Source: Actinomycetota bacterium (GTDB lineage: Bacteria; Actinomycetota; Thermoleophilia; RBG-16-64-13). Taken from it: a DNA stretch of 64,000 nucleotides. Every line of letters begins with the position of its first letter. The first letter of the stretch is position 1. Both the position numbers and the translations under genes were made by a program. Of this stretch, positions 1-64,000 are shown in pieces. Where the stretch lies: NCBI GenBank assembly GCA_018830645.1, contig JAHJSA010000023.1, positions 71,482-135,481 on the forward strand. The letters run 5' to 3'. The notes under the pieces are model-generated. The model was not told the origin of the DNA and did no database searches. It saw only the letters and a list, made by a program, of their open reading frames with translations.

Positions 1-211
1 CGAGCAGCTCTTGGGCCGCCACCAGCTCTTCTTGATTCAGCGGCGCTAGATTGAAGCCGCCGCGAGCCGCCGGCACCTCCCGCGGTCGCACGACGGTGAC
101 CACGGTGACCCTGGTCCCGCCGAGCTTGGCGGCGAGGTTCGCTGCGAAGAGTTCAGCCGCCTGCGCGCTCGCTGACCCGTCGGTGGCAACGAGGATACGA
201 TCCGGCACCAT
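1..211 (-). CDS. Universal stress protein (UspA family), 3' part outside the window
   Basis: The 70 visible residues begin MVPDRILVATDGSASA, the typical start of a UspA domain: a hydrophobic first beta strand (ILVATDGS) followed by the helix and a second strand (TVVTVVRP). The ATG at 209-211 has an AAAGGAG ribosome site six bases upstream. The gene runs off the left edge, so the ATP-binding glycine-rich motif cannot be checked. It lies 78 bp downstream of a methyltransferase gene on the same strand. A second, two-domain Usp lies at 55146-55976. Role in stress response is known for the family only. Confidence 0.85.
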   Translation of the reverse strand, partial: MVPDRILVATDGSASAQAAELFAANLAAKLGGTRVTVVTVVRPREVPAARGGFNLAPLNQEELVAAQELL

Positions 212-289
212 GACAGACTCCTTTCCAGGCGAGTGTGATCCACCAGTAACGTACCCGGCCGGATGGATCTGCAATCAGCGACGCGCCGC

Positions 290-1777
290 CTACCGGCCGG
301 TCTGCGCCTCCAGTTCGCGAGCAGCCACGATCTCGTCGAGCCTGGCCTCCACAGCCGCGTCCAAGGGGATCGGTCGATGGCTCTCGAGCAGCGCCCTGGC
401 GATGTCGTACGCGCGCTCGGCGGCCGTGCGGGAGCCGTCTCGCTCCCAGATCTCCCGGGCCTTCCGGTCGAAGAGACTCGACGAGCTCATCTCGCGCATG
501 TGCTCGAACGTGTGGTCGTGGCTCACGTACTCGCCGCCCGGGCCGACCTCCTCGATGACCTTCAGGGCCGCGTCGAGCTCACTCATGTCGATGCCCTGGG
601 TGACCCTGCGGATGCGTCCCGCCTGCTCGGCGCCCATGATCATGGAAGCGTAGTCGAAGGTGATCAACGACTCGATCGCGCCGATGCCGTACACGATATT
701 GGCGCCGGCCAACGCGGCGGGCATGGCGGTGAGGGTGAAGTCGTACCCCTGTTGGGCGTCGGGCAACTTACTGTCGGTCGCGCCGGCTCCGGCCCAGGAA
801 GGGATGCCGTAGCGCTGCGCCAGCTGCACACTGGCCACCGAATGCAGGGCCATCTCGGGTACGCCCACGGGGGACGCGCTCCGAAGCAGGTCCATGATCG
901 TGCTGTTGTTGGCCATCATGCACGGGGTCCCCGGGCGGACTATCTGAGCGAGCACGATCGCACTCAACACCTCGGCGTTGTGCTGCACCACGACACCAAC
1001 GGGCGTGGCCGGCGACGATGCCCCAGACAGCGACATGGGATGCATGGCCATACCGACCCCGCGACTGGCCGCCTCGATCAGGGCCGAGGTGCACTCGGAG
1101 ACCAGTCCCAGCGGGCTCGTGGGACACAGAAGGCACGTCACGATCGGTCGTGCGCGGAGTTCATCGGCGCCGCCTGCGACCGCTTCGGCCATGTCGATGA
1201 TCGCGCCTGCGTTGTCGCCGCCGTTGAAACCGAGGAACACGTGCTTGCTCGTGCCTCGGACCATGGCGTCGTAGTTGTGCACCGACTGCACCGCGGTGGG
1301 CTTGTCGCCCGAGCAGGCGGCCCGCTCGACGAAGCTGATGATGTCGAGCGCGTCCTGGAGCCGGGAGATGTCGGCAAGGTCCTGCTTGGTCGTGGAGCGC
1401 AGTTCGTACGTGTACGGATCGACGATCCGCACGTGCTCCCCGTAGCCCGCGGTGTAGCCCGTGACACCCGGTTCGAGGAGGAAGTCGTCCTCCGGCCGGC
1501 GCCCGCACAGCGTGAAACTCTCCGGAGCGGCCGCGATCGACTCTTCCACGAGTGCGGCCGGCATCCGGACGAGAAACTGATCGCCCTGCGCTTCGACGGT
1601 AGCGCCTCCCTTTCGGAATACGTCGGCCGCCTCGGGATCCTCCACTCGCACCCCAACGTTCCACAGCACGTGGAGGGTGGCCTGGTGTAGAGTCTCGATC
1701 TCGTCAGGCTCGAGTCCCAGCAGGCTCCACCTGCCTCGGCCCGGACGCCTCGATACGTGTGCTGATGTGTCTGCCAT
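290..1777 (-). CDS. MttB-family methyltransferase without pyrrolysine (MttB-1)
   Basis: A 495-residue protein of the trimethylamine methyltransferase superfamily (TIM-barrel; methyl transfer from an N-methylated substrate to a corrinoid protein). The column that holds pyrrolysine in true MttB is Ala here (context AGATDSKLPDAQ), so it belongs with the non-Pyl members, some of which demethylate glycine betaine, proline betaine, carnitine or butyrobetaine. The substrate cannot be read from sequence. The start was set at the ATG at 1775-1777, which follows GAGGGCGGG and gives the usual family N-terminus; a longer open frame runs through a tandem repeat and is unlikely. It follows the Pyl-containing mttB gene on the same strand. 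It ends in TAG, with an in-frame TGA four codons later. Confidence 0.9.
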   Translation of the reverse strand: MADTSAHVSRRPGRGRWSLLGLEPDEIETLHQATLHVLWNVGVRVEDPEAADVFRKGGATVEAQGDQFLVRMPAALVEESIAAAPESFTLCGRRPEDDFLLEPGVTGYTAGYGEHVRIVDPYTYELRSTTKQDLADISRLQDALDIISFVERAACSGDKPTAVQSVHNYDAMVRGTSKHVFLGFNGGDNAGAIIDMAEAVAGGADELRARPIVTCLLCPTSPLGLVSECTSALIEAASRGVGMAMHPMSLSGASSPATPVGVVVQHNAEVLSAIVLAQIVRPGTPCMMANNSTIMDLLRSASPVGVPEMALHSVASVQLAQRYGIPSWAGAGATDSKLPDAQQGYDFTLTAMPAALAGANIVYGIGAIESLITFDYASMIMGAEQAGRIRRVTQGIDMSELDAALKVIEEVGPGGEYVSHDHTFEHMREMSSSSLFDRKAREIWERDGSRTAAERAYDIARALLESHRPIPLDAAVEARLDEIVAARELEAQTGR

Positions 1778-1859
1778 GATCCCGCCCTCGTCGTCAGCCG
1801 TCGATGTGCCTCGCGGTGGGCGCCGCCACAGCCGGCCCGTCGCCGCTGCTACCCCTGCG

Positions 1860-1927
1860 CCACCACTGCCCTCTCGCCACCACTGCCCTCTCGCCACCAC
1901 TGCCCTCTCGCCACCACTGCCCTCTCG
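1860..1927. repeat. Four perfect 17-bp tandem repeats upstream of MttB-1
   Basis: The unit ccaccactgccctctcg is repeated four times without change, followed by a partial fifth copy. It sits in the 226-bp gap between the two mttB genes. On the minus strand each copy carries GAGAGGG, a purine tract resembling a ribosome site. Such perfect repeats suggest recent slippage; a regulatory role is unproven. Confidence 0.95.
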
Positions 1928-2003
1928 CCACCCTACCGTTCCGCCTTCTTCACCTGTCCTTCTATGGTTCGGCCCTTCCGTTGGGGGCCGGGGTCGTGGT
2001 GTT

Positions 2004-3467
2004 TCAGCCCACTCGGCGCTTCACGTCGGCGAAGACGGCTTCGGCTTCCGCCGAGATCGGAGCCACCTGATGGGTGGCGAGGATCTCGCGGGCAACGGCG
2101 AGAGAACGGGCGTGGAGGTCTTCGGCTCCCCGCTTCTCCCAACTCGAACGCATGCGCCGGTCGATGACCTTCACCTTCGACTGCTCGCGCAAGGCGAGCG
2201 CCCGGGTGTGCTTGGCCCGCATGAAGTGGCCATCGGAGCCCACCTCCTTGATCACATCGATGCCCATGGTCTCGCGGTCGAAAAGGATGCCCTCCAACAC
2301 ACGGCGGTTCATGAGCGCGAACTCGTTGTCCATGACCATCTGACCGAAATCGAACGTCAACCCTAGCTCCAGCATCCCCATCCCATAGATCAGGTTGGCC
2401 CCTGCCAACGCTGGTAACAAACTGGTGATGGTCTTCTCGTGGCCTGCTTGAGCGTCGGGTAGCTTGCTGTCGCCCTAACCGCCCGCTACCCAGCAGGGCA
2501 GATAGTAGAAGTCGCTCATCTCGGCCACGGCCGTGGAGATCATGGCGAGCTCGGGTGCGCCCACCGGGGCGGTGGCGTACGTCATGTCGAAGGTGGTGGT
2601 GCTGCTGCCATATATGACCGGAGCCCCCGGCCGGGTGGCCTGGGAGAGCACGATGCCGGAAAGCACCTCGGCGTTGTGAGTGACCAGCGACCCTGAGAGG
2701 CTGATAGGTCCAGACGCTCCCGCCATGGCCATGGAGAGCACGTTCACCGGCACCTCGTGCCGGGCCCCGTACATGATGGACTCGGTCGAGGCCGTGTGTA
2801 GCTGAAGGGGACTCGTGGGACAGGTGTTCAGTGAGAAGAGTGGGCGCTCGCGCAACTGATCACGCCCTCCCGCCACCGCGGAAGCCATTTCTACCAGGAG
2901 TTCCACGTGCGCACCGCTGTTGGCCCCCATGTGGATGTGCTTCGTGGTGTTCCGCATGCAGGTGTCGAGCACGTAGATGTCATGGGCGTGCTCGGGGGCC
3001 CCTCCGGGAGTGAGGGCACGCTCGTAGGTGTTGGTCATGTCCATCGCGTCGCAGAGGCGCGCGCTCTGAGCAAGGTCCTCCAGAGTGGAGTCGCGCAGTT
3101 CTCCGCTCTCCGGGTCGACGACCTTGGTGCCCTCGCCGAAGTTGGTGTAGCCGACCACCCGGCCGCCCATGAGATAGTCGCGCTGCCCATCTCGCGAGGC
3201 AAGGAGGATCTTCCCTGGGGCTGACGCGACAGCGTCTTCCACCACGCTCGGCGGGAAGCGAACCATACTCGTGGCAGTATCCACGGTGCAGCCGGCCTTG
3301 GAGAGCACCTCGTGAGCCTCTTCGCCGGCCACCTTGATCCCCACCTCGGAGAGCACCTCGAGAGTCGCCTGGTGCACGGCTTCGCGGCCCTCGTGGCTCA
3401 AGAGTTCGAAGCGGAGCCTGGGAACTCCGGCGTCGTCGTCGCTCCGCGGTTTGTCTCTGAAGCTCAT
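2004..3467 (-). CDS. mttB: Trimethylamine:corrinoid methyltransferase with in-frame amber (pyrrolysine) codon
   Basis: One 487-residue protein read through TAG at codon 331. The parts on each side are in the same frame and both align with MttB-1 without a gap: upstream ends DFYYLPCWVAGG, then amber, then GDSKLPDAQAGHE. In Methanosarcina barkeri MttB pyrrolysine is residue 334 in the same surroundings, and full length matches the family (about 495). The C-terminal part (LAGANLIYGMGMLE, FDFGQMVMDNE) is typical of MttB. It would demethylate trimethylamine, methylating a cognate corrinoid protein. ATG at 3467 has GAGGAGG six bases upstream; the true stop is TGA. It lies 83 bp below a dipeptide-type ABC ATPase gene. 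Standard gene callers will split it into 330- and 139-residue pieces. Confidence 0.93.
2475..2477 (-). other. In-frame UAG, predicted pyrrolysine codon of mttB
   Basis: Plus strand reads CTA, minus TAG. It is flanked by uninterrupted coding sequence in one frame and falls in the alignment column occupied by pyrrolysine in archaeal MttB (Ala in MttB-1, Gly in MttB-3 of this window). Confidence 0.92.
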
Positions 3468-3550
3468 GAGGTCCTCCTCATCTATGACTCATCGAGGCCT
3501 ACGCCGAGGCGGACCGACAGCCGGCCGCCGCGACCTACATCCGGGTGGCC

Positions 3551-5332
3551 CTATATGGTCGGTGTATCCGAAAGCAACTTGCGGGTGTAGTCGGCTTGGG
3601 GGTCTTCCAGCACCTTGTCGACAACGCCGGCCTCGACGATGCGCCCCTCGCTCATCACCGCGACCTCCTGGGCGATGCTCCGCACCAGAGCCAGGTTGTG
3701 AGTGACGAACAGCATGCTCAGACCGGTCTCGTGCTGCAGTTGTGCAAGAAGCTCGACGATCGCGGCCTGCACGGAGACGTCGAGCGAGGAGGTCACCTCG
3801 TCGCAGATGAGCACGGTGGGCTCTGCGGCGAGGGCGCGGGCGATGGCCACGCGCTGGCGTTCACCGCCGCTCAGCTCGTCGGGGTATCGGCGAAGCACCG
3901 ATGTGTCCAGGGCCACCTGCACGAGGGCGGCGGCCACTCTGTCGTCGGTCTCGCTCTTCCCGATGTCGAAGAACACACGCAGAGGCTGCGTGAGGATCTG
4001 TCGCACAGACTTGCGCGGGTTGAGGGAGCTGTAGGGGCTCTGAAAGATGTACTGGATCGTCTGCCTGGTCGCCTGGTCGCGACCGCGGGCGTCGCGGGCA
4101 AGTTCCGTGCCACGGTACTTGATGCTGCCTTCGATCTTGAACGGATGCAGTCCGGCCACGCACCGGGCCAGCGTGGTCTTCCCGCTGCCGGACTCGCCGA
4201 CCAAGGCGATGCAGCGGCGCGTGTGGAGGTGCAGAGTGATCTCGTGCAGCGTCTTCTTCTGCCCGTAATAGGCCGAGACATCGCTCACGGCGATCACGTT
4301 CTCGAGAGAAGGGTCGAACTGGACACGTTCCTCGCCGCGTTGACCCGCCCCCATCGGCTCCGCCCCCACCTCGGCGAAGCGCCAGCACCTCACCTGATGC
4401 TCTGGACCGGGACCGTCCACGGGCGGGAACTCGACCCGGCACTTGTCGATAGCCCAGTCACATCGAGGCTCGAACGAGCAGCCCTCCGGCCGTCGTCCCG
4501 GACGGGGCGCCGATCCGGGGATCCCGCGAAGCGCCCGGCATCCGCTCAGATCGGGGATCGCGTCCAGGAGTCTCCGCGAATACGGGTGCAAAGAGCGCGT
4601 GAAGAGATCGTTCCGGGAGCCCACCTCGACCAACTTGCCCGCGTACATCACCGCGATGCGGTCGGCGAGGTTGGCCACCACCGCCAAGTCGTGAGTTACG
4701 TACAGGGCGGCGACCCCGTACGCCTGGGTGAGCTTCTTCACCGTCTCGAGCACGTGGGCCTGCGTGGTCACGTCGAGAGCAGTGGTCGGTTCGTCCAGAA
4801 CGATCATCTTCGGACGGCATGCGAATGCCATCGCCACGGCGACCCGCTGCTGTTGGCCTCCTGAGAGCTGGTGCGGATAGCGGCGGAGGAACTGCTTGTC
4901 TGAGGGCAGCAGGACCTCGGTCATCATCTCCGTGAGACGTTCGCGCCGCGCAGCGTCCGAACCACCGAAGTCGTGAGCCTCGAGGATCTCCACGAGTTGG
5001 GTGCCGATGCGGAGAGCGGGGTTGAGCGAGGCCGAAGCATCCTGCGGCACGTACGAGATCAAACCACCCCGAAGCTGCCGCAATGCCTCGGGAGCGAGGG
5101 TGAGCACGTCCTTGCCGTCGATCAAGACTCGGCCATCCGCTATCTTGGCTCCCCGCCTCTGGTGGCGAAGCAGCGCGGTGGCCACTGTCGTCTTGCCCGA
5201 CGCGGATTCGCCCACGAGCCCGAGCACCTCACCCGCGCGGATCGCAAACGACACTTCATCGTCGATGAAGGTGCCAGACGGGTCGAGCACGATCTTGAGG
5301 CCGTCCACAGCGAGAACAACCTGCCCGCTCAC
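3551..5332 (-). CDS. Fused two-domain ABC ATPase of a dipeptide/oligopeptide-type importer (DppD-DppF-like)
   Basis: A 593-residue protein with two complete ATPase domains. The first has Walker A GESASGKTT, signature LSGGQQQR and Walker B IVLDEPTTALD. The second has GESGSGKTT, LSGGERQR and VLICDEVTSSLD. Between them lies the oligopeptide-ABC C-terminal region with its Cys pair (GCSFEPRCDWA). Start is GTG at 5330-5332, which overlaps the TGA of the upstream permease remnant by four bases; the longer open frame merely runs through that permease in another frame. Ends in TAG. The permease is truncated and no binding protein remains, so the importer is probably non-functional unless partners lie elsewhere. 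Confidence 0.9.
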   Translation of the reverse strand: MSGQVVLAVDGLKIVLDPSGTFIDDEVSFAIRAGEVLGLVGESASGKTTVATALLRHQRRGAKIADGRVLIDGKDVLTLAPEALRQLRGGLISYVPQDASASLNPALRIGTQLVEILEAHDFGGSDAARRERLTEMMTEVLLPSDKQFLRRYPHQLSGGQQQRVAVAMAFACRPKMIVLDEPTTALDVTTQAHVLETVKKLTQAYGVAALYVTHDLAVVANLADRIAVMYAGKLVEVGSRNDLFTRSLHPYSRRLLDAIPDLSGCRALRGIPGSAPRPGRRPEGCSFEPRCDWAIDKCRVEFPPVDGPGPEHQVRCWRFAEVGAEPMGAGQRGEERVQFDPSLENVIAVSDVSAYYGQKKTLHEITLHLHTRRCIALVGESGSGKTTLARCVAGLHPFKIEGSIKYRGTELARDARGRDQATRQTIQYIFQSPYSSLNPRKSVRQILTQPLRVFFDIGKSETDDRVAAALVQVALDTSVLRRYPDELSGGERQRVAIARALAAEPTVLICDEVTSSLDVSVQAAIVELLAQLQHETGLSMLFVTHNLALVRSIAQEVAVMSEGRIVEAGVVDKVLEDPQADYTRKLLSDTPTI

Positions 5333-5460
5333 ACGTCCGCCCTCCGTTCGATCCCGATGAGGGCCCTTCCCATACCGTCGGCAATCAAGTTCGTGCCGAT
5401 CGTGAGGATACCGATGAGCAGCACCGGGAGCGCGACCGCCCACGGCTGCACCGACGTATC
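5329..5460 (-). pseudogene. C-terminal remnant of a DppC/OppC-type ABC permease
   Basis: About 43 codons can be read in frame up to a TGA coupled to the ATPase start: TSVQPWAVALPVLLIGILTI and then GTNLIADGMGRALI. This is the last transmembrane helix and the N-L-x-G-D-G-x-R/x-A-L end typical of DppC. Sequence upstream of about 5460 no longer resembles a permease and soon enters the AlbA_2 gene. The remnant marks the left edge of an insertion or deletion that removed the rest of the importer operon. Confidence 0.8.
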
Positions 5461-5490
5461 CCGCACACAAGCCGGTGCGGGGCAGGGGGC

Positions 5491-6753
5491 TCACAGGCTC
5501 AGCGCGGCCTGTCGCCCAGGCTCCGCAGCCGCCCAGATGGTCAGCAGTAGCTCAGCATCGTCGATCAATCTGTATTCCGGCTCGTGCCCGCTCAGTTCGG
5601 TGCTTTCCGCCAGGATGATCGGGACGCCGTCGCCTCGCTTCTCCATAAAGTACTGGCGGCCGACTCCCGACGGCCCCACTACAGGGCTACGCGTCAGGAG
5701 TCCGGCGATGAGCTCATTCCGTGTCGCTTGACGCAAGGCCATGCTCTCCACGGTAACCGAATTGGGCGGCGGTCCCGGCGAGAATAGCTCCAACCGATCA
5801 TCGAACAAGAACAGTCGGATCTTCGAGCCGTGTACGGCGTAATCGCGGTGGGCAACGGCATTCACCAACGCCTCGAACACCGCACGCGTGCTGTACTGGG
5901 GAAGCTCCACCCTGCCGGGTGCCTTGACGGCTGCGATCGTCATGTTGCGCTCCACAAAGGCCAGGGCATCACGCACCTGCTGATCCAGCGGACCGGTGAT
6001 CTGGTGGGCGTCGATCTGGTAGTTCGAATCCTGCCGGTTCCCGCGATAGCGCACGGCCTCGATGTAGGCGCTACGAAGCCAGTTTTCCGGTGCGTGGGTG
6101 CACATGAGGATCGCGGCGACAGTGGCCCTCTCAACACCCGTATCGTCTTCCGTCAGGAGATGGAGCTTCCGGAGCGTCTCCACGGGATCGGCGGCCGTAT
6201 CACCAACAAAACGCTGCCACAGGGCGGGATCGAGGTCAGACAGGCTCGTGGTCGGCACGGCCTGCTCATCGAACCGAATGAGTCGGGCCTGGCTTCGTTG
6301 CTGAAAGAGGCGGGCCAGAAAGTCGGGCGGAAGCTTTCGCTTCGAGCTGCCCTGTCTCTGAAAGTACCCTCCGGGGCTTTCGTGAACGAATAGGCTGCGT
6401 GGAACGTCAACCTTCATCACTACCTGGGGGGTTCCGGTCGCGTCCGGAAGCTCCAGGCGGAGCGTGCGGAACGCCACTGGCGGTTTGATGCTGTCGCAGC
6501 ACACCTCGAACACGAAGTGTTCCACCGCATCCAGCGACTCTCGGGGGATGCCCACGATGTCGCGCGTCTTGTCGTCAACGCCCAGGACAAGCACCGAATC
6601 TGCCGTGTTGGCCATGGCCGCGATCTCGTCGGCTAGGTCGTCACGCGGGGGGTCCGATACCCGCCGGCCCTTCATGGTCACGGTCTTGAGCTCGAGCAGC
6701 GAGTCCTCCCCAAGATTGATCTTTCGAAGCAGTTCTTCCGGACTATCGAACAT
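5491..6753 (-). CDS. AlbA_2 / Schlafen-like and RecG-like ATP-binding domain protein
   Basis: A 420-residue protein. The N-terminal 120 residues resemble the AlbA_2 domain (acid-rich ELKTV, then ADEIAAMANT and VLVLGVDD). The C-terminal half matches the ATP-binding domain found in the so-called RecG-like regulators (FEALVNAVAHRDY, then KIRLFLFDDRLELFSPG). Proteins of this kind occur in mobile and defence islands; biochemical roles vary. Its ATG overlaps the TGA of the PHP-SMC gene upstream by one base, so the two are translationally coupled. The 3' end lies about 30 bp from the truncated permease. Confidence 0.8.
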   Translation of the reverse strand: MFDSPEELLRKINLGEDSLLELKTVTMKGRRVSDPPRDDLADEIAAMANTADSVLVLGVDDKTRDIVGIPRESLDAVEHFVFEVCCDSIKPPVAFRTLRLELPDATGTPQVVMKVDVPRSLFVHESPGGYFQRQGSSKRKLPPDFLARLFQQRSQARLIRFDEQAVPTTSLSDLDPALWQRFVGDTAADPVETLRKLHLLTEDDTGVERATVAAILMCTHAPENWLRSAYIEAVRYRGNRQDSNYQIDAHQITGPLDQQVRDALAFVERNMTIAAVKAPGRVELPQYSTRAVFEALVNAVAHRDYAVHGSKIRLFLFDDRLELFSPGPPPNSVTVESMALRQATRNELIAGLLTRSPVVGPSGVGRQYFMEKRGDGVPIILAESTELSGHEPEYRLIDDAELLLTIWAAAEPGRQAALSL

Positions 6754-9503
6754 CAGGGTTCCCCCGCGATCCGCAGATAGCGCTGCTCGAAGGCCTCGCG
6801 GCCGCCTTCCATCAGCCTACATATCTCGTCGCGCACCTCTTGCTCCTGCAGGCCCCCCTCGCACACCTTGCACGTCTGCCCACTGCGGACGTCAAGCGCA
6901 ACCACAAGTTCCGCATCGCCGTTGACCACGATATTCGGATTGTGCGTCACAACGACGACCTGGCGCCGCTGCTTCATCTCACGAAGCTGGGTGACGATCA
7001 AACCGGAGATCAGGTGGTTGTCGAGGTCGTCCTCAGGCTGATCAAGGACGATGGGTTCTTGCCCATACGACAGCAGGAAGGCGAGGAGGGCGGCGGTCCG
7101 TTGGCCCGGCGAACCCTCTTCCACCCGCCGGAACTCGCCTCTTCCCGGAACCGGGCTGTAGAGAACCTCGAGGGAATCCTCCGGGAACCAACAGTCCAGA
7201 CGGTCGAAGGCCTCCGGGGGGAGGCCGGCCATGTGGGTAACGAAACGCTGATCGCGAATGCCCTCACAGGAAGTGCCCGATGCGACAGAACGAAGACGTG
7301 CTTTCTCTTCCACCAGGTGGGCTTCGACGGTCAGAGCGTCCAGATCCGCACTCGGCTCGCCCGGAAAGAGCCGCCCGAGAATCCCCTCGCCCATCGGCGC
7401 CCCGATGTCTCGTTCGAATCCACCGCCTTCCCGCTGGAGCAGTCGTCGGAACTCGGCCGCACCCGAATCGGCCGCCATAAAGGGAAGGACGTTGATGCGA
7501 ACATAGGGATTGTCCGACAACACTGACTCGAGGAAGTGAACACGAAGCCCAGTCACTTGTCGACGCAGGTCTGCTAGCCGCCCCAAGGATTCCACGGCTT
7601 CCTGTTTGAGCATCGCCACCGTAGTCCGCGTGTCTGCGATGATCGCCAACCGCTCTTCTAGGGCATGCTTCTGCTGTACTAAGTGCCCGTACTGGCCTGG
7701 GTCGGCAATCCCTTCAGCGCCCAACCGATCGCCGAGTTCCGCATAAGCGCCAAGCGCAGTATCCAGTTGTGTCTTCCACGCAGAAGAAGCCAGGTCTTCC
7801 TCCCACGCGAGATGAAGTTGGTCGGCGACCTCGGCCATGGTTGTCAACTCATTGGCCATTCCGACCAGACGGGTTGCGAGTTGTTCGGCGCGGGCCAGGA
7901 GGTCGCTATCGGCCGGATCAGCCTGGTCGAATACAACCGGATCCAACATCGCAGGCCTGACGTCTTCCGCTACTCCACGGAGCTTCCCGCCAATGGATGC
8001 CCAGGTCTCCCCCCAGCTCTCGATAGCACGCTGCTGGCGCACTCGAGCTTGATAGCTCTGAAGGACCCCCGCATGTCCGGCCGCCTCGAAAACTCGGATC
8101 TGGCGTTCGGTGTCGTCGAGCTCGCCCCGATACCGATTCTCCTCGCTCAGCCGCACCTCGATCTCGCGGATCTGGGCGCGCAGCGCCAAATAGTGAGCCT
8201 CCTCGGCCGTCCACCGTTCCTCCCATGCGAGATAGCCGACCTCAGGCGCCTCATCGATCACGCGTAGGAGCGCGAGGGGACGGCTCGCCAGAGCGAAGAT
8301 CTGCTTCTGGCTGAATAGACGAACCGGAAATCGCCCGCGAACATCCCCCTGGGCAACCGTCCATTCGCCGTCGACACCCTGCTCAAGAATGGGGTCCATC
8401 CCCCCACCAGGGGCCCACTGGACCCGGAAGCGGGCGTCACCCTTTCGATATGTGACCGCAAGCTGAGCGCCGGGAGTTAGTAGTCCCGGATCGTTTCGCT
8501 CCACAGCGACCGTTCCGTATTTGGCGAACTCCGACCTGAGCTCCCCGGGCAACGCATCAAGCTCACCCTCTCTTCTCAAGGCAAGTCTGAGAAACTCCAG
8601 CAGCGTGGACTTGCCTGTTCCGCGCCCGCCGATGATCGCGTTGAGCCACGGGTTCAGTCGGAGACGGAATGGCTCCGGCCGGCCGACGTATCTGGCGCCG
8701 GTAACCTCCAACTCCTCGATGACCAGTTCGGCGTGCTGGTTTGGGTCCGCGGCAACGTCGTAAGCGTTGCGGACGGACAATCGTTGTCCGTCCTGCAGCG
8801 CCAGACGCAGCCCTGAAAGAGCCGGTCGTGTCATCTTGATCCATGTCGGCCTCGTGCCGATCTCAGACAGCCGGTGTGCGTCGGAGCCGGTCAGAATGGG
8901 CAGCGGCACGCGCCTCACGTAGCCATCCTTCGTATTGTCTGCGTATGCCATGAGTTCAGGCTCGACCGCGCTCACCTCAACTGCGTGTAGCCAGCGGCTG
9001 GTGATGATGTGCTGCAGCGGAACCCCGGGAGAGCACTCCTTGAGCAACCCGCGAACATCACAGGCGTGGGCGGCGATGCTGAGCGCACCGCGCTGGACCG
9101 CCCTCTCAAGCGCCTCGAGCACGGAGCACATGCCGCAGGCCTCCGGGTCCCCTAATTCCCGATCACCGATCCCGCAGGCGCTGAGCAGGCCAACGGCGGC
9201 GTCTCCGTCCCTATCGCAATCGAACAGCATGAGTAGATGAACGCCCGGTGCTACTGTGAGTTCGACACCGGGAAAGACGGTGAGCGGAGCGTTTGATTCC
9301 CGAACCGCCTGGACAATCGCGGCGAAACCGGCACCGGTGCAATGGTCCGTCACCGCCACCGCGTCGAGACCCGCCGCGCGCGCTGCAGCCACCCAAGATG
9401 CGGGAGACAAGTCGATATCTCGGAAATCATGCGACGCGGCAGTGTGCAGGTGCAGGTCGCATTTCCACCACCGCGCCCCAGGCCAATTCCATTCCAACGT
9501 CAC
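6753..9503 (-). CDS. TrlF-type PHP-domain / SMC-like AAA ATPase
   Basis: A 916-residue protein. Residues 1-270 form a PHP phosphoesterase-like domain with the metal-binding HLHT (His18, His20), VTDHC, GVELT and TGSDAH motifs. Then come Walker A GGRGTGKST near residue 290, a long coiled-coil middle, and a Walker B/D-loop region LDQPEDDLDN near 820 followed by the H-loop VVVVTHNPN. This layout matches the TrlF family of RecF/SMC-like ATPases, many of them in accessory islands. A nuclease or nucleotide-cleaving role is plausible from the PHP metal site, but not shown. GTG start at 9503 has GGGAGG upstream. It forms an operon with the AlbA_2 gene. Confidence 0.85.
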   Translation of the reverse strand: MTLEWNWPGARWWKCDLHLHTAASHDFRDIDLSPASWVAAARAAGLDAVAVTDHCTGAGFAAIVQAVRESNAPLTVFPGVELTVAPGVHLLMLFDCDRDGDAAVGLLSACGIGDRELGDPEACGMCSVLEALERAVQRGALSIAAHACDVRGLLKECSPGVPLQHIITSRWLHAVEVSAVEPELMAYADNTKDGYVRRVPLPILTGSDAHRLSEIGTRPTWIKMTRPALSGLRLALQDGQRLSVRNAYDVAADPNQHAELVIEELEVTGARYVGRPEPFRLRLNPWLNAIIGGRGTGKSTLLEFLRLALRREGELDALPGELRSEFAKYGTVAVERNDPGLLTPGAQLAVTYRKGDARFRVQWAPGGGMDPILEQGVDGEWTVAQGDVRGRFPVRLFSQKQIFALASRPLALLRVIDEAPEVGYLAWEERWTAEEAHYLALRAQIREIEVRLSEENRYRGELDDTERQIRVFEAAGHAGVLQSYQARVRQQRAIESWGETWASIGGKLRGVAEDVRPAMLDPVVFDQADPADSDLLARAEQLATRLVGMANELTTMAEVADQLHLAWEEDLASSAWKTQLDTALGAYAELGDRLGAEGIADPGQYGHLVQQKHALEERLAIIADTRTTVAMLKQEAVESLGRLADLRRQVTGLRVHFLESVLSDNPYVRINVLPFMAADSGAAEFRRLLQREGGGFERDIGAPMGEGILGRLFPGEPSADLDALTVEAHLVEEKARLRSVASGTSCEGIRDQRFVTHMAGLPPEAFDRLDCWFPEDSLEVLYSPVPGRGEFRRVEEGSPGQRTAALLAFLLSYGQEPIVLDQPEDDLDNHLISGLIVTQLREMKQRRQVVVVTHNPNIVVNGDAELVVALDVRSGQTCKVCEGGLQEQEVRDEICRLMEGGREAFEQRYLRIAGEP

Positions 9504-9752
9504 AGCCGACCTCCCAACTGCTTGGTGGACGCTGTCAGTCTCGCTTCCTGAGTCACTTTACTGCACCTGCCAATTCGACGCAGGAATATGTCACCCTTCC
9601 ACCAGCACCCGCCACGGGACCCCCATTCGGCTACCCGCCCGGCCAGCTACGCCAACCGGCCCCCTGGCGTGACCGCGCCAAAGACCACCTCATCCGCGAT
9701 GGCCGCAACCAGCTCGTTGCGCCGGACGGCGAGAGCCGATGTTACCCGGCGA

Positions 9753-10250
9753 TCACTCGCGCCGAAGCTTGAGACCACGAGCATGGGAATCCGGCACGCA
9801 TTCGACCTCACCCTGAACCCCGCCGAGTTTCGTCACGACTCTCCAACCAGTGGCGCACCAGGCGGAGAACCAGAACGCAAGCTGTCTACGGAACTCCTCG
9901 GCGAGCCTCGCCTTCAGACGCACGGCGGTCTGATTGTTGAGACCGTCGTCATCCTTCGTGACGCGCAGGAAATCGTAGAGTTCTTCTTGGGGCAGACGCT
10001 GCATCCCGACCAGAAGGCGGCACTGATGCCCATCGTAGCCCGGCCACCGATCGACGAAGGCGTCGAGCTCCTTCCGGCCGCGCAGGTTCAAGTAGCCGAC
10101 GCAGAAGTCGGCCCGCTCGGACAGGCCAAGAATCTGCCGCAGTTCGGGAAGGAGAGACTGGTCGATGTTGTCAAAGATGCGTGGCAGTGTTACCTCCCGC
10201 GAGCGGTCACGCTGGGCAGTCGCGCTCGTTCGCCATCGCTTGTGCGCCAT
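9753..10250 (-). pseudogene. Truncated N-terminal fragment of a helicase with a PLD-like domain
   Basis: The ATG at 10250 opens a 165-codon frame. Its first 125 residues (LPRIFDNIDQSLLPELRQIL, ADFCVGYLNLRGRKELDAF, LLVGMQRLPQEELYDFLR) match the N-terminal phospholipase-D-like region of large SNF2/superfamily II helicases. Similarity stops after EEFRRQLAF; the remaining 40 residues look like unrelated sequence and the helicase motor is absent. Probably a deletion remnant. It is transcribed toward the TrlF-type gene 249 bp away; that gap shows no other gene. Confidence 0.7.
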
Positions 10251-10370
10251 CCTACAACGTTGGTCGGATGGAAAGAAGGAAGCGGGCCGCAGCGGTGAAT
10301 CATTCGCCCGCCAGCCGCCCCCATGCTGTACCCTGACCGGAACAGGAAGCCCCCACGTGGAGGAGGAACG

Positions 10371-10943
10371 ATGGCGAAGACCTCGCGCCGTGCCGAGCCC
10401 GGGCCGTACTACCGGCTCAAGCTCACGTTCGCCGGCATCAAGCCGCCCATCTGGCGGCGGCTCTTGCTGCCGGGACACACCACGCTTCGGGGGCTCCACG
10501 AGATCATCCAGTTCGTCGGAGGCTGGTACGACGATCACCTGCACGTGTTCATAGCAGGCGGACTCGAGTACGGTCAGCCCGACCCCTACGGTAGCCTGGG
10601 CTTCAAGAACGACACCCGCGTCAAGCTGACCGACCTGCCGCTTGAAATAGGAAGCGCCTTCAGTTATGTCTACGATTTCGGAGACGACTGGAACATCAAG
10701 ATCAAAGTGGAACAGATCCTGCCTGCGGAACAGGCACCCGAGCACGCGTCGTGCCCGGGGGGCGCACGCGCCTTCCCGCCCGAGGACTGCGGTGGCGTAT
10801 TCGGCTACCTCGACCTGCTCGACGCTCTGGCCGACTCGGAACACCCCGAGCACGAGAACGCCCTCGAGTGGCTGGGCGAGGACTACGACCCGGAGGCCTT
10901 CGACCCAGAGCCGGTGAACACCGCGCTGACCAAAGTGCGGTAG
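10371..10943 (+). CDS. Plasmid pRiA4b ORF-3-like protein
   Basis: A 190-residue protein with the features of this widespread family of unknown function: YRLKLTFAGIKPPIWRRLLL at the N-terminus, LHEIIQFVGGW, YVYDFGDDWNIKI in the middle and GGVFGYLDLL toward the end. The ATG at 10371 follows GGAGGAGGAACG, which settles the start over an upstream ATG at 10323. The family is often found on plasmids and integrated elements. It is the only plus-strand gene in this part of the window and lies 39 bp from the convergent mtbB stop. Ends in TAG. Confidence 0.88.
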   Translation: MAKTSRRAEPGPYYRLKLTFAGIKPPIWRRLLLPGHTTLRGLHEIIQFVGGWYDDHLHVFIAGGLEYGQPDPYGSLGFKNDTRVKLTDLPLEIGSAFSYVYDFGDDWNIKIKVEQILPAEQAPEHASCPGGARAFPPEDCGGVFGYLDLLDALADSEHPEHENALEWLGEDYDPEAFDPEPVNTALTKVR

Positions 10944-10982
10944 GTTGGTGGAAGGAGCGTCTCGAACTCCCAGCCATCCATA

Positions 10983-12389
10983 TCAGCCGAGCCCGCCCAT
11001 CTTGCGCTTCAACCGCTCCACCGACGGAATGGTGACCCCGAGCAGATCGGCAATGCGCGCTTTCGCCTCCAGACCGCGTGCCGCGCCCGGCACAGACGTC
11101 AACACCCCGATGTCGAGTTCCTCACGCAGTTCCCTCATGGTCACCTCATCGGACAGCTCGCGCGTGCCTACATGGAGTTTCTCTGCCACATACGCCTTCG
11201 CCTCGGGGAGTCGCATCTTGCGGTGGAGTTGCATCCTCGCGACCAGATCTCCGGCCGTGCGGATGCCCCCCATCCCGGAGGCAAGCGCATGTGAGATGGG
11301 CATCCCGTAGGGATCGCCCGAGCCCACCTATAATCCGTCGACGCGACCGATCTTCACCATCGCGACCGACGCCCGCGTGACCATGCTTGTGGGCGGGGTC
11401 TCGCACATCGGAACACCACCGACCCCGATCCCCACGTTCGCGTGAACGGGGATGGTGGCTGCCTCGGAACATGCCTTGACGAAGGTGACCGCCCGAGACA
11501 CGTTCCAGGCAGTGGACCTGCGCGTGTTGGTGTTCACCACCGGGCCAAAGATGTGAGCCCCGGCCTTCTCGACCAGCTTGACCTGCTGGTGGGGATAGAG
11601 GCCGGCGAGGCGCTCCCCATCGTACGTGACCTTGCCGTGCATACCGAGCACGAACTCCGCGGCCATGCCCACCTCGATCGACAAGTCGGTAGTGCGCGCC
11701 AACTCTTCCACGGCGTTCAGTGTGGCGAGGAACTCGGCGTCCCCGGCCGACGCCGTGGTGTCGAAGTTGAAGCCGTCGGCCCCAACTTCAGCCATGCGTT
11801 TCCCGATGTAGACCATGTCGCGCGTACAGGCTTCAGCCGCCTCCTCCTGCGCGGATCGGGCTTCGTCGATCTTACCCATGGGGAGGAGATCCGCCGGGTT
11901 GCCGAACGGGCCGTCGGGCCGTGCGTACAGTGCGAGGTTGGGCATCGCCCCGTAATACATGGGGATGATGGTGGTGTGCAGCACGCTCTCCATCGCCTGG
12001 AGTTCCAGCGCGATGATCGGCTTGACGGGCTTGAACGAGTAGTCCGGGTGACCGACCTCCATGGTGTCCATCGCGAACGCCCGCTCGTACACCCTGATCG
12101 CCGACTCGCGGCTGATGGGCACACCGACCCCGCTGGAGCTCTGAGCTCCATAGAGCGCGTTCACCGAACCATCGTCGGTCAAGACCACCTCATCACCCGG
12201 CACCACACCCACGATCTTCCCTTCGAAGGTGAAGAGATCGAGCAGATAGTCCTGCTCCCCTTGGCTGAGGGCTGGGATCTTGCCCCTATCGGCGGCGTCT
12301 TCGGTGCCGGCGAGGATGTCGGCACGGATCTCGTCGACGGTCATCTCGACCGCGTGACCGTCGCCCATGCGTGTGTAGATCTTCGTCAT
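10983..12389 (-). CDS. mtbB: Dimethylamine:corrinoid methyltransferase with in-frame amber (pyrrolysine) codon
   Basis: One 468-residue protein read through TAG at codon 354. In M. barkeri MtbB pyrrolysine is residue 356 and total length is about 467. Around the amber codon the sequence reads KIGRVDGL[15 protein letters not shown], followed by [19 protein letters not shown], the expected MtbB C-terminus. The N-terminal part ([45 protein letters not shown]) also fits. It would transfer a methyl group from dimethylamine to a corrinoid protein. ATG at 12389 has GGAGG ten bases upstream; the true stop is TGA. It lies 146 bp downstream of the corrinoid-mttB3-dehydrogenase operon, same strand. A naive annotation gives two fragments. 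Confidence 0.95.
11328..11330 (-). other. In-frame UAG, predicted pyrrolysine codon of mtbB
   Basis: Plus strand CTA, minus TAG, preceded by TTA and followed directly by GTG in the same frame. Position and flanking residues (VDGL before, VGSGDP after) match the pyrrolysine site of archaeal MtbB. Confidence 0.94.
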
Positions 12390-12535
12390 GGCTGGCTTTC
12401 CTCCGACGCAGATTCCAAAGAGACTCCCCCTACGGCTCAGCCTAGCACGGTGGAATGCCGCGAGCCATGTACGGGGCCGACAGAACACCGTCGAGTAGAT
12501 TCCTGGCACTTGTGACCAGGCACAACAAGCGCCGG

Positions 12536-13270
12536 TCAGCCCTCCCACCCCCGCACCGCTTCTATGACGCAACGCAGTTGTCGCTCGAACGCCGCCTCGG
12601 TCGCCCACGCGACGTGGTCGGTCACGACGAGAGCCCCGGCCTTGAGGCGCAGGAACTCGTCCGGACCCAGCACAAGCCCCGCTTCCCCGGGCAGGTGAAG
12701 CGTCATCACCGACGCCGGCTCTAGCACCCGCGCGAGTGGCACCGACTCGATGCCTTCGAGGGGTCGCCTTGAGACCGCGAGTACGTCGCAGCCGAGGGCC
12801 ACGAGAACGGCGGCGACGCGGCGGCCGATACCCCCGAGCCCGATCACTCCCACAGTACGCCCGGATAGCTCCCCACCCAGGCTTCCGGACACCTCGCCCA
12901 GTCCCCCGGAGACACTGCGGCGGATCTGCCGGCCTCTCAACAGGTGAAGAAGGAACGCAATGGTGAACTCGGCCACGGCCCCGCTCGAGTAGTCGCCGGC
13001 GTGGGTGACTACCACGCCCCGCTCGGCGCAGGCTCCCAGGTCGATGTGATCGAGACCCGCGGTGCGCGAGACCACCGCGCGCAAGCGGGGCAGACGTTCG
13101 AGTTCGGCGGTGCCAACCCTCGAGCGCACCTCGACGATCGCCATCTCGCACTCAGGGTGATCCCGAGCACGCTCATGCAGCGTGCGCGGCTCGAGCCGGA
13201 CCCTGCTCCGCACGTCGGCCGGGAGACCCGCCGACTCGGCCGCCGTCACTTCGAACAGCACGAGGCTCAC
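12536..13270 (-). CDS. 2-hydroxyacid dehydrogenase-like protein with internal deletion, probably inactive
   Basis: A 244-residue relative of D-isomer 2-hydroxyacid dehydrogenases. It keeps the Rossmann motif GVIGLGGIGRRVA and the N-terminal region, but against the paralogue at 21532-22410 it lacks about 48 residues between ALVV and TDHVAWAT. The missing block carries the family's catalytic Arg (NTAR in the paralogue) and Glu (WETEP); only the His of TDH remains. The frame is intact, so this is an in-frame deletion and not a frameshift. GTG start at 13270 overlaps the stop of the mttB-like gene upstream by four bases (GTGA), suggesting translational coupling. It may be decaying or may have become a non-catalytic NAD-binding protein. 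Confidence 0.8.
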   Translation of the reverse strand: MSLVLFEVTAAESAGLPADVRSRVRLEPRTLHERARDHPECEMAIVEVRSRVGTAELERLPRLRAVVSRTAGLDHIDLGACAERGVVVTHAGDYSSGAVAEFTIAFLLHLLRGRQIRRSVSGGLGEVSGSLGGELSGRTVGVIGLGGIGRRVAAVLVALGCDVLAVSRRPLEGIESVPLARVLEPASVMTLHLPGEAGLVLGPDEFLRLKAGALVVTDHVAWATEAAFERQLRCVIEAVRGWEG

Positions 13271-14697
13271 TTGGCGTTCAGATCCGCCCGCGCCTCCGCG
13301 ATCACCTCGTCGATCTCGCGCTCGATGTCGTCGGAGAGCGGCTCCACCACGTGAGTGGCAAGGATCTCGGTCACCCGGGCTCGAGCGTGCTGCTGGATGG
13401 TCGGCCGACCCTCCCTGTCCCAATCGCTGTAGTTCCGGCGGTCGGACAGTCGCGGCGTCCACACTTCGCTGGCTCTCATGAACTTGCGTGTATGGTCGAG
13501 GGCGAGGAATCCGCCTTCGCCCATGACCGCTTCATGGATCGCCGCGACGCCGAGCGCGTCTTCGTCTACTTGGATGCCACGCATGAACCTCGTGACCCAT
13601 GACATGATCTCGTCGTCGAGCACGATGAGTTCGGCCGACGTGTGGATCACGTTGTCACCCGCGCCCAACGAGGCCAGGACATTGGCGCCGGACTGAGCCG
13701 CGGGGAGAAGCGTGAGCGCGCGCTCGAAGCCGTTCTGATCGTCCATGGCCCGAGCGCTCGAGCCGAATGCCGTGACGCTGCCGGGGATCTTGTAGTAGCG
13801 CGCCATCTGCGCCGTGGCCACGGACATGAGGGCGACCTCGGGGTTGCCCCAGATGCTCTGTCCCGTGCGCATGTCCATGACCGTCGGCCGAGGCTCGTAG
13901 AGGATGGGCGCGCCCGGGTTGACCACCTGGGCGAGCACGAGTCCCGCCAGGATCTCGGCGTTCTGCTGCACCAGGGTGCCGGCAATCGACATCGGGCCGG
14001 TGGCTCCCACGATCGGCGCGGGGATCACTCCCAAGGGCACGCCCGCGGCAGCCGCCACCATCAGGGCCCGGGTCGAATCGCCCGACAAGGTGAGCGGACT
14101 CAGCGGGGACACGGAGATCTGCAACTGGGGGCGAGACACCATCGCCTCCATGCCTCCGTGGACCGCGGCCGCTATCTTCAACGAGTAGCGGACCTCATCG
14201 CCCGACTCCACCGCCACCCTGAGCGGCTTCGTAGTGTTCCTGAACATCGTGGCCACCCGCACCGGGGTCACGATCTCGGGCTCCACGTCTTTCGGCGTGG
14301 CCGGGGACGCCATGTGCGTGTTGGGAAGCGCGTCGACGAGCCGAGTGAGGTCGGCGACGTCCTTGACCAGGGCGTGGCGTCGCTCCCCCGTCTCATGGTC
14401 GATGACGAACGGGCTCCCGGTGGTGGAGAGCGTGTAGAAGCGGCCCGGCACAAGGGGGCAGTCGTGCTCGGGCGTGCGCCCGCACAGGGTGAACTCCGCT
14501 GGGCTCGACTCTACCGCCCTCGCGACCAAGTCCGCCGGGAAGGTGACGCGCTCCCCGCGCACACCGCAGCCGGCCGCCTCAAGCCGTTCGCGAGCGTCCG
14601 CATCTTGGATGAGCATGCCCGTGCGCGCCAAGACCTCTAGAGTCGCCGCGTGTATCCCGTCCAGATCCTCGGAGCTGAGCACCTCGAAGAACTTCAT
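13267..14697 (-). CDS. MttB-family methyltransferase without pyrrolysine (MttB-3)
   Basis: A 476-residue MttB superfamily protein, shorter and more divergent than the other two. The pyrrolysine column is Gly (context TAFGSSARAMDDQ) and the DSK motif is lost, so its substrate is likely a quaternary amine or another N-methyl compound. Family features include FTLCGRTPEHDC, VQQNAEILAGLVLAQVVNPG and LTLLPAAQSGANVL. ATG at 14697 has GGGAG eight bases upstream. It is 25 bp below the corrinoid protein gene and overlaps the dehydrogenase gene, so methyltransferase and corrinoid partner are co-transcribed. Ends in TGA. Confidence 0.9.
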   Translation of the reverse strand: MKFFEVLSSEDLDGIHAATLEVLARTGMLIQDADARERLEAAGCGVRGERVTFPADLVARAVESSPAEFTLCGRTPEHDCPLVPGRFYTLSTTGSPFVIDHETGERRHALVKDVADLTRLVDALPNTHMASPATPKDVEPEIVTPVRVATMFRNTTKPLRVAVESGDEVRYSLKIAAAVHGGMEAMVSRPQLQISVSPLSPLTLSGDSTRALMVAAAAGVPLGVIPAPIVGATGPMSIAGTLVQQNAEILAGLVLAQVVNPGAPILYEPRPTVMDMRTGQSIWGNPEVALMSVATAQMARYYKIPGSVTAFGSSARAMDDQNGFERALTLLPAAQSGANVLASLGAGDNVIHTSAELIVLDDEIMSWVTRFMRGIQVDEDALGVAAIHEAVMGEGGFLALDHTRKFMRASEVWTPRLSDRRNYSDWDREGRPTIQQHARARVTEILATHVVEPLSDDIEREIDEVIAEARADLNAK

Positions 14698-14722
14698 GCT
14701 GTGCACTCCCTTCTTGGCAGTC

Positions 14723-15376
14723 TCAACGGATCCCGGCCAGTTCCCGGGCGACCTCGACCGCACGGGCGGCGTCGGGCGCGAACCCGTCGGCCCCTACCCG
14801 GTCGGCCCAGTCCTGATCGATGGGCGCGCCTCCGAGCAGCACCTTGACCTTCGAACGCAATCCGGCCGCCTCGAGCGCCTTGATCACGGCTTCCTGTTGG
14901 TGCACGGTGGTGGTGAGGAGGGCGGACAACCCGAGGAACGCAGCTTCGGTATCCCGCACCTTGTCCACAAAGACCTCTACGGGCACGTTCACCCCAAGAT
15001 CGTCCACAGCGAAACCCGAAGCCTTCAGCATCGCGGCGACGATGTTCTTCCCGATGGAGTGAAGATCGCCGTGCACGGTGCCGAGCACGATCCTCGCGTG
15101 GGTGGGCCTCTCCTCGCCCGCGCCCGCCAGCAGCGGCTGGAGCACCTCGAGCCCGATCTCCATCGACTGCGCACCCCGCACGAGATCAGGCAGGAAGTAC
15201 GCACCCTTCTGGAATTCCTCACCCACGCGCCGGATGCCTTCAGTCAGGCCCTCGCTGACGATCGTGAGAGCCGGAAGCCCTGCTTCAAGGGCCTTCTCGG
15301 TCAGCGACTTCACCAACGATGGCTCGCCGTCCAGGACCGCAGCCCGGATCTCGGCCAGTAACGCTTCGGTGTCCAT
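14723..15376 (-). CDS. Methyltransferase cognate corrinoid protein (MtbC/MttC family)
   Basis: A 217-residue protein with an N-terminal four-helix cap domain (about 1-90) and a B12-binding Rossmann domain. The cobalt-ligand motif D-x-H-x-x-G is present as GDLHSIG with His106, followed by LGVNVP and LGGAPIDQDW. It accepts methyl groups from MttB/MtbB-type enzymes and passes them to a second methyltransferase. It is the only corrinoid protein in the window, so the four methyltransferases either share it or use others elsewhere. First gene of a minus-strand operon with MttB-3 and the dehydrogenase; divergent from the PucR gene. ATG at 15376 follows a G-rich tract (AGAGGGGG). Confidence 0.95.
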   Translation of the reverse strand: MDTEALLAEIRAAVLDGEPSLVKSLTEKALEAGLPALTIVSEGLTEGIRRVGEEFQKGAYFLPDLVRGAQSMEIGLEVLQPLLAGAGEERPTHARIVLGTVHGDLHSIGKNIVAAMLKASGFAVDDLGVNVPVEVFVDKVRDTEAAFLGLSALLTTTVHQQEAVIKALEAAGLRSKVKVLLGGAPIDQDWADRVGADGFAPDAARAVEVARELAGIR

Positions 15377-15414
15377 CCAAGAAACCCCCTCTGTCTACGA
15401 AGACTCCCGCACTC

Positions 15415-15433
15415 TGGTGTCAGCGTAACACCA
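15415..15433. promoter_or_regulatory. Inverted repeat in the corrinoid/PucR divergent intergenic region
   Basis: TGGTGT-cagcgta-ACACCA is a perfect 6-bp inverted repeat with a 7-bp spacer. It lies 39 bp upstream of the corrinoid gene start and 123 bp upstream of the PucR start. PucR-type regulators often control divergent neighbours, so this is a candidate operator. No clear -35/-10 pair was identified nearby. Confidence 0.4.
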
Positions 15434-15555
15434 CCTGGACGAGCCATCCATGTGGCAAACCCCAGAAGGGCGGGTGGACGAGGGTCTGCTCTTGTGCCAC
15501 CATACAATGCAGCCGATGGGAAGAACGCGACGGCCCCGAGGGGAGCAGAACACGC

Positions 15556-17247
15556 GTGACCGTGACAGTCCGCCAAGCACTTCAGACGTGGCCCTTGACT
15601 CAGGCGCAACTGCTTGCGGGTGCGCGGGGCCTCGACAACAAGATATCTTGGACGCACATCGTCGAGATCTTCGAAGACCCCTACTTCCCCTCCCCGGGGA
15701 TACTCCTCTGCAGTACCGGCTATGGGTTCAAGGACAACCCGGATCTGCAGGCCAGCGTGATGGCACACGTCGGCGAGGTAGGCATCGCCGCCTTCCTCAT
15801 GAAGACGGGCTACGAGCTCAAGGAGATACCCGACCGCATGCTGGCCGACGCGGAACGGTTCTCGATCCCCTTCCTCAAGCTCCCCCAGAACATCCCGTTC
15901 GTGGACGTGACGAAAGCGGTTGCCGGCCTGCTCCTGGAGAAGGACGCGGAGATTCTGAAGCAGGGGCAAGAGATCCTACGCCGGCTGATGGAGGCCCAAT
16001 TGAGTGGAGGCGGGTTCTCTGCGATAGCCCAGGTCCTCGGCGAATCCCTCTCCTGCTCCGCCTTCATCACCAACCGCAGGGGCGAGATGCTCTCCACCTA
16101 CTTGCACCTCTCGTCCCAGAACTCGGCGTCTCTTCCGCCGGCCGAACCCGGCGATCCTTCGGTCATCATGCACCTGAAACACTATTCACAGAGGATCGGA
16201 GCGGCCGCCGGGCTCGACAGGCTCTTCCGACTGAACAAGATAGTCTCCCTCGATTCAGGGCTGGGCGCGGGTCAGAAGGCGGCGTTCATCGCTCCCATCC
16301 ACTTCGAGCACCGCATGCGCGGTTTCGTCGGCGTGATCCGTGATCAGAAGATGACCGACCTCGCACTCTGGGCGATCGAGGCGGCCGGCCTGGTTGCCGC
16401 CACCGAGTACCGCACCCTGCGAGTGGAGGAGGTAACCGAACAGCGTCTGGTGGGAAACCTGCTCGACACGCTCATCAACCACGACCAACTCTCCGACCCG
16501 CTGGCGTTCCACCGCTTGGCGTCCTGGGGGTACGACGTGAGCATGCCCTGCCGCATCGTGCTCGTGGAGATCGAGTTCGAGGGCGGCACGCCGCGAAAGG
16601 AACGCTCGATCGAGTACCTGCGACCTTTGGTGGAGCTCTATTGCCGGAGTTCCGACTACGAGCCCGTGATACGTTTCCTCGGCCCGACTTCGATAGCACT
16701 GAAGCAGGTGGCGCGTGACGATGAGGCATGCGAGCGCAAGGAACTCGCGGACTTCCACACCCGGCTCACCCGTCACCTCCGCACGGCCAAGGTGTGGGTG
16801 GCGGTGGGTCGGCCGGCCCCGCCCTTGTCGGGGCTTCGAGCGACCCACGCCGAGGCGACGCGTGCGATGACCATCCTCCGCCGAACCCAGTCACACGGCG
16901 GAGCACTCTGCGCTGAAGACCTCGGCATCGACAACGTGCTCCTCGACCTGGCGACCTCCGATAGGGCGCTCGAATATGCCCGCGGCGTCCTCGCCCCTCT
17001 GCTCGAATCGGAGGGCGTTCGCGGGCGTTCGCAGCTTCTCGCGACTCTCCAGGCGTACCTCACCGTGGACGCCGACACGCAGAAGACCGCAGATCGCCTC
17101 TTCGTTCACGCGAACACCGTCAGGTACAGGCTCAAGACCATCGAGGGACTCACCGGCCGCTCGCTGCAGTCGAGCAACGACCGCACCATACTCACCATCG
17201 CTCTGCGTCTGCTCGACCTGAGCGACACCCCGTCGGCGGGCGCCTGA
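15556..17247 (+). CDS. PucR-family transcriptional regulator
   Basis: A 563-residue protein. The N-terminal PucR ligand-sensing domain spans about residues 1-125 (LTQAQLLAGARGLDNKIS, GILLCSTGYGF). A middle sensor-like region follows, and a C-terminal HTH_30 domain carries TADRLFVHANTVRYRLKTIE. Family members activate purine or amine catabolic genes in response to a metabolite. GTG at 15556 follows GAGGGGAG and gives the usual PucR N-terminus; a GTG two codons later is an alternative, and the much longer open frame is non-coding. It is divergent from the corrinoid-mttB operon and convergent with the polyamine-type importer, so it probably regulates one or both. Confidence 0.9.
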   Translation: MTVTVRQALQTWPLTQAQLLAGARGLDNKISWTHIVEIFEDPYFPSPGILLCSTGYGFKDNPDLQASVMAHVGEVGIAAFLMKTGYELKEIPDRMLADAERFSIPFLKLPQNIPFVDVTKAVAGLLLEKDAEILKQGQEILRRLMEAQLSGGGFSAIAQVLGESLSCSAFITNRRGEMLSTYLHLSSQNSASLPPAEPGDPSVIMHLKHYSQRIGAAAGLDRLFRLNKIVSLDSGLGAGQKAAFIAPIHFEHRMRGFVGVIRDQKMTDLALWAIEAAGLVAATEYRTLRVEEVTEQRLVGNLLDTLINHDQLSDPLAFHRLASWGYDVSMPCRIVLVEIEFEGGTPRKERSIEYLRPLVELYCRSSDYEPVIRFLGPTSIALKQVARDDEACERKELADFHTRLTRHLRTAKVWVAVGRPAPPLSGLRATHAEATRAMTILRRTQSHGGALCAEDLGIDNVLLDLATSDRALEYARGVLAPLLESEGVRGRSQLLATLQAYLTVDADTQKTADRLFVHANTVRYRLKTIEGLTGRSLQSSNDRTILTIALRLLDLSDTPSAGA

Positions 17248-17346
17248 GGACACGGCCCGACCGTCGCTCGGCGCATCGTCGCGGATCGGCGATGTGTTCG
17301 CGTCGCGGTGCACCAACATCCAGCGACACCCGGAGTCTCGCTCCCG

Positions 17347-18171
17347 CTACTTCTTGACAGCGTCCGCGGCGGTGAGCTGTAGGAGACCTCGAGTTCCCAC
17401 CAAGCGGAGCCCGATGATCACGGCGATCACCGAGATGCCGATGAACACCGAGGCGATGGCTGCCACCGCGGGGCTCACCTCGTAGCGTAGCGACGTCCAG
17501 ATCACCACGGGCAGGGTCACAGTGCGCGGCGCGGTCAGGAAGAGCGACATCATGAACTCGTTGAACGAGATGACGAACGCGAAGAGCGCGCCGGCGGCGA
17601 CTCCGGGGAGGATGCTCGGAAGCGTCACCAGGAAGAACGTACGCAAAGGCCCCGCCCCAAGAACCCGAGCCGCTTCCTCTGCCGCGGTATCTGTGCCCGC
17701 ATACACAGCTCGTATCGCGAGATAGGCGATGGGAGTGCCCCACAGTGAGTGGGCGATCATGATGCCCGGGAACGTCCCGCTCAGCCCGATCCTGCTCGCG
17801 AACATCAGCAGCCCGACAGCAAGGATGAGCCCGGGCATGAAGAACGGCACCATGACGCCGAAGTTCAATCCCACCGCGCGCCTCCCCTGGGCCTTTGCCA
17901 GACCGAGCGCCGCCGGCGTGGCCAGGAGCAGCGACAGCACGCTAGACCCCGCAGCGATGATCAGGCTGTGTTGGAAGGGTCCCGTCCAGCGCGACGCGGT
18001 GAATATCTCCTCGTACCAGCGGAGTGAGAAGTCGAGGCTCGGTTTCGCCATGTAGGGTGACGAGCCGAACGACAACCAGACCACAATGACGAGGGGTGAC
18101 AACAGGAAGATCACGGTGGCCAGACCCAGCACGCGGTAAGAAAGGGAGGACAGCGACCAACGAGGGCTCAT
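17347..18171 (-). CDS. ABC transporter permease (PotC-like)
   Basis: A 274-residue inner-membrane protein with six predicted hydrophobic segments. The permease EAA-type loop reads EEAARVLGAGPLRTFFLVTLPSILPG when joined across (EEAARVLGAGPL then TLPSILPG). It is the last gene of a four-gene importer operon in the order binding protein, ATPase, PotB-like, PotC-like. Start ATG overlaps the previous stop by four bases (ATGA). Ends in TAG. PotABCD-like systems near MttB-family genes commonly serve uptake of betaines or related amines; the ligand here is inferred only from this context. Confidence 0.9.
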   Translation of the reverse strand: MSPRWSLSSLSYRVLGLATVIFLLSPLVIVVWLSFGSSPYMAKPSLDFSLRWYEEIFTASRWTGPFQHSLIIAAGSSVLSLLLATPAALGLAKAQGRRAVGLNFGVMVPFFMPGLILAVGLLMFASRIGLSGTFPGIMIAHSLWGTPIAYLAIRAVYAGTDTAAEEAARVLGAGPLRTFFLVTLPSILPGVAAGALFAFVISFNEFMMSLFLTAPRTVTLPVVIWTSLRYEVSPAVAAIASVFIGISVIAVIIGLRLVGTRGLLQLTAADAVKK

Positions 18172-19073
18172 GCCGCGCTCCTCCTGGCTGTGACCCGCGC
18201 CGCTGTCTGCGCCACCACCAGGATCAAGACGATGAGGCTGAAGAGCGTGACGGCCAGCCCGGCGCCTCTCGGCCAGTTGAAGGCGGTGAGGAACTGGCTC
18301 GACACCTCCTGGGAGACGAACTTGCCCGCCGAACCGCCCAGTAGCTGAGGCGATGCGTACTCTCCCATCGACCAGACGAAGATCACCGTCGCGGCAGAGG
18401 CGATGCCGGGCGTCGACAGCGGTAGGGTCACGTGGAGAAAAGCCTTCAACCGAGAGGCCCCCATGTCTCGAGCACTCTCGACCAGGCTACGGTCGATTCC
18501 CGCAAGAACGGCCGCGATGATGAGGATCGCGTAGGGAAGGGTGATCTGGACGATGCCGACCACAATCCCGAAGGTGTTGTACACCACCCTAAGAGGCGCG
18601 TCGATCAATCCCAACCTCATGAGTCCGTCGTTGAGCGCGCCCCCAGGGCTGAGGATTATCAACCACCCGTAGATCAGTACCAGGATGTTCGTCCAGAGCG
18701 GAACGATGACCGCGAACAAGAGGATCACCTTCAAACGAGGCCCACTCCGGTTGATCCAGTAGGCGATCGGATAGGCGAGCGCCAGGCCCAGCACCGTCAC
18801 CAGAAGGCTCACCCCGAGCGTGTAGCTGAAGATCCTCAGATAGAAGCTGTCGGTGAGCAAAGTCACGTAGCTGTCGAGCGTCCAGGTGCCTTCGCGGTAT
18901 GCGCTACCGGATTCGTGCACCGAGAGGCTGATCCGCCCCATGAACAGGATCGGGATGACGAAGAAGACGGCGGTCAACACCACCGCGGGCACAGCGAGCC
19001 ACACCCTGTCCAGCCGCGCCCAGGACGCACGGGAGACCCCGCCGCTGGTCTCGGTAGTCGCAGCTTCGACCAT
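18168..19073 (-). CDS. ABC transporter permease (PotB-like)
   Basis: A 301-residue membrane protein with an N-terminal cytoplasmic stretch, a first helix (VWLAVPAVVLTAVFFVIPIL) and further helices. The EAA loop is ESARDMGASRLKAFLHVTLP. ATG at 19073 shares its A with the TGA of the ATPase gene, and its own stop overlaps the PotC-like start. It pairs with the PotC-like subunit to form the transmembrane channel of the importer. Confidence 0.9.
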   Translation of the reverse strand: MVEAATTETSGGVSRASWARLDRVWLAVPAVVLTAVFFVIPILFMGRISLSVHESGSAYREGTWTLDSYVTLLTDSFYLRIFSYTLGVSLLVTVLGLALAYPIAYWINRSGPRLKVILLFAVIVPLWTNILVLIYGWLIILSPGGALNDGLMRLGLIDAPLRVVYNTFGIVVGIVQITLPYAILIIAAVLAGIDRSLVESARDMGASRLKAFLHVTLPLSTPGIASAATVIFVWSMGEYASPQLLGGSAGKFVSQEVSSQFLTAFNWPRGAGLAVTLFSLIVLILVVAQTAARVTARRSAA

Positions 19074-20218
19074 CAGCCTCTCTCCACCACGATCACATCG
19101 CGGGCGTCGAACGCGGCGAACACCCGGTCGCCTCGTTCGAACACCGCCTCACGCCTGGGCAGGCTCACCAGCAGATCACCGCCACCGGGCAGGGTCACCA
19201 CGTACTCATACGATTCACCCTTGTACGCCCACAGCTTGACCACGCCTTCGATCACGTTGTCTTTCGCAGGCCGTTCGGCGTGGAGCGTGATGGCCCGCGG
19301 TCGTACCATGACGGCGCACTGCCGGCCCACGTGGGCCACGTGGCCCACGTGGCCGGCGTGGACCCCCACGAGGTCGAGCCCGGCATCCGTGCGGATCGTG
19401 CACGCCTCGTCGCCGGCGGCGACGACGGACCCATCCAGTCGGTTGGACTCCCCGATGAAGCCGGCCACGAACGCCGACGCGGGCCTGTCGTATACCTCGC
19501 TGGGTTCGGCATTCTGCGCGATGAGCCCCTCATCCATGACAATGATGCGGTCGGACATGGTGAGAGCCTCCTCCTGATCGTGGGTCACGAACAGAGAGGT
19601 GATCCCCAGTTCCACCTGGAGCTCCTTCAATTCCAGCTGCAGCTGCTGGCGCAGGCGCCTGTCGAGGTTGGTGAGCGCCTCATCGAGAAGCAGTATTGCG
19701 GGCTCCACTATGATGGCGCGCGCCACGGCGACCCGCTGCCGCTGCCCTCCGGAGAGCTGTGAAGGCTTCCGTTTTTCGTAGCCTTCAAGCCTCACTCGTC
19801 GCATCGCCATCGCTACGCGGTCGTCGATCTCAGCCTTGGCTACGCCCCGCATCTTGAGGCCGAAGGCCACGTTGTCATGCACGTTCATGTGCGGAAAGAG
19901 CGCGTAGCTCTGAAAGACCATGGCAGTGTTCCGCTTCTCGGGCGGGAGGTGGGTGACGTCCCTGCCGCGGATGAAGATGCGGCCGGCCGTGACCTCCTCA
20001 AGCCCAGCCACCATCCGGAGAGTCGTGGTCTTGCCGCAGCCACTAGGACCGAGGATCGACACGAACTCGCCGGAATCCACCGTGAAGTCGATGGAGTCCA
20101 CGGCCACGACCGACCCGAAGTGCTTGCACAAGCCCTGCACCTCGAGGTCGGGGGTGGTGGCGCCCCCACCCGGGGGCGCCACGCGATCCTTCATCGATTC
20201 GGCCGATGCATCCTTCAC
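19073..20218 (-). CDS. ABC transporter ATPase (PotA-like)
   Basis: A 381-residue ATPase: Walker A GPSGCGKTT, Q-loop VFQSYALFPHM, signature LSGGQRQR, Walker B AILLLDEALTNLD, and a C-terminal TOBE-type regulatory domain from about residue 270. Walker B is followed by EALTNLD where EPLSNLD is usual, a mild departure. GTG at 20218 overlaps the TGA of the binding-protein gene by four bases and has AAGGAG upstream; the ATG at 20194 is an alternative. Residues near 300 contain a small repeat (HAGHVGHVAHVG) reflecting a repeated DNA motif at about 19325-19360. Confidence 0.9.
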   Translation of the reverse strand: MKDASAESMKDRVAPPGGGATTPDLEVQGLCKHFGSVVAVDSIDFTVDSGEFVSILGPSGCGKTTTLRMVAGLEEVTAGRIFIRGRDVTHLPPEKRNTAMVFQSYALFPHMNVHDNVAFGLKMRGVAKAEIDDRVAMAMRRVRLEGYEKRKPSQLSGGQRQRVAVARAIIVEPAILLLDEALTNLDRRLRQQLQLELKELQVELGITSLFVTHDQEEALTMSDRIIVMDEGLIAQNAEPSEVYDRPASAFVAGFIGESNRLDGSVVAAGDEACTIRTDAGLDLVGVHAGHVGHVAHVGRQCAVMVRPRAITLHAERPAKDNVIEGVVKLWAYKGESYEYVVTLPGGGDLLVSLPRREAVFERGDRVFAAFDARDVIVVERG

Positions 20219-21390
20219 TGTCCGAGGATCTCCTTTTTCCAACGACTGTCCCACGCGTCCCAGTCCTGATAGAAGATGTCCCAGTCGTAATCGTGGAACT
20301 GCTCCCAATCCTCGTTGGTGATAGGAGGACGGTCGTAGGGAACGCCGTCGGGTAGCGTCACGTTCCTGTTGGCGACACCCATCCACTGCCGTGCGCACCA
20401 CTCCTGCTGACGCTCGGCCGAGATGATGTAGTTGATGAAGGCCTCTGCCAGATCCTGATGCTTGGTGCCGCGCACCACGAAGTAGTAGTCGATGTAGCCC
20501 ACTCGCCCGTCCTCGGGGATCGTGGTTGTGAGGTTGAGACGCTCGCCCACGTCGCCCATCGCCGACTGGGTGGCGTAGTAGTAGCCCGCCGCGAGATCGC
20601 CCCGCTCGAGCAGGCCGAAGAACTCGCCGCCCGATTCGTACCACTTCAGCATACTCGGAGCGAGCTCCTTGGTCTTGGCGAACACCTGGTCGGTGAGAGC
20701 AGGGTCGGTGAGGGCTTCACGTGGATCCAGACCGAGGGCGAAGATGGCCGGGTAGATGCTGTAGTAGAACCCCTTGTCGAAGGAGATCTTGCCCTTGAGC
20801 TCGGGCTTGTCCCAGAAGTCCGCCCACTTGGTGAGGGTGGTGCCTTCAGCCGTCACTATGCCGGCGTAGGCGCCGTCGAACGGCACTCCGAAGCCATCCA
20901 CGGCCGGCTTCTGCGCCATGAGGGCCGGGAAGATCTCTTCCATGTTGGGGATGTTCTCGGTGCGGATGGGCAGGAAGAGATTGTCCTCGATCACAGCATA
21001 GTAGACGGAACCATCCCCGATGGTCACGTCGAACGGCGGATCGTCGGCCGGGGCGGCCTTGATCTTGCTCGGGATCTCAGTCCAGACTCCCTGCACCTCG
21101 ACCTCGGCCCCGGTGATCTCCATGAACGGCTTGGCGAACACCTCGATGAACATCTCGGTGTAGGGGCCGCTCCAGGCGGTGGCGATCAGCTTCTCGCCTT
21201 TGAACTTGTCGCGGATGTCGGCGTACGGATCTGCTTCGGTGGTTTCGGTCGTGACCGGTGCGGCCGTGGTCTCGGTGGCCGGCGGTGCTGTGGTAGTAGT
21301 GGTGGTGTCCCCGCAGCCTGCGACAGCCAGGAGCAGGGTAGCGGCGATAACGACAGCGAGCAAGACGCTCACTTCCCTACGAACGGACAT
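20215..21390 (-). CDS. ABC transporter substrate-binding lipoprotein (PotD-like)
   Basis: A 391-residue extracytoplasmic solute-binding protein. The signal peptide ends in the lipobox AVAGC with Cys26, followed by a Thr-rich linker to about residue 52, as in many actinobacterial lipoproteins. The mature part (FKGEKLIATAWSGPY, YYYATQSAMGDVGERL) resembles the family-1 spermidine/putrescine-type binding proteins. ATG at 21390 has AGGGGG upstream. First gene of the importer operon. The ligand is unknown; a methylated or quaternary amine would fit the neighbourhood. Confidence 0.9.
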   Translation of the reverse strand: MSVRREVSVLLAVVIAATLLLAVAGCGDTTTTTTAPPATETTAAPVTTETTEADPYADIRDKFKGEKLIATAWSGPYTEMFIEVFAKPFMEITGAEVEVQGVWTEIPSKIKAAPADDPPFDVTIGDGSVYYAVIEDNLFLPIRTENIPNMEEIFPALMAQKPAVDGFGVPFDGAYAGIVTAEGTTLTKWADFWDKPELKGKISFDKGFYYSIYPAIFALGLDPREALTDPALTDQVFAKTKELAPSMLKWYESGGEFFGLLERGDLAAGYYYATQSAMGDVGERLNLTTTIPEDGRVGYIDYYFVVRGTKHQDLAEAFINYIISAERQQEWCARQWMGVANRNVTLPDGVPYDRPPITNEDWEQFHDYDWDIFYQDWDAWDSRWKKEILGQ

Positions 21391-21451
21391 CTCAATACCC
21401 CCTGGTGAGAAAGTCGAGCGGTCCGAAGCCCCCCGGAACACTCTGGATACT

Positions 21452-21462
21452 ACAACGGTTGT
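21452..21462. promoter_or_regulatory. Palindrome ACAACGGTTGT upstream of the importer operon
   Basis: A perfect 5-bp inverted repeat around one central base, 62 bp upstream of the binding-protein start. On the minus strand it is followed directly by TAGTAT, a plausible -10 element of the form TAnnnT. A candidate operator overlapping the promoter; no repeat copy was found to support it. Confidence 0.35.
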
Positions 21463-21531
21463 GCAGTCGCGAATGGATGTGACTCAGGCCAAATGGGACC
21501 TCCTGGTTCCCGGTAGCTGACGCTGTGCGGT

Positions 21532-22410
21532 TCACTCCGACCACGTGCGGACCGCGTTGACGACGATCTGGATATAGCGGGCGAATGCTTCCTCTGTCGC
21601 CCAGGCAAGATGATCGGTGACTACCAGATGACCTGAGGAGCGAAGACGCACCACATCAGGGCGATCGAGCCACGTGGGTTCGGTCTCCCACGGACCGACG
21701 TCGAGGGCCGCGCGGGCAACGTGCCCGTCCGCGATCGCCTCGAGCAGAGCATCGTGATCTACGAGAGAGGCCCGCGCGGTGTTCACGAGAAAGGACCCGG
21801 GCGACAGCGAGCGAAGCTCCTCACGGCCCAACACCTGACCCGCCTCGCCGGGGAGATGTAGGCTGATCACTGAGGACTCCGCCAGGAGCTCGGACAGCCC
21901 CACCTGCTCGTAGCCTTCCACCGGTCGCTGGTCGTACACGAGCACTCGGCAGCCCATACCACGAAGCCCCGCGGCCACGCCCAGGCCTATCCGGCCCCCA
22001 CCCAACACGCCGACGGTGCGGCCGGCGATCTCGTCCCCGAGGCCGCCGGCAAGACCGTCTGCGATCTGACGGCCTCGGGCAAGGTGGAAGATGAGGGTCA
22101 GTGCAAACTCAGTGACGGCCACCGTGCAGTAGCCGGCGACGGTCTCAACGGCTATCCCCCGGGCCTCGCACTCGGCAAGATCCACGTGGTCGAGACCGGT
22201 GGTGCGCGACAGCACAGCGCGAAGATCGGGGAGCTGATCGAGTTCGACTGGTCCCACTGAAGACCCCAGCTCCACGATAGCCAGCGTACAGTCCCTATGG
22301 CGGTGCGCCGCCTCGGCGAGAGTCTCGCTCTCCAAGCGGATGCGGGCCCGCACGTCGGCGGGCAGCGCATCGACCTCAGCCGGTGCGGCTTCGAACATGA
22401 CGATACTCAA
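21532..22410 (-). CDS. D-isomer 2-hydroxyacid dehydrogenase (NAD-dependent)
   Basis: A 292-residue protein with Rossmann motif GVLGGGRIGLGVA, catalytic Arg in NTARASLVD, Glu in WETEP and His in TDHLAWAT, so the active site appears complete. Shorter than the usual 310-330 residues, mostly at the N-terminus. Start is TTG at 22410 with GGAGG upstream, aligned with the paralogue at 12536-13270. It is 51 bp downstream of the ThDP enzyme gene and in the same frame as it. Substrate unknown; it could reduce a 2-oxo acid or act on an aldehyde-derived hydroxy acid produced in the cluster. Confidence 0.85.
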   Translation of the reverse strand: MSIVMFEAAPAEVDALPADVRARIRLESETLAEAAHRHRDCTLAIVELGSSVGPVELDQLPDLRAVLSRTTGLDHVDLAECEARGIAVETVAGYCTVAVTEFALTLIFHLARGRQIADGLAGGLGDEIAGRTVGVLGGGRIGLGVAAGLRGMGCRVLVYDQRPVEGYEQVGLSELLAESSVISLHLPGEAGQVLGREELRSLSPGSFLVNTARASLVDHDALLEAIADGHVARAALDVGPWETEPTWLDRPDVVRLRSSGHLVVTDHLAWATEEAFARYIQIVVNAVRTWSE

Positions 22411-22461
22411 GCCCGGCCTCCTTCCGGCGCTCGATCGAGCTTGTCGGTGGTCACCAGACGA

Positions 22462-24210
22462 CTACTCATAGTCAAGAACCGCGCGGTCGACGGGGATGTC
22501 GATGAGATACGGCCCGGGCCACGCAGCACGGGCGAGCTGTGCGATCTGAACGACACCGTCGGCCCGAGCGGCCTTCACACCGTACGCCTGGCCCAGAGCC
22601 ACGAGGTCTGCTTCCGGGTCTTCGATGTCGAGCCCGACCGCGGCGGCGTCATCTCCGCGGCGCGAACGTTCGACCCACTTCAAGATGCCGTAGCCGTCGT
22701 TCCGAAGCACCGCGAACACCACCGGCAGGTCGAGGTGCGCGGCGGTCCAGAGCGCGGGAGCCGCGTACTGTAGAGTGCCGTCGCCGAGGATGGCCAGCAC
22801 AGGCCGCGATGGACGGGCCCGTGCGACACCGACGGCGAAGGCTACTCCCCAACCGAGCCCTCCCCCCTTGCACGAGTAGTACTCGGCCACACCGGTGCGC
22901 TCGAGGATCTCGCGCACGTAGCCCTCTCCCGTGACCGAGTCGTCCACGACGGCTGCGTCGGAGGGCAGCGCGGCCAACAGGGCGGCGAGGGCGGCGGGGA
23001 TGGTGGGCCGCCGCCCCTCCACGTCGATGGCGACCGACGCTTCCCAGGGGGACCCTGCCGCGGCAGCCGTCTGCGCCGCGTCGGCGAGAGGCGCGCCGGA
23101 CTCCGCCGCGATCTCCGCCGCGATCTCCGCCGCGATCTCCGCCGCGGTCTCCGCCGCGGTCCCAAGCCCAGAGGTTTCCTTCGTCACTTGATCGACCCCA
23201 AGAGCGTCCAGAAGCCCGCGGATGAAGGCGGCCGGCGAGGCCGGCACCTGCACGGTGTGGCAGGGGAAGGGGTGGAACGAGCGAGTGTCGGCAACGACGA
23301 GCGTCTGCTCGGGCGAGAGAGCCGCAACGTCTTCGTGGAGCCAGCGCGTGAACGGCCTCGCCCCGATCACGAGCACCACATCGTGGTCGGCGAGCGCCGC
23401 TCTCACCCCGGAGGGCGAGAGCGGAAGGTATCCGCGCCACGCCGGATCCGTGAACGGCAGGACCATCCGAGCCGCCGCCGGCTCCGCGTACAACGGTGCG
23501 TCGATGGCCGCGCACAACGCCGACAACATGTCCTCCGCCCCATCCATGCCCGCTTGGTCGCCGGCAACGACGGCCGGAGCGGTCGCCTGCCGAAGCAGGT
23601 CGAGCACCAGGGTGATGGTCGCCGCCTGCGCCGGCACGTCCACCACGAACTCAGCCGGCGGAGTGACCGTCACCGGCCCCGCGCCGAACACGTCCATAGG
23701 CACGGCAAGGAAGGTGGGCCCTGTTGGAAAGGTGCGAGCGAGATCCCAGGATCGAGCGAACTCGGCGGGCACATCCTCGGGGCGTGCCACCTGCACCGCC
23801 GACTTACAGTATTGATCAGCCAGAGCCACGAGGTCAGCCGATAGGATCGGATCTTGCGACAGGTGACGAGAGTCCTGCTGGCCCGCGACCACCACCAAGG
23901 GGGTCCCGCCGCGCTGGGCGTTCCCCAGTGCACACAGAGCGTTGGAGAGACCGGGGCCCGCGTGAACGGTCACCACGGCGGGGCGGCGAGTCACAGCGGC
24001 ATAGCCGTCTGCCATGCCGACAGCGGCGGGTTCGGTGAGACCCAGGATGAACTCGGGCGACCCGCGATCGGCCAAGGCCTCGATGAGAGCGATCTCCGAC
24101 GACCCGGGGTTCCCGAAGATCACATCCGCGCCACGAGCCTCCATGCAGACCAACAAGGCCTCGGCCGCCGAAGCGCACGATACTGAACTCGATCCGATGC
24201 GAGCGGACAT
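22462..24210 (-). CDS. Thiamine diphosphate-dependent enzyme (acetolactate synthase / benzoylformate decarboxylase-like)
   Basis: A 582-residue ThDP enzyme. The N-terminal Pyr domain has the catalytic Glu60 (LGLTEPAAVGMADGYA). The C-terminal PP domain has the metal/ThDP motif GDGTLQYAAPALW ending in LRNDGYG. Residues about 350-370 form an Ala-Glu-Ile-Ala repeat coded by 12-bp tandem repeats, a linker expansion. Most like the benzoylformate decarboxylase branch, which decarboxylates 2-oxo acids; the exact reaction is not readable. ATG at 24210 has GAGGGGG upstream. Ends in TAG, after which the frame stays open into the dehydrogenase. Confidence 0.85.
   Translation of the reverse strand: MSARIGSSSVSCASAAEALLVCMEARGADVIFGNPGSSEIALIEALADRGSPEFILGLTEPAAVGMADGYAAVTRRPAVVTVHAGPGLSNALCALGNAQRGGTPLVVVAGQQDSRHLSQDPILSADLVALADQYCKSAVQVARPEDVPAEFARSWDLARTFPTGPTFLAVPMDVFGAGPVTVTPPAEFVVDVPAQAATITLVLDLLRQATAPAVVAGDQAGMDGAEDMLSALCAAIDAPLYAEPAAARMVLPFTDPAWRGYLPLSPSGVRAALADHDVVLVIGARPFTRWLHEDVAALSPEQTLVVADTRSFHPFPCHTVQVPASPAAFIRGLLDALGVDQVTKETSGLGTAAETAAEIAAEIAAEIAAESGAPLADAAQTAAAAGSPWEASVAIDVEGRRPTIPAALAALLAALPSDAAVVDDSVTGEGYVREILERTGVAEYYSCKGGGLGWGVAFAVGVARARPSRPVLAILGDGTLQYAAPALWTAAHLDLPVVFAVLRNDGYGILKWVERSRRGDDAAAVGLDIEDPEADLVALGQAYGVKAARADGVVQIAQLARAAWPGPYLIDIPVDRAVLDYE
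23101..23160. repeat. Five tandem 12-bp units inside the ThDP-enzyme gene
   Basis: Three copies of ctccgccgcgat followed by two of ctccgccgcggt. On the coding strand they give an Ala/Glu/Ile-rich linker between domains. Length is a multiple of three, so the frame is kept. Confidence 0.95.
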
Positions 24211-24382
24211 CTCAGACCCCCTCTTCTACCAAGGCGTAAGCGATTCGAAGCCCCATTCCGGAACGCTCATGACCACCTTAGCAGCAGCGAAGCCGCGAAG
24301 GGATGTGGCCAGGCACAGAAACACCGTGCGGCATCGACGGCTGAACTGTGGTCTGGGACAGCGAAACCAGTCGGGCTGTTCT

Positions 24383-25204
24383 CTACTTCCGGGGGGTCGC
24401 CCCCACCCAACAGGCGGTCTCGCATCGGCGGCAGTAGCGCACGAGCTTCCCCGGCTCGCCGCTGTCGCCGCGCGTGATGCCCTCGTGTTCGCCGACATCC
24501 GCCTGCATCTGGACCTCGCACCGATCCCGATCGTACGCGCCTTCCCGCCCGGGCAGTTCGTCGAGACCGTACTCTTCCTTGGTCCGGACGATCCGAGCCA
24601 TCGCAGACTGCGGACATGCGGCTCGGCAGGGCATGTCGCAGTCGAGGCACGGATCGAAGTCCACTGGCCCGGTCGACTCCAGCTCGATGTCGACAACAAG
24701 ACACCGAAGCCGCACGCGCGGCCCGTAAGCCGGCGTGACGAGGATGTTGTTGCGGCCGATGCACCCCAACCCGGCGAGCACAGCGGCGTCTTTGAGGAAG
24801 ATGCCGCCCTTCTCGATATGGTAGGGCAGGACGCCGGCAGCGATGCCGTGCTCGGCGACCAACCATGCCGCTAGCTCTGCGCCCGCGTCGATGAGCAGGC
24901 GGTTGCCCTCCGTCCCTCCCGAGAGGCCGTCCCGCCACCAATCGAGGTGCGGTTCCTCTTCGGGATGGCGCACGGCGATGATGATGACCGACCGCGCCTT
25001 CTCCGGCCAGTCGATCTGCCCGTGGACCCGCCCCAGCACCATCGTGGAGCCTGCGCCCGAGTACTCCTCGAGGAGACCGAAGATGCGATGCGACGGGGAC
25101 CCACGCACGTCGTCGATGCGCGCCACGCCGGCGAGGTCGGCGCCGCGGTCGAGGGCTGCGCGTACGATCGCCGCGCTCAACGCGGCACTCGCGGCCGCGC
25201 TCAT
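24383..25204 (-). CDS. QueG-like 4Fe-4S double-cluster protein
   Basis: A 273-residue protein related to epoxyqueuosine reductase and similar corrinoid/Fe-S reductases. It carries AAVLAGLGCIGRNNILVTPAYG in pieces (AGLGCIGRNN, VTPAYGPR) and the ferredoxin-like motif CLDCDMPCRAACP, with a further Cys group CRRCETACW near the C-terminus. Two [4Fe-4S] clusters are likely. It lacks the full QueG length and is unlikely to be the housekeeping tRNA enzyme. Its ATG overlaps the CoA-transferase stop (ATGA), so it belongs to the catabolic operon. A role as electron donor to, or reductive activator of, the corrinoid protein is an inference from context. Ends in TAG. Confidence 0.75.
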   Translation of the reverse strand: MSAAASAALSAAIVRAALDRGADLAGVARIDDVRGSPSHRIFGLLEEYSGAGSTMVLGRVHGQIDWPEKARSVIIIAVRHPEEEPHLDWWRDGLSGGTEGNRLLIDAGAELAAWLVAEHGIAAGVLPYHIEKGGIFLKDAAVLAGLGCIGRNNILVTPAYGPRVRLRCLVVDIELESTGPVDFDPCLDCDMPCRAACPQSAMARIVRTKEEYGLDELPGREGAYDRDRCEVQMQADVGEHEGITRGDSGEPGKLVRYCRRCETACWVGATPRK

Positions 25205-26850
25205 TCGAAACCCTCCCTCAGACCCATCGGACCCTTTCGGAATACCCTCGGGTCCATGAGCGCAGGCACTGCTTCCATGATGGGCGGGAACGCCATGTGC
25301 GGCAAGATGTCCCGTTCGATCTCAACGCCCGGCGCCACCTCCAACAGCACGAGACCCACCTCCGTCAACTCGAAGACGCACCGCTCGGTAACGTAGAGCA
25401 CGCGCTGCCCCTTCCGCGCCGCGTAGCGGCCGCTGAACGTGATCTGCTCCACCTCTTCCACGAACTTCCGCACTCGGCCTTCCCGCACGATGTGAACTGC
25501 GCCGTCCTCGAAGGAGAGTTCCAACCCCCCCGTGGTGAAGGTGCCCAGGAACACGACGCTCTTCGCACATTGCGTGATGTCGACGAAACCGCCCGATCCG
25601 GTGATCTTCGGACCGTAGCGGCTCACGTTCACGTTGCCGTCGCGGTCGGTCTCAGCAAGGCCCATGAAGCCGATGTCGAGCCCGCCGCCGTGGTAGAAGT
25701 CGAACTGCGAGGGTTGGTCGATTATCGCCGCGGGGTTCCGGCCGGTGCCGAAGTCCCAGGCGCCCGCGGGCAGTCCGCCCACGATGCCCGATTCAGTGGT
25801 GAGGGTGACGAGGTCGAAGATGCCTTCCTCGGCGGCCACGAGGGCGATGCTCTCCGGCACCCCCATGCCGAGGTTCACCACGTTCCCCCGCCGGAGCTCG
25901 AGCGCGGCCCGCCGGGCCATCACCAACCGCTCGTCCAGTTGGGCGGTCGGGCCCACCGACACCGGGATCCTGATCTCAGCGCTCAACGACGGGTCGTAGT
26001 CGTGACCGAAGGTCTGCACGTGGTTCTCGGGCGCGGCCACGACGATGGCGTCGACGAGGATACCCGGCACCACGATGTGCTTCGGATTCAGAGTGCCTCT
26101 CTCGGCGACCCGCTCCACCTGCACGATCACGATACCGCCCGAGTTCTTGGCCGCCATGGCCTGAGCCCGCACCTCGAGGAACAGCGCCTCGCGCTCCATG
26201 GTCAGGTTGCCGTCGACGTCCGCGGTCGTGCCCCTCACGATGGCAACGTGGATGGGGAAGGTCTTGTAGGCGAGGAACTCCTCACCGTCGAACTCTATGA
26301 CCTCCACCAAGTCCTCGGTGGTGACTTCGTTCAGCTTGCCTCCACCGTTCCTGGGATCGGCGAACGTGCCCAGGCCCACGAACGAGATGGTGCGCGGGCG
26401 GTGGGACGCGATGTCGCGGAACATGTCGCAGATGACGCCCTGCGGCAGGTTGTACGCCTGCACCTTGTCGTCGGCCACGAGCGAACAGATGGTGGGGGCG
26501 GTACCGAAGTGCCCCGCGATCACCTTCTTGAGCAGGCCCTCGTGCCCGAAGCGGTTGAGCCCTCTGGTGCCGAAGTCGCCTTGGCCTGCCGGATAGAAGA
26601 GCGTGAGATCGCGCGGGTGCCCTTCGGAGAGGAAGCGCTCCTCCAGCGCGATGGCCACCTCTTCAGCGAACACGCTGCCGAAGAAGCCGCTCGTGGTGAC
26701 GGTGACGCCGTCGCCGATGAGCCGCACGGCTTCCCACGCCGACATGACCTTCCCGGGTCCGCGCTCGCGCACCTCTCCGGTCCCGGGAGCGGGGACTCCG
26801 GCGGCGGCCCCGGAGCGGGTGTTCCGCTCCGGCCTAGCTGGATAGCCCAT
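25201..26850 (-). CDS. CoA transferase family I (acyl-CoA:carboxylate CoA-transferase, YdiF-like)
   Basis: A 549-residue fused alpha-beta CoA transferase. The alpha part has VTVTTSGFFGSVFAEE and the glycine motif; the beta part has the catalytic Glu in TLTTESGIVGGLPAG and GMGVPE. Such enzymes move CoA between acetate, acetoacetate, propionate or longer acids. ATG at 26850 has GAGGGAGGG upstream, which supports the N-terminal extension of about 35 residues before the usual family start (KVMSAWEAV). It lies 15 bp below fabG and overlaps the QueG-like gene. Fits activation or release of an acyl group from the demethylated carbon skeleton. Confidence 0.9.
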   Translation of the reverse strand: MGYPARPERNTRSGAAAGVPAPGTGEVRERGPGKVMSAWEAVRLIGDGVTVTTSGFFGSVFAEEVAIALEERFLSEGHPRDLTLFYPAGQGDFGTRGLNRFGHEGLLKKVIAGHFGTAPTICSLVADDKVQAYNLPQGVICDMFRDIASHRPRTISFVGLGTFADPRNGGGKLNEVTTEDLVEVIEFDGEEFLAYKTFPIHVAIVRGTTADVDGNLTMEREALFLEVRAQAMAAKNSGGIVIVQVERVAERGTLNPKHIVVPGILVDAIVVAAPENHVQTFGHDYDPSLSAEIRIPVSVGPTAQLDERLVMARRAALELRRGNVVNLGMGVPESIALVAAEEGIFDLVTLTTESGIVGGLPAGAWDFGTGRNPAAIIDQPSQFDFYHGGGLDIGFMGLAETDRDGNVNVSRYGPKITGSGGFVDITQCAKSVVFLGTFTTGGLELSFEDGAVHIVREGRVRKFVEEVEQITFSGRYAARKGQRVLYVTERCVFELTEVGLVLLEVAPGVEIERDILPHMAFPPIMEAVPALMDPRVFRKGPMGLREGFE

Positions 26851-26865
26851 GTCCCGATCCCTCCC

Positions 26866-27645
26866 TCACACGTACATCCCCCCATTCACCGAGAGCACCT
26901 GCCCCGTCACGTAGCCGGCTCCGTCCGAGGCCAGGAAGCAGACGGCGTTCGCCACGTCATCGGGGCTCCCTGCTCGACGCAAGGGCACCGACTCGAGCAA
27001 CATCAGCCGTACCTTCTCGGGCACCGCCGCCGTCAAGGCCGTCTCGATGAACCCCGGCGCGACCGCATTGACCGTGATGTTCCAGCGAGCCAACTCCTTC
27101 GCGAGCGTCTTCGTCACGCCGATGACCCCCGCCTTGGCCGCCGCGTAGTTCACCTGGCCGACATTCCCCATCTGCCCGGTGGCCGAGGAGAGGCTCACGA
27201 TGCGCCCCGCGCCGGACTCCCTCAACAGCGCTACCGCGTGCCGGCAGCACAGGAACACGCTCTTCAGATTGACGTCAACCACCTCGTCCCACTCATGCTC
27301 CGTGAGCTTCGTGAGGAGCCCGTCACGAGTGATACCGGCGTTGTTCACCAAGATGTCGAGACGTCCGAACTCCTCGCGCACAGCGGCGAAGAGGGCCTCG
27401 ACATCGGAATCGAGAGCCACATCGGCCTTCAGCGCGAGGGCCCGGCGACCCTGGCTCCGCACGAGGGCGGCGGTCTCCTCGGCGCCCTCGAGCCCCAGAT
27501 CGACCGCCACCACATCGACTCCCTCGGCGGCCAACATCACAGCCACGGCCCGGCCTATGCCGCGGCCTGCGCCGGTCACCACGGCGACCCGTGCCCCGGC
27601 TTCACTCGGCGCCGCGCTGTCGCCTATTCGATCGAGCCCGGCCAT
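26866..27645 (-). CDS. Short-chain dehydrogenase (3-oxoacyl-ACP/acyl-CoA reductase, FabG-like)
   Basis: A 259-residue SDR with cofactor motif TGAGRGIG, NNAG, the catalytic Ser in SLSSATG, Tyr-x-x-x-Lys in YAAAKAG, and the FabG C-terminus GYVTGQVLSVNGG. ATG at 27645 shares its A with the thiolase TGA (TGATG), so the two are coupled. Next to a thiolase and a CoA transferase it more likely acts on 3-hydroxyacyl/3-oxoacyl-CoA than in fatty acid synthesis. Confidence 0.92.
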   Translation of the reverse strand: MAGLDRIGDSAAPSEAGARVAVVTGAGRGIGRAVAVMLAAEGVDVVAVDLGLEGAEETAALVRSQGRRALALKADVALDSDVEALFAAVREEFGRLDILVNNAGITRDGLLTKLTEHEWDEVVDVNLKSVFLCCRHAVALLRESGAGRIVSLSSATGQMGNVGQVNYAAAKAGVIGVTKTLAKELARWNITVNAVAPGFIETALTAAVPEKVRLMLLESVPLRRAGSPDDVANAVCFLASDGAGYVTGQVLSVNGGMYV

Positions 27646-28895
27646 CACAGAGCCTCCAGTGCCAGCGCAAGCGACACGCCGCCGCCGCCACAAAGCGTGG
27701 CCAACCCCAACGAGACATCGCGCCGACGCATCTCGTGAAGCAAGGTGACGAGGACACGGGCGCCCGTCGCCCCGACAGGGTGTCCCAGTCCGATGCCCGA
27801 ACCGTTCACGTTCGTGATCTCGCGGTCGAGTCCCAACTCTCGTTCGACGGCGATGTACTGGGCCGCGAACGCCTCGTTCACCTCGATCAATCCGAAGTCG
27901 CCAAGACTCAATCCACTCCGGGTCAGCAGATCGTGCACGGCCGGCACGGGCGACAGACCCATCACCGAGGGGTGACACGCTCCGCGCCCGGTCGCGCGCA
28001 GCCGCGCGAGCGGGGTCAAGCCGAGGTCGGCGGCCTTGTCGGCGCCCATGATCAGCAGTGCGGCGGCCCCGTCGTTGATGCCGCTCGAGTTCCCGGCGGT
28101 CACCGTGCCCGTCTTCGGCACGAACGCCGGAGCAAGCGAGGCCAACTTCTCGAGGGTGATGCCCGGGCGGAAGTGCTCGTCCTGGGCGAACGCGATCGGA
28201 TCCTTCCCCCGCCTGGTGACCGTCACCGGCACGATCTCCTCAGTGAAGGACCCGTCGTTCGTGGCCCGCTCCACCGACCGATGGCTGCGGAGGGCCAGTT
28301 CGTCCATCTCCTCGCGGGTGATGCCGTGATGCTGCGCCACGAACTCGGCCGTCAGCCCCATGATGTACGGCCGGCCCACGAGGTCCTTGAGCGGAGACAC
28401 GGTGGCGTCCACCGGGCCGTCTTCAGGGTGGGGGAAGTAGTACGACCCGCAGTGGAGTCCGTGGATGAGGTCGTCCACCAGCGGCTGATCCTGCATCCGC
28501 GCTCCCCAGCGAGCGCTCGGGAGCGTGTACGGCACGTTCGACATTGCCTCGACGCCGCCGGCGAGGATCACGTCGGCCATACCCGCCTGGATCATGGCCA
28601 TGCCCGAGACCACGGCCTCCATGCCCGAGAGACACACCCGGTTGATGGTGACCGCGGGCGTCGCCTCGGGCAGGCCTGCCACCAGCGCAGCGACCCGGCC
28701 CACGTTACACGCGTCGATCGGCTCGAACACGCACCCGAAGCGGATGTCGTCGACCTCGCGGGGGTCGATGCCCGCCCGAGCCACAGCGGCACTCATGACC
28801 GTGCCGGCCAGAGTCACCGCGTCAGAGTCCTTGAGCGTCCCGCCGAAGGCGCCTATTGCCGTTCTGCAGGCCGATACCACCACTACATCTCTCAC
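27645..28895 (-). CDS. Thiolase (acetyl-CoA C-acyltransferase family)
   Basis: A 416-residue thiolase: nucleophile Cys near residue 90 in NRVCLSGMEAV, then NEAFAAQ, GHPVGATGARV and the second Cys in LCGGGG. GTG at 28893-28895 has AGGAG nine bases upstream and gives the standard start VRDVVVVSACRT. It would cleave a 3-oxoacyl-CoA or condense acetyl-CoA. First gene of a tight operon: thiolase, FabG, CoA transferase, QueG-like protein. The XRE-cupin regulator gene lies 46 bp upstream on the same strand. Confidence 0.92.
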   Translation of the reverse strand: MRDVVVVSACRTAIGAFGGTLKDSDAVTLAGTVMSAAVARAGIDPREVDDIRFGCVFEPIDACNVGRVAALVAGLPEATPAVTINRVCLSGMEAVVSGMAMIQAGMADVILAGGVEAMSNVPYTLPSARWGARMQDQPLVDDLIHGLHCGSYYFPHPEDGPVDATVSPLKDLVGRPYIMGLTAEFVAQHHGITREEMDELALRSHRSVERATNDGSFTEEIVPVTVTRRGKDPIAFAQDEHFRPGITLEKLASLAPAFVPKTGTVTAGNSSGINDGAAALLIMGADKAADLGLTPLARLRATGRGACHPSVMGLSPVPAVHDLLTRSGLSLGDFGLIEVNEAFAAQYIAVERELGLDREITNVNGSGIGLGHPVGATGARVLVTLLHEMRRRDVSLGLATLCGGGGVSLALALEAL

Positions 28896-28941
28896 TGGGA
28901 CCCTCTCCTCATACGCCACACGACGAGCCGACACGATCTGC

Positions 28942-29499
28942 TCATGAAGAGAACACCACGATGAGGCACTCAGCATCTTCTTCGCCGATGGGCAGCGACC
29001 GATGAGCTATCCCGGAATCGAAGTAGACGCTGTCGCCTTCCTTCATGATGAACTCCTGGTCTCCGTGGTAGAAGCAGAGCGCGCCCTTCTGCACCACCAG
29101 CAGCTCCTCGCCCGGATGGTGGAAGTCCGGCGTCTTCTTGGTGCCGGCGGGGATCCTCAACACATACGCGTCCATGTGCCTGCCCGGGAATCGGTCCACC
29201 AGCGTCTCGTAGGAGTAGCCGAACGGAGTCCCGTTCATCGCCATCGGTGTGCGTTCGTCTTTCCGCACGAGTGTGCACACGGCGGGATCGTCGGTCTCGC
29301 CGAACAGAATGCTCATGTTCACGTTCAGCGCCTTGCCTATGTTCACAAGGGTTGCGACGGGGGGAGCTTTGGGCGAGTTCTCGACCTTCGACAGGTAGCC
29401 CTTGGTCATGCCGCACATGGCGGCCAGTCGGGTGAGAGACAGTCCCCGCTCGCCGCGCAGTCTCCTGATGTTGGCGCCGATCTCCGATTCGTCAAGCAC
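28942..29499 (-). CDS. XRE-family regulator with cupin sensor domain
   Basis: A 185-residue protein: an N-terminal helix-turn-helix (IGANIRRLRGERGLSLTRLA, MTKGYLSKVENS) and a C-terminal cupin (FHHPGEELLVVQKG, GDSVYFDSGIAHRS). This architecture is typical of small-molecule-responsive repressors/activators such as PuuR, linked to amine and amino acid catabolism. GTG at 29499 follows GAAGGGCGG and opens the HTH directly; a longer frame upstream is unlikely. It probably regulates the thiolase operon that follows it. Confidence 0.9.
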   Translation of the reverse strand: MLDESEIGANIRRLRGERGLSLTRLAAMCGMTKGYLSKVENSPKAPPVATLVNIGKALNVNMSILFGETDDPAVCTLVRKDERTPMAMNGTPFGYSYETLVDRFPGRHMDAYVLRIPAGTKKTPDFHHPGEELLVVQKGALCFYHGDQEFIMKEGDSVYFDSGIAHRSLPIGEEDAECLIVVFSS

Positions 29500-29715
29500 G
29501 GAACCGCCCTTCTCTGTCGACAGCACTGGACGGGGGTCAGGTAAGTCGAGAATCCGCAAACGCGTTGGAGTCCCCCGCGAACGACATGAATCAACGCCGT
29601 TTCCCAAGTGGAAACATCATAGCAGCGGCGTCAACGGTGTCAAACCCGCTCTGCCGACGACCGACCATCGACCATCGACCATCGACCATCCACCGCCGAC
29701 CGTCGATCGCCGGTC

Positions 29716-30162
29716 TCAGGCAGCGACGATCACTGTGCCGTCTGAGCGCACTTCCACTCGGTCACCCGACCGGACGGTCTCGAGAAACTCGACGCCGAGC
29801 CGGTCGATGGTCACTATGCGACTCCCCGACCAGATGTCGGCGACCACGAGCCCCCCGGCGGCCGGCGGGTCGATCTGCTCCGAGAACAGCACGGCGGCCG
29901 GGGCGTTGCCCAGCGTCACCAAGCGTAACCACACGGCTCCGCTCGACGTGGAGCCCGTAGTCTTGGGTACGCACAGGATCCTCCCGGCGAGGTCTACTCC
30001 ATAGAGATCGGCGTTTCCGCTGTCCGCGCAGACGGCGGAACCCGAAGGCACGTGGATGCTGGTAAAGAAACTCGCGTACGTGTTGAAGCCTCGGCGACTC
30101 ACCGCGGCCTCCCCCTCGATGTCCCCCGCCAGGACCGGCCGGCCTTGCCACGTGCGCGCCAC
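29716..30162 (-). CDS. Aconitase X swivel domain / small subunit (DUF126)
   Basis: A 148-residue protein matching the AcnX small domain: DLAGRILCVPKTTGSTSSGAV in pieces (LAGRILCVP, GSTSSGAV), GNAPAAVLF and the preceding VPSGSAVCADSGNADLYG. With the large subunit it forms a dehydratase of the aconitase X type; known activities include cis-3-hydroxyproline dehydratase and phosphomevalonate dehydratase. The GTG start directly abuts the TAG of the large subunit in the same frame, with GAGGGG eight bases upstream. Ends in TGA. Confidence 0.85.
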   Translation of the reverse strand: MARTWQGRPVLAGDIEGEAAVSRRGFNTYASFFTSIHVPSGSAVCADSGNADLYGVDLAGRILCVPKTTGSTSSGAVWLRLVTLGNAPAAVLFSEQIDPPAAGGLVVADIWSGSRIVTIDRLGVEFLETVRSGDRVEVRSDGTVIVAA

Positions 30163-31461
30163 CTAGACGTTCCCCTCGACCACGATCCGCACGATCTCCT
30201 CGTCCCGGAAATACCGGGCGTGTGTGTACGTTCGCAGCTTGCTCGAGTTCGTGATGATCGCCTCGCCCGCGGAGAGGTCGTCGTCGAAGACCTGCATGGC
30301 ACACCCAGGGCTGACCCTCACCCCCGCTTCGCGCAGCCGTCCGGCCAGTGCCGTGCTCTCCTCGAACGCCCGCAGCACCCCCGGGGCCGCCGCCAGCGTG
30401 GTGGGCACTCGCACGCGTCCGATGCCGCGCTCACCGAGTCCGGCGAGGATCGCCTCGGCCCACCAGCGTAGCTGTTCGAGGCTCAGATGCGGGCACCCCA
30501 CGAAACACTTGTGTGGAGCCACCCCGTCCTCACCCCACGGAACAGGGAAACCCACCTCCAGTTCGTGCAGGACTTCGTCGTCGATGCGGTACGTGTCATA
30601 CCCCGCGAGCAAGACGCCCTCGCCGTCGTCGATGGCCTCCGGCGTGATGCCTTCCACGTGGAACAGCCCCACCGCGCCCGCGGTGGCGGCGGCCGCTCCC
30701 ATCTCGTGCAGGTAGTCGAGCGTGGACCGTGCCCCGGTGGGCTCCAGCCGGCGATCGAGGCCGGTGATGAAGGGCACGTCGGCGATGACGTGCCGGCCTA
30801 TCGCCGCCCCGAGCAGCTGGGGCGAGGGCAGAGACTCCGTCGCCACCTCGATACGCCGGGTAGCCTTGCGACCTTCGTCCGTGAGCAGGCCCGAGAGCGG
30901 CACCCGCCCGACGATGTTGCACAGCAGGTCCATGATCGCCCCGTTCCGGTTGGAGCGGGCGCCGACGACTGAGTTTGCGAACGCCACACACGCCGACTCG
31001 GACCACGCGAGGATGTCACCGCGACGCGGGACGTTGCCCACCTGTGGAAGGTACGGCGTGCACGTGCAGGCGTCCGGAGCCTGCAGGCCAAGGCTCGACA
31101 TGTGCTCCATGTAGAGTGCTTGATCCCGGTACATCTTCCCGAGCTTCTCAACCTGTTCGGGCTCGAGGAACCAGTTCTCAAAGTCAAGGGGCGGCAAGGG
31201 GTCGAGCGTGAACGGCCGGCAGGTCTTCAGGCCGGCCGCGACGAGTTCCTCGAGCATCGCCATGGAGGGCGCGATGCCGGGTAGCGCGTAGGTGATCACA
31301 AAGTGCCCGTCGCCCGTGATCTCGACGAGCCTCTCCGCGCGCAGCGCTTCCGCGTACGACACCACCGTCCGCATGACACGGGCCGGGACAGGCCCGCGCC
31401 CACCTTCGAGTACGTCGCGCTCGAAAGGAGTGAGTTCCACGGTGGGGGCCGAGGGTTCCAT
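30163..31461 (-). CDS. Aconitase X catalytic domain / large subunit (DUF521)
   Basis: A 432-residue protein with AcnX features: ANSVVGARSNRNGAIMDL in part (VVGARSNRNG), the substrate/cluster region CTCTPYLPQVGNVPRRGD, FVGCPHLSLEQL, and the C-terminal SPGCAMQVFDDD with ITNSSKLRTYTHARY. Several Cys suitable for an Fe-S cluster are present. Start chosen at ATG 31461 (MEPSAPTVELTPFERDVLEG), the usual N-terminus; ATG at 31530 would add a hydrophobic stretch and has no good ribosome site. Ends in TAG immediately before the small subunit. Substrate unknown; a hydroxyproline-betaine or mevalonate link cannot be told from sequence. Confidence 0.85.
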   Translation of the reverse strand: MEPSAPTVELTPFERDVLEGGRGPVPARVMRTVVSYAEALRAERLVEITGDGHFVITYALPGIAPSMAMLEELVAAGLKTCRPFTLDPLPPLDFENWFLEPEQVEKLGKMYRDQALYMEHMSSLGLQAPDACTCTPYLPQVGNVPRRGDILAWSESACVAFANSVVGARSNRNGAIMDLLCNIVGRVPLSGLLTDEGRKATRRIEVATESLPSPQLLGAAIGRHVIADVPFITGLDRRLEPTGARSTLDYLHEMGAAAATAGAVGLFHVEGITPEAIDDGEGVLLAGYDTYRIDDEVLHELEVGFPVPWGEDGVAPHKCFVGCPHLSLEQLRWWAEAILAGLGERGIGRVRVPTTLAAAPGVLRAFEESTALAGRLREAGVRVSPGCAMQVFDDDLSAGEAIITNSSKLRTYTHARYFRDEEIVRIVVEGNV

Positions 31462-31651
31462 GGCCACCGGATCAGGCTCCAACACGATGATGCCGTACAC
31501 CATCGTGTAGCCAACGACGATCAAGAACATACAGGGAGCCGAGCACGAGACCCCTCATCGGCTGCTGAGCCATCTGTTGCACCGGCCTTCCGCGGCACCA
31601 CGGCATCGAGTCACGAACCTCCGCGCGCTCGCGCGGAGGCTGAACATGCTA

Positions 31652-32851
31652 TCAGCGAACACTAGCAGTCGGCTGCACCGGGGCTGTGACCAGCTCGCCG
31701 TCTTTCACGACGACGATGGTCAGCGACCTGAGGGCGTCGCCGTTCTCGTCGAAGGTGATGGCACCGGTGATGCCTTGATAGGTGCCCATCGATCCAAGCG
31801 CGGCATTGATCGCGGCGCGGTCGTTCGAGCCCGCGGCCTCCGCCGCCGCTGCTGCCAACATGACCACGTCGTAGGAGCTGGCGGCGAACCAGTCCGGGTT
31901 CGCTCCGTCGTGCTTGGCCCGATAGGCTTCAACGAACCCCTGCACGGCGGGGTCGTTGTTCGTATTGTCGAAGAAGGTGGACGCCAGCACGCCCTCGACC
32001 GCGGCACCGCCCAAGGCGGCAAGCTCGTCGGAGGCGTAGCCGTCGGAGCCGAGCCACGTGACCTGGATGCCCAGTTCGGCGGCCTGCTGAACGATCTTGG
32101 AGCCATCAGAGTAGTAGCCTGAGAGGAAGATCAGTTCCGGGCCGGCCTGCTTGATCTTGGTGACCTGCGCCTTGAAATCGGCGTCGCCCGCCGTGTACTG
32201 CTCACGGGCTACGACCTCGCCGCCGCCAGCCTTGAAGGCCGCCTCGTAAGCGTCCGCCACGCTGCGACCATAGACGCCGTCGTCATACACGATGGCGACC
32301 TTCTTGAAGCCTAGGTCGTCCATGGTGTAGTTCGCAAGCCCCTCACCCTGCACGGAATCGGTCATGCTGATGCGCCAGATCGAGTCACCGAGCGTGCTGA
32401 TGTCCGGGTTGGTAGCCGAGGGCGAGATCATGGGAAGACCGGTCTCTTCGTACTTCGGGCCGGCGGCCAAGGTAGCGCCGCTGAACATATGGCCGTTCAC
32501 GAAGAGCACGTCGGCGTCGTCGATGAGCTTCTGGGCCACGAGCGCGGCTTCCTTCGAGTCGCCAAGGTCGTCGCCGCTCACGTAGGAGGCTTCCCCGCCG
32601 TTCACCCCGCCCCTGGCGTTCAGCTCTTCTACGGCGATGTCGGCACCGGCCGCGTGCGAGGCGCCGTAGTTGGCGTACTGACCGCTCATCGGACCGGCGA
32701 GGGCGAACTTGAACGGCACAGCTGCGCCGATCGTCGTCTCGGTCGTGCTGGCGGTGGTCGTGGTCGTCTCACCTCCGCAACCGACCGGTCCGACCGCGAA
32801 CACCGCGAGCGTAACTGCGAACAGTGCTGCTAGAACCCTGAAACCTCTCAT
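31652..32851 (-). CDS. Branched-chain amino acid-type ABC substrate-binding lipoprotein (LivK-like)
   Basis: A 399-residue periplasmic-binding-protein type 1 member. Signal peptide with Cys25 (GPVGCGG), a Thr-rich linker, then FALAGPMSGQYANYG, SPSATNPDIS and VAIVYDDGVYGRS, all characteristic of LivK proteins. ATG at 32851 has GGAGGGAG upstream. No permease or ATPase gene is adjacent, so it is an orphan binding protein that must use a transporter encoded elsewhere or act as a sensor. Ligands of this class include amino acids, amides and aromatic acids. Confidence 0.9.
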   Translation of the reverse strand: MRGFRVLAALFAVTLAVFAVGPVGCGGETTTTTASTTETTIGAAVPFKFALAGPMSGQYANYGASHAAGADIAVEELNARGGVNGGEASYVSGDDLGDSKEAALVAQKLIDDADVLFVNGHMFSGATLAAGPKYEETGLPMISPSATNPDISTLGDSIWRISMTDSVQGEGLANYTMDDLGFKKVAIVYDDGVYGRSVADAYEAAFKAGGGEVVAREQYTAGDADFKAQVTKIKQAGPELIFLSGYYSDGSKIVQQAAELGIQVTWLGSDGYASDELAALGGAAVEGVLASTFFDNTNNDPAVQGFVEAYRAKHDGANPDWFAASSYDVVMLAAAAAEAAGSNDRAAINAALGSMGTYQGITGAITFDENGDALRSLTIVVVKDGELVTAPVQPTASVR

Positions 32852-32945
32852 CCGTCTCCCTCCATCGAGATGCGCCATCCCGCCTCCGGGCACGCGCCCG
32901 CACACGACGGTGAGGCCTCGCCCTTACATCGGATCTCGGTCCGGC

Positions 32946-32964
32946 TCACACACTCACAGTGTGA
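32946..32964. promoter_or_regulatory. Inverted repeat TCACAC-N7-GTGTGA upstream of the LivK-like gene
   Basis: A perfect 6-bp inverted repeat with a 7-bp spacer, 95 bp upstream of the start codon. Candidate operator; no promoter elements could be assigned with confidence. Confidence 0.3.
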
Positions 32965-33044
32965 CGAGGCGTCTCTTCCCACGCAAGTGCTCCGTGCAGC
33001 CGATGGTCAGCGCCTCAAGACCGCGCTCACACCGGCCGGGCGGG

Positions 33045-33073
33045 CTGACGTGCGCGGTCGGCTCCACTATAAT
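33045..33073 (+). promoter_or_regulatory. Sigma-70-type promoter of the tRNA-Leu gene
   Basis: CTGACG at 33045-33050 (four of six matches to TTGACA), a 17-bp spacer and a perfect TATAAT at 33068-33073. Transcription would begin near 33080, about 40 bp before the tRNA. An AT-rich consensus hexamer is conspicuous in this GC-rich sequence. Confidence 0.7.
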
Positions 33074-33121
33074 GGGTGACCGGCCCGGCGTCTCTGAACG
33101 ACGAGAGCGTAGGGTCGAACG

Positions 33122-33207
33122 GCCGAAGTGGCGGAACTGGCAGACGCGCTGGACTCAAACTCCAGTGAGGCTCACACCTCGTGCGGGTTCGATCCCCGCC
33201 TTCGGCA
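33122..33207 (+). tRNA. tRNA-Leu (anticodon CAA)
   Basis: An 86-nt class II tRNA: acceptor stem GCCGAAG/CTTCGGC with discriminator A, anticodon stem CTGGA/TCCAG around loop CTCAAAC (anticodon CAA, reads UUG), a long variable arm GAGG/CCTC, and T arm GCGGG-TTCGATC-CCCGC. CCA is not encoded. It is not the pyrrolysine tRNA, which would have CUA. Confidence 0.97.
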
Positions 33208-33251
33208 CTCGCCTGATGCACGGGATCATCTGCCGCGAGAGTTCGGGACCA

Positions 33252-33266
33252 GGGCGTAGGACGCCC
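33252..33266 (+). terminator. Hairpin downstream of tRNA-Leu
   Basis: GGGCGT-agg-ACGCCC, a perfect 6-bp stem with a 3-nt loop, 45 bp after the tRNA. No T-run follows, so it is at best a weak intrinsic terminator or processing signal. Confidence 0.35.
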
Positions 33267-33285
33267 CGTGTCGCTCAAGGGAGGA

Positions 33286-33319
33286 ACGCCGTGAGGTATC
33301 GCACGCCGTGAGCTATCGC
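33286..33319. repeat. Two 17-bp direct repeats upstream of the O-antigen ligase gene
   Basis: acgccgtgaggtatcgc is followed at once by a copy with one change (g to c at position 11). Located between the tRNA and the ligase gene. Function unknown. Confidence 0.85.
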
Positions 33320-33372
33320 ACGCATTGTCCTCGCACCCACTGACCCGTCTCCGGCCGAGTGGAACGAGAGCC

Positions 33373-35340
33373 ATGATCATGGCTCTCGGGCTCATTCCCG
33401 CGCTGCTCTCGCTCCTGCGCGGCGGATACTTCTCCGGCACGTGGCTCACGTTGGCCGTTCTGACAGGAGCCCTCCTGCTGGTCCTGCGAGTGGGCGGAGG
33501 AGCGCGCCTGGCCGGCTTCCGCGGACAGATGCCCCTCCGAGCACAGATACCTCTCGCCCTACTTGTGGCCCTCGCTGGTTGGACGCTCGGCTCCGCACTG
33601 TGGGCTACCGACGCGGCTGCCGCGCTCTCGGAGGGAACGCGCACCATCCTCTACGTGCTCCTCGCGGCATTCGCCTTTTCCGTAGTGCGCAATCATGACG
33701 ATGCGCGCCTCTTCATGATCGTCTACTCCCTGGGCGCCGGTGCGGTGGCCCTCGCCACGGTTGCGGCTGCGGCCTTGAGCGCATCCCCCGACAATTACTT
33801 CCGCTACTTCAAGCTCAACGAACCCGTGGGCTACTACAATGCCGAAGCCACCTTCTTCCTCATGCCGGCACTTCTGGCCATCCACCTGGCGTCGAGGAGG
33901 AGCACCACTCCCATCCTCCGCCCCCTGCTGTTCTCAGCCGCAGTGGCGTCGCTACAGGTGGCGGTGCTCACTCAGAGCCGCGGCGCGTTCTGGGCCTTCC
34001 TGGCCGCATTGCTCATCTATTTCGTCATCGTCCCCGGTCGACCCCGAGCGCTGCTCTGGTGGGCGACCGCCCTCGGCTTGTTGACGATGTCGTTCGACGA
34101 GCTCAACGGGCCCCACCTAGTGCTGCGCGATTACGATCTGCAGGCCCTTCCGCCGAGTGTCCGGATCGCCGCGGCCGCGGTCGCGATAGCGTTCGTAGTC
34201 GCCCTCACGGCGGCCACGATCCTCACGGTGGCCGACCTGCGCATTCGACTCCGCTCGCGGGGCGTGCGTGCGTCACAGGGGGTCGCAGTCGCTGTGCTGG
34301 CGGCGGGGATCGTGCTGGGGATCGTTCGCTTCCCGGCGCTGCTCGACCCCGTGGACGCGGTACGCGGCGCATGGGAGCAGTTCAAGGGCACCCCGACATC
34401 CGCTTCGAACGTGCGCATCCTCGACCTGAGCGGCAACCAGCGTTACGAACTCTGGCAGGTGGCATGGCGCACCTTCGAGGACTCGCCCGCGCTGGGGATC
34501 GGGGCAGACAACTACTCGATCGCATGGAACATGAACCGCTCGTCTCCGCACGATGTACGCCAACCGCACAACCTCTATCTGAGGCTCCTTGCGGAGTTGG
34601 GGCTGCCCGGCCTACTCCTGCTGGTGGCGGCAGGGGCCGCCACTCTTGTAGCTTCACTTCGCTCACTCGCCGGGTCCACACGGAAGTACCGGGGGCCCGT
34701 CGTGGCGGGCCTTGTGGCTGCCTGCACTCAGTTCTTGGTGCACGCCGCCGGAGAATGGGTGTGGCACATACCCGCGGTGGGAAGCGGGTTCTTTCTCCTC
34801 GTCGGCACGCTGCTGGGCGTCTCGGCCGGCGAGGGCGGGCCGGCCGGGTCGGCTCCCCTTACACGTGGCCGCGAGCCCTGCGTCGCCGACCCCCCAAAGC
34901 GCCGCGGCCCCAGCCCACTCACCCTCTTGGCAGTCACGGGCACGGTCCTCGTCGCGCTGGCGGCGCCCCAATTGGTGTCTGAGCGGTTCACCGCCCGGGG
35001 AACGTCCCTCCTGACTCAAAGTGAGCCCCAACTCGCGAGACAAGCGGCCGTCTGGGCGGCACGGGCAAACCCCCTCAGCGGTAAGCCATACATGCTGGAG
35101 GCGAGAGCCTGGGCCGCCGAGAACGAGTACGCTAAGGCACAATCGGCGTTCCTCGCGGCAACCGAACGCAACCCGGCAGACTGGCACGCCTACATGATCT
35201 GGGGGGACACGGTCGCAGCCGGCGGAGGCGACCCGAGGATGCTCTACGAGACGGCTCGCGCCCTGAACCCCCGTTCCTTCGGCGTCAGGGACCGTCTGAA
35301 GGTCGAAACACCCGTGGAGCTACCCGTCGATCCCAGCTAG
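33373..35340 (+). CDS. O-antigen ligase/polymerase (Wzy/WaaL) family membrane protein with C-terminal TPR-like region
   Basis: A 655-residue protein with about twelve hydrophobic segments. The Wzy_C signature is SPALGIGADNYSI followed by RQPHNLYLRLLAELGLPGLL, with the periplasmic loop before it. After residue 550 a soluble tail with helix-turn-helix repeats (AARANPLSGKPYMLEARAWA and AFLAATERNPADWHAYM) resembles TPRs, a known fusion in this family. It would polymerise or ligate a surface glycan outside the membrane. ATG at 33373 follows GGAACGAGAG; ATG at 33379 is an alternative. Ends in TAG. First gene of the exopolysaccharide region, on the strand opposite to its neighbour. Confidence 0.85.
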   Translation: MIMALGLIPALLSLLRGGYFSGTWLTLAVLTGALLLVLRVGGGARLAGFRGQMPLRAQIPLALLVALAGWTLGSALWATDAAAALSEGTRTILYVLLAAFAFSVVRNHDDARLFMIVYSLGAGAVALATVAAAALSASPDNYFRYFKLNEPVGYYNAEATFFLMPALLAIHLASRRSTTPILRPLLFSAAVASLQVAVLTQSRGAFWAFLAALLIYFVIVPGRPRALLWWATALGLLTMSFDELNGPHLVLRDYDLQALPPSVRIAAAAVAIAFVVALTAATILTVADLRIRLRSRGVRASQGVAVAVLAAGIVLGIVRFPALLDPVDAVRGAWEQFKGTPTSASNVRILDLSGNQRYELWQVAWRTFEDSPALGIGADNYSIAWNMNRSSPHDVRQPHNLYLRLLAELGLPGLLLLVAAGAATLVASLRSLAGSTRKYRGPVVAGLVAACTQFLVHAAGEWVWHIPAVGSGFFLLVGTLLGVSAGEGGPAGSAPLTRGREPCVADPPKRRGPSPLTLLAVTGTVLVALAAPQLVSERFTARGTSLLTQSEPQLARQAAVWAARANPLSGKPYMLEARAWAAENEYAKAQSAFLAATERNPADWHAYMIWGDTVAAGGGDPRMLYETARALNPRSFGVRDRLKVETPVELPVDPS

Positions 35341-35380
35341 CGGCCGGCCGCGGGAGTTCCTACCTACCCTACCTCTCAAC

Positions 35381-35755
35381 TCAGGACTCTTCGCGCCGCC
35401 CTCGCCGGAGGAGCACTCCCAGACCCACCAGCACCACACCACCGCCGAAGATCATCAGCATCTGCGACCCCGTGAAGGGAAAGACACTGCGGTCGCTGTC
35501 GGACGCGTTGACGTAACTCTTCAGTCTGTCGAGGATGTCGGGATCACCGTACTGCGCGAGCACCGGATCCGAGAACACGGCGTCTATCTCCGCCCGGGTG
35601 TAGTCACCGTCGAGCCTGCCATCAGCGGCATAGTCGTCGTAGATCTCCTGGGGCGTAGCCGCGAGGGCGGTGCCCGCCATCATGAAGGCCAACAAGAACA
35701 CGAGAACCAAGCCGAGCCCCAGCTCTTTCGACCCGATCTTCTTGACACGTCCCAT
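35381..35755 (-). CDS. Small secreted protein with FPFTG sortase-type sorting signal
   Basis: A 124-residue protein with a signal peptide (cleavage expected near ALA-A, residue 32), a short acidic mature region with EIYDDYAADGRLDGDYT, and a C-terminal cell-wall sorting signal: FPFTG at about residues 92-96, a hydrophobic helix and the tail LLRRGRREES. FPFTG is a variant of LPXTG seen with actinobacterial sortases. The mature part is only about 60 residues and has no recognised domain. The second of two adjacent ATGs (35755) is best spaced from AGGGAGG. Convergent with the ligase gene. A sortase gene is not in the window. Confidence 0.8.
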   Translation of the reverse strand: MGRVKKIGSKELGLGLVLVFLLAFMMAGTALAATPQEIYDDYAADGRLDGDYTRAEIDAVFSDPVLAQYGDPDILDRLKSYVNASDSDRSVFPFTGSQMLMIFGGGVVLVGLGVLLRRGRREES

Positions 35756-35894
35756 CATCAACCTCCCTGAATGAACAACCACAAAGGATGCCGTATGTCG
35801 AACAGCACCCACCTCTTACTCCACTATCCTACAACTTCCTCTGTACGAGAGGATAGCTCTGTGTACGATCATACCCAAGTGCCGCGGCAGTCAA

Positions 35895-37091
35895 TCAAGG
35901 TCGCCTCGGGGTGAGCATCGCACGGACCGGGCGAGCAAGTACCTGACGATACAAAGTGATCAGCTCGGCCGCGTTCGCTTGAAGCGAATACCCAGCCAGC
36001 ACGATCTCCCGGTTGTGTGCCCCCATGCTCCTGGCCCTCTCGACATCTCCGAGCATCCCGGCCACACCGTCGGCGAAAGCCACGGGATCCCGCGGCGGCA
36101 CCAGAACCCCACCCGCGCCGCCACCCAGAAGCTCCCCCACCGACCCGACGTCCGTCGAGACCACCGGCAGACCGCACGCCATCGCCTCCAGAAGCGCCAA
36201 CGGCAGACCCTCCCACGCGGAGGGCAATACGAGCGCATCGAGCGATCTCATCGCGTCGGGCATGTCGGCGGTTTCTCCCACGAACTTCACCGACCCCCGC
36301 ACCTCCCGAGTCGAGGCCTCCGCCTCCAACTGGGCGCGCAGGGACCCGTCACCGATCACCACGAACCCCACATCGACCTTCCGGGACTCCAAGATGGCGG
36401 CGGCCGCAAGCAGGTTCGATACGTCCTTCTGGGGCTCGAGACGACCCACGAAGCCGAACACCGGCCGTTCGTCGGCGAACCCCCACCGCCGCCACGGCGG
36501 CACGCGATCCATAGAAGCCGGATGGAAATGGTCCGCATCGACTCCGTTCGGTATCACGCGCACCTTCCGCGGCGACACGACCCCGGACCGTGTCATGACG
36601 ACCGCGATCTGCCGGCCGATGCACACATCCGCCGACGTGAGCGAGTCGGTGGCCCTCAGGGCCTCGTACTCCCAGCGATGCTCGAAACGCTCGTTATGGA
36701 TGGACGAGATCTCGGCTCTTGTCCATGGCGTCAACGCAGCAAGCCGCCCCAACAGGTTGGCATGTACCAGGTGCGAGTGCACCACGTCCGCTCGAAAGGC
36801 CCGGAGGTGTCGGCTAAGAGCGAGCAGGCCCCGCGGATCGTACTTCATGGCCATATCGCACGAGCCGACGCTGTATCCGGCTTCTCGCATCCTCCTGCCG
36901 ACCGGGCCCAACGGGCGCAGGCTCACCGCGAACGGCTCGACCCACGGGGTGAGGTGAGGCATCAAACGCTCGAGCAGGATCTCGGCTCCCCCTGTATCCA
37001 GGGAGGTGATCAGGAACAGCACCCGCATCCTCCCTCCAGAGGGAGCGGGGGCGGGCGTGGCTGTTCGCGGCACTACGTGATCCGAAGTCAC
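35895..37091 (-). CDS. Glycosyltransferase family 4 (GT-B fold)
   Basis: A retaining glycosyltransferase of 398 residues: N-terminal donor-independent motif ITSLDTGGAEILLERL, VVHSHLVHANLLGR, VRVIPNGVD, and the C-terminal nucleotide-sugar motif LVLPSAWEGLPLALLEAMACGLPVV in parts (PSAWEGLPLALLEAMA), with the E-x7-E pattern. Start set at GTG 37091, which has GGAG six bases upstream; ATG 37028 (MRVLFLITS) with GGAGGGAGG adjacent is a good alternative. Adds a sugar to the lipid-linked exopolysaccharide repeat unit; sugar unknown. Confidence 0.88.
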   Translation of the reverse strand: MTSDHVVPRTATPAPAPSGGRMRVLFLITSLDTGGAEILLERLMPHLTPWVEPFAVSLRPLGPVGRRMREAGYSVGSCDMAMKYDPRGLLALSRHLRAFRADVVHSHLVHANLLGRLAALTPWTRAEISSIHNERFEHRWEYEALRATDSLTSADVCIGRQIAVVMTRSGVVSPRKVRVIPNGVDADHFHPASMDRVPPWRRWGFADERPVFGFVGRLEPQKDVSNLLAAAAILESRKVDVGFVVIGDGSLRAQLEAEASTREVRGSVKFVGETADMPDAMRSLDALVLPSAWEGLPLALLEAMACGLPVVSTDVGSVGELLGGGAGGVLVPPRDPVAFADGVAGMLGDVERARSMGAHNREIVLAGYSLQANAAELITLYRQVLARPVRAMLTPRRP

Positions 37092-37175
37092 ATCGATCTC
37101 CCAACGGAATAGGAAGCGGGGCTCCTGCAACGGAACCCCGCGTTCGAGTCGAGCAGTCCCAGTGCGTCTGGAATC

Positions 37176-38981
37176 TTACTGCAGGTAGAGCACCCCGGTC
37201 GAGAACACCGACGTCATCCCCCCGCTGTTCTCGTATCTGATGCCGGAGATGGCGGTCTTGGTCTTCCGCTGGCCATCCGCGAGTGTGCGCACTGTCACGG
37301 CCGTACCGGCGACGTTCCCCACCGTGTCGTATGCGATCGCGACGAGCCTGTGCTCACCCATCTTCTCGGTGCGCGCGTCCCACACGAAAGCGTAGGGGGC
37401 GGTCCTGTCGGTTCCCAACATGCGGCCGTTGGCAATGAGTTCCACCTTCAGGATCCCGGCCGGGGCCGTAGCCCTCACTTCGACGGGGATCCGCCCGCGA
37501 ACCACAGCGCCGTCCGTGGGCTTGAGAAACACGATAGCCGGCAGCCCGTCGGCCGGCGCAGTCCTAGTCGGCGCGGTGGTCGTGGTCGTGGGCGCTACGG
37601 TAGTCGTGGTTTTCGGCACCGTCGTGGTGGTGGTCGGCGCCGCGATCGTGGTGGTGGTCGGGGCGACGGCCGTCGTTGTCGTGGTCGGCGCGACGGTGGT
37701 CGTGGTTTTCGGCACCGTCGTAGTGGTGGTCGGCGCCGCGGTGGTCGTGGTGGTGGCGGGCGCCGCAATCTTGATCAGGATGGACGCGGTGTTCGGAGCC
37801 AGTGTCACCGAAGTGAGAGCAACGCCCAGGTTGTCGGTGACACCACTCACCGGCACTGTGCGCGTAGTGCTCTTGGATGGGTTGACGAGCACGAGGGCTC
37901 GGGCGAAGTCGCGTACATACACTCCGTCCGGACGCAGTGAATACTTGCCGAGAGGCGCCCCGAGATCCCGCGCCCACTCGTTCGACCAGGCGGGCGTGCC
38001 GTACCCGGCATTCGAGCCCGACTCATGGTGGTACAAGGAGACTCCGCCGGCCGCCAGCAGGTACGTCGCGTATGCGTAGGTCTCGGAGCGGGTGTCACCC
38101 ACCGCGGCGTGGCTCACGAAGAAGGAGATCTTGCCCAGACGCTCGGAGGCTTCGACTTCGAGGAGTTGGTTGCGCCACCAGTCCTCCGCCGACTTGAAGT
38201 GGGCGTTCGGATCTGTCCCGGAGTGTACGAACTGCTCGTCCATCAGTCCGTCGGAGATAGAGAGCCAGTCCTCCCAGAGGGTGTCGTACCACAGATGGTC
38301 GACGACGTTGCCCACCAGGAGGAGGTTGTTGCCGCCGGCCTTCGTCTTGCCGTAGGCATGCTGGAGGAAGCCGCGCACCGCCGCGCGCAGCGAGGTGCTG
38401 TCGGGGTAGCGGGCGAGTGAGCGGTCGAGTTCTCCGTACTTGCGCGTGTAAAGGTCATCAGCGAAGATCCCGTCGAAGCCGAGGGCCTTGGCACGTTCGA
38501 TGGACCGTGCGGTCCAGTATTCTCTCCATCCTTGGTTACCCCAGTCCATGGCGTAGAAGTCCGTCCCGGGGTAGTACTGGAAGACGACCCGGTTGCCCGC
38601 CGCGTCCTTCAGGAACCAATCGGGATGGTTGAGGTCGATGTTCTCCCCAGTGCGGAACCCGCCGACGGTGGAAGCATTGTCGTCGGAACGAAGGAAGAAG
38701 GAGTTCTTGTAGAGGAGCACCTTGACGGAGGGGTTCGCGGCCTTGAGGGCCGGGATCTGACCTGCGTTCCACTCGTTCAGCACCACGACCGAGTAGCGCG
38801 AGGCCGCCTGATTCAGATCGCCCAACTGGAAGAGACCTACGATCCGCTGGGGATTGACGTTCGCGGCCGCAGCCACACCCGCGAAGACCGTGAGTACGAG
38901 GCTCGCCGCTACCAGCACCGACCCTAACAACGTGCCGAGCCGTAGATTCCCCGGGCCCCGCACCTCCCTCGCCACCAACAT
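37176..38981 (-). CDS. Secreted glycoside-hydrolase-like protein (GHL15-type) with Thr/Pro linker and Ig-like domain
   Basis: A 601-residue exported protein. Signal peptide to about residue 40. Residues 45-330 resemble the putative glycosyl-hydrolase family (TIM barrel; DFYAMDWGNQGWREYW, FDGIFADDL with likely catalytic acids, VSHAAVGDT). Residues about 405-475 are a repetitive TTTT-AP linker, then an Ig-like domain (FLKPTDGAVVRGRIPVEV, YDTVGNVAGTAVTV). Probably cuts or modifies the cell's own surface polysaccharide. A c-di-GMP-I riboswitch precedes it. ATG at 38981; AAGGAGAGG lies ten bases upstream, just after the riboswitch. The only gene in the window ending in TAA. Confidence 0.85.
   Translation of the reverse strand: MLVAREVRGPGNLRLGTLLGSVLVAASLVLTVFAGVAAAANVNPQRIVGLFQLGDLNQAASRYSVVVLNEWNAGQIPALKAANPSVKVLLYKNSFFLRSDDNASTVGGFRTGENIDLNHPDWFLKDAAGNRVVFQYYPGTDFYAMDWGNQGWREYWTARSIERAKALGFDGIFADDLYTRKYGELDRSLARYPDSTSLRAAVRGFLQHAYGKTKAGGNNLLLVGNVVDHLWYDTLWEDWLSISDGLMDEQFVHSGTDPNAHFKSAEDWWRNQLLEVEASERLGKISFFVSHAAVGDTRSETYAYATYLLAAGGVSLYHHESGSNAGYGTPAWSNEWARDLGAPLGKYSLRPDGVYVRDFARALVLVNPSKSTTRTVPVSGVTDNLGVALTSVTLAPNTASILIKIAAPATTTTTAAPTTTTTVPKTTTTVAPTTTTTAVAPTTTTIAAPTTTTTVPKTTTTVAPTTTTTAPTRTAPADGLPAIVFLKPTDGAVVRGRIPVEVRATAPAGILKVELIANGRMLGTDRTAPYAFVWDARTEKMGEHRLVAIAYDTVGNVAGTAVTVRTLADGQRKTKTAISGIRYENSGGMTSVFSTGVLYLQ
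37560..37772. repeat. Low-complexity Thr/Pro-coding repeat in the secreted hydrolase gene
   Basis: Imperfect repeats of motifs such as gtggtcggcgc and ggttttcggcaccgtcgt encode APTTTTTVPKTTTTVAP-type segments. It serves as an extracellular linker between catalytic and Ig-like domains and is prone to length change. Confidence 0.85.
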
Positions 38982-39000
38982 CTCCCAAGCACCTCTCCTT

Positions 39001-39078
39001 CGGCAGTCCGGCCACCTGATTCACTCAGGTCCGTGACTTTGCGCCCCCACCTCACGATGGGTTTGCCTTTGTCGGGAT
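39001..39078 (-). promoter_or_regulatory. Cyclic di-GMP-I (GEMM-I) riboswitch
   Basis: The minus strand carries the conserved GEMM-I elements in order: AAAGGCAAACC, a hairpin CCCATC-GTGA-GGTGGG closed by a GNRA tetraloop, GGCGCAAAG, CACGGACC, a second hairpin ACCTGA/TCAGGT, and GGCCGGACTGCCG. The GNRA loop would dock on the receptor formed by the second stem, as in the Vibrio Vc2 RNA. The 3' edge lies 20 bases from the ATG of the secreted hydrolase gene, next to its AAGGAGAGG ribosome site, so control of translation start is likely; no terminator with a U-run is visible. It links surface polysaccharide turnover to c-di-GMP. Confidence 0.94.
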
Positions 39079-39100
39079 AGGCCGGCGATGCCGGACCTAC
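39079..39100 (-). other. Hairpin just upstream of the riboswitch
   Basis: TAGG-CCGGC-gat-GCCGG-a-CCTA forms a 9-bp stem with one bulged base. It is directly 5' of the GEMM aptamer in the same leader or marks the end of the preceding transcript. No U-run follows. Confidence 0.5.
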
Positions 39101-39244
39101 GCTCTCATCCCACTAGAACGGCTATCGACAGAAAGGGGAACAGACTTTACAGATAGTAGAAGATATATGTGGAGCCCACGGCGGAGGAAGAGGGGGACCC
39201 TGCGCTGACGAACCCCACGAGCGACCGCTTCGTGTAGGTACTAT

Positions 39245-40402
39245 TCAGCTGCTCGAGCGGGCGACGCGCGCGAACGAGCGGGCGACCTCAAGGAGGTCGT
39301 AGCGCCCCAAAGGCGAGACATCGACCAGACGCGAGGACTGAGGCTCCCTGTCTGGTGCGACCGACTCATCTAGAGCGGCGCCGTCCAGAGCGGTGGCCTC
39401 CAGAGGGCCGGCGGAGCGACGACTGAGCGCCGAGGTCAACACCCGCTTCAGCCCGTCGTCTCCGCTCGCGGCCACGATCTCGATCCCCGGTACGCCCGCG
39501 AGCGCGTCCGCGAGTCCGTACCCTCCGTCGACGGCGATCACCCGGGTGCCGAGGTAGGCGGCCTCGAGGGCCACGGTCGGCAGCCCTTCGAACTCCGAGG
39601 CGATCACGAGCGCCTCCGCATGACCCATCCATCGGTACGGGTTGGCGTCGTAGCCAGGAAGCCGCACCCTATGTGCACATCCTGCGTCTCGAGCGGCCCC
39701 GATGAGCGCTCCGCGCTGACTCCCCTCCCCGAGGATCACCAGAGTCGAATCCGGGGCGTCGGTGACTCGAGAGAAGGCCCTCACCAGAGCATCGTAGCCC
39801 TTCTCCAGCTCCAGACTGCCGACGGCGAGAATGAACGGCCGAGGGGCTCCTACGAGCGGCTCTGATGCCAGCGAACGCACTCGATCGAGGTCGATCGGAT
39901 TGGGGACCACAGCTATCGCTCTCTCATCCAGGCGCAGCGCCCTGCTGAGGTCGAAAGCCACTGAGTGGCTCACCGCCACCACCTTGCTCGCCCTCCGGTA
40001 GCAGGGTGCCGCCGCCAGCGCCATGACGCGGCCGTAGAGACCCGGTTGCCTCCTCGAGTACACCGTGTGCTCGACGAGCAGAAGTGCGCCAGGATGGCCG
40101 GCGAGAGCCGCTGCCGCTACCGACACGATGTTGGCGTGAGTGAGATGCGAAACGAGAATGAGCGGCCGACGTTTTCGCAGGCGAGAGGCCAGGGGCAGCA
40201 GCGAGGGGAGCATCCCGTGCCCGGACAGCTCGTGGAGTACCACATCGGAAGACACCTCGTCCTCGAGCGCCCCCGTCACGTGCCCTACCGCGAGTTCGAC
40301 CGTGTACCCGAGCTCGGCGAGGCCGCGCGCCATAAGGACGGCGGAACGCTCCGCACCGCGTCCGCGGAGATCGGGAAGGACGATCATGTAGTCGAGACTC
40401 AT
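39245..40402 (-). CDS. Glycosyltransferase family 4 (GT-B fold)
   Basis: A 385-residue GT-B enzyme: LPDLRGRGAERSAVLMARGL at the N-terminus, VSHLTHANIVS, AVVPNPIDLDRV, FILAVGSLELEKGYDALVRA, and the C-terminal IASEFEGLPTVALEAAYLGT with the conserved E-x7-E. ATG at 40402. It is divergent from the next glycosyltransferase gene with only 76 bp between starts. Acceptor and sugar unknown. The 263-bp gap downstream contains the riboswitch and no gene. Confidence 0.88.
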   Translation of the reverse strand: MSLDYMIVLPDLRGRGAERSAVLMARGLAELGYTVELAVGHVTGALEDEVSSDVVLHELSGHGMLPSLLPLASRLRKRRPLILVSHLTHANIVSVAAAALAGHPGALLLVEHTVYSRRQPGLYGRVMALAAAPCYRRASKVVAVSHSVAFDLSRALRLDERAIAVVPNPIDLDRVRSLASEPLVGAPRPFILAVGSLELEKGYDALVRAFSRVTDAPDSTLVILGEGSQRGALIGAARDAGCAHRVRLPGYDANPYRWMGHAEALVIASEFEGLPTVALEAAYLGTRVIAVDGGYGLADALAGVPGIEIVAASGDDGLKRVLTSALSRRSAGPLEATALDGAALDESVAPDREPQSSRLVDVSPLGRYDLLEVARSFARVARSSS

Positions 40403-40478
40403 CTCGGCACCCCTACCGGACTGATCAAGCCGGACACGCCACTACCGGTCGCACCGTCACCCGTGCTAGGGTCTCATC

Positions 40479-41636
40479 GTGACACCCCTGCCCTCCAGTC
40501 TCAAGGTCCTCGAGGTGGTGCAGCCCGAATCGGGGGGCGCTGCGATCCACGTTGCGTATCTGTGCGCCCACCTCTCCCGTCGCGGGCACGATGTCACCGT
40601 TGTCGGACCACCCACCTCGATCCTCGCCTCGCCTGATGTGAGTGACTACCGGTACCACGCGCTTCCGAACCTTGTCCGAGAGCCTGATCCCGTGGAAGAT
40701 CTCCTCGCGCTGAAAGACATGATCGGATTGCTGCGCTCGTCCGATTGGGACGTGGTGCACTTCCACAGCTCGAAGGCGGGGTTCCTCGGAAGGATCGCAG
40801 CCGTTGTCAGTCGCACCAAAGCGGCCGTGGTATACACGCCCCATTGCTTCGCATTCCTGGCGAACATGGGCTCCGCCCCCACCGTAGCCTACCGGGTGCT
40901 GGAGCGGTTCGCGGGGCGCGTCGGCGACACCATACTGGTGAGCCGATGGGAGTATCTGGGCGGATGGGAGGCGTCTGTGCTCCGAGCGCGACGGGCCTGG
41001 ATAGTCCCGAACGGCATCGCCATGGACGGCGCCTTGGCGGAGGCCCGTGCCCAGTTATCCGACCGCCGCGACGGTGCGTCGCGTCGCCTCGAAGCTCCGA
41101 CGATCGGAACGGTCACGCGCCTTCAACGCGCGAAGGGAGTCGATGTCTTCCTCGAGATGGCAGCCAAGATCCGAGAACGAGTCCACGACGCGCGGTTCGT
41201 GATCGTTGGAGACGGCCCGGACGAGGACGTGCTGCAGTCCCAGGCCGAGAGGCTGGGCCTCGCGGATTCCTGCAAGTTCGTGGGCCATTCAAACGACGTC
41301 GCCGGCCATCTCGCCCGGTTCGACGTGTTCGTGCTGAGTTCACGATATGAATCACATCCGCTCGCCCTGCTCGAGGCGATGGCGGCACGACTGCCGGTGG
41401 TGGCCACCGCCGTGGGGGGCGTGCCTGAGATCGTCAGAAACGGTATCGACGGAGTGCTCGTGCCTCCGAACGATCCCGCCGCGGCGGCGCATGCCGTGCA
41501 GCGTCTGCTGAACGACTGGGAGAGAGCTTCACGACTCGCGGCCTCCGGCAGAAGACGCTACGAACGTGCGTTCACGCCGGGACCCTCGGCGCGGGATACC
41601 GAGCACCTCTACCTTAGGCTGGTCGCTCGACCCTAG
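40479..41636 (+). CDS. Glycosyltransferase family 4 (GT-B fold)
   Basis: A 385-residue GT-B enzyme: VVQPESGGAAIHVAYLCAHL, VHFHSSKAGFLGR, AWIVPNGIAMD, TVTRLQRAKGVDVFLEMAAK and LSSRYESHPLALLEAMAARLP. The motif set resembles WcaL/PelF-like exopolysaccharide transferases. Start GTG at 40479 with AGGG upstream. Its TAG overlaps the TAG of the convergent gene: the shared CTAG at 41633-41636 serves both. Confidence 0.88.
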   Translation: MTPLPSSLKVLEVVQPESGGAAIHVAYLCAHLSRRGHDVTVVGPPTSILASPDVSDYRYHALPNLVREPDPVEDLLALKDMIGLLRSSDWDVVHFHSSKAGFLGRIAAVVSRTKAAVVYTPHCFAFLANMGSAPTVAYRVLERFAGRVGDTILVSRWEYLGGWEASVLRARRAWIVPNGIAMDGALAEARAQLSDRRDGASRRLEAPTIGTVTRLQRAKGVDVFLEMAAKIRERVHDARFVIVGDGPDEDVLQSQAERLGLADSCKFVGHSNDVAGHLARFDVFVLSSRYESHPLALLEAMAARLPVVATAVGGVPEIVRNGIDGVLVPPNDPAAAAHAVQRLLNDWERASRLAASGRRRYERAFTPGPSARDTEHLYLRLVARP

Positions 41637-43084
41637 ACTCGTCTTGCGAGGGGAGCGGCGAACTCGGTGCCGGTAGGCTCTTCATCAACGCGCACCTGCC
41701 CGGTCTCGCCCCACCGCCTCCCGATGCGGCGAAGCCCAGATATGAGGCCGATCACGACCCAGAGCGGCGCGAAGTATTGTTCCGTGAGGAACAAGCCGGC
41801 CACGCACAGGGTCACAAGAGCAGTGGATACTCCTGCTGCCACAGGCCGCGCGAGAGCCTCGTCACTCGACGCGTCGAAGATAGCGCCACTCTTCTCGCGC
41901 GACGCGCGAGCGGCTTGGTCGCTCGTGACCAGATGGATCGCCATCCAGAGCGCTGTGCCCAGAATGGCGAGGAAAGCGAGCAGCCCGAGTACCCCCATCT
42001 CGGCACCCACCTCGAGGTACATGTTGTGAGTCACGTTGTGAGCCTCACCACTCTCGTTGCCCAACAGCTCCGTGCCGCCGTATGCCCTGTAAAGCACGCC
42101 GTAGTTGCCAACCCCCACGCCGAGTACGGGGTTGTCGGCCATCATGTCCAGGGCGATGCGCCACCTGTCGAACCGCTCCGCGACGTTGACGCCGCCCCAC
42201 CCCTGCTTCATCTCCACCGCCAATGCGATCCGCTCGGGATCGACCGTGTAGACCACAGCGACGGTGATGACGGCCGCGACGAGGACCGAGAACAGGTAGC
42301 GTGCTCGGACCCGCCCGAGCATCACGCCCCAAGCCGCCCCGAACACCACGCCCGCCGCCGCTCCGCGTGACAGCGTGCCCACCAACCCCGCGGTGATGAA
42401 GCTGAGCGCGCCCAGGAGCAACCCTCGGGCCAAGCCCCGGTTGACCATCACGATGTAGAAGCCCAGCGCTGCCGCCATGGAGAGGGCGAAAGCCAGATCG
42501 TTGGGGTCGACGAGCGGCCCCTGCACCCGGAACGTGCCCCCGAAGAAGAACATCCACAGTCCCCCGGCCGCCGCAGCCGCGCCCGCAATCACCACCACCA
42601 ACACGATATGGTACGCGTCGCGAAGCGTGCGCACGTGATCAGCCACCACGACCGCGAGGCCGAAGAACATGGCGTAACGCAGGAAGAACGACACACCCAC
42701 CATCGCGTCGGTGGCCACCGCCAAGCTCCCCAACGCCACACCCAGGAACAGCATCATGACTACCTCTACCGGCCCGGTAAGTGGAGCCGCATCACGATCG
42801 GTGAGTCGCCGCACGGCCCAGCTCCCGATCACGAGCACGCCCATCAACTTGAGTGCCGAGGGCATGCCCGGCACCACCGGAAGCCAGTTCTCGAAGAACG
42901 TGAAGACCAGGAGCCCGTACAGGGCGAACCGAGAGTTGAGGGCGAACAAGGCGACGAGCGCAACAGCCGCGAGCCCGAGCAGGAAGTAGCCCGGACCGAG
43001 GAACGCCAGGTAGCCCACCAGGAGCGCGCAGGCGATCGCGGCCGGGACGGCCAGGAAGCGGAACGCGTGAGTCACGTACGACAC
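41633..43084 (-). CDS. O-antigen ligase/polymerase family membrane protein
   Basis: A 483-residue protein with about eleven hydrophobic segments and the Wzy_C signature DNPVLGVGVGNYGVLYRAYG, then AHNVTHNMYLEVGAEMGVLGLL in part (HNMYLEVGAEMG). The last 40 residues form a charged cytoplasmic tail. Likely the repeat-unit polymerase for the locus, while the protein at 33373-35340 may act as ligase; the roles could be reversed. Its start overlaps the end of the glycosyltransferase gene upstream by 13 bases. Ends in TAG. Confidence 0.85.
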   Translation of the reverse strand: MSYVTHAFRFLAVPAAIACALLVGYLAFLGPGYFLLGLAAVALVALFALNSRFALYGLLVFTFFENWLPVVPGMPSALKLMGVLVIGSWAVRRLTDRDAAPLTGPVEVVMMLFLGVALGSLAVATDAMVGVSFFLRYAMFFGLAVVVADHVRTLRDAYHIVLVVVIAGAAAAAGGLWMFFFGGTFRVQGPLVDPNDLAFALSMAAALGFYIVMVNRGLARGLLLGALSFITAGLVGTLSRGAAAGVVFGAAWGVMLGRVRARYLFSVLVAAVITVAVVYTVDPERIALAVEMKQGWGGVNVAERFDRWRIALDMMADNPVLGVGVGNYGVLYRAYGGTELLGNESGEAHNVTHNMYLEVGAEMGVLGLLAFLAILGTALWMAIHLVTSDQAARASREKSGAIFDASSDEALARPVAAGVSTALVTLCVAGLFLTEQYFAPLWVVIGLISGLRRIGRRWGETGQVRVDEEPTGTEFAAPLARRV

Positions 43085-44274
43085 CGATCCCCTTCAGCCG
43101 GTGCCGGGCCGAGCCCCAGCGCGGCAGCCAACTCCGCCTCAACAACGTCGACGCGCGCCGACCAATCCTCATGGCGGGTGCGAGCCAGACGGGCTTCGAT
43201 CAAGGCCGGTTCGTGAGCCGTCGCCAGCTCCCGATCGAGCGCCGAAGTGAAGGCGTCGACTCCGCCGGCCAAAGAGAACACACCGGGCTGCGCCTCGATG
43301 TGGCGTGCTTCGGGAACCGGGGTGGACACCACGGCGCGGCCGGCACTCAGGTACTGCCAGAGCTTCGCCGGGTTCGCGCTCGCGCCCGCCGCGGACAGCT
43401 TCCAGGGCAGAACAGCCACGTCGAACGAAGCGACGAAGCCCGGCAGACGCTCGTACGGCTGAGCTCCGAACAGGTGGACGTTACTCAGATCGCGCAACGG
43501 CCCGACGTCGGTATCCGCGGGGCCCACGAGCACGAGCGACACCCCGGGTCTGGCGAGAGCCACGTCCCGCAGCAGTCCCACGTCGAAGAAGTCGTGAAGC
43601 ACACCGGCGAATCCAACGATCGGCCGGGGTATGTCGTCGAGCTCAGGTGGTGCGGGGCCCCCCATGGCCGCCGCGAACAGCTCGGTGTCGGCTCCGTTGG
43701 GCAGGTAGACCATGCGCCGGGCGAGCGGGCCGAAACCGCCCGCGAGCCTCGAGCTCACGGCGAAGCACACGTCGGACCGCCGCGTCAGCTCCTCCATCTC
43801 GCGTGCCGTCAGCCGATACTCGGCGGGTTTCGCACCAGGCCAGGAGGCGTAGTCGTCGGCCAGGTCGAACGCCACGGCTTGGCACTCGACGGAATCGAGC
43901 ACGCGCACCGCGGAAGGCAAGAGGCACAGGCACGCCAGTGGCCCCTCGACGTACTGCCTGACCAGTCGGGCCACGAACCCACCGGTGATGCGCGCGGCAA
44001 CCAGACGCGCAGTCCGTGACTGGTTCGAGAAGGGCGGCACGAGCGGCGGCTGCGCCACCGTGACTCCGGGGCGAGGCTGCCACGCGCGAGAGAGCGGCTC
44101 CGCGAGCCGTGCCCGATCGCGACGCAGGGCCGTGCCGCACGACACGGGGGCCTCCACGTAGAGAACCTCGTGGCCCCGGTCGGCGAGACCCTCCGCGAAC
44201 TGGTGGGAGCGATGGCGTAGCCCCTCCCACGGCACGTGGTGCAGGAACACCACCTGGAACGGATGCGGGCTCAC
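43072..44274 (-). CDS. Glycosyltransferase (GT-B fold)
   Basis: A 400-residue protein: VVFLHHVPWEGLRHRSHQFA at the N-terminus, YDLADDYASW-like FDLADDYASWPGAKP, MVYLPNGADTELF, PIVGFAGVLHDFFDVGLL and VLPWKLSAAGASANPAKLWQYL. The pattern resembles the TuaH/teichuronic-type GT family 1 proteins. Start GTG at 44274 overlaps the preceding TGA by four bases, which decides it over a longer frame. Probably transfers a sugar in repeat-unit assembly. Confidence 0.86.
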   Translation of the reverse strand: MSPHPFQVVFLHHVPWEGLRHRSHQFAEGLADRGHEVLYVEAPVSCGTALRRDRARLAEPLSRAWQPRPGVTVAQPPLVPPFSNQSRTARLVAARITGGFVARLVRQYVEGPLACLCLLPSAVRVLDSVECQAVAFDLADDYASWPGAKPAEYRLTAREMEELTRRSDVCFAVSSRLAGGFGPLARRMVYLPNGADTELFAAAMGGPAPPELDDIPRPIVGFAGVLHDFFDVGLLRDVALARPGVSLVLVGPADTDVGPLRDLSNVHLFGAQPYERLPGFVASFDVAVLPWKLSAAGASANPAKLWQYLSAGRAVVSTPVPEARHIEAQPGVFSLAGGVDAFTSALDRELATAHEPALIEARLARTRHEDWSARVDVVEAELAAALGLGPAPAEGDRCRT

Positions 44275-45503
44275 TGGGCGGGCCCCCACTCTACCGACCT
44301 CGGTCCGCGAGAACGGCCGAGGATTCGACCGTAGAACAAGAGGGTGTCGCGGGCGATTGCGTCCCATGAGAGCCGCTCGGCGGAAGTGATCGCCCCTCGA
44401 CTGAGCGCCGCTCTGTTCTCGTGGGCGAAGAAGCGCACCAGGGCACGGGCCAGATCAGCGGGGTCCCCGGCGTCCGCAAGCAGCCCGTTGTGTCCCGGCC
44501 GCACCTGTTCGCGGATGCTGCCCACCCGAGTGGCCACCACCGGCTGACCGAACGAGAAGGCCAGCGGCACCACCCCGCTTGTGTAGCACAGGTGATACGG
44601 CGCCACCACGGCGTCCGCCGCCGTGAGGTAGTCCTCCAAAGCCTGGTCGTCGGCGTATCCGGCGAACAGGTGAAGTCTCGAGCCGGCCGCCTCGGCCAGC
44701 GCGGCCACGTGTGCCTGGGCATCAGGCGCCACGGACCCGGCCACTACGACATCCACATCGGCGGGTAGACCGTCCCGTACTGCCCGTTGCCAGGCGGAGG
44801 CCAATAGATCCAGGCCCTTGTAGGGCCGTACGTAACCGAAGAACAGTAGAAGTCGTCGATCGACGGGAAGCCCGCGCGCCCGGCAGGCGGCGATCCGATC
44901 GCGCCCGAGACTCTTCCGGAAGAAGGAATAGTCGCCATGCGGGATGACATCGACGTCGCCTCGGTAACCGAACTCCCGCTCCAGCTCACCCACGACGAAG
45001 CGGGAATGCGCAATGAGTCCGTCGACAGAGCGGTACGAGGCCGACCACGTGTCCCGAAAGCACTCCGACTGCTCGTATGGCAGCACTTCGTGCACGGTTG
45101 CGACAACCGGTGGTCCACCCACGGCTTGCGTCACGCGCACGAGCATCGGTTGCAGGCGAGGGCTCACATGGCCCTGCACGTGCACGATCTCTGGGCGTAG
45201 TGCACGGATGAGCGAGGCGAGCATCCCGAGGTTGGCGCAATTGGTGAAGAGAGCGCGCACCCGCTGAGTGCGAGTCATTTCGGGAACGACCCACGCCGAT
45301 CGGTACAACGTGTGGAGTTCGAAGGAGCGCGGCAGATCGATGAGCTCGTAGGGGGCCGAAGTCACGAGATGCACCGGCGCCCGGCGGGCGAGCGCCTGGC
45401 ACAGGTTGTAGGCGTAGTGCGCCATCCCTCCCGCGCCGGAGGTCTCGACCATGAGGACGGAGGGCCGCCGGGAGGCCTCAGGGATAGTGTGCCGGTCGCT
45501 CAT
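44271..45503 (-). CDS. Glycosyltransferase family 4 (GT-B fold)
   Basis: A 410-residue GT-B protein: SVLMVETSGAGGMAHYAYNL, IVHVQGHVSPRLQPML, VDVIPHGDYSFF, LLLFFGYVRPYKGLDLLASA and APYHLCYTSGVVPLAFSFGQPVV in part (TSGVVPLAFSFGQP). ATG at 45503; GATAGG is the only upstream purine tract. First gene of a three-gene minus-strand operon (two glycosyltransferases, then the polymerase), divergent from the plus-strand sugar operon across a short AT-rich gap. Confidence 0.88.
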   Translation of the reverse strand: MSDRHTIPEASRRPSVLMVETSGAGGMAHYAYNLCQALARRAPVHLVTSAPYELIDLPRSFELHTLYRSAWVVPEMTRTQRVRALFTNCANLGMLASLIRALRPEIVHVQGHVSPRLQPMLVRVTQAVGGPPVVATVHEVLPYEQSECFRDTWSASYRSVDGLIAHSRFVVGELEREFGYRGDVDVIPHGDYSFFRKSLGRDRIAACRARGLPVDRRLLLFFGYVRPYKGLDLLASAWQRAVRDGLPADVDVVVAGSVAPDAQAHVAALAEAAGSRLHLFAGYADDQALEDYLTAADAVVAPYHLCYTSGVVPLAFSFGQPVVATRVGSIREQVRPGHNGLLADAGDPADLARALVRFFAHENRAALSRGAITSAERLSWDAIARDTLLFYGRILGRSRGPRSVEWGPAQ

Positions 45504-45509
45504 CCTATC

Positions 45510-45516
45510 TATAATA
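45510..45516. promoter_or_regulatory. Shared -10 region between divergent exopolysaccharide operons
   Basis: TATAAT at 45510-45515 on the plus strand and TATTAT at 45516-45511 on the minus strand overlap in the 90-bp gap. In a GC-rich sequence this is the likely transcription start region for both operons. On the minus strand the -10 is only 8-13 bases from the ATG, so that transcript would be nearly leaderless. No clear -35 elements were found. Confidence 0.5.
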
Positions 45517-45593
45517 GCCAAGCGACACGGTAAGCGGCGTACTATGTGCGGAGCGGGAGGCGCGAACACCTGAAAAGTCACGGCGGGCGGACC

Positions 45594-46784
45594 ATGGTGA
45601 GAGGCGCGGGCGGTGCGAAAGTCACGACGGTCATGTACACCGATGCCACCGGGTTCGGAGGAGCTGAGTTGCACCTCGCCTCTCTCGCGGCAGCGCTGCG
45701 GTCGACTCCGTACCGCCCACTCGCGCTGCTCCACCCCGGCTCCACCGACGCCAGGCTCTCGGACCTACTCGGCCGCGACGGTGTTCCCGTCGTCGCCGCG
45801 CCACGCCCCACAGGCAAGACCGACCTCGGCTCGTGGCTCGCCTTCAGGCGGGCGCTCTCCACGCTGGACGCCTGCGCGGAGCGGGTGCTACTACACTGCC
45901 ATCAAGCGACCCCCTACTCCAACCACATGGCCATGGCGGCGGCGTGGTCGCTCCGCGTCCCGATCGTCTGCACAGAGCACGCGTACTACCCGCCGGACAC
46001 GGCCCAGCTGCAGACTCGCAGGACACTCATGCAGGCGATGATCGCCCAAGACGTCGCTGTCTCGCGCGCGGTGGCCCGCTCTCTCGTGCGCGACCTCGGG
46101 CAGCGCCCCGACAAGATCGTGACGATCTACAACGGCATCGAGCCGGCTTCCTCCTCGGAGAACGCTGTCATTCTTCGCGACGCGACCCGCACCCGCATGC
46201 GAGACGCCCTCGGCATCGCCACGGATACGCTCGTGGTGGGCACCGTGGGGAGACAGTCTCCCGAAAAGAACCTCCCCGCCCTGATCGACGCGGTCGCGCG
46301 ACTCGGTCCGAGCGCCGCCGATGTCGTACTCCTGCTGTGCGGAGAAGGCGACGAGCAGACGCGCGCCGCGCTGCGGACCCGCGGCGACGAGGCGGGCCTC
46401 GGCGATCGGCTCCTCCTTCCCGGGCGCCTGGACGACCTGCCCGGCGTCCTCGCCGCGCTCGACGTATTCGCCCTGCCTTCGCTCACCGAAGGGATGCCGC
46501 TGTCGCTCATGGAAGCCATGGCGGCAGGGGTCGCGGTGGTGGCGACGGCTGTGGGAGGAGTGCCCGAATTGGTGCGCGACGGAACGAACGGACTGCTCGT
46601 GGAGGAACCGTCGGACACCGCCGCGCTTTCGGCGGCGATCGCCCGACTGCTCGCCCACCCGACCCTTCGCGCCGACCTGGCACAGAACGCGGCCCGCACC
46701 GTGAAGAACCGCTTCAGCTTCGACCGTATGATCGACAGGATCCAACTGACGTACGACCACGTCATCCGAAGGAGTAGCGCATGA
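45594..46784 (+). CDS. Glycosyltransferase family 4 (GT-B fold)
   Basis: A 396-residue GT-B protein: VMYTDATGFGGAELHLASLA, LLHCHQATPYSNHMAM, KIVTIYNGIEP, VVGTVGRQSPEKNLPALIDA and FALPSLTEGMPLSLMEAMAAGVAVV in part (PSLTEGMPLSLMEAMA). The start ATG at 45594 is the first in-frame one near a purine tract (GGCGGGCGGACC); GTG at 45597 is possible. First gene of a plus-strand operon with epimerase, nucleotidyltransferase, aminotransferase and flippase; its stop overlaps the epimerase start by four bases. Confidence 0.88.
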   Translation: MVRGAGGAKVTTVMYTDATGFGGAELHLASLAAALRSTPYRPLALLHPGSTDARLSDLLGRDGVPVVAAPRPTGKTDLGSWLAFRRALSTLDACAERVLLHCHQATPYSNHMAMAAAWSLRVPIVCTEHAYYPPDTAQLQTRRTLMQAMIAQDVAVSRAVARSLVRDLGQRPDKIVTIYNGIEPASSSENAVILRDATRTRMRDALGIATDTLVVGTVGRQSPEKNLPALIDAVARLGPSAADVVLLLCGEGDEQTRAALRTRGDEAGLGDRLLLPGRLDDLPGVLAALDVFALPSLTEGMPLSLMEAMAAGVAVVATAVGGVPELVRDGTNGLLVEEPSDTAALSAAIARLLAHPTLRADLAQNAARTVKNRFSFDRMIDRIQLTYDHVIRRSSA

Positions 46785-47773
46785 CCACAGTGCTGGTGAC
46801 AGGGGCTGCCGGCTACATCGGCTCCGTGCTGACCCGCCGCCTCCTCACCTCCGGTTTCGAGGTGGTTGGGCTCGACAACCTTCGCTACGGCGGAGAGGCC
46901 CTCCTGGGTGTGCTGGGCGAACCCGGGTTCCGGTTCATCACCTGCGATGTGCGCAACGAGACCGCTGTCGATCAAGCCCTCGAGGGTGTGGACGCCGTGG
47001 TGCACTTCGCCGCCCTGGTGGGCGATCCCGTGTGCGGTCGCCATCCGAGCGACGCGGTCGCGGTGAACGTGGAGGCGTCGAAGGCGCTCTATGCACGCTG
47101 CAACAACCGTGGAGTGGAGCGCTTCATCTTCGCCTCGACGTGCTCGAACTACGGGAAGATGGAAGGGGAAGAGCTCGTGGACGAGACATCGGAACTCCGC
47201 CCGATCTCTCTCTACGCCGAGACAAAGGTGGCCTTCGAACGGCATCTGCTGGAAGAGTCGACGCCGGGTTCGTGCAGCCCCACCGTGCTCCGCTTCGCCA
47301 CCGCCTACGGCCTCTCGCCCCGGATGCGCTTCGATCTCACGGTGAACGAGTTCACGCGGGAGCTCTCCCTGGGAAGAACGCTGGCGGTCTACGGCCCGCG
47401 GTTCTGGCGCCCATACTGCCACGTGCGCGACCTGGCAGCCGCCGTGCACGCGGTGCTCGACGCCGACGAGGGCACGACCGCGCACGCGGTGTTCAACGTG
47501 GGGCTCACCGCCGAGAACTACACCAAGCAGATGCTCGTGGATCTGATGCGCCGGACGATACCCGATGCCACCATCGAGTACGTACACCGAGATGAAGACC
47601 CGCGCGACTACCGGGTGAGCTTCGCCAAGATCGGCGAGGTGTTGGGATTCCAGCCCCAACTTACGGTGCTGGACGGCGTCGTCGAGATACACCGGGTCGT
47701 CTCGGAGGGGTTCCTCACCGATGTCGACGGCCCTCGATACACGAACACGCCCGACCTCACCGCGCCCGCTTGA
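46781..47773 (+). CDS. NAD-dependent sugar epimerase/dehydratase
   Basis: A 330-residue extended short-chain dehydrogenase: cofactor motif VTGAAGYIGS (residues 6-15), VVHFAALVGDPVC, the Ser of ASTCSNYG and the Tyr-x-x-x-Lys SLYAETKVAFE near residue 145. It acts on a nucleotide-activated sugar as epimerase, dehydratase or reductase; which one is not decided by sequence. Unusual for a plain GalE, it lacks the long C-terminus. Start overlaps the glycosyltransferase stop (ATGA). Works with the nucleotidyltransferase and aminotransferase downstream in nucleotide-sugar supply. Confidence 0.88.
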   Translation: MTTVLVTGAAGYIGSVLTRRLLTSGFEVVGLDNLRYGGEALLGVLGEPGFRFITCDVRNETAVDQALEGVDAVVHFAALVGDPVCGRHPSDAVAVNVEASKALYARCNNRGVERFIFASTCSNYGKMEGEELVDETSELRPISLYAETKVAFERHLLEESTPGSCSPTVLRFATAYGLSPRMRFDLTVNEFTRELSLGRTLAVYGPRFWRPYCHVRDLAAAVHAVLDADEGTTAHAVFNVGLTAENYTKQMLVDLMRRTIPDATIEYVHRDEDPRDYRVSFAKIGEVLGFQPQLTVLDGVVEIHRVVSEGFLTDVDGPRYTNTPDLTAPA

Positions 47774-47798
47774 AACGCCCCGGAGGAAGGATCGGATC

Positions 47799-48584
47799 AT
47801 GACACTCCCTCTCGACCCCGACAGACAGGAGTTGGGTGCCGCCTCCGGCCTGCGCACGGTCATCCTGGCCGGCGGACGCGGGACGCGCCTGCGCCCCTTC
47901 ACTGTGAACTTCCCGAAACCCCTCGTGCCTCTTGGCGACGTACCGGTGCTCGAGGTGCTCATGCGGCGACTGATCGCCTTCGGGCTCACCGACATCACGC
48001 TGACCCTGGGCCACTTGGCGGAGCTCATAAAGGCCTACTTCATGAACCGAGCCGACCTCACGGCCCTGATGGACCTGCACTACGTCGAGGAGTCTTCGCC
48101 CACGGGCACCGCGGGCTCTCTGGCGTGTGTACCTTCCCTCGACGATACCTTCCTCGTGTTGAACGGAGACCTCCTCACCGACCTCGACTTCCATCGACTC
48201 GTACGCTTCCACAGGGAGAAGGGCGCGATCCTCACCATCGCGGCCCACGCACGCCACTTGAAGGTGGACCTCGGGGTGCTCCAGTTCGACGCGTCGCATC
48301 GCCTGAGCGCGTACATCGAGAAGCCTGAGACCACCTATGATGTGAGCATGGGCATCTACGTGTACGAGCCCGCCGTGCTCACGTACATCGAGCCCGGCAT
48401 GTACCTCGACTTCCCCGACTTGGTCACCAGGCTGATCGAAGCCGACGAAGTGGTGTGCGCCTTCCCCGCGGGGGACGCGCTCTGGCTCGATATCGGGCGC
48501 CCCGACGACTACGCGCGTGCCCAGGAGCTCTTCACCGCTTCCGATTCGGAGCCGCCAAACCGCGATCGGATCGAGCATGTCTGA
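47799..48584 (+). CDS. Sugar-1-phosphate nucleotidyltransferase
   Basis: A 261-residue NTP transferase: the nucleotide-binding LAGGRGTRLRPFT at 23-35, FPKPLVPLGDVPVLE, NGDLLTDLDF and the metal Asp of WLDIGRPDDYARA. It lacks the C-terminal beta-helix of dual-function enzymes. Produces an NDP-sugar, probably CDP-, GDP- or dTDP-linked. ATG at 47799 follows GGAGGAAGG; 26 bp below the epimerase and overlapping the aminotransferase start by 8 bases. Confidence 0.88.
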   Translation: MTLPLDPDRQELGAASGLRTVILAGGRGTRLRPFTVNFPKPLVPLGDVPVLEVLMRRLIAFGLTDITLTLGHLAELIKAYFMNRADLTALMDLHYVEESSPTGTAGSLACVPSLDDTFLVLNGDLLTDLDFHRLVRFHREKGAILTIAAHARHLKVDLGVLQFDASHRLSAYIEKPETTYDVSMGIYVYEPAVLTYIEPGMYLDFPDLVTRLIEADEVVCAFPAGDALWLDIGRPDDYARAQELFTASDSEPPNRDRIEHV

Positions 48585-49740
48585 TTGGCGCGTACCGCTC
48601 AGCGACCTGGCCTACGATCACCGCGAGGGCGAAGCCGCCGCGCGGGTCATCAGCTCCGGGTGGCTCTCGATGGGTCCTGAGGTAGCCGCGTTCGAGGCAG
48701 AGTTCGCCGAGTTCTTGGGCGTGCGGCACGCGTTCGCGGTGTCGAGCGGCACGGCTGCGCTGCACCTGGCCCTCTTGAGCACCGGCATCGGCCCGGGCGA
48801 CGAGGTGATCCAGCCGGCCGTCAACTTCGCCGCCGCCGCCAATATGACCACACTGGTGGGGGCGCGGCCCGTCTTCGCCGACATTGTCTCGCTCGCCGAG
48901 CCGACGATCGATCCAGCGCACGTCGAGCGCCTGCTCACGCCCCGCGCGCGCGCGCTGGTCGTGATGCACTACGGCGGCCACCTGTGCCGCATGGCGGAAC
49001 TCGCCGCCCTGTGCGCTGAGCGTGACCTCGTGCTCATCGAGGATGCACCCCACGCCCTAGGTGCGCGCTACCTCGACCCGAGTGGCAGGCCCCCTCACGG
49101 CCGCCACGCCGGAACGCTCGGCGACGTTGGATGTTTCAGCTTCTTCAGCAACAAGAACCTGGCCACCGGCGAGGGCGGCATGATCGTGACCGATCGCGCC
49201 GACCTGGCCGACCGCATCAGACTGCTCCGCTCACACGGCATGACCACCCTCACCTGGGATAGGCACCAGGGTCGGGCTCACTCGTATGACGTGGTCGCCA
49301 ACGGCTTCAACTACCGTTTCGACGAGATGCGGGCCGCCATCGGCCGGGTGCAGTTGGAGAAACTCCCCACGGGGAACGCACGGCGGGAGGCCCTGGTTCA
49401 CGAGTACTGGCGGTCGCTGGCCGGGCTACCCGGGCTTACCCTCCCCTTCCTCGACCATCAGGGAGAGTCCGCGCACCACATCATGGTGGCGGTCGCCGAA
49501 TCAGTCGCCCAACGGCGCACCATCGTCGAGCACCTCGACGCATGCCGCATCCAGACCAGTCTGCACTACCCCTGCATCGCCGATTTCGCCGGCTTCGCCG
49601 ATCAGGGGGAGCACCACCTGCCGCTGAGTCGAGAATACGCCTCACGAACGATCACACTGCCGCTGTTCCCCGACCTACTCGAGCCGGCGCTTCACACGGT
49701 GTGCAAGGAAGTGGCCGACTCGTTGAGGCGCTCGAACTGA
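48577..49740 (+). CDS. DegT/DnrJ/EryC1 (AHBA synthase-like) aminotransferase
   Basis: A 387-residue PLP enzyme: AVSSGTAALHLALL for phosphate binding, IEDAPHALGARY, and the cofactor Lys193 in FFSNKNLATGEGG, followed by GFNYRFDEMRAAIGRVQLEKL. It transfers an amino group to a keto-sugar nucleotide, which suggests that the exopolysaccharide contains an amino-deoxy sugar. The ATG overlaps the nucleotidyltransferase end. In the middle LDPSGRPPHGRHAGTLGDVG departs a little from the usual loop length. Confidence 0.9.
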   Translation: MSDWRVPLSDLAYDHREGEAAARVISSGWLSMGPEVAAFEAEFAEFLGVRHAFAVSSGTAALHLALLSTGIGPGDEVIQPAVNFAAAANMTTLVGARPVFADIVSLAEPTIDPAHVERLLTPRARALVVMHYGGHLCRMAELAALCAERDLVLIEDAPHALGARYLDPSGRPPHGRHAGTLGDVGCFSFFSNKNLATGEGGMIVTDRADLADRIRLLRSHGMTTLTWDRHQGRAHSYDVVANGFNYRFDEMRAAIGRVQLEKLPTGNARREALVHEYWRSLAGLPGLTLPFLDHQGESAHHIMVAVAESVAQRRTIVEHLDACRIQTSLHYPCIADFAGFADQGEHHLPLSREYASRTITLPLFPDLLEPALHTVCKEVADSLRRSN

Positions 49741-51317
49741 ATCCCCCGGATCAAGAAGGTGCTCTGAACCGGCGCACCGGGCTCATCTTCCGGAACGTAG
49801 CGGCCAACTACGCAGGCACCGTCAGCATCCTGTTGATGGCCTTCTTCTTGACCCCCTTCCTCGTCAACAGACTCGGGAACCTGCAGTTCGGTCTTTGGGC
49901 CATCATCGGTGGCGTGATGGCGTACGGTGGCCTCCTCGACCTCGGCGTATCGACCGCCGTGGTCAAGTACGTCGGAGAGCATTCCGACCTCGACGACGTA
50001 CCTGGCGTTGAGAAGGTGATCCACAACTCGTTGGCCGTGTACCTGGCGATCGGAGCCGCGGTGCTCGTCTTCACCGGTGCGGCGACGCTGGTGGTCCCAC
50101 TGGTCTTCCCCATCCCGGAAGAACTCGTGGGGACATCTATGATACTCGTGGCAATCACCGGCGGTTCGCTGGCGGTGAACTTCCCGCTCGGCATGTACAA
50201 CGGCGTGCTGCTCGGACTCCAACGTCACCACGTGGTCAACGCCGCCGACATCCTGTGGGGCGTCGGTACAACGGCCGGCGCGGTGATCGTGGTAGGAGGC
50301 GGCGGCGGGCTCATCGGGCTCGCGCTCGTGTACCTCGTTGGCAACACGCTCGGCCAAATGATCCGAATCGGGTACCTCCTGATCAAGCACCCCGAGGTGC
50401 GCTGGCTGAGAGTCCGGTTCGACAGAGTGACGAGCGGCAAGATCTTCAGCTTCAGCATCTGGGCGTTCCTTCTGCGGCTCGCCTCCACACTGAGGTCACG
50501 CACCGACGAGATCGTGGTGGGAGCCTCCCTCTCTGTGGCTGCGGTGACTCCCTACTTCGTCGGCCTGCGGTTGGGCGACTCGCTCAGTCGCCTCACGAGC
50601 CAAGTCTCAGCCGCTCTGTTCCCGTACGGGTCGCGACTGGACGCTCTGGAGGACCGAGAGGGCCTTCGGCACATGTACTTGACCGCCACGCGCTCGAACC
50701 TGGCGATCGCCATGCCCATGGCGCTCTTCCTGTGGATACAGGCGCCGCGTTTCATCGAGGCGTGGATGGGCCCCGGTTTCGAGCAGAGCACCCTCCCAGC
50801 CCGCCTTCTGATCTTGGCCGTCATGTGCCATGTGTACGTCGCCGTTGGCCACACCTTCTTGAAGAGCATCAACCGCCATCAGGCGATGGCCTCTTGGAGC
50901 ATGGTCGAGGTACTCGCCAACCTCGCGCTCAGCCTGATCCTAGTGAGGTTCTACGGGCTCGCCGGCGTAGCCGCGGGCACCCTCATCCCGGCGTTGGCCT
51001 ACAACCTTGGCTTCGTGCTGCCCCACGCCAGCAGTCGACTCGGTGCGCGCGTGCTCACCGTCGTGCGGCAGAGTGTGGTGCCCCAGGTGCCCGCGCTCAC
51101 AGTCTCGGCGGTCGTCATGCTTGTCGCAGCCAATCTCCCCGGGGACCCGGGGCTCTTCCGATTGATAGGCGAAGCCGCCGCCGCCGGCCTCACCTACTGG
51201 GCCGTCTACTACTTCCTGGGTGCAGGACCCGAGGAGCGGGCCCTCGCCCGCCGGGTAGTAGGAGGGCTGATGCCAGACCGAAAGGCTCCCCCGACGCAAG
51301 ACGACCGAGCGCAGTGA
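49701..51317 (+). CDS. Flippase (Wzx/MATE-like polysaccharide export protein)
   Basis: A 538-residue membrane protein with about fourteen hydrophobic segments. It begins NVAANYAGTVSILLMAFFLT and includes NRLGNLQFGLWAIIGG, LDLGVSTAVVKYVGE, DEIVVGASLSVAAVTPYFVG and FLKSINRHQAMASWSMVEVL. These match the RfbX/MOP family that moves lipid-linked repeat units across the membrane. The start is uncertain: GTG at 49701 overlaps the aminotransferase gene by 40 bases and is the nearest standard start to the first helix, but has no strong ribosome site. Confidence 0.85.
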   Translation: MQGSGRLVEALELNPPDQEGALNRRTGLIFRNVAANYAGTVSILLMAFFLTPFLVNRLGNLQFGLWAIIGGVMAYGGLLDLGVSTAVVKYVGEHSDLDDVPGVEKVIHNSLAVYLAIGAAVLVFTGAATLVVPLVFPIPEELVGTSMILVAITGGSLAVNFPLGMYNGVLLGLQRHHVVNAADILWGVGTTAGAVIVVGGGGGLIGLALVYLVGNTLGQMIRIGYLLIKHPEVRWLRVRFDRVTSGKIFSFSIWAFLLRLASTLRSRTDEIVVGASLSVAAVTPYFVGLRLGDSLSRLTSQVSAALFPYGSRLDALEDREGLRHMYLTATRSNLAIAMPMALFLWIQAPRFIEAWMGPGFEQSTLPARLLILAVMCHVYVAVGHTFLKSINRHQAMASWSMVEVLANLALSLILVRFYGLAGVAAGTLIPALAYNLGFVLPHASSRLGARVLTVVRQSVVPQVPALTVSAVVMLVAANLPGDPGLFRLIGEAAAAGLTYWAVYYFLGAGPEERALARRVVGGLMPDRKAPPTQDDRAQ

Positions 51318-51427
51318 TCAGCCGCCCACAACACGCGTGGCCCGACATGCGCCCGATCGATTGGCGCTACTTCCTGCGCCGGCAGACCTGGGAACATGTG
51401 CTGCTCGGAGACAACCGCACCCGGTAG
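51314..51427 (+). CDS. Possible 37-residue ORF, maybe a gene remnant
   Basis: GTG overlaps the flippase TGA by four bases (GTGA), the same coupling used by real genes here. The product contains DMRPIDWRYFLRRQTWEHVL, which looks like the start of a longer protein, then stops at TAG. It may be the truncated 5' end of a methyltransferase or glycan-modification gene, or not be translated at all. A TAA follows four codons after the TAG. Confidence 0.35.
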   Translation: MISRPQHAWPDMRPIDWRYFLRRQTWEHVLLGDNRTR

Positions 51428-51438
51428 ACGCCAAGCCG

Positions 51439-52116
51439 CTAAGAGGTGCGGCCGTAGCTCGCGTACTGGAAGTATGCCGAGGGACCGGTCGCCTTGTTGA
51501 CCACGATGCCCAGCAACTTGCCCTGGACCTTCCGTAGCGCGTCAACGGTCCGCCTGAGCTCTCTGCGCTTGGTCTGCTTCAAGTTGGCGACCACGATGAT
51601 GCCGTCGACCATGGTGGCCAGGATCGATGCATCGGCCACGGCGAGCACGGGGGGTGAATCGATGATGGTGAGGGCGAATGTCTCGCCCAACGCCGAGATC
51701 ACGTCGTTCATACGGGACGAGGCGAGAAGATCGGCGCTGGACGGGGGCGTGGGCCCGCTGGGCAACACCATGAGGCCGCTCGTGGCCGTCTCGAGGAGCG
51801 GCTTCGCGGGCGCCCGCTCGGGCGACACCAGCAACGTGCTGAGTCCCGCGTACCTGCCCAACTTGAAGTGGCGCGTGATAGCCTGCTTGCGCATGTCGCC
51901 GTCAATGAGTGCCACCCTCTTCCCCCCCACAGCGGAGAAATGGGCCAGGTTCACGGCGACGGTGCTCTTGCCGCAGCCCTCCGTGGGCCCGGTGATCAGG
52001 ATGGTGCGCACCGGCCCGCCCTTGCCGGCGAAGGCGATGTTGGTGCGCAGCGCCATGTACGACTCCGCGGCGGATGAGTTCGGCGGCGCGAGGATCAGTC
52101 GCGAAGAAGCCTTCAT
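51439..52116 (-). CDS. Capsular exopolysaccharide tyrosine autokinase (BY-kinase, CpsD-like)
   Basis: A 225-residue P-loop kinase: Walker A GPTEGCGKST (43-52), Walker A' VALIDGDMR (68-76), Walker B LTIIDSPPVL, and a short C-terminal Tyr cluster YFQYASYG as in autophosphorylating kinases. It regulates polymer length and export together with the Wzz-like protein, whose gene overlaps it by four bases (ATGA). Separate Wzz and kinase polypeptides are the Gram-positive arrangement. Ends in TAG. Confidence 0.9.
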   Translation of the reverse strand: MKASSRLILAPPNSSAAESYMALRTNIAFAGKGGPVRTILITGPTEGCGKSTVAVNLAHFSAVGGKRVALIDGDMRKQAITRHFKLGRYAGLSTLLVSPERAPAKPLLETATSGLMVLPSGPTPPSSADLLASSRMNDVISALGETFALTIIDSPPVLAVADASILATMVDGIIVVANLKQTKRRELRRTVDALRKVQGKLLGIVVNKATGPSAYFQYASYGRTS

Positions 52117-52796
52117 CGCGTTCCTTCCGGTCCAGCTTGCATGACGGGGATCACCCCGAGGATGGGGAGACCGGTCATGGCCTCCAGTTCGTCGTTGTCG
52201 ACGATGTGGTCCTGGAAGAAGTCGATCACCAGAACGAACCCCACCCCAAGGAGCAACCCACCGGTGAGGGCGGCCAGCAGCACGACGATCGGCCCCGGTC
52301 CGGCGGGCGTCGTCGGCGGCACCGCCGGATCGACGATGAGGAGGCGCTCCACCTGGAGACCGCGACTCACCTCGTCCACATACTCCTGCAGGATCGTGGC
52401 CGTGGCGTTCGAGAGCCGCGCCGCCTCCGCGGGGTCGCCACTCTTGGCCCGGATCCTGAGCAGATCGAGGCTCTCCACCTGCTGGGCAGAGAGGACGGCA
52501 AGCACCGACTCCGGCGAGTAGGGCCCGCCCATCCGCTCGGCAACGCGGGCGGCCAACGCCCGGGTGGTCACGATGCGCGCGTAGGTCTGTGCCAACCGCT
52601 GCGAGACCGAGAGCGCCGCCAGGGCCTCCCCGATATCAGTTGAACTCCTGTCTACCCGCACGAGCGCCTCGGCCTCGTACGTGGGAGGGGTGGTGAAGAC
52701 GAAGTACGCGGCGGCGGCGATCGCCAAGGTAGTCAAGAACAGCACAAGGAACTTGTGGCGCCAGACGATCCGGATCAGGTCTCGGACACTCAGCAT
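52113..52796 (-). CDS. Chain-length determinant / Wzz-domain membrane protein (CpsC-like)
   Basis: A 227-residue protein with two transmembrane helices (KFLVLFLTTLAIAAAAYFVF near the N-terminus and VVLLAALTGGLLLGVGFVLV near residue 180) around an extracellular Wzz domain (YEAEALVRV, LRIRAKSGDPAEAARLSN), and a short cytoplasmic tail that would contact the BY-kinase. ATG at 52796, 43 bp below the glycosylphosphotransferase gene. Sets exopolysaccharide chain length. Confidence 0.9.
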   Translation of the reverse strand: MLSVRDLIRIVWRHKFLVLFLTTLAIAAAAYFVFTTPPTYEAEALVRVDRSSTDIGEALAALSVSQRLAQTYARIVTTRALAARVAERMGGPYSPESVLAVLSAQQVESLDLLRIRAKSGDPAEAARLSNATATILQEYVDEVSRGLQVERLLIVDPAVPPTTPAGPGPIVVLLAALTGGLLLGVGFVLVIDFFQDHIVDNDELEAMTGLPILGVIPVMQAGPEGTR

Positions 52797-52839
52797 CCAG
52801 CCTCCGTTCGGGAGCCTGCGCTCCCGGGCACTCGCAGGA

Positions 52840-54345
52840 TCACTCCGCCGCCACGCCCCGTAGGTCGCGATACACCTGCTGGAACGTCAGCAAGACGATC
52901 CTCAAGTCAAGCCAGGGAGACCAGTTCTCGATGTAGTAGTTGTCGTATTCGACCCGCTCGGCCAACGACCCTTGGTTGCCCTTGAGGTCATGCACCTGCG
53001 CCCAGCCTGTCATGCCGGCCTTCACGCGCATGCGGTCGCCATAGCGATAGATATCATGCACGAAACGGTTCACAAAGAACGGCCGTTCCGGACGAGGGCC
53101 AACGAGACTCATCTCCCCTTTGAGTACGTTGAGCAACTGCGGCAGTTCGTCGAGGCTGCTCTTTCGCAGGATCTTGCCGACTCTGGTGATGTAGCTGCCC
53201 CCCGTGGTCCCTTCCACGGCGTCCGACCACATGGCGCCACCCTCCTGAGCTTCAGCGTCCACGGTAAGAGAGCGGAACTTGATCATCTGGAAGTGCTTCC
53301 CGTCGCGCCCGAAGCGCTCCTGGCGGTAGAACACCGGTCCGGCTGAATCGAACTTCACCATCACAGCGGCAGCCAACAGCACCGGCGACGCGAATACCAG
53401 CAGCAGCGCCGAGCAAACCACATCAACGAAGCGCTTGGTCCACCACAGACCCCCCGAAAGCCGGATGGGCTTTATCCCGATCACGGGTATGCCGCGCAAA
53501 CGCTCGAACGGACTCGGCTTCGCGATGGTCTCGAACAGGCGGGGGACCACCGCGAGTGCCACGCCCTTCTCCTGGCAGGTGGTGACGATGCGGAGTAGCA
53601 CCTCGTGCGGGGCCGTGGAGAACGCCACCACGACCATCTTCACATCGAACTCATAGATCAATCGGGCAAGATCGCGGCTGTTGCCGAGCACGGGCAGGCC
53701 CTGCCGCTCCCCTACGTCGGTGAGCGGGTCCTTATCGATGAAACCGATGGGCAGGAGTCCCAGCTCGGGATGCAGCTTGAGACGCCGCGCGATCAAAGAA
53801 CCGATGTGACCGGCGCCCACGACCAGGGTGGTGCTCAGGCCGTGACCGCGGCGGCGCAAGGTGCGCTGAGCCGTCCTCAACATGGATCGTTCCAAGACGA
53901 CTCCGGCCGACATGGCAACGGCGAGCGCCGCGAAGACCCATACGTCAACGGCAAGACCGAACAAGGAAGCGAGAAAGAAGCCCACGACGGGGGGCGCCAG
54001 AGAGGCCACGAGGAGCTTGGGCATCTCATCGAGGGTCGAGAGCTGCACCCCCACGGTCCACAGGCGGAGCTGCCAGAGCATGCCGAACACCGCGATCGCG
54101 ATCACCGCGATCACGATCACCCCCGACCACGCCGCCACCGACGACCATTGCCACACTCCTACCGCCGACGCAACAAGGCCGACGGTCAAACCGTCGGCCA
54201 GGGCGACCATACTCTTCGAGAGCACCCACTCGGCAAAGGAAGCGCCGCGGGTGCGGGTGACAGAGATCTCGAGAACCGTATCTCGCGTATCTCGCTCGGT
54301 CTGACTCCGAGTAGAGTCTATGACTTCCAAGTACCGCGGCATCAC
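52840..54345 (-). CDS. Exopolysaccharide polyprenyl-phosphate glycosylphosphotransferase (CpsE/WbaP-like)
   Basis: A 501-residue initiating transferase. Four or five N-terminal helices, a CoA-binding-like cytoplasmic domain ([19 protein letters not shown]), then the bacterial sugar transferase domain: [44 protein letters not shown] in parts, [25 protein letters not shown] and PGMTGWAQV-like AGMTGWAQV. It starts the repeat unit by moving a sugar-phosphate to undecaprenyl phosphate. Two adjacent ATGs at 54345 and 54342. First gene of a three-gene minus operon with Wzz and BY-kinase. Confidence 0.93.
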
Positions 54346-54388
54346 GTCATCTCCCGAGCGGCTCTCCCGTGCCCCAACCGCACTGCTA

Positions 54389-54448
54389 TCCGCTATCGGC
54401 TCATGGCCTACTTCTCATTCCGCTATCGGCCCATTGCCTGCTTTTCTT
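54389..54448. repeat. Two imperfect 30-bp direct repeats upstream of the glycosylphosphotransferase gene
   Basis: Adjacent copies beginning tccgctatcggc agree at about 25 of 30 positions. They lie 44-103 bp upstream of the start codon and may be part of the promoter or binding sites for a dimeric regulator. Confidence 0.75.
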
Positions 54449-54567
54449 TACCCAGACACCCGGAGCGAAAACGTCCTTATCGCGCGCCGGTACGTCCCTG
54501 ATTCCTCACGGACGCAGGTCTACGCAACCGAAACACCCACATCATATCCAACATCGATTGGACTCTA

Positions 54568-54585
54568 CCAGTCGTCTGAGACTGG
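54568..54585. promoter_or_regulatory. Inverted repeat CCAGTC-N6-GACTGG
   Basis: A perfect 6-bp inverted repeat in the 272-bp gap between the divergent glycosylphosphotransferase and BldD-like genes. A candidate operator shared by both. Confidence 0.4.
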
Positions 54586-54596
54586 CATTTGCTTCG

Positions 54597-54616
54597 TGAC
54601 CCTGCTATTTTGGTCA
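54597..54616 (+). promoter_or_regulatory. Probable leaderless promoter and operator of the BldD-like gene
   Basis: TATTTT at 54606-54611 fits the actinobacterial -10 form TAnnnT and lies six bases from the ATG at 54618, so the transcript could begin at the start codon. There is no ribosome site. The hexamer is enclosed by the inverted repeat TGACC-N10-GGTCA, a likely autoregulatory binding site. Confidence 0.5.
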
Positions 54617-54617
54617 T

Positions 54618-55130
54618 ATGCGTGAAAACGATGAACTTCAGGAAACGAAGGAAGTCCGAGAGCGCCGCTACGCCGAGCTGGTGGGCGAGAAGCTTCGGAG
54701 GCTGCGTCAGGATCGAGGCATGAGTCTCCAGGACGTCTGCGACCGATCGGGTGGCTCGTTCGTCGTCTCCACGCTCAGTGCATACGAGCGGGGAAAACGT
54801 AGCGTGAGCCTCGAGCGCCTGCTCGAGCTTTCCGACATCTACGGCCTCTCCCCCACCTCGCTCCTCGAGCTCGACGATGAAGGCGAGTTCCAGGGTCACC
54901 TCGGCCGGAACCGGCCTCTGCGCATCCGCGTGGAGCATCTCGACCGCCTGTCTGAGATCGAGCGCCGCCCCTTGGAGAACTACCTGCAGTTCCTCAGGAA
55001 TCTAAGGAACGATCCGGCGCTGGAGATCCTGACCATCCGCAAGGACGATCTGACCTACCTCTCGTCGCTGTACGGCGTGAGACCTCAGGCCCTCACTGAA
55101 CGGTTGCAGGCGGAAGGCATCCTCGACTGA
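54618..55130 (+). CDS. XRE-family regulator, BldD-like
   Basis: A 170-residue protein with an N-terminal helix-turn-helix (LVGEKLRRLRQDRGMSLQDV, STLSAYERGKRSVSLERLLEL) and a C-terminal helical domain (IERRPLENYLQFLRNLR). The order and the SxYERGxRxVxxxRLxELxxxYG pattern resemble BldD, the developmental repressor that dimerises on c-di-GMP in Streptomyces; the c-di-GMP motif itself was not identified here. It is divergent from the exopolysaccharide initiation operon and is a good candidate for its regulator. Confidence 0.82.
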   Translation: MRENDELQETKEVRERRYAELVGEKLRRLRQDRGMSLQDVCDRSGGSFVVSTLSAYERGKRSVSLERLLELSDIYGLSPTSLLELDDEGEFQGHLGRNRPLRIRVEHLDRLSEIERRPLENYLQFLRNLRNDPALEILTIRKDDLTYLSSLYGVRPQALTERLQAEGILD

Positions 55131-55139
55131 CCCGCCCCT

Positions 55140-55157
55140 CTCACGCTACGGCGTGAG
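55140..55157. terminator. Hairpin between convergent BldD-like and Usp genes
   Basis: CTCACGC-tacg-GCGTGAG, a perfect 7-bp stem with a four-base loop, overlapping the Usp stop codon. It could end transcription from both sides, but neither side has a T-run. Confidence 0.5.
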
Positions 55158-55976
55158 CAACACGGGCATGGGCATCTCCCTCATGAGTTGTTCTGTCGTG
55201 CTGCCCAGTATCAGGCGGCGAAGGAGCGAGTGCCCCTGCATACCCATCACCACCAGATCCGCGGGCTCTTCCTCCAGATGCCCCAGCGCGGCCATCACGG
55301 GCTCCCCTTGAGCCAGCACGAACCGGGGGTCCAGCTCGAACGCTGAGAGATACGAGCGAGCGCCCCCTTGGATCTCCGCCGCTTGCCGCTCATCCTCCCC
55401 GACGGTGAGAACCTGAAGAGACGACTTCACATGTGAGGCGAGATCCGCCGCTAGCTTGAGCGCGTGTGTCCCCGCGGGACTTCCGTCGAATAGAAGCAAC
55501 ATGCGCTCGAACGAACCAGCCTCCTGCTCGGCGAGCAGCACCGGCGACACCGACCGGCGTATCACGGCCTCGGTGGTGGAGCCGAGCAGATCCTTGCCCC
55601 ACTTCGCGTGTTCCCCCCGCTTGCCCAAGACGACAAGGTCGTGGGTGGCGCCCAGGTCGGCGATCGCCTCCGCCGGTACGCCCTCTTCGAGACGGCATTC
55701 GACCTTGACTCCCCGGCCTTCTACGCTGCGTCGGAACTCCTCGAGCACCCGCTCGCCCTTCTCCCGAAAACCCTCCAAGATCTCCGTTGGCATGGGGATG
55801 AGCGGGATGCCCTCGTAGGAGTACTCGAGATAGGGGGGCATCTCCAAGAGACGCACGTCGAGCACGTACAGGCCCACGACTCGCGCCCCGTAGAGACCGG
55901 CCAGCTGCACGGCGTGCTCCCGCCCCGCGGCAGCCGGCGCCGATGCGTCCACCGCGACCAGGATCGACTTGATCAT
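55146..55976 (-). CDS. Universal stress protein with two UspA domains
   Basis: A 276-residue tandem Usp. Domain 1 (1-145) starts MIKSILVAVDASAPA and has the ATP-binding loop motif LGKRGEHAKWGKDLLGSTTEAVIRRS in part (GSTTEAVIRR). Domain 2 starts RMLLLFDGSPAGTHAL and has MGMQGHSLLRRLILGSTTEQL, the G-x2-G-x9-G-S/T pattern of ATP-binding Usps. ATG at 55976 has GGAGGAGG upstream. Ends in TAG. Related to, but larger than, the partial Usp at the left end. Confidence 0.92.
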   Translation of the reverse strand: MIKSILVAVDASAPAAAGREHAVQLAGLYGARVVGLYVLDVRLLEMPPYLEYSYEGIPLIPMPTEILEGFREKGERVLEEFRRSVEGRGVKVECRLEEGVPAEAIADLGATHDLVVLGKRGEHAKWGKDLLGSTTEAVIRRSVSPVLLAEQEAGSFERMLLLFDGSPAGTHALKLAADLASHVKSSLQVLTVGEDERQAAEIQGGARSYLSAFELDPRFVLAQGEPVMAALGHLEEEPADLVVMGMQGHSLLRRLILGSTTEQLMREMPMPVLLTP

Positions 55977-56114
55977 CGCCCAGCACCTCCTCCAGGATGG
56001 AGACCTGTCCGAACCTCGACGGGCTCCACACGCCCCGCCGGCCACTCTGCTCTTCTCGTTCCCGCCCGACGGGCGAATCAATCGGTTGGGCGGCGCCCGC
56101 CTGGATCGCCGGAC

Positions 56115-56756
56115 CTATTCTTCGCCCGTTCGAAGAGGGGAGCGGGTGCTCAGGAAGTTGCCCAATATCTGCTTGCCAGGTTCGGTCAGGATGCTCTCCG
56201 GGTGAAACTGCACGCCCTCGACGGCGAACTCGCGGTGTCGAACGCCCATGATCACTCCGTCGTCCGTCCACGCGCTGAGCTCTAACACGGCGGGCAGGTC
56301 GCGCACAACGAGTGAGTGATACCGAGTTGCGATGAAGGGGTCTGGCACTCCATGGAAGATGGTGCGCCCATCGTGATGGATCTCCGAGGTCTTCCCGTGC
56401 ACAGGGTACTCACCGCGGGTCACCAGCCCGCCGAAGGCCTGGCCAATGGCTTGGTGCCCCAGGCACACCCCGAGGATCGGGTACACGCCCGAGAGATCGC
56501 GGATCACTGCGAGGCTCACACCGGCCTCATTGGGCGTACAGGGCCCCGGCGAGATCACGAGGTGGCTCGGGCGCCACGCACGGATGCCGAGCACGTCGAT
56601 CTTGTCGTTGCGGAACACCGCGATCTCACCCACGGATATCTCGCCGAGATACTGCACGAGGTTGTAGGTGAAGGAGTCGTAGTTGTCGAGCACGAGGATA
56701 CGTGCCGAGACTCGTCCGGCGGTCACCGGAACAGCTGCGATCGTGGGGTCGGGCAT
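56115..56756 (-). CDS. trpG: Glutamine amidotransferase, anthranilate/aminodeoxychorismate synthase component II (TrpG/PabA)
   Basis: A 213-residue class I amidotransferase: LDNYDSFTYNLVQYL, the nucleophile Cys98 in LGVCLGHQAIGQAFGG, and the His/Glu pair in VQFHPESILT. It releases ammonia for a TrpE or PabB partner. No trpE/pabB lies nearby; the neighbour upstream is hisIE, three bases away. TrpG and PabA cannot be told apart here and the protein may serve both. ATG at 56756 follows AAGGGG. Ends in TAG. Confidence 0.88.
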   Translation of the reverse strand: MPDPTIAAVPVTAGRVSARILVLDNYDSFTYNLVQYLGEISVGEIAVFRNDKIDVLGIRAWRPSHLVISPGPCTPNEAGVSLAVIRDLSGVYPILGVCLGHQAIGQAFGGLVTRGEYPVHGKTSEIHHDGRTIFHGVPDPFIATRYHSLVVRDLPAVLELSAWTDDGVIMGVRHREFAVEGVQFHPESILTEPGKQILGNFLSTRSPLRTGEE

Positions 56757-56759
56757 GGG

Positions 56760-57425
56760 CTACCCCTTGCGGCGCTCGAGTTCGGTCCAAACCTCTTCGA
56801 GGGGTACTTCGAGTTCAGCGAGCAGCACGAGGAGATGGTACAGGACGTCGCCGGCCTCGTACACGGCGTGCGGCACGTCGCCGGCTGCGGCGGCCTCGAC
56901 CACTTCGGCGGCCTCCTCCTCGACCTTCGCTCCGATCGCCGACACCCCGCCCGCGAAGAGGCGGGCGGTGTATGAACCCTCCGGCGCGGACTGCCTCCGT
57001 TCGACGATCGTACGGTAGAGATCCGTCAGGGTGAGGAAGAGGGGCCCGGTGTCCCCCGGCCCGCAGAGCGACCGTTCGTCGAAACACGTGCGCGTTCCCG
57101 TGTGGCAGGCCGGTCCGGTTTGATCGACGAGCGCGAGCAGCGTATCTCCGTCACAGTCGTATCGCAGCCCACGCACCTGCTGAACGTGCCCAGACGTCTC
57201 GCCTTTATTCCACAGGCATCCTCGAGAGCGGCTCCAGAACCACGTGTAGCCCGTCTGGATGGTCTTGTCGAGGGCCTCGCGATTCATGTATGCGAGCATG
57301 AGCACCTCGCCGGTGTTCCAGTCCTGAACCACGCACGGAGCCAGGCCATGGGCGTCGAAGACCACTTCGCCGATGTCGCCGGCCACCCCGGTTACGATGT
57401 CGCCGGCCACCCCGGCTAGAACCAC
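56760..57425 (-). CDS. hisIE: Bifunctional phosphoribosyl-AMP cyclohydrolase / phosphoribosyl-ATP pyrophosphatase (HisIE)
   Basis: A 221-residue fusion. The HisI part (about 20-115) has the metal ligands in [10 protein letters not shown] and CHTGTRTCF. The HisE part (about 130-221) has [12 protein letters not shown] and the metal motif [14 protein letters not shown]. It catalyses steps 2 and 3 of histidine biosynthesis. The N-terminus holds a duplicated GVAGDI segment made by a 24-bp DNA duplication. GTG at 57425 overlaps the upstream gene; a start in the second repeat unit is equally possible. Ends in TAG. Confidence 0.92.
57371..57418. repeat. 24-bp tandem duplication at the 5' end of hisIE
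   Basis: Two adjacent 24-bp units (57371-57394 and 57395-57418) that differ at one position. The second unit also contains the TAG of the upstream gene. Probably a recent duplication that lengthened the HisIE N-terminus. Confidence 0.9.
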
Positions 57426-57907
57426 TCGAGGATCACACCGAACCCATCGGTGACGGAGAGACCCTCATACTTCTCTGGCCCCTGCAGGATGCTGATACGA
57501 ACCCGTTGGACTCGGCGGAACTCATCGAGCACCGTCAGGGCGGTCTCCTCGAACTCGCCGGCGTAGCGCTGCTGTTCGTCGAAGTACGGCTGGTCTGTGA
57601 GGTCGTAGGTGAGTACCACATCCTTGCCGTCGACCCGGACTTCCCTAAGGGCTTCGAGATGGGTGGAGCCCGCGAGCCCCGTCTCCAACATCTCCGCGGA
57701 AGGCATCGGCGAGAAGACTTCCTGCCACACGACCCACGCGAAGACAAGGGCCACAACGAGCAGGACGACATTGACTATGGCGTGCGCGGGGCTGAAGCGC
57801 CGCTTCTTCTCACCCTCTGCTTCTCGCCGGTCGTCGGCGTCGTCTTCGCCCTCTCCCACGATGCCGTCTGTTCTCACCGGCACCAAGCCCATATCAAGAG
57901 CACCCAT
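57416..57907 (-). CDS. Hypothetical single-pass membrane protein
   Basis: A 163-residue protein with an acidic N-terminal cytoplasmic part ([15 protein letters not shown]), one transmembrane helix ([19 protein letters not shown]) and an extracellular domain of about 90 residues ([38 protein letters not shown]). No family is recognised. It lies between a GNAT gene and hisIE on the same strand and overlaps the hisIE start. The initiation codon is uncertain, as the ATG at 57907 lacks a strong ribosome site. Ends in TAG. Confidence 0.7.
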
Positions 57908-57914
57908 GCCCGAA

Positions 57915-58484
57915 TCAGAACTCCTCCCAGCGATCCCTCAACACCAAGAACATAACAGCCACATCATGGTATTGATCATCGGCCGTCTTGAAATAGTCCT
58001 TGAACACCGCTTCTTGCTTGAACCCCACCTTCTCGAAGGCACGCTGGGCGACGGCCGAACCCACGGGAACCTCGGCGCGCAGCTGCTCGATGTCCACCTT
58101 GTCGGCGAGGGCGACGAGTTCCTCGAGCATGATCCGACCGAGACCCCGACCCCTGGCCCTCGCCCCGATGGCCACTCTCACCTCGGCCACGTGACGCAGA
58201 CTGGTGCCCGGGTTCTTGTGAAGCGTGGCGTCGGCCACGATCTCGTCGTCGATCTGCGCCACCAACGGGAAGACCACCTCGAACCGTATGTGGTTCGCCC
58301 AGGAAGCGATCAGTGTGGCGTCGGTGACGTCGTGCTTGAGCAGTCTGCGATCGGTCTCTGGGATGCTGGCGAACATGTCGACCAGGCGCTGCCCATCGCC
58401 CTCGCCGAGAGGCCGGAGCACCACGAGCGTACCGTCCTTCAGCTTCACGACTTTCCGGAACCGCTTGAGCTGCTCGAGGGGCAT
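57915..58484 (-). CDS. GNAT-family N-acetyltransferase
   Basis: A 189-residue GNAT protein: beta-strand LVVLRPLGEGDGQRL, AEVRVAIGARARGRGLGRIMLEE containing the acetyl-CoA loop R-G-R-G-L-G, and the C-terminal QRAFEKVGFKQEAVFKDY. Substrate unknown; the pattern is close to RimI/PhnO-like small acetyltransferases. ATG at 58484 has GGGAGG six bases upstream, which is preferred over a start 33 bases earlier. Divergent from cinA. Confidence 0.88.
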   Translation of the reverse strand: MPLEQLKRFRKVVKLKDGTLVVLRPLGEGDGQRLVDMFASIPETDRRLLKHDVTDATLIASWANHIRFEVVFPLVAQIDDEIVADATLHKNPGTSLRHVAEVRVAIGARARGRGLGRIMLEELVALADKVDIEQLRAEVPVGSAVAQRAFEKVGFKQEAVFKDYFKTADDQYHDVAVMFLVLRDRWEEF

Positions 58485-58558
58485 CTTCGACCTCCCGCCG
58501 TCGACTGCCGTGACCAAAAAGGTATGATACAGCCGGTCATGCGGGATGGGAAGGTAGC

Positions 58559-59812
58559 GTGCGGGGCACAGCCGAACTCATATTTACCGGCGACGAGCTC
58601 CTCCGGGGCGACACCGTCAACACGAACCAGGCGTTTCTCGGCGGCCGACTGCTCGAACTCGGCCTATTCACGACCCACGCCGTCTCCGTCACCGATGACC
58701 GCAAGGCGATTGCACACGCACTCGTCGGTGCCCTCCTGAGGAGCCCTGATGTGATCATCCTCTCGGGCGGTCTCGGACCCACCGAGGACGACCTCACGAG
58801 GGAAGGCGTCGCCGAAGCTCTCAAGCGCCCGCTCGACATGCGCGACGACCTGCTCGCCCTGATCGCCGAACGGTTCCGCAAGCTCGATATCGCCATGGGC
58901 ATGAGCAACAGGAAGCAGGCCTTGATCCCGCACGGCGCCACCGTGATCCCCTTGGTGGGAACGGCGCCCGGCTTCTGGCTGGACGAAGGGGGCGTATTCG
59001 TCGCAGCCCTGCCCGGGGTGCCGAGGGAACTCGAGCAGATGTGGACGGATACACTCCGCCCGACCCTCGTCGACCGCTTCGGCATCGAGGAGGCCGTGCC
59101 TTCGGTGCGACGACTCCGCCTTCACGGCATCGGCGAGTCCATGCTTGCCGACGTGCTGCGAGACATCCCGTGGAGAGGCGCCGGAGTCGAGATCGGCACC
59201 CAGGCCTCTCTCGACGGCATCACGCTGACGTTCAGCGCCCAGCCCGATGACCGCTCCCGGGCACGCTTGGCGGAGCTGGAGGAGCTGGTTCGAGACATCC
59301 TCGGCACCAAGATCTACGGCTCGGAAGACGACACGCTCTCCGGCATCGTGGGCATGTTGCTGCGCGATCGCAACATGACCATCGCGACGGCCGAGTCGTG
59401 CACGGGCGGGCTTCTGGCCAAGCGGCTGACCGATCACGCCGGGAGCAGCGACTACTTCGTAGGGGGTGTCGTCGCATACTCCAACCGGCTGAAGGGCACC
59501 CTGCTCGGCGTCTCGCCGGAGATCCTGCACACACACGGCGCAGTGAGCGAACAGACGGCCGCGGCCATGGCCCTGGGGGCGCGTGAACGGCTGCAGGCCG
59601 ACTGTGTCATCGCCACAACCGGCATCGCCGGCCCGGGGGGCGGCACACCCGACAAGCCCGTGGGTCTCGTGTATGTGGCCACAGCCATCGGCTCCGACGT
59701 GCAGGTGCGCCGCTTCAATCTCTTCAGGTCGAGGGAAGAGATACGCGAGAGGGCAGCCTACGCGGCTCTCGACGTGTTCCGGCGTCGACTCCTCGACTCA
59801 CTCGAGCGCTGA
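58559..59812 (+). CDS. cinA: CinA-like protein (competence/damage-inducible; NMN deamidase domain)
   Basis: A 417-residue protein with an N-terminal molybdopterin-binding-like domain (AELIFTGDELLRGDTVNTN, ILSGGLGPTEDDLT) and a C-terminal CinA domain (ATAESCTGGLLAKRLTDHAGSS, VVAYSNRLKGTLLGV, TTGIAGPGGGTPDKPVG). The C-terminal domain deamidates nicotinamide mononucleotide in pyridine-nucleotide recycling; the N-terminal domain is associated with ADP-ribose pyrophosphatase activity. Start GTG at 58559 follows GGAAGG. Convergent with the next gene. Confidence 0.93.
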   Translation: MRGTAELIFTGDELLRGDTVNTNQAFLGGRLLELGLFTTHAVSVTDDRKAIAHALVGALLRSPDVIILSGGLGPTEDDLTREGVAEALKRPLDMRDDLLALIAERFRKLDIAMGMSNRKQALIPHGATVIPLVGTAPGFWLDEGGVFVAALPGVPRELEQMWTDTLRPTLVDRFGIEEAVPSVRRLRLHGIGESMLADVLRDIPWRGAGVEIGTQASLDGITLTFSAQPDDRSRARLAELEELVRDILGTKIYGSEDDTLSGIVGMLLRDRNMTIATAESCTGGLLAKRLTDHAGSSDYFVGGVVAYSNRLKGTLLGVSPEILHTHGAVSEQTAAAMALGARERLQADCVIATTGIAGPGGGTPDKPVGLVYVATAIGSDVQVRRFNLFRSREEIRERAAYAALDVFRRRLLDSLER

Positions 59813-59820
59813 ATGCCGCT

Positions 59821-60387
59821 CTACGGGGTGCGGGGCTTGCAGATGATCTCGAGCACCTGGATGTCGAAAAAGGTCTGAGCGTGGGTCGGCTTGAGCACGA
59901 GTGCGGTGTCGAGCCCGTGCCCGGTGCCGCCGCAGGCGATGAGTTCGTCGTGAGTGGAGACAAGGCCGGCGTCGGCCGCCATGAGCGACACCTCGATCGC
60001 GACCTTCGTCCCTTGCCCGAAGACCTTGAGTGTCTGTGCGATCAGCTCCTCCACCTGCCACGTCTCGAACTTCTTGCGCACCGATCGACCCACGCCCCCG
60101 AAGGCGTGTGTGGTCGTGAGCACGCGCGCGCCCTGGGCTTCGAGCTCCGCGCGGACCGCTGGGGGCATCTCATGCCTATCGGGGCCGCTATAGCCCGCCG
60201 AGTGGGTGACCACGATCACCTCGACGCCCGGAAGAGCGGCAACGGCCACAGACCCCGTCGGCCCACCGGTGGACGGGACGACCACGCGGGGTATGCGCAG
60301 TTCGGCCGCCCGCGTGCGGACGAGTTCCAGCACGCGCGCCGTGTTGCCCGTGCCGCGGTGCTCGAAATACGTTATGGAACGATCCAC
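59821..60387 (-). CDS. Stand-alone pyruvate kinase alpha/beta (C-terminal) domain protein
   Basis: A 188-residue protein resembling only the regulatory C-terminal domain of pyruvate kinase: YFEHRGTGNTARVLELVRTR, VVVPSTGGPTGSVA and VVTHSAGYSGPDRHEMP. The catalytic barrel is absent and its gene is not nearby. Such free domains occur in several bacteria and archaea and have unknown function, probably binding a phosphate-containing ligand. Start GTG at 60387 has GAAGGGAG upstream. Ends in TAG. Confidence 0.78.
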   Translation of the reverse strand: MDRSITYFEHRGTGNTARVLELVRTRAAELRIPRVVVPSTGGPTGSVAVAALPGVEVIVVTHSAGYSGPDRHEMPPAVRAELEAQGARVLTTTHAFGGVGRSVRKKFETWQVEELIAQTLKVFGQGTKVAIEVSLMAADAGLVSTHDELIACGGTGHGLDTALVLKPTHAQTFFDIQVLEIICKPRTP

Positions 60388-60542
60388 GGAATACTCCCTT
60401 CGAGGTGGCGACCCTCCGCTCACATCCGGAAGGTTCCTACCAAGTATAGTAGGCGAGGTGCGGCAGTAGAACGTAGCGCGCCGGTGGAACTCTCACGATG
60501 CACTGCCGACACCCCGAAGACAGTCGGAAGGAGGGGCAGCAC

Positions 60543-60647
60543 TTGAGCAGAGACGTAGCCACTCTCGGCCCTATCGCATACCTGATCTGGGGTCGCGAGG
60601 AGCCCAGCATCGCCGACGTCGCGAACGACCCACCGCCGTACTCCTAG
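60543..60647 (+). CDS. Small ORF (34 residues) upstream of the ABC exporter
   Basis: TTG at 60543 is preceded by GAAGGAGG eight bases away, a strong ribosome site that no other gene uses. The peptide begins SRDVATLGPIAYLIWGREEP. It ends in TAG; after one codon (CGT) the ATG of the ABC ATPase follows in the same frame. It may be a translated leader, or the true N-terminal part of a longer product if amber is read through. Confidence 0.45.
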   Translation: MSRDVATLGPIAYLIWGREEPSIADVANDPPPYS

Positions 60648-60650
60648 CGT

Positions 60651-61667
60651 ATGGACGGCCAGGAGGCGACACCGGCGGCCATCGAATCTCACGGACTCAC
60701 GCGAGACTTCCGGCGCACCCGCGCCGTCGACGACCTGAACCTCCAGGTTCCCAAGGGCGAGATCTACGGCTTTCTCGGCCCCAACGGCGCCGGCAAGACC
60801 ACGACTCTGAAGATCCTGGCCGGCCTCATCTCCCCCACCGCGGGCAAGGCCATCGTGGCCGGAGAAGAGGTCCGCCCCGGTACGTCGAGTCTCGATCTTC
60901 GTCGCCGAGTGGGCTTCCTCGAAGAAGAGCCGCGCTTCTATCCATGGATGCGCGCTCGAGAGTCACTCGTCTTCGTGGGGCGCTTGTTCGGCTTCGAAGC
61001 CCGAGTGGCGGAAGTGAGAGCCGAAGGACTCCTGGAGGCGGTGGGTCTCGCCGATCGCTCAGACGACAAGATCAGAGGTTTCTCTCGCGGGATGCGACAG
61101 CGGCTCGGCATCGCCCAGGCCCTCGTCGGCGACCCGGAGGTGCTGCTACTCGACGAGCCCGCCTCCGCGCTCGACCCCATCGGTCGCAAGGAGATCCTGG
61201 ATCTCATCGCCTCGCTCCGCGGGCAGGCCACCATCATCATGTCATCCCATGTGCTCGACGATGTGCAACGGGTCGCGGGATGGGTGGGCGTGATCCGGCG
61301 GGGCAGGCTCCTGACCCAGGGCCCACTCCCGAGATTGCTTGGTCGGTTCACCCGGCCGGCGTATCGCCTGGACATCAGAGGCTCCGACGAGCGGTCACGC
61401 GTGTCACGGGCACTCGCGGCCGAATCCTGGTGCGTCGAGGTGCTCGAGGAGGGGAGCGGACTGAGGCTCGTGGTGGAGGACCCGGCGGCCGTGGAGTCGC
61501 GCATGCCTTCCTTGCTCGCGGAATCCGCCGCTCCGCTTCAGGGCTTCCGCGCCGTCACGCCTACTCTGGAGGACGTGTTCCTGCAGTTGATCGGCGACGA
61601 AGATGAGTACGCCACGCGCCGGCGCGCCGAGCTGGACGCGCCGCGAGGGACGGGGAGAAGGCCGTAG
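60651..61667 (+). CDS. ABC transporter ATPase (CcmA/DrrA-like)
   Basis: A 338-residue ATPase: FLGPNGAGKTTTLKIL, the Q-loop LEEEPRFYPWM, signature FSRGMRQRLGIAQALV, Walker B VLLLDEPASALDPIG and a C-terminal DUF4162-like domain from about residue 230. Drives the membrane protein encoded two bases downstream. Such pairs export drugs, lipids or sodium, or support gliding-type functions. ATG at 60651 has no own ribosome site, suggesting coupling to the small ORF. Ends in TAG. Confidence 0.9.
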   Translation: MDGQEATPAAIESHGLTRDFRRTRAVDDLNLQVPKGEIYGFLGPNGAGKTTTLKILAGLISPTAGKAIVAGEEVRPGTSSLDLRRRVGFLEEEPRFYPWMRARESLVFVGRLFGFEARVAEVRAEGLLEAVGLADRSDDKIRGFSRGMRQRLGIAQALVGDPEVLLLDEPASALDPIGRKEILDLIASLRGQATIIMSSHVLDDVQRVAGWVGVIRRGRLLTQGPLPRLLGRFTRPAYRLDIRGSDERSRVSRALAAESWCVEVLEEGSGLRLVVEDPAAVESRMPSLLAESAAPLQGFRAVTPTLEDVFLQLIGDEDEYATRRRAELDAPRGTGRRP

Positions 61668-61668
61668 G

Positions 61669-62442
61669 ATGAGAGCACTTCTCCACAAGGAACTCCGCGA
61701 ACTCATCAAGACCGCCCGCCTCGCGATCCTTCCCGTGGTCTTCGTGATCCTGGGCATCACCGGGCCGGCGCTCATCCGTCTGCTCCCCATCCTGCTGGAG
61801 AACGCCCAGACCGAGGGGATCGACATGACCCTTCCCGAATTCGGGCCGGCGGACGCTTTCGCGAGCTACCTGGAGATGGTGCGTCAGATGGGCCTGCTGG
61901 CGGTGATACTCGTGTTCATGGGCTTCGTGGCGGGGGAGCGACGGAACGGGATGCTTGCCAGTCTGTTCGTGAAGCCCGTCTCCCGACTTGAATACGTGGT
62001 CACTCGCTGGGCGGTGAACGGAGTCTACGTGATGGCCTCGCTCTTCGTCGGGAGTGCGGTCGCCCTGGCCTATACGTTCCTGCTGTTCGCCCCTATCGAC
62101 GTCGGCGCGGTGGCGCGAGTGACGCTGCTCTACGCGAGCTACGTGCTGCTGGTATTCTCGTGGACGGTGTTCCTTTCGTCCCTCTTCGTCCACCCAGCGG
62201 CGGCCGGTGGACTCAGCGTGATACCGCTGTTCGTGCTGCCCGCTCTCGGCCTCCTCTGGGGACCGCTCGGCGACTACGGGCCGTACGGCGCCGTGGCGGG
62301 CGGCACTGCGACGATCGGAGCAGCCGGCTCGCCTGCTGAGGCTCTGGGAAGCGAACCCCTGATCAGTGCGGCGCTGAACCTGGGGTTGTGCGTCGCATTG
62401 GTCGCGGGCACATACCTGCGTCTCCGCCGGATGGAACTCTGA
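61669..62442 (+). CDS. ABC-2 type transporter permease
   Basis: A 257-residue membrane protein with six hydrophobic segments. It begins MRALLHKELRELIKTARLAI, followed by the helix ILPVVFVILGITGPALI. VAGERRNGMLASLFVKPVSR matches the ABC-2 cytoplasmic coupling loop. ATG at 61669 is two bases after the ATPase TAG (TAGGATG), so the two are coupled. Substrate unknown. Confidence 0.88.
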   Translation: MRALLHKELRELIKTARLAILPVVFVILGITGPALIRLLPILLENAQTEGIDMTLPEFGPADAFASYLEMVRQMGLLAVILVFMGFVAGERRNGMLASLFVKPVSRLEYVVTRWAVNGVYVMASLFVGSAVALAYTFLLFAPIDVGAVARVTLLYASYVLLVFSWTVFLSSLFVHPAAAGGLSVIPLFVLPALGLLWGPLGDYGPYGAVAGGTATIGAAGSPAEALGSEPLISAALNLGLCVALVAGTYLRLRRMEL

Positions 62443-62508
62443 CCTACGCTCGCTCCGCGCACGGTCGGCCGCCGAGCGCACCGGCAGGCGATCGGCGCCG
62501 GCACGGGA

Positions 62509-63540
62509 CTACGACCCTATCCCCACCTTCTTGAGCAACTCCTCGGCAAGCCGCGCCCCGTGGGCCGGGGCCGCTTCGAAGTGCCGCTCCCACGAACCGT
62601 CGGGCGCCCATGCGCGCACGAGTACCCGGTCGCTTTCACGGGACTGACCGTAGCGAGCCACAAGCGCCGCGGCCTCACCCAATGTCGTGTCGTCGACCTC
62701 TCCGAGCGCCATGACGCCCGCCACGGGGCCGACCGCGTCCACGGCCTCCACCACCGCGACCAGGGCGTGGCTCAGGTTCAGCAGTCGCCGGTTCTCCAAG
62801 TCGTCGCGCGGCACGATCACCCACTGCCCGGTAGACGAGCGGAAGTGTCTGCCCGCCTTGAGCAAGGTGACCTGGGGCATGGTGACGTCGGGAAACTCCT
62901 CAAGCAACTCCGACAGGCGCGAGGCGAAACCTGGATCCGTGAGCAGGCAGCCGCCGGCGGGGCACGGATAGTCGTTGATGCCCATGTCGCGCGCCATGGC
63001 CATCTGCTCCTTGCGTCCGCGACCACTGAGCGAAAGCAGTTTCTCGCGATCGACGATGCCTTGGATCTCAGGCTCTGTGGGAGGGAAGTGCTGGGCGGAG
63101 AGCGGTCGCAACACCTTCCCTGTCAGACCGGACTCCGCCTCGATGATGTCCATAGCGTTTCGACGCTGCGACATGGGGCGCTGCCCCACCACCTCGCCGG
63201 TGACGATGAACGTCGCGCCGATCTCTTCCATGTGCTGTGCCGCCTTGCGAAAGCTGAGGATGCGGCAGTCAAGACAAGGGTTCAGACCGCGCCCGTGGCC
63301 GTACTTCGGCCTGCGCACGGCCTCGAGCAACGCGTGGGAGTTGTTCACTACCTTCAAAGGGACCCCGAGCAGCGCGGCGGCCGAGCGGGCCTCTGAACGG
63401 CACCCCTGCGAGGTGCAAGTGCAGAAGGGTGTGACGAAGTTGATCGCCGTGACCTCGATGTCCTGGTCGACCATCATCTTCACGGCCAGTCTGCTGTCGA
63501 GCCCGCCGGAGAGAAGTGCTACCGCCTTGCCTCGTGCCAT
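62509..63540 (-). CDS. PP-loop ATPase, tRNA-thiouridylase-like (MnmA/ThiI-related)
   Basis: A 343-residue protein with the PP-loop LLSGGLDSRLA (residues 9-19), VTPFCTCTSQGCRSEA, NPCLDCRILSF, and GINDYPCPAGGCLLTDPGF. It is clearly related to 2-thiouridylases, but the C-P-A-G-G-C motif and the Cys-rich N-terminal loop place it in a separate branch often annotated as a tRNA 2-thiouridylase-like protein with an added C-terminal domain. The substrate is probably a tRNA or another sulfur acceptor. ATG at 63540 lies two bases below the DUF523 stop, so they form an operon. Ends in TAG. Confidence 0.85.
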   Translation of the reverse strand: MARGKAVALLSGGLDSRLAVKMMVDQDIEVTAINFVTPFCTCTSQGCRSEARSAAALLGVPLKVVNNSHALLEAVRRPKYGHGRGLNPCLDCRILSFRKAAQHMEEIGATFIVTGEVVGQRPMSQRRNAMDIIEAESGLTGKVLRPLSAQHFPPTEPEIQGIVDREKLLSLSGRGRKEQMAMARDMGINDYPCPAGGCLLTDPGFASRLSELLEEFPDVTMPQVTLLKAGRHFRSSTGQWVIVPRDDLENRRLLNLSHALVAVVEAVDAVGPVAGVMALGEVDDTTLGEAAALVARYGQSRESDRVLVRAWAPDGSWERHFEAAPAHGARLAEELLKKVGIGS

Positions 63541-63542
63541 GT

Positions 63543-64000
63543 TCAGGTATCTCCTTGCGCCGCTGCCCCGTCGGAACCCGTCGAGATCGACAGACCGGCG
63601 GCAGGAACATCGTTCTCGGTCAACACCCGTACGCCCTCCCGCTCGAGGAGAGCAGCGGTCACGCCCGAACCAGGCCGAAGCGTGCCGGTGAACGTGCCGT
63701 CGTAGGTCTCACCGCAGCCGCACGACGGGCTGCGGGCTTTCAGCACCGCCACTCTGGCGCCCACGAGCCTCGCGATGTCGGCCACCGCCCGCGCCCCGCG
63801 CTCCAACTCGGCCGTCACATCGCGCCCGTCTTCCGTCGTGACCACCACGCCGGCCGAGGGCGCCCTACCGCCCGCGTCGTCACCACCGCCCGCAATGTCA
63901 CGACCCTGTATCTCGGCGGGAGGGCGCGGTGTCGACAGCCCACCCAACTGCTCGGGGCAGACAGGGATCACCGTATGCGAGTCGGCAAGGCCGAGTACCG
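63543..64000 (-). CDS. DUF523 family protein, 5' end outside the window
   Basis: The visible 152 residues include GLADSHTVIPVCPEQLGGL, STPRPPAEI, DVTAELERGA and LKARSPSCGCGETYDGTFTG, the hallmark motifs of DUF523. The frame is open to the window edge and the family N-terminus (with its own Cys motif) is missing, so it continues beyond 64000. Function is unknown; conserved Cys suggest metal or sulfur chemistry, consistent with the thiouridylase-like partner. Confidence 0.85.
   Translation of the reverse strand, partial: VLGLADSHTVIPVCPEQLGGLSTPRPPAEIQGRDIAGGGDDAGGRAPSAGVVVTTEDGRDVTAELERGARAVADIARLVGARVAVLKARSPSCGCGETYDGTFTGTLRPGSGVTAALLEREGVRVLTENDVPAAGLSISTGSDGAAAQGDT

Follow-up and report, generated by a model that had tools for sequence, protein, structure and literature searches.

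A gene for a trimethylamine:corrinoid methyltransferase (mttB) in the window analysed here, a stretch of 64,000 nucleotides of Actinomycetota DNA, contains an in-frame amber codon which, judging from sequence, is very likely to be decoded as pyrrolysine (Pyl). The genome holding the window (G000; 3.87 Mb in 112 contigs, 99.84% complete; window at contig C11:71482-135481) also carries pylT, pylSn, pylSc, pylB and pylC, and comparison with a genus-mate (G050; about 30 contigs, estimated to be 100% complete) points to purifying selection on the protein-coding genes of this set. We found pylD in neither genome, and it appears to have been lost in the genus. The unexpected element is this absence of pylD with the remaining pyl genes retained.

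The mttB gene occupies positions 2004..3467 of the minus strand, on which the original prediction was silent, running from an ATG at 3467 to a TGA at 2004-2006 and encoding 487 residues plus stop. The TAG at codon 331 (2475..2477, minus strand), the predicted Pyl codon, is its sole internal stop. Two open frames had been interpreted as one mttB split by this codon, and the interpretation holds: the frame is open on both sides, and the joined protein scored 653 bits with the Pyl-MttB equivalog model TIGR02369 (cut-off 525). It also aligned with the solved MttB chains 7xcm and 7xcl over residues 21-479 (390 and 387 bits, respectively). In the alignment with 7xcl, an archaeal MttB from Methanosarcina barkeri, the Pyl residue (printed X) stands opposite residue 331, which confirms the predicted placement of the amber codon in the pyrrolysine column. 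We take 7xcl to be the Methanosarcina MttB structure described in PMC9842639. The available part of that paper names Pyl334 in the structure and the imine as the point where trimethylamine attacks.

The placement of the codon was further examined among the paralogues of G000, where 14 MttB-family places exceeded the PF06253 cut-off. A single in-frame TAG is present in each of three of them, all located on C11, and in none of the other 11. When the 14 were aligned, the three TAGs fell in one column, which is occupied by A, G, T or L in the remaining 11; their placement is thus not due to chance. This agrees with the earlier argument that a random nonsense mutation would be improbable at this very position, for which we calculate about 0.002 per gene (1 codon of 487). 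The four methylamine methyltransferase genes of G050 that were compared in frame with G000 all have their TAG at the matching codon.

The second Pyl gene of the window, mtbB, encodes a dimethylamine:corrinoid methyltransferase (10983..12389, minus strand; 580 bits, cut-off 369) and has its in-frame TAG at codon 354 (11328..11330, minus strand). In total, C11 carries seven amber-containing genes for methylamine methyltransferases, namely three mttB, three mtbB, and one mtmB. Two of the seven lie within the window, and the methylamine cluster also holds corrinoid-protein genes and an MtbA-like gene, the latter named by eye. Directly upstream of mttB lies a gene for a fused dipeptide/nickel-type ABC transporter ATPase pair (3551..5494, minus strand), whose own stop is TAG. 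On the other side of mttB, an MttB-family paralogue without the amber codon (290..1900, minus strand), called MttB-1 in the original prediction, has Ala in the Pyl column, is 39% identical to mttB, and scored 507 bits against the Pyl-MttB cut-off of 525.

The expectation that the genome would encode pylT, pylS, and pylBCD was borne out with the exception of pylD. A tRNA search placed pylT (tRNA-Pyl, anticodon CUA) at C11:59789-59860, and protein searches detected PylSc (284 bits, cut-off 178), PylSn (102 bits, cut-off 51), the methylornithine synthase PylB (440 bits, cut-off 348), and the ligase PylC (312 bits, cut-off 248), for which the nearest solved structure is 4ffl. All five genes lie on the same strand of C11, about 14-17 kb from mttB. 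Consequently, both pylT and pylS, whose absence from a complete genome had been named as evidence against Pyl, are present in this nearly complete one. In a scan of named genome contigs, PylSc had six loci, the top one in "Actinomycetes bacterium isolate LH_M24" (87% identity), with "Thermoleophilia bacterium isolate FR_37" second and "Actinomycetota bacterium isolate Soudan_30" third. The host is accordingly taken to be an actinomycetotal bacterium not yet in culture.

From these genes, we infer a scheme that extends from tRNA charging and Pyl insertion to catalysis and a substitute enzyme. The split PylSn/PylSc synthetase, whose genes lie about 14 kb from mttB, would charge the tRNA-Pyl that reads UAG 331, giving full-length MttB. 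The residue inserted at position 331 would most likely be pyrrolysine, so that Pyl would be present in the MttB protein, and its ring imine would bind trimethylamine and hand the methyl group to a corrinoid protein. PylB and PylC would convert two lysines into 3-methylornithyl-N6-lysine. The final oxidation is normally performed by PylD, according to the available part of PMC11467909. With PylD lost in the genus, the closing oxidation of 3-methylornithyl-N6-lysine might be carried out by another, unrecognised enzyme. Such a substitute, possibly a non-homologous dehydrogenase or oxidase, is our tentative explanation of why pylD is dispensable. With less than even confidence, we favour a history in which Pyl came to be finished by a PylD-unrelated enzyme encoded outside the pyl operon and the operon subsequently lost its pylD by deletion.

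The absence of pylD was assessed in a class sample of 299 genomes, of which 19 encode PylS. PylD was present in 17 of these 19, and the two exceptions were G000 and G050, the only genomes of their genus among the 18 of the family in the sample. With the TIGR03911 model, nothing exceeded the cut-off in G050 or in G000, where the best match reached 20 bits. We also built a class-specific profile from 13 PylDs of the class, with two further PylDs held out as a check. The profile recovered the held-out proteins at 276 bits and, for a gene in two pieces, at 170 and 157 bits, while in G000 and G050 it gave only Rossmann-type matches of at most 28 bits. These are comparable to the 26 and 33 bits obtained in the PylS-free relatives G014 and G020. 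Because pylD was not found, the cassette is not classed as a complete pylTSBCD system. Moreover, no complete Pyl pathway is demonstrable without PylD, and G000 and G050 may therefore not make Pyl themselves.

Next to pylC, the two genomes differ from their relatives and from each other. In the PylD-bearing relatives whose clusters were read, pylD adjoins pylC; in G008, which like G080 belongs to the same family as G000 and to a different genus, the order is pylC, pylD, and a symporter gene. In G050, pylC directly adjoins an SSS symporter gene with no pylD between them, and in G000, it is followed by an EamA-like transporter gene. Between pylC and this transporter, on the right strand, G000 carries a 23-codon stretch (C11:56102-56170) similar to the PylD C-terminus. 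It scored 6.5 bits with a PylD profile extended to the C-terminal ends and 0.2 bits with the first, shorter profile. None of 2000 Markov shuffles reached the score; nine of 2977 random windows did, (nearly) all of them at the common Rossmann motif and none at the C-terminal end. The sequence thus supports, without proving, that this scar is a trace of a pylD deletion. A similar scar was sought in G050 and not found, and downstream of pylC, up to the gene that follows, the two genomes have no similar DNA, the homology stopping just after pylC. Accordingly, pylD may have been lost once, with later change at the site, or twice.

These data also bear on the possibility that the organism has a pylD which both assemblies missed, for instance on a plasmid or elsewhere in an unassembled or unbinned piece. 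Both genomes are drafts in many contigs, and the end of the homology right after pylC would be compatible with a gene that had moved rather than vanished. Against this stand the completeness of the two genomes (99.84 and, as estimated, 100%) and the fact that both contain an intact operon without pylD at the place where it adjoins pylC in the relatives, in stretches read without a single N. We regard a missed pylD as unlikely, though deserving serious weight.

The genes that remain show signs of constraint. Between G000 and G050, dN/dS was 0.11 for pylB, 0.16 for pylC, 0.18 for pylSc, and 0.08 for pylSn, and it ranged from 0.05 to 0.11 in the four in-frame comparisons of TAG methyltransferases. 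In all four, dN was lower than dS both before and after the TAG. The comparison comprised 19 genes, of which 16 were usable (mtbB_a and mtbA were out of frame, and carB was matched to a non-orthologue), and the comparisons of mttB_b, mtbB_b, and mtbC extend a few codons beyond the stop. In both genomes, the genes read for the Pyl pathway and those with TAG were free of frameshifts and extra stops. Together, the low dN/dS and the intact genes fit continued use of the Pyl system, and they are also compatible with a very late double loss.

Under such a loss, with pylD gone only recently and perhaps on two independent occasions, the Pyl system would be defunct or in decay, and the TAG genes would no longer be read through. 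The different sequences after pylC, with the scar and the EamA-like transporter in one genome and the SSS symporter in the other, would fit separate deletions, and a low dN/dS also averages over the time before any late loss. However, in addition to the intact reading frames, the identities of PylC and PylB to those of G080 (59 and 77%) are no lower than between the two PylD-bearing relatives G080 and G084 (58 and 75%). We consider decay improbable.

Slightly more doubtful still is that the cell imports pyrrolysine, or swaps precursors with its neighbours, rather than finishing Pyl. A transporter gene directly follows pylC in both G000 and G050, as uptake would suggest, but a symporter gene also follows pylD in the PylD-bearing G008. 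Furthermore, uptake would leave the purifying selection on pylB and pylC without a reason.

The residue inserted at UAG might also be something other than pyrrolysine, such as the unclosed product of PylC or another lysine derivative. At the positions we took to form the substrate pocket, the PylSc motifs resemble those of the PylD-bearing relatives and of D. hafniense PylSc, and near the pocket strand the genus has two neighbouring changes of its own (L to F and G to E). These changes and the loss of the ring-forming enzyme would agree with a different residue. The otherwise unchanged pocket motifs argue against it, as does the published mechanism of MttB, where reactivity resides in the imine, as far as given in the available part of PMC9842639, and we judge it very unlikely. 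A seeming acceleration of PylSc evolution within the genus was rejected, being significant with G084/G008 as outgroup and not with G024, G048, or D. hafniense. Finally, an ordinary nonsense mutation or sequencing error at TAG 331 can practically be dismissed, given the single column shared by three paralogues, the TAGs at the same codons in the G050 methyltransferases, and the presence of pylT and pylS.

Returning to the preferred reading, that of a PylD-unrelated finishing enzyme, we examined three candidates for a PylD substitute in G000 and G050, and none held up. The aldehyde:ferredoxin oxidoreductase module beside the pyl cluster of both genomes was rejected because every one of the 19 PylS-encoding genomes contains several to many copies of PF01314, and because a homologue is present in all four PylD-bearing clusters from another family of the class. 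Proteins of the saccharopine/lysine-dehydrogenase type (PF03435) were found in 7/7 family genomes searched, two of which lack PylS, and are thus not specific. The third candidate, a genus-specific NAD-binding protein encoded at window positions 12536-13270 (minus strand), was rejected as a likely substitute. The orthologue and paralogues of this protein look like ordinary D-2-hydroxyacid dehydrogenases and are encoded in a catabolic operon, together with genes that by eye resemble those for an ABC importer and a TPP decarboxylase. The protein itself is missing an internal segment (VNTAR motif) that is kept in the G050 orthologue and in a paralogue near 21.8-22.4 kb, and the gene is either a decaying copy or one of changed function. 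Because the hydroxyacid-dehydrogenase fold is distantly common to PylD, a slim chance is left that it acts as the substitute.

The system can be placed among those already described. Like Pyl-MttB of M. barkeri (7xcl/7xcm; TIGR02369), the protein aligns over its full length, at 387-390 bits, with UAG and Pyl in the same column. It differs in its bacterial (Actinomycetota) host, in the split PylSn/PylSc, and in its corrinoid partner, which is known here only as a neighbouring gene. As in the bacterial pylTSBCD cassettes of Desulfitobacterium and Bilophila, described in the available parts of PMC11467909 and PMC7593587, pylT, pylSn, pylSc, pylB, and pylC are clustered with methylamine methyltransferases; unlike in those cassettes, pylD is present in neither genome of the genus. 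A parallel in phylum, gene kinds, and amber truncation is provided by the Pyl-containing mttB and mtbB of Actinobacteriota from Stordalen Mire, which are reported as expressed in the accessible part of PMC10805028, where pylD does not come up. That of PMC11764691 counts two actinobacterial PylRS. Since a Pyl-dependent mttB in Actinomycetota has thus been published, the mttB gene itself is of a known kind.

TAG methyltransferases and pylTSBC that are under selection without pylD would imply either an unknown pyrroline-forming enzyme or a 22nd amino acid that is being lost or shared. We know of no alternative route to this amino acid so far, and a PylD-unrelated finishing enzyme, if it exists, would to our knowledge be the first. 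It would also be useful for making Pyl and its analogues. A literature search that covered few subscription journals found no lineage with pylTSBC and without pylD, which does not prove novelty. Wherever the literature found describes the biosynthesis, for example in the available part of PMC11467909, PylB, PylC, and PylD form the pathway to pyrrolysine.

The role of UAG in normal termination was evaluated in the stretches read of each genome by means of a simple gene caller based on codon usage, with the first halves of Pyl genes included in the counts. TAG ended 51 of 121 genes in G000 (C11:1-135481) and 32 of 71 in G050. The shares were 16/42 in G080, 27/43 in G008, and 9/16 in G084, while two PylS-free members of the family had 15/28 and 14/24. 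Four genomes from a different family of the class had 5/11, 6/13, 4/11, and 2/14 genes ending in TAG. The background share of TAG among stop triplets is 21-29%. In G000, the frame stays open for 80 codons or more beyond the TAG in 20 of the 51 TAG-ended genes, Pyl genes included, and pylSc and some corrinoid-protein genes on C11 themselves end in TAG. Thus, UAG is a favoured stop in the family with or without PylS and, being so common in this role, is not reserved for Pyl. A Fisher test of the TAG share in the genus against the PylS-free relatives gave p of about 0.04; it used estimated Pyl-gene counts (7 and 6), and we do not rely on it. According to the available part of PMC3941956, amber stops are scarce in Pyl-using archaea, with a share of at most 11% in the order examined there, and bacteria depend on regulation instead of amber avoidance. 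With about 40% of its genes ending in UAG, this lineage would offer a sharp test of Pyl insertion alongside termination.

A match to Rfam RF02510 (PYLIS_3) begins at the mttB TAG (2378..2477, minus strand), and PYLIS matches occur at the TAG in all seven amber methyltransferase genes of C11. Because the TAG-less paralogue matches as well, we rejected the elements as proof of Pyl insertion and count them as no independent evidence for Pyl. The match at mttB mainly reflects coding conservation.

Several further features were observed in the window and around it. Within the methylamine cluster, C11:46989-50684 contains aldehyde:ferredoxin oxidoreductase, ferredoxin-like, and FAD-oxidoreductase genes. 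The aldehyde:ferredoxin oxidoreductase family has 15-17 matches per genome in the genus, pointing to heavy use of tungsten or molybdenum enzymes. Also within the G000 cluster, C11:43700-46978 holds a gene that by eye resembles carB, for the large chain of carbamoyl-phosphate synthase; it is absent from the corresponding 60 kb of G050. At window positions 13267-17247, a further non-Pyl MttB-family gene is accompanied by a corrinoid protein of its own and by a divergent PucR-type regulator, with an ABC importer nearby, and this is probably another methylated-amine catabolic operon. Last, a c-di-GMP-I-GGC riboswitch aptamer was detected at window positions 38998-39076 on the minus strand (72.9 bits, gathering threshold 59).

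Follow-up and report, generated by a model that had tools for sequence, protein, structure and literature searches.

In this study, we conclude that a gene in an actinobacterial genome very probably encodes a dimethylamine:corrinoid methyltransferase (MtbB) whose UAG codon 354 is decoded as pyrrolysine (Pyl), in a genus that completes Pyl without a recognisable PylD. The gene (10983..12389, minus strand) lies in a window of 64,000 nucleotides, the whole stretch of DNA analysed here, which corresponds to C11:71482-135481 of genome G000 (3.87 Mb, 65-66% GC, 99.84% complete). Genomes were searched and sampled in stretches. The organism is known from metagenome bins only, which counts against the overall explanation; it would be an anaerobic, methylamine-using actinobacterium.

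The mtbB gene and its amber codon

Read through one in-frame TAG, mtbB encodes 468 residues, from an ATG start at 12389-12387 to a TGA terminator at 10985-10983, and a GGAGG ribosome-binding site can be read from the sequence about 10 nt 5' of the ATG (12404-12400, minus strand). The TAG occupies codon 354 (11330-11328, minus strand), where the original prediction had placed it. The predicted family was likewise confirmed, as the protein belongs to NCBIfam TIGR02368 (580 bits, cut-off 369, residues 4-462) and matches Pfam PF09505 (681 bits); both matches span the TAG, and MtbB homology is thus continuous across it. When 53 MtbB sequences, drawn from Actinobacteria, Firmicutes and Deltaproteobacteria, are aligned, the TAG falls in the Pyl column, not off it, and 52 of the 53 have TAG there. 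The Rfam PYLIS_2 model also begins on this UAG, so the amber codon sits in the Pyl site proper to MtbB, as had been proposed. The remaining sequence, L026 (Deltaproteobacterium AB_69_Bin_102, match 2160-3533), is the sole MtbB with a sense codon, TCG, in this column, which represents either a genuine serine variant or a sequencing error. The mtbB orthologue in the second genome, G067, also carries the TAG. With the column conserved and the orthologue sharing the codon, chance or sequencing error, already judged very unlikely in the original prediction, can be excluded in practice. Among named relatives, the closest to mtbB are Actinomycetes, Actinomycetota and Thermoleophilia bins, and a comparison with phage records gave no match. 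Judged by its sequence, the gene is a genuine bacterial MtbB using the amber codon for pyrrolysine, and in itself an ordinary one.

An AlphaFold2 model of MtbB (35 sequences) reached a pLDDT of 91.7 and a pTM of 0.92. The full-length protein is predicted to be a TIM barrel, with residue 354, modelled as lysine, on the barrel strand 352-355. A sequence search for an MtbB relative of known structure found none; the nearest solved folds are methyl-transfer barrels, namely MetH (Z 18.6) and a Methanosarcina mazei methyltransferase (4ay8, Z 17.9). MtmB and MttB were not among the fold matches listed, which says nothing on their absence. The modelled barrel resembles methyl-transfer enzymes, and fold likeness alone is no proof of function. 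In the proposed reaction, MtbB would take a methyl group off dimethylamine and pass it on to a corrinoid protein; corrinoid protein genes are present.

One of these, nearest MtgC/MtbC and B12-binding, lies at 14723..15376. An MttB-superfamily methyltransferase gene without TAG lies at 13267..14697 and a second such gene at 290..1669 (all minus strand). A trimethylamine methyltransferase gene, mttB (2004..3467, minus strand; TIGR02369, 653 bits, cut-off 525), has an in-frame TAG at 2475-2477 (codon 331). Beside mtbB, a 2-hydroxyacid dehydrogenase gene (12536..13270, minus strand) is about 55 aa shorter than its sister-genome orthologue (L010:6978-7856) and, to judge from this length, is probably decayed. 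Elsewhere in the window, a c-di-GMP-I-GGC riboswitch (38998-39076, minus strand, 72.9 bits) stands just upstream of a gene at 37176-38918 on the same strand.

Probable decoding of UAG in a genome with frequent TAG stops

Eight methyltransferase genes in G000 carry TAG (four MtbB, with one TAG each, one MtmB and three MttB), none with additional stops, and eleven MttB-family genes are without it. The name of the MtmB gene rests on its sequence and on PYLIS_1, which matches at its UAG; no NCBIfam model matched. The fourth mtbB (L191, G000:C24:41298-42701) lies on a different contig, accompanied by a corrinoid protein gene of its own. In the relative G097, the mtmC-mtmB pair is duplicated (L131, G097:C1:98772-100871, and G097:C1:108116-110216); gene calling gave the first mtmB copy as two pieces, and this copy may be broken. 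On C11, to the left of the window and on the same strand, follow mtmC, mtmB (TAG), a permease, mtbC, mtbB (TAG), an mtaA-type methyltransferase, tRNA-Pyl, pylSn, pylSc, pylB and pylC. This methylamine island also holds L002 (G000:C11:43775-46978), a carbamoyl-phosphate synthase large subunit by its N-terminal sequence, which was not seen there in the sister genome.

The genes for tRNA-Pyl(CUA) (C11:59789-59860), PylSn, PylSc, PylB and PylC form one operon on the contig that holds the window, with the synthetase encoded 12 kb beyond the window. The pyrrolysyl-tRNA synthetase (PylRS) is split, with PylSn at 102 bits and PylSc at 284 bits (cut-off 178), and PylB (439 bits) and PylC (312 bits) are each above their cut-offs. 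The original prediction was to fail in a genome without Pyl biosynthesis and charging genes; the charging genes, PylB and PylC are here, whereas PylD was not found, which leaves half of that objection standing. In the proposed mechanism, the split synthetase PylSn/PylSc would charge tRNA-Pyl(CUA), and this tRNA would read UAG354 as pyrrolysine or a very close analogue. We infer the residue from the conserved catalytic motifs of PylSc and, by analogy, from archaeal enzymes, in which Pyl was identified by mass spectrometry (PMC2933860).

Selection on these genes was compared between G000 and orthologues in G067, the second species of the genus, as simple Nei-Gojobori dN/dS. For this mtbB, dN/dS was 0.03 upstream of the TAG and 0.23 downstream, and the downstream values of two other mtbB pairs were 0.07 and 0.24 (mtbB downstream values gap-aware, about 113 codons). 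Whole-gene values were 0.04-0.12 for the other TAG genes, 0.11 for pylB and 0.17 for pylC and pylSc, and tRNA-Pyl is identical in the two genomes. Given the low downstream value, the region after the TAG of mtbB is most likely translated and needed. These results bear on the view that the Pyl system is decaying, so that the TAG is a stop and the product a dead protein of 353 residues. Such decay would fit with the loss of pylD, the damage to the adjoining dehydrogenase gene and the common use of TAG as a stop in G000, but is hard to reconcile with purifying selection 3' of the TAG in every gene compared, the identical tRNA-Pyl and the TAG genes free of further stops, and we regard it as very improbable. 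Considering the downstream selection and the conserved charging genes, read-through of UAG354 is far more likely than termination.

Release factor RF1 is present in G000, and TAG is a frequent terminator. In a sample of 514 kb (L151-L170 and C11:38001-152000), TAG terminates 127 of the 329 called genes (39%); the caller was a simple codon-usage script, and up to about eight of the TAG-ended calls are Pyl genes that it broke off at their internal TAG, which leaves a true share of at least 36%. Samples from relatives with and without the Pyl system had 42-58% TAG stops, and G000 is only somewhat lower. No enrichment of back-up stops was found near TAG terminators in the 514 kb sample, and in at least one mtbB on C11, TAG is both the internal codon and the terminator. 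With TAG ending some 36-39% of ordinary genes, decoding must cope with RF1. It could be inefficient when more than one third of genes stop at TAG, which also counts against the overall explanation. Pyl archaea use TAG rarely, at most 11% in Methanomassiliicoccales, and bacteria are said to cope with UAG by regulation (PMC3941956).

The PYLIS_2 (mtbB) match (11330-11231, minus strand) scored 79.5 bits against a gathering score of 36, mainly as a sequence match, and model position 1 coincides with the U of this amber codon. Pairing in the first stem was not beyond coding expectation (z 0.4 against a synonymous-codon null), in agreement with the doubt over PYLIS already published (PMC2933860); the second stem gave z 7 against the same null, which ignores relatedness. 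We propose that decoding relies on general amber suppression, competing with RF1, and on no dedicated RNA element.

A pyrrolysine cassette without recognisable pylD

To our knowledge, Pyl biosynthesis is known only as PylB-PylC-PylD, with PylD acting last. The best match to the PylD model TIGR03911 in G000 had 20 bits against a cut-off of 150, and PylD was also not found in G067, which is 100% complete and the sole other species of the genus available in our family sample of 18 genomes. Among the 19 class-sample genomes in which PylRS exceeds its cut-off, 17 have PylD, 16 of them above the PylD cut-off and one (G047) with the gene split over two contigs; the remaining two are G000 and G067, which lead the set in completeness. 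Apparent absences in G010 and G018 were discarded, as the pyl operon of G018 leaves its contig at pylC and the pylSc of G010 is on a contig of 5.6 kb. A known-biochemistry objection to the overall explanation follows directly: without PylD, Pyl cannot be finished here by the established route.

It may be that pylD is present in the genus and was missed, having been relocated and lost from both assemblies or having diverged too far. Both genomes are drafts (112 and 30 contigs), and PylD is a member of the large class of Rossmann dehydrogenases, in which divergent relatives hide easily. However, with a profile built from 18 PylD proteins, three family members scored above 311 bits, whereas no match in G000 or G067 exceeded 28 bits; the best weak matches there proved on sequence inspection to be alanine dehydrogenases. 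PylD was also found in all 17 of the other PylRS-positive genomes sampled in the class, including many that are less complete. Gene order gives a further argument. The pylD gene directly follows pylC in G097, G101 and G025; the order in G025 is pylC-pylD-symporter-mttC-mttB, whereas G067 has a contiguous pylC-symporter-mttC-mttB, as if pylD had been excised from the cassette. We therefore consider a missed pylD unlikely, though it deserves more weight than any other alternative to a replacement enzyme.

Import of Pyl, or a neighbour that supplies Pyl or its last step, would fit with the transporter gene directly 3' of pylC in both G000 and G067, the transporter in G000 being different from the G067 symporter. 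Purifying selection on PylB and PylC speaks against this, since both would be pointless were finished Pyl imported, and the symporter adjoins mttC/mttB in PylD-bearing relatives too and so probably serves methylamine use. Supply from outside is improbable on this evidence. We give a similarly low probability to the idea that ring closure is lost and that UAG receives a substitute for Pyl, for example the PylC product in its open-chain form or a different derivative of lysine. The Pyl imine is considered essential for methylamine chemistry, and the PylSc catalytic motifs differ at only a few positions from their counterparts in PylD-bearing relatives, which argues against another residue; in its favour are the retention of PylB and PylC with PylD absent and the acceptance of analogues by PylRS enzymes (PMC11467909).

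Because the TAG genes, tRNA-Pyl and PylRS are conserved, this genus probably produces or obtains Pyl with no recognisable PylD. The simplest reading is that pylD was lost in the ancestor of the genus and that another enzyme sustains Pyl production. The full account, in which pylD was cleanly deleted, an enzyme unrelated to PylD finishes Pyl and the eight amber-coded methyltransferase genes are still used, is held tentatively, at slightly under even chances. The replacement would most likely be an unrelated oxidase, dehydrogenase or aminotransferase.

Several candidates for this role were rejected. The 2-hydroxyacid dehydrogenase beside mtbB is truncated in G000, and the alanine dehydrogenases scored no better with the PylD profile than unrelated matches in PylD-bearing genomes. 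The comparison of class III aminotransferases took the six strongest and left aside four weaker ones; each of the six has orthologues among PylD-bearing relatives (best identity 71-92%). In both sisters, aldehyde oxidoreductase genes lie near the pyl operon, and by eye they resemble an ordinary AOR complex.

Relation to known systems and implications

The bacterial pyl cassette of Desulfitobacterium, Bilophila and Acetohalobium is pylT-Sn-Sc-B-C-D. The cassette described here shares with it a single operon, next to methylamine genes, that contains the split PylRS, tRNA-Pyl(CUA), pylB and pylC; in contrast to it, G000 and its sister G067 are without pylD. A limited literature search found no report of a Pyl cassette without pylD in an intact context. 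MtbB was formerly thought to be nearly confined to Methanosarcinales (PMC3941956). Compared with the Methanosarcina MtbB (TIGR02368/PF09505), the present one is bacterial, comes from a high-GC genome and exists in four copies, and its host stops more than one third of its genes with TAG, a codon rare in Pyl archaea (PMC3941956).

A study of Stordalen Mire reports that Actinobacteriota MAGs there express Pyl-encoding mttB and mtbB (PMC10805028), the same amber-coded gene families in the same phylum; pylD and stop-codon use do not come up in the passages concerned. As Pyl-encoding mtbB of Actinobacteriota has already been reported, the present mtbB is a further case of a known gene type. The unexpected and more consequential part is the missing pylD, and the novelty rests there and not on mtbB.

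This mtbB adds to the evidence that actinobacteria carry amber-coded mono-, di- and trimethylamine methyltransferases, which bear on competition with methanogens and which automatic annotation splits in two. The heavy use of TAG stops in the same cells adds another test case for the separation of sense from stop UAG. A natural lineage without PylD, if true, would point to a second ring-closure enzyme, which could be of use in expanding the genetic code, or else to another amino acid being encoded.
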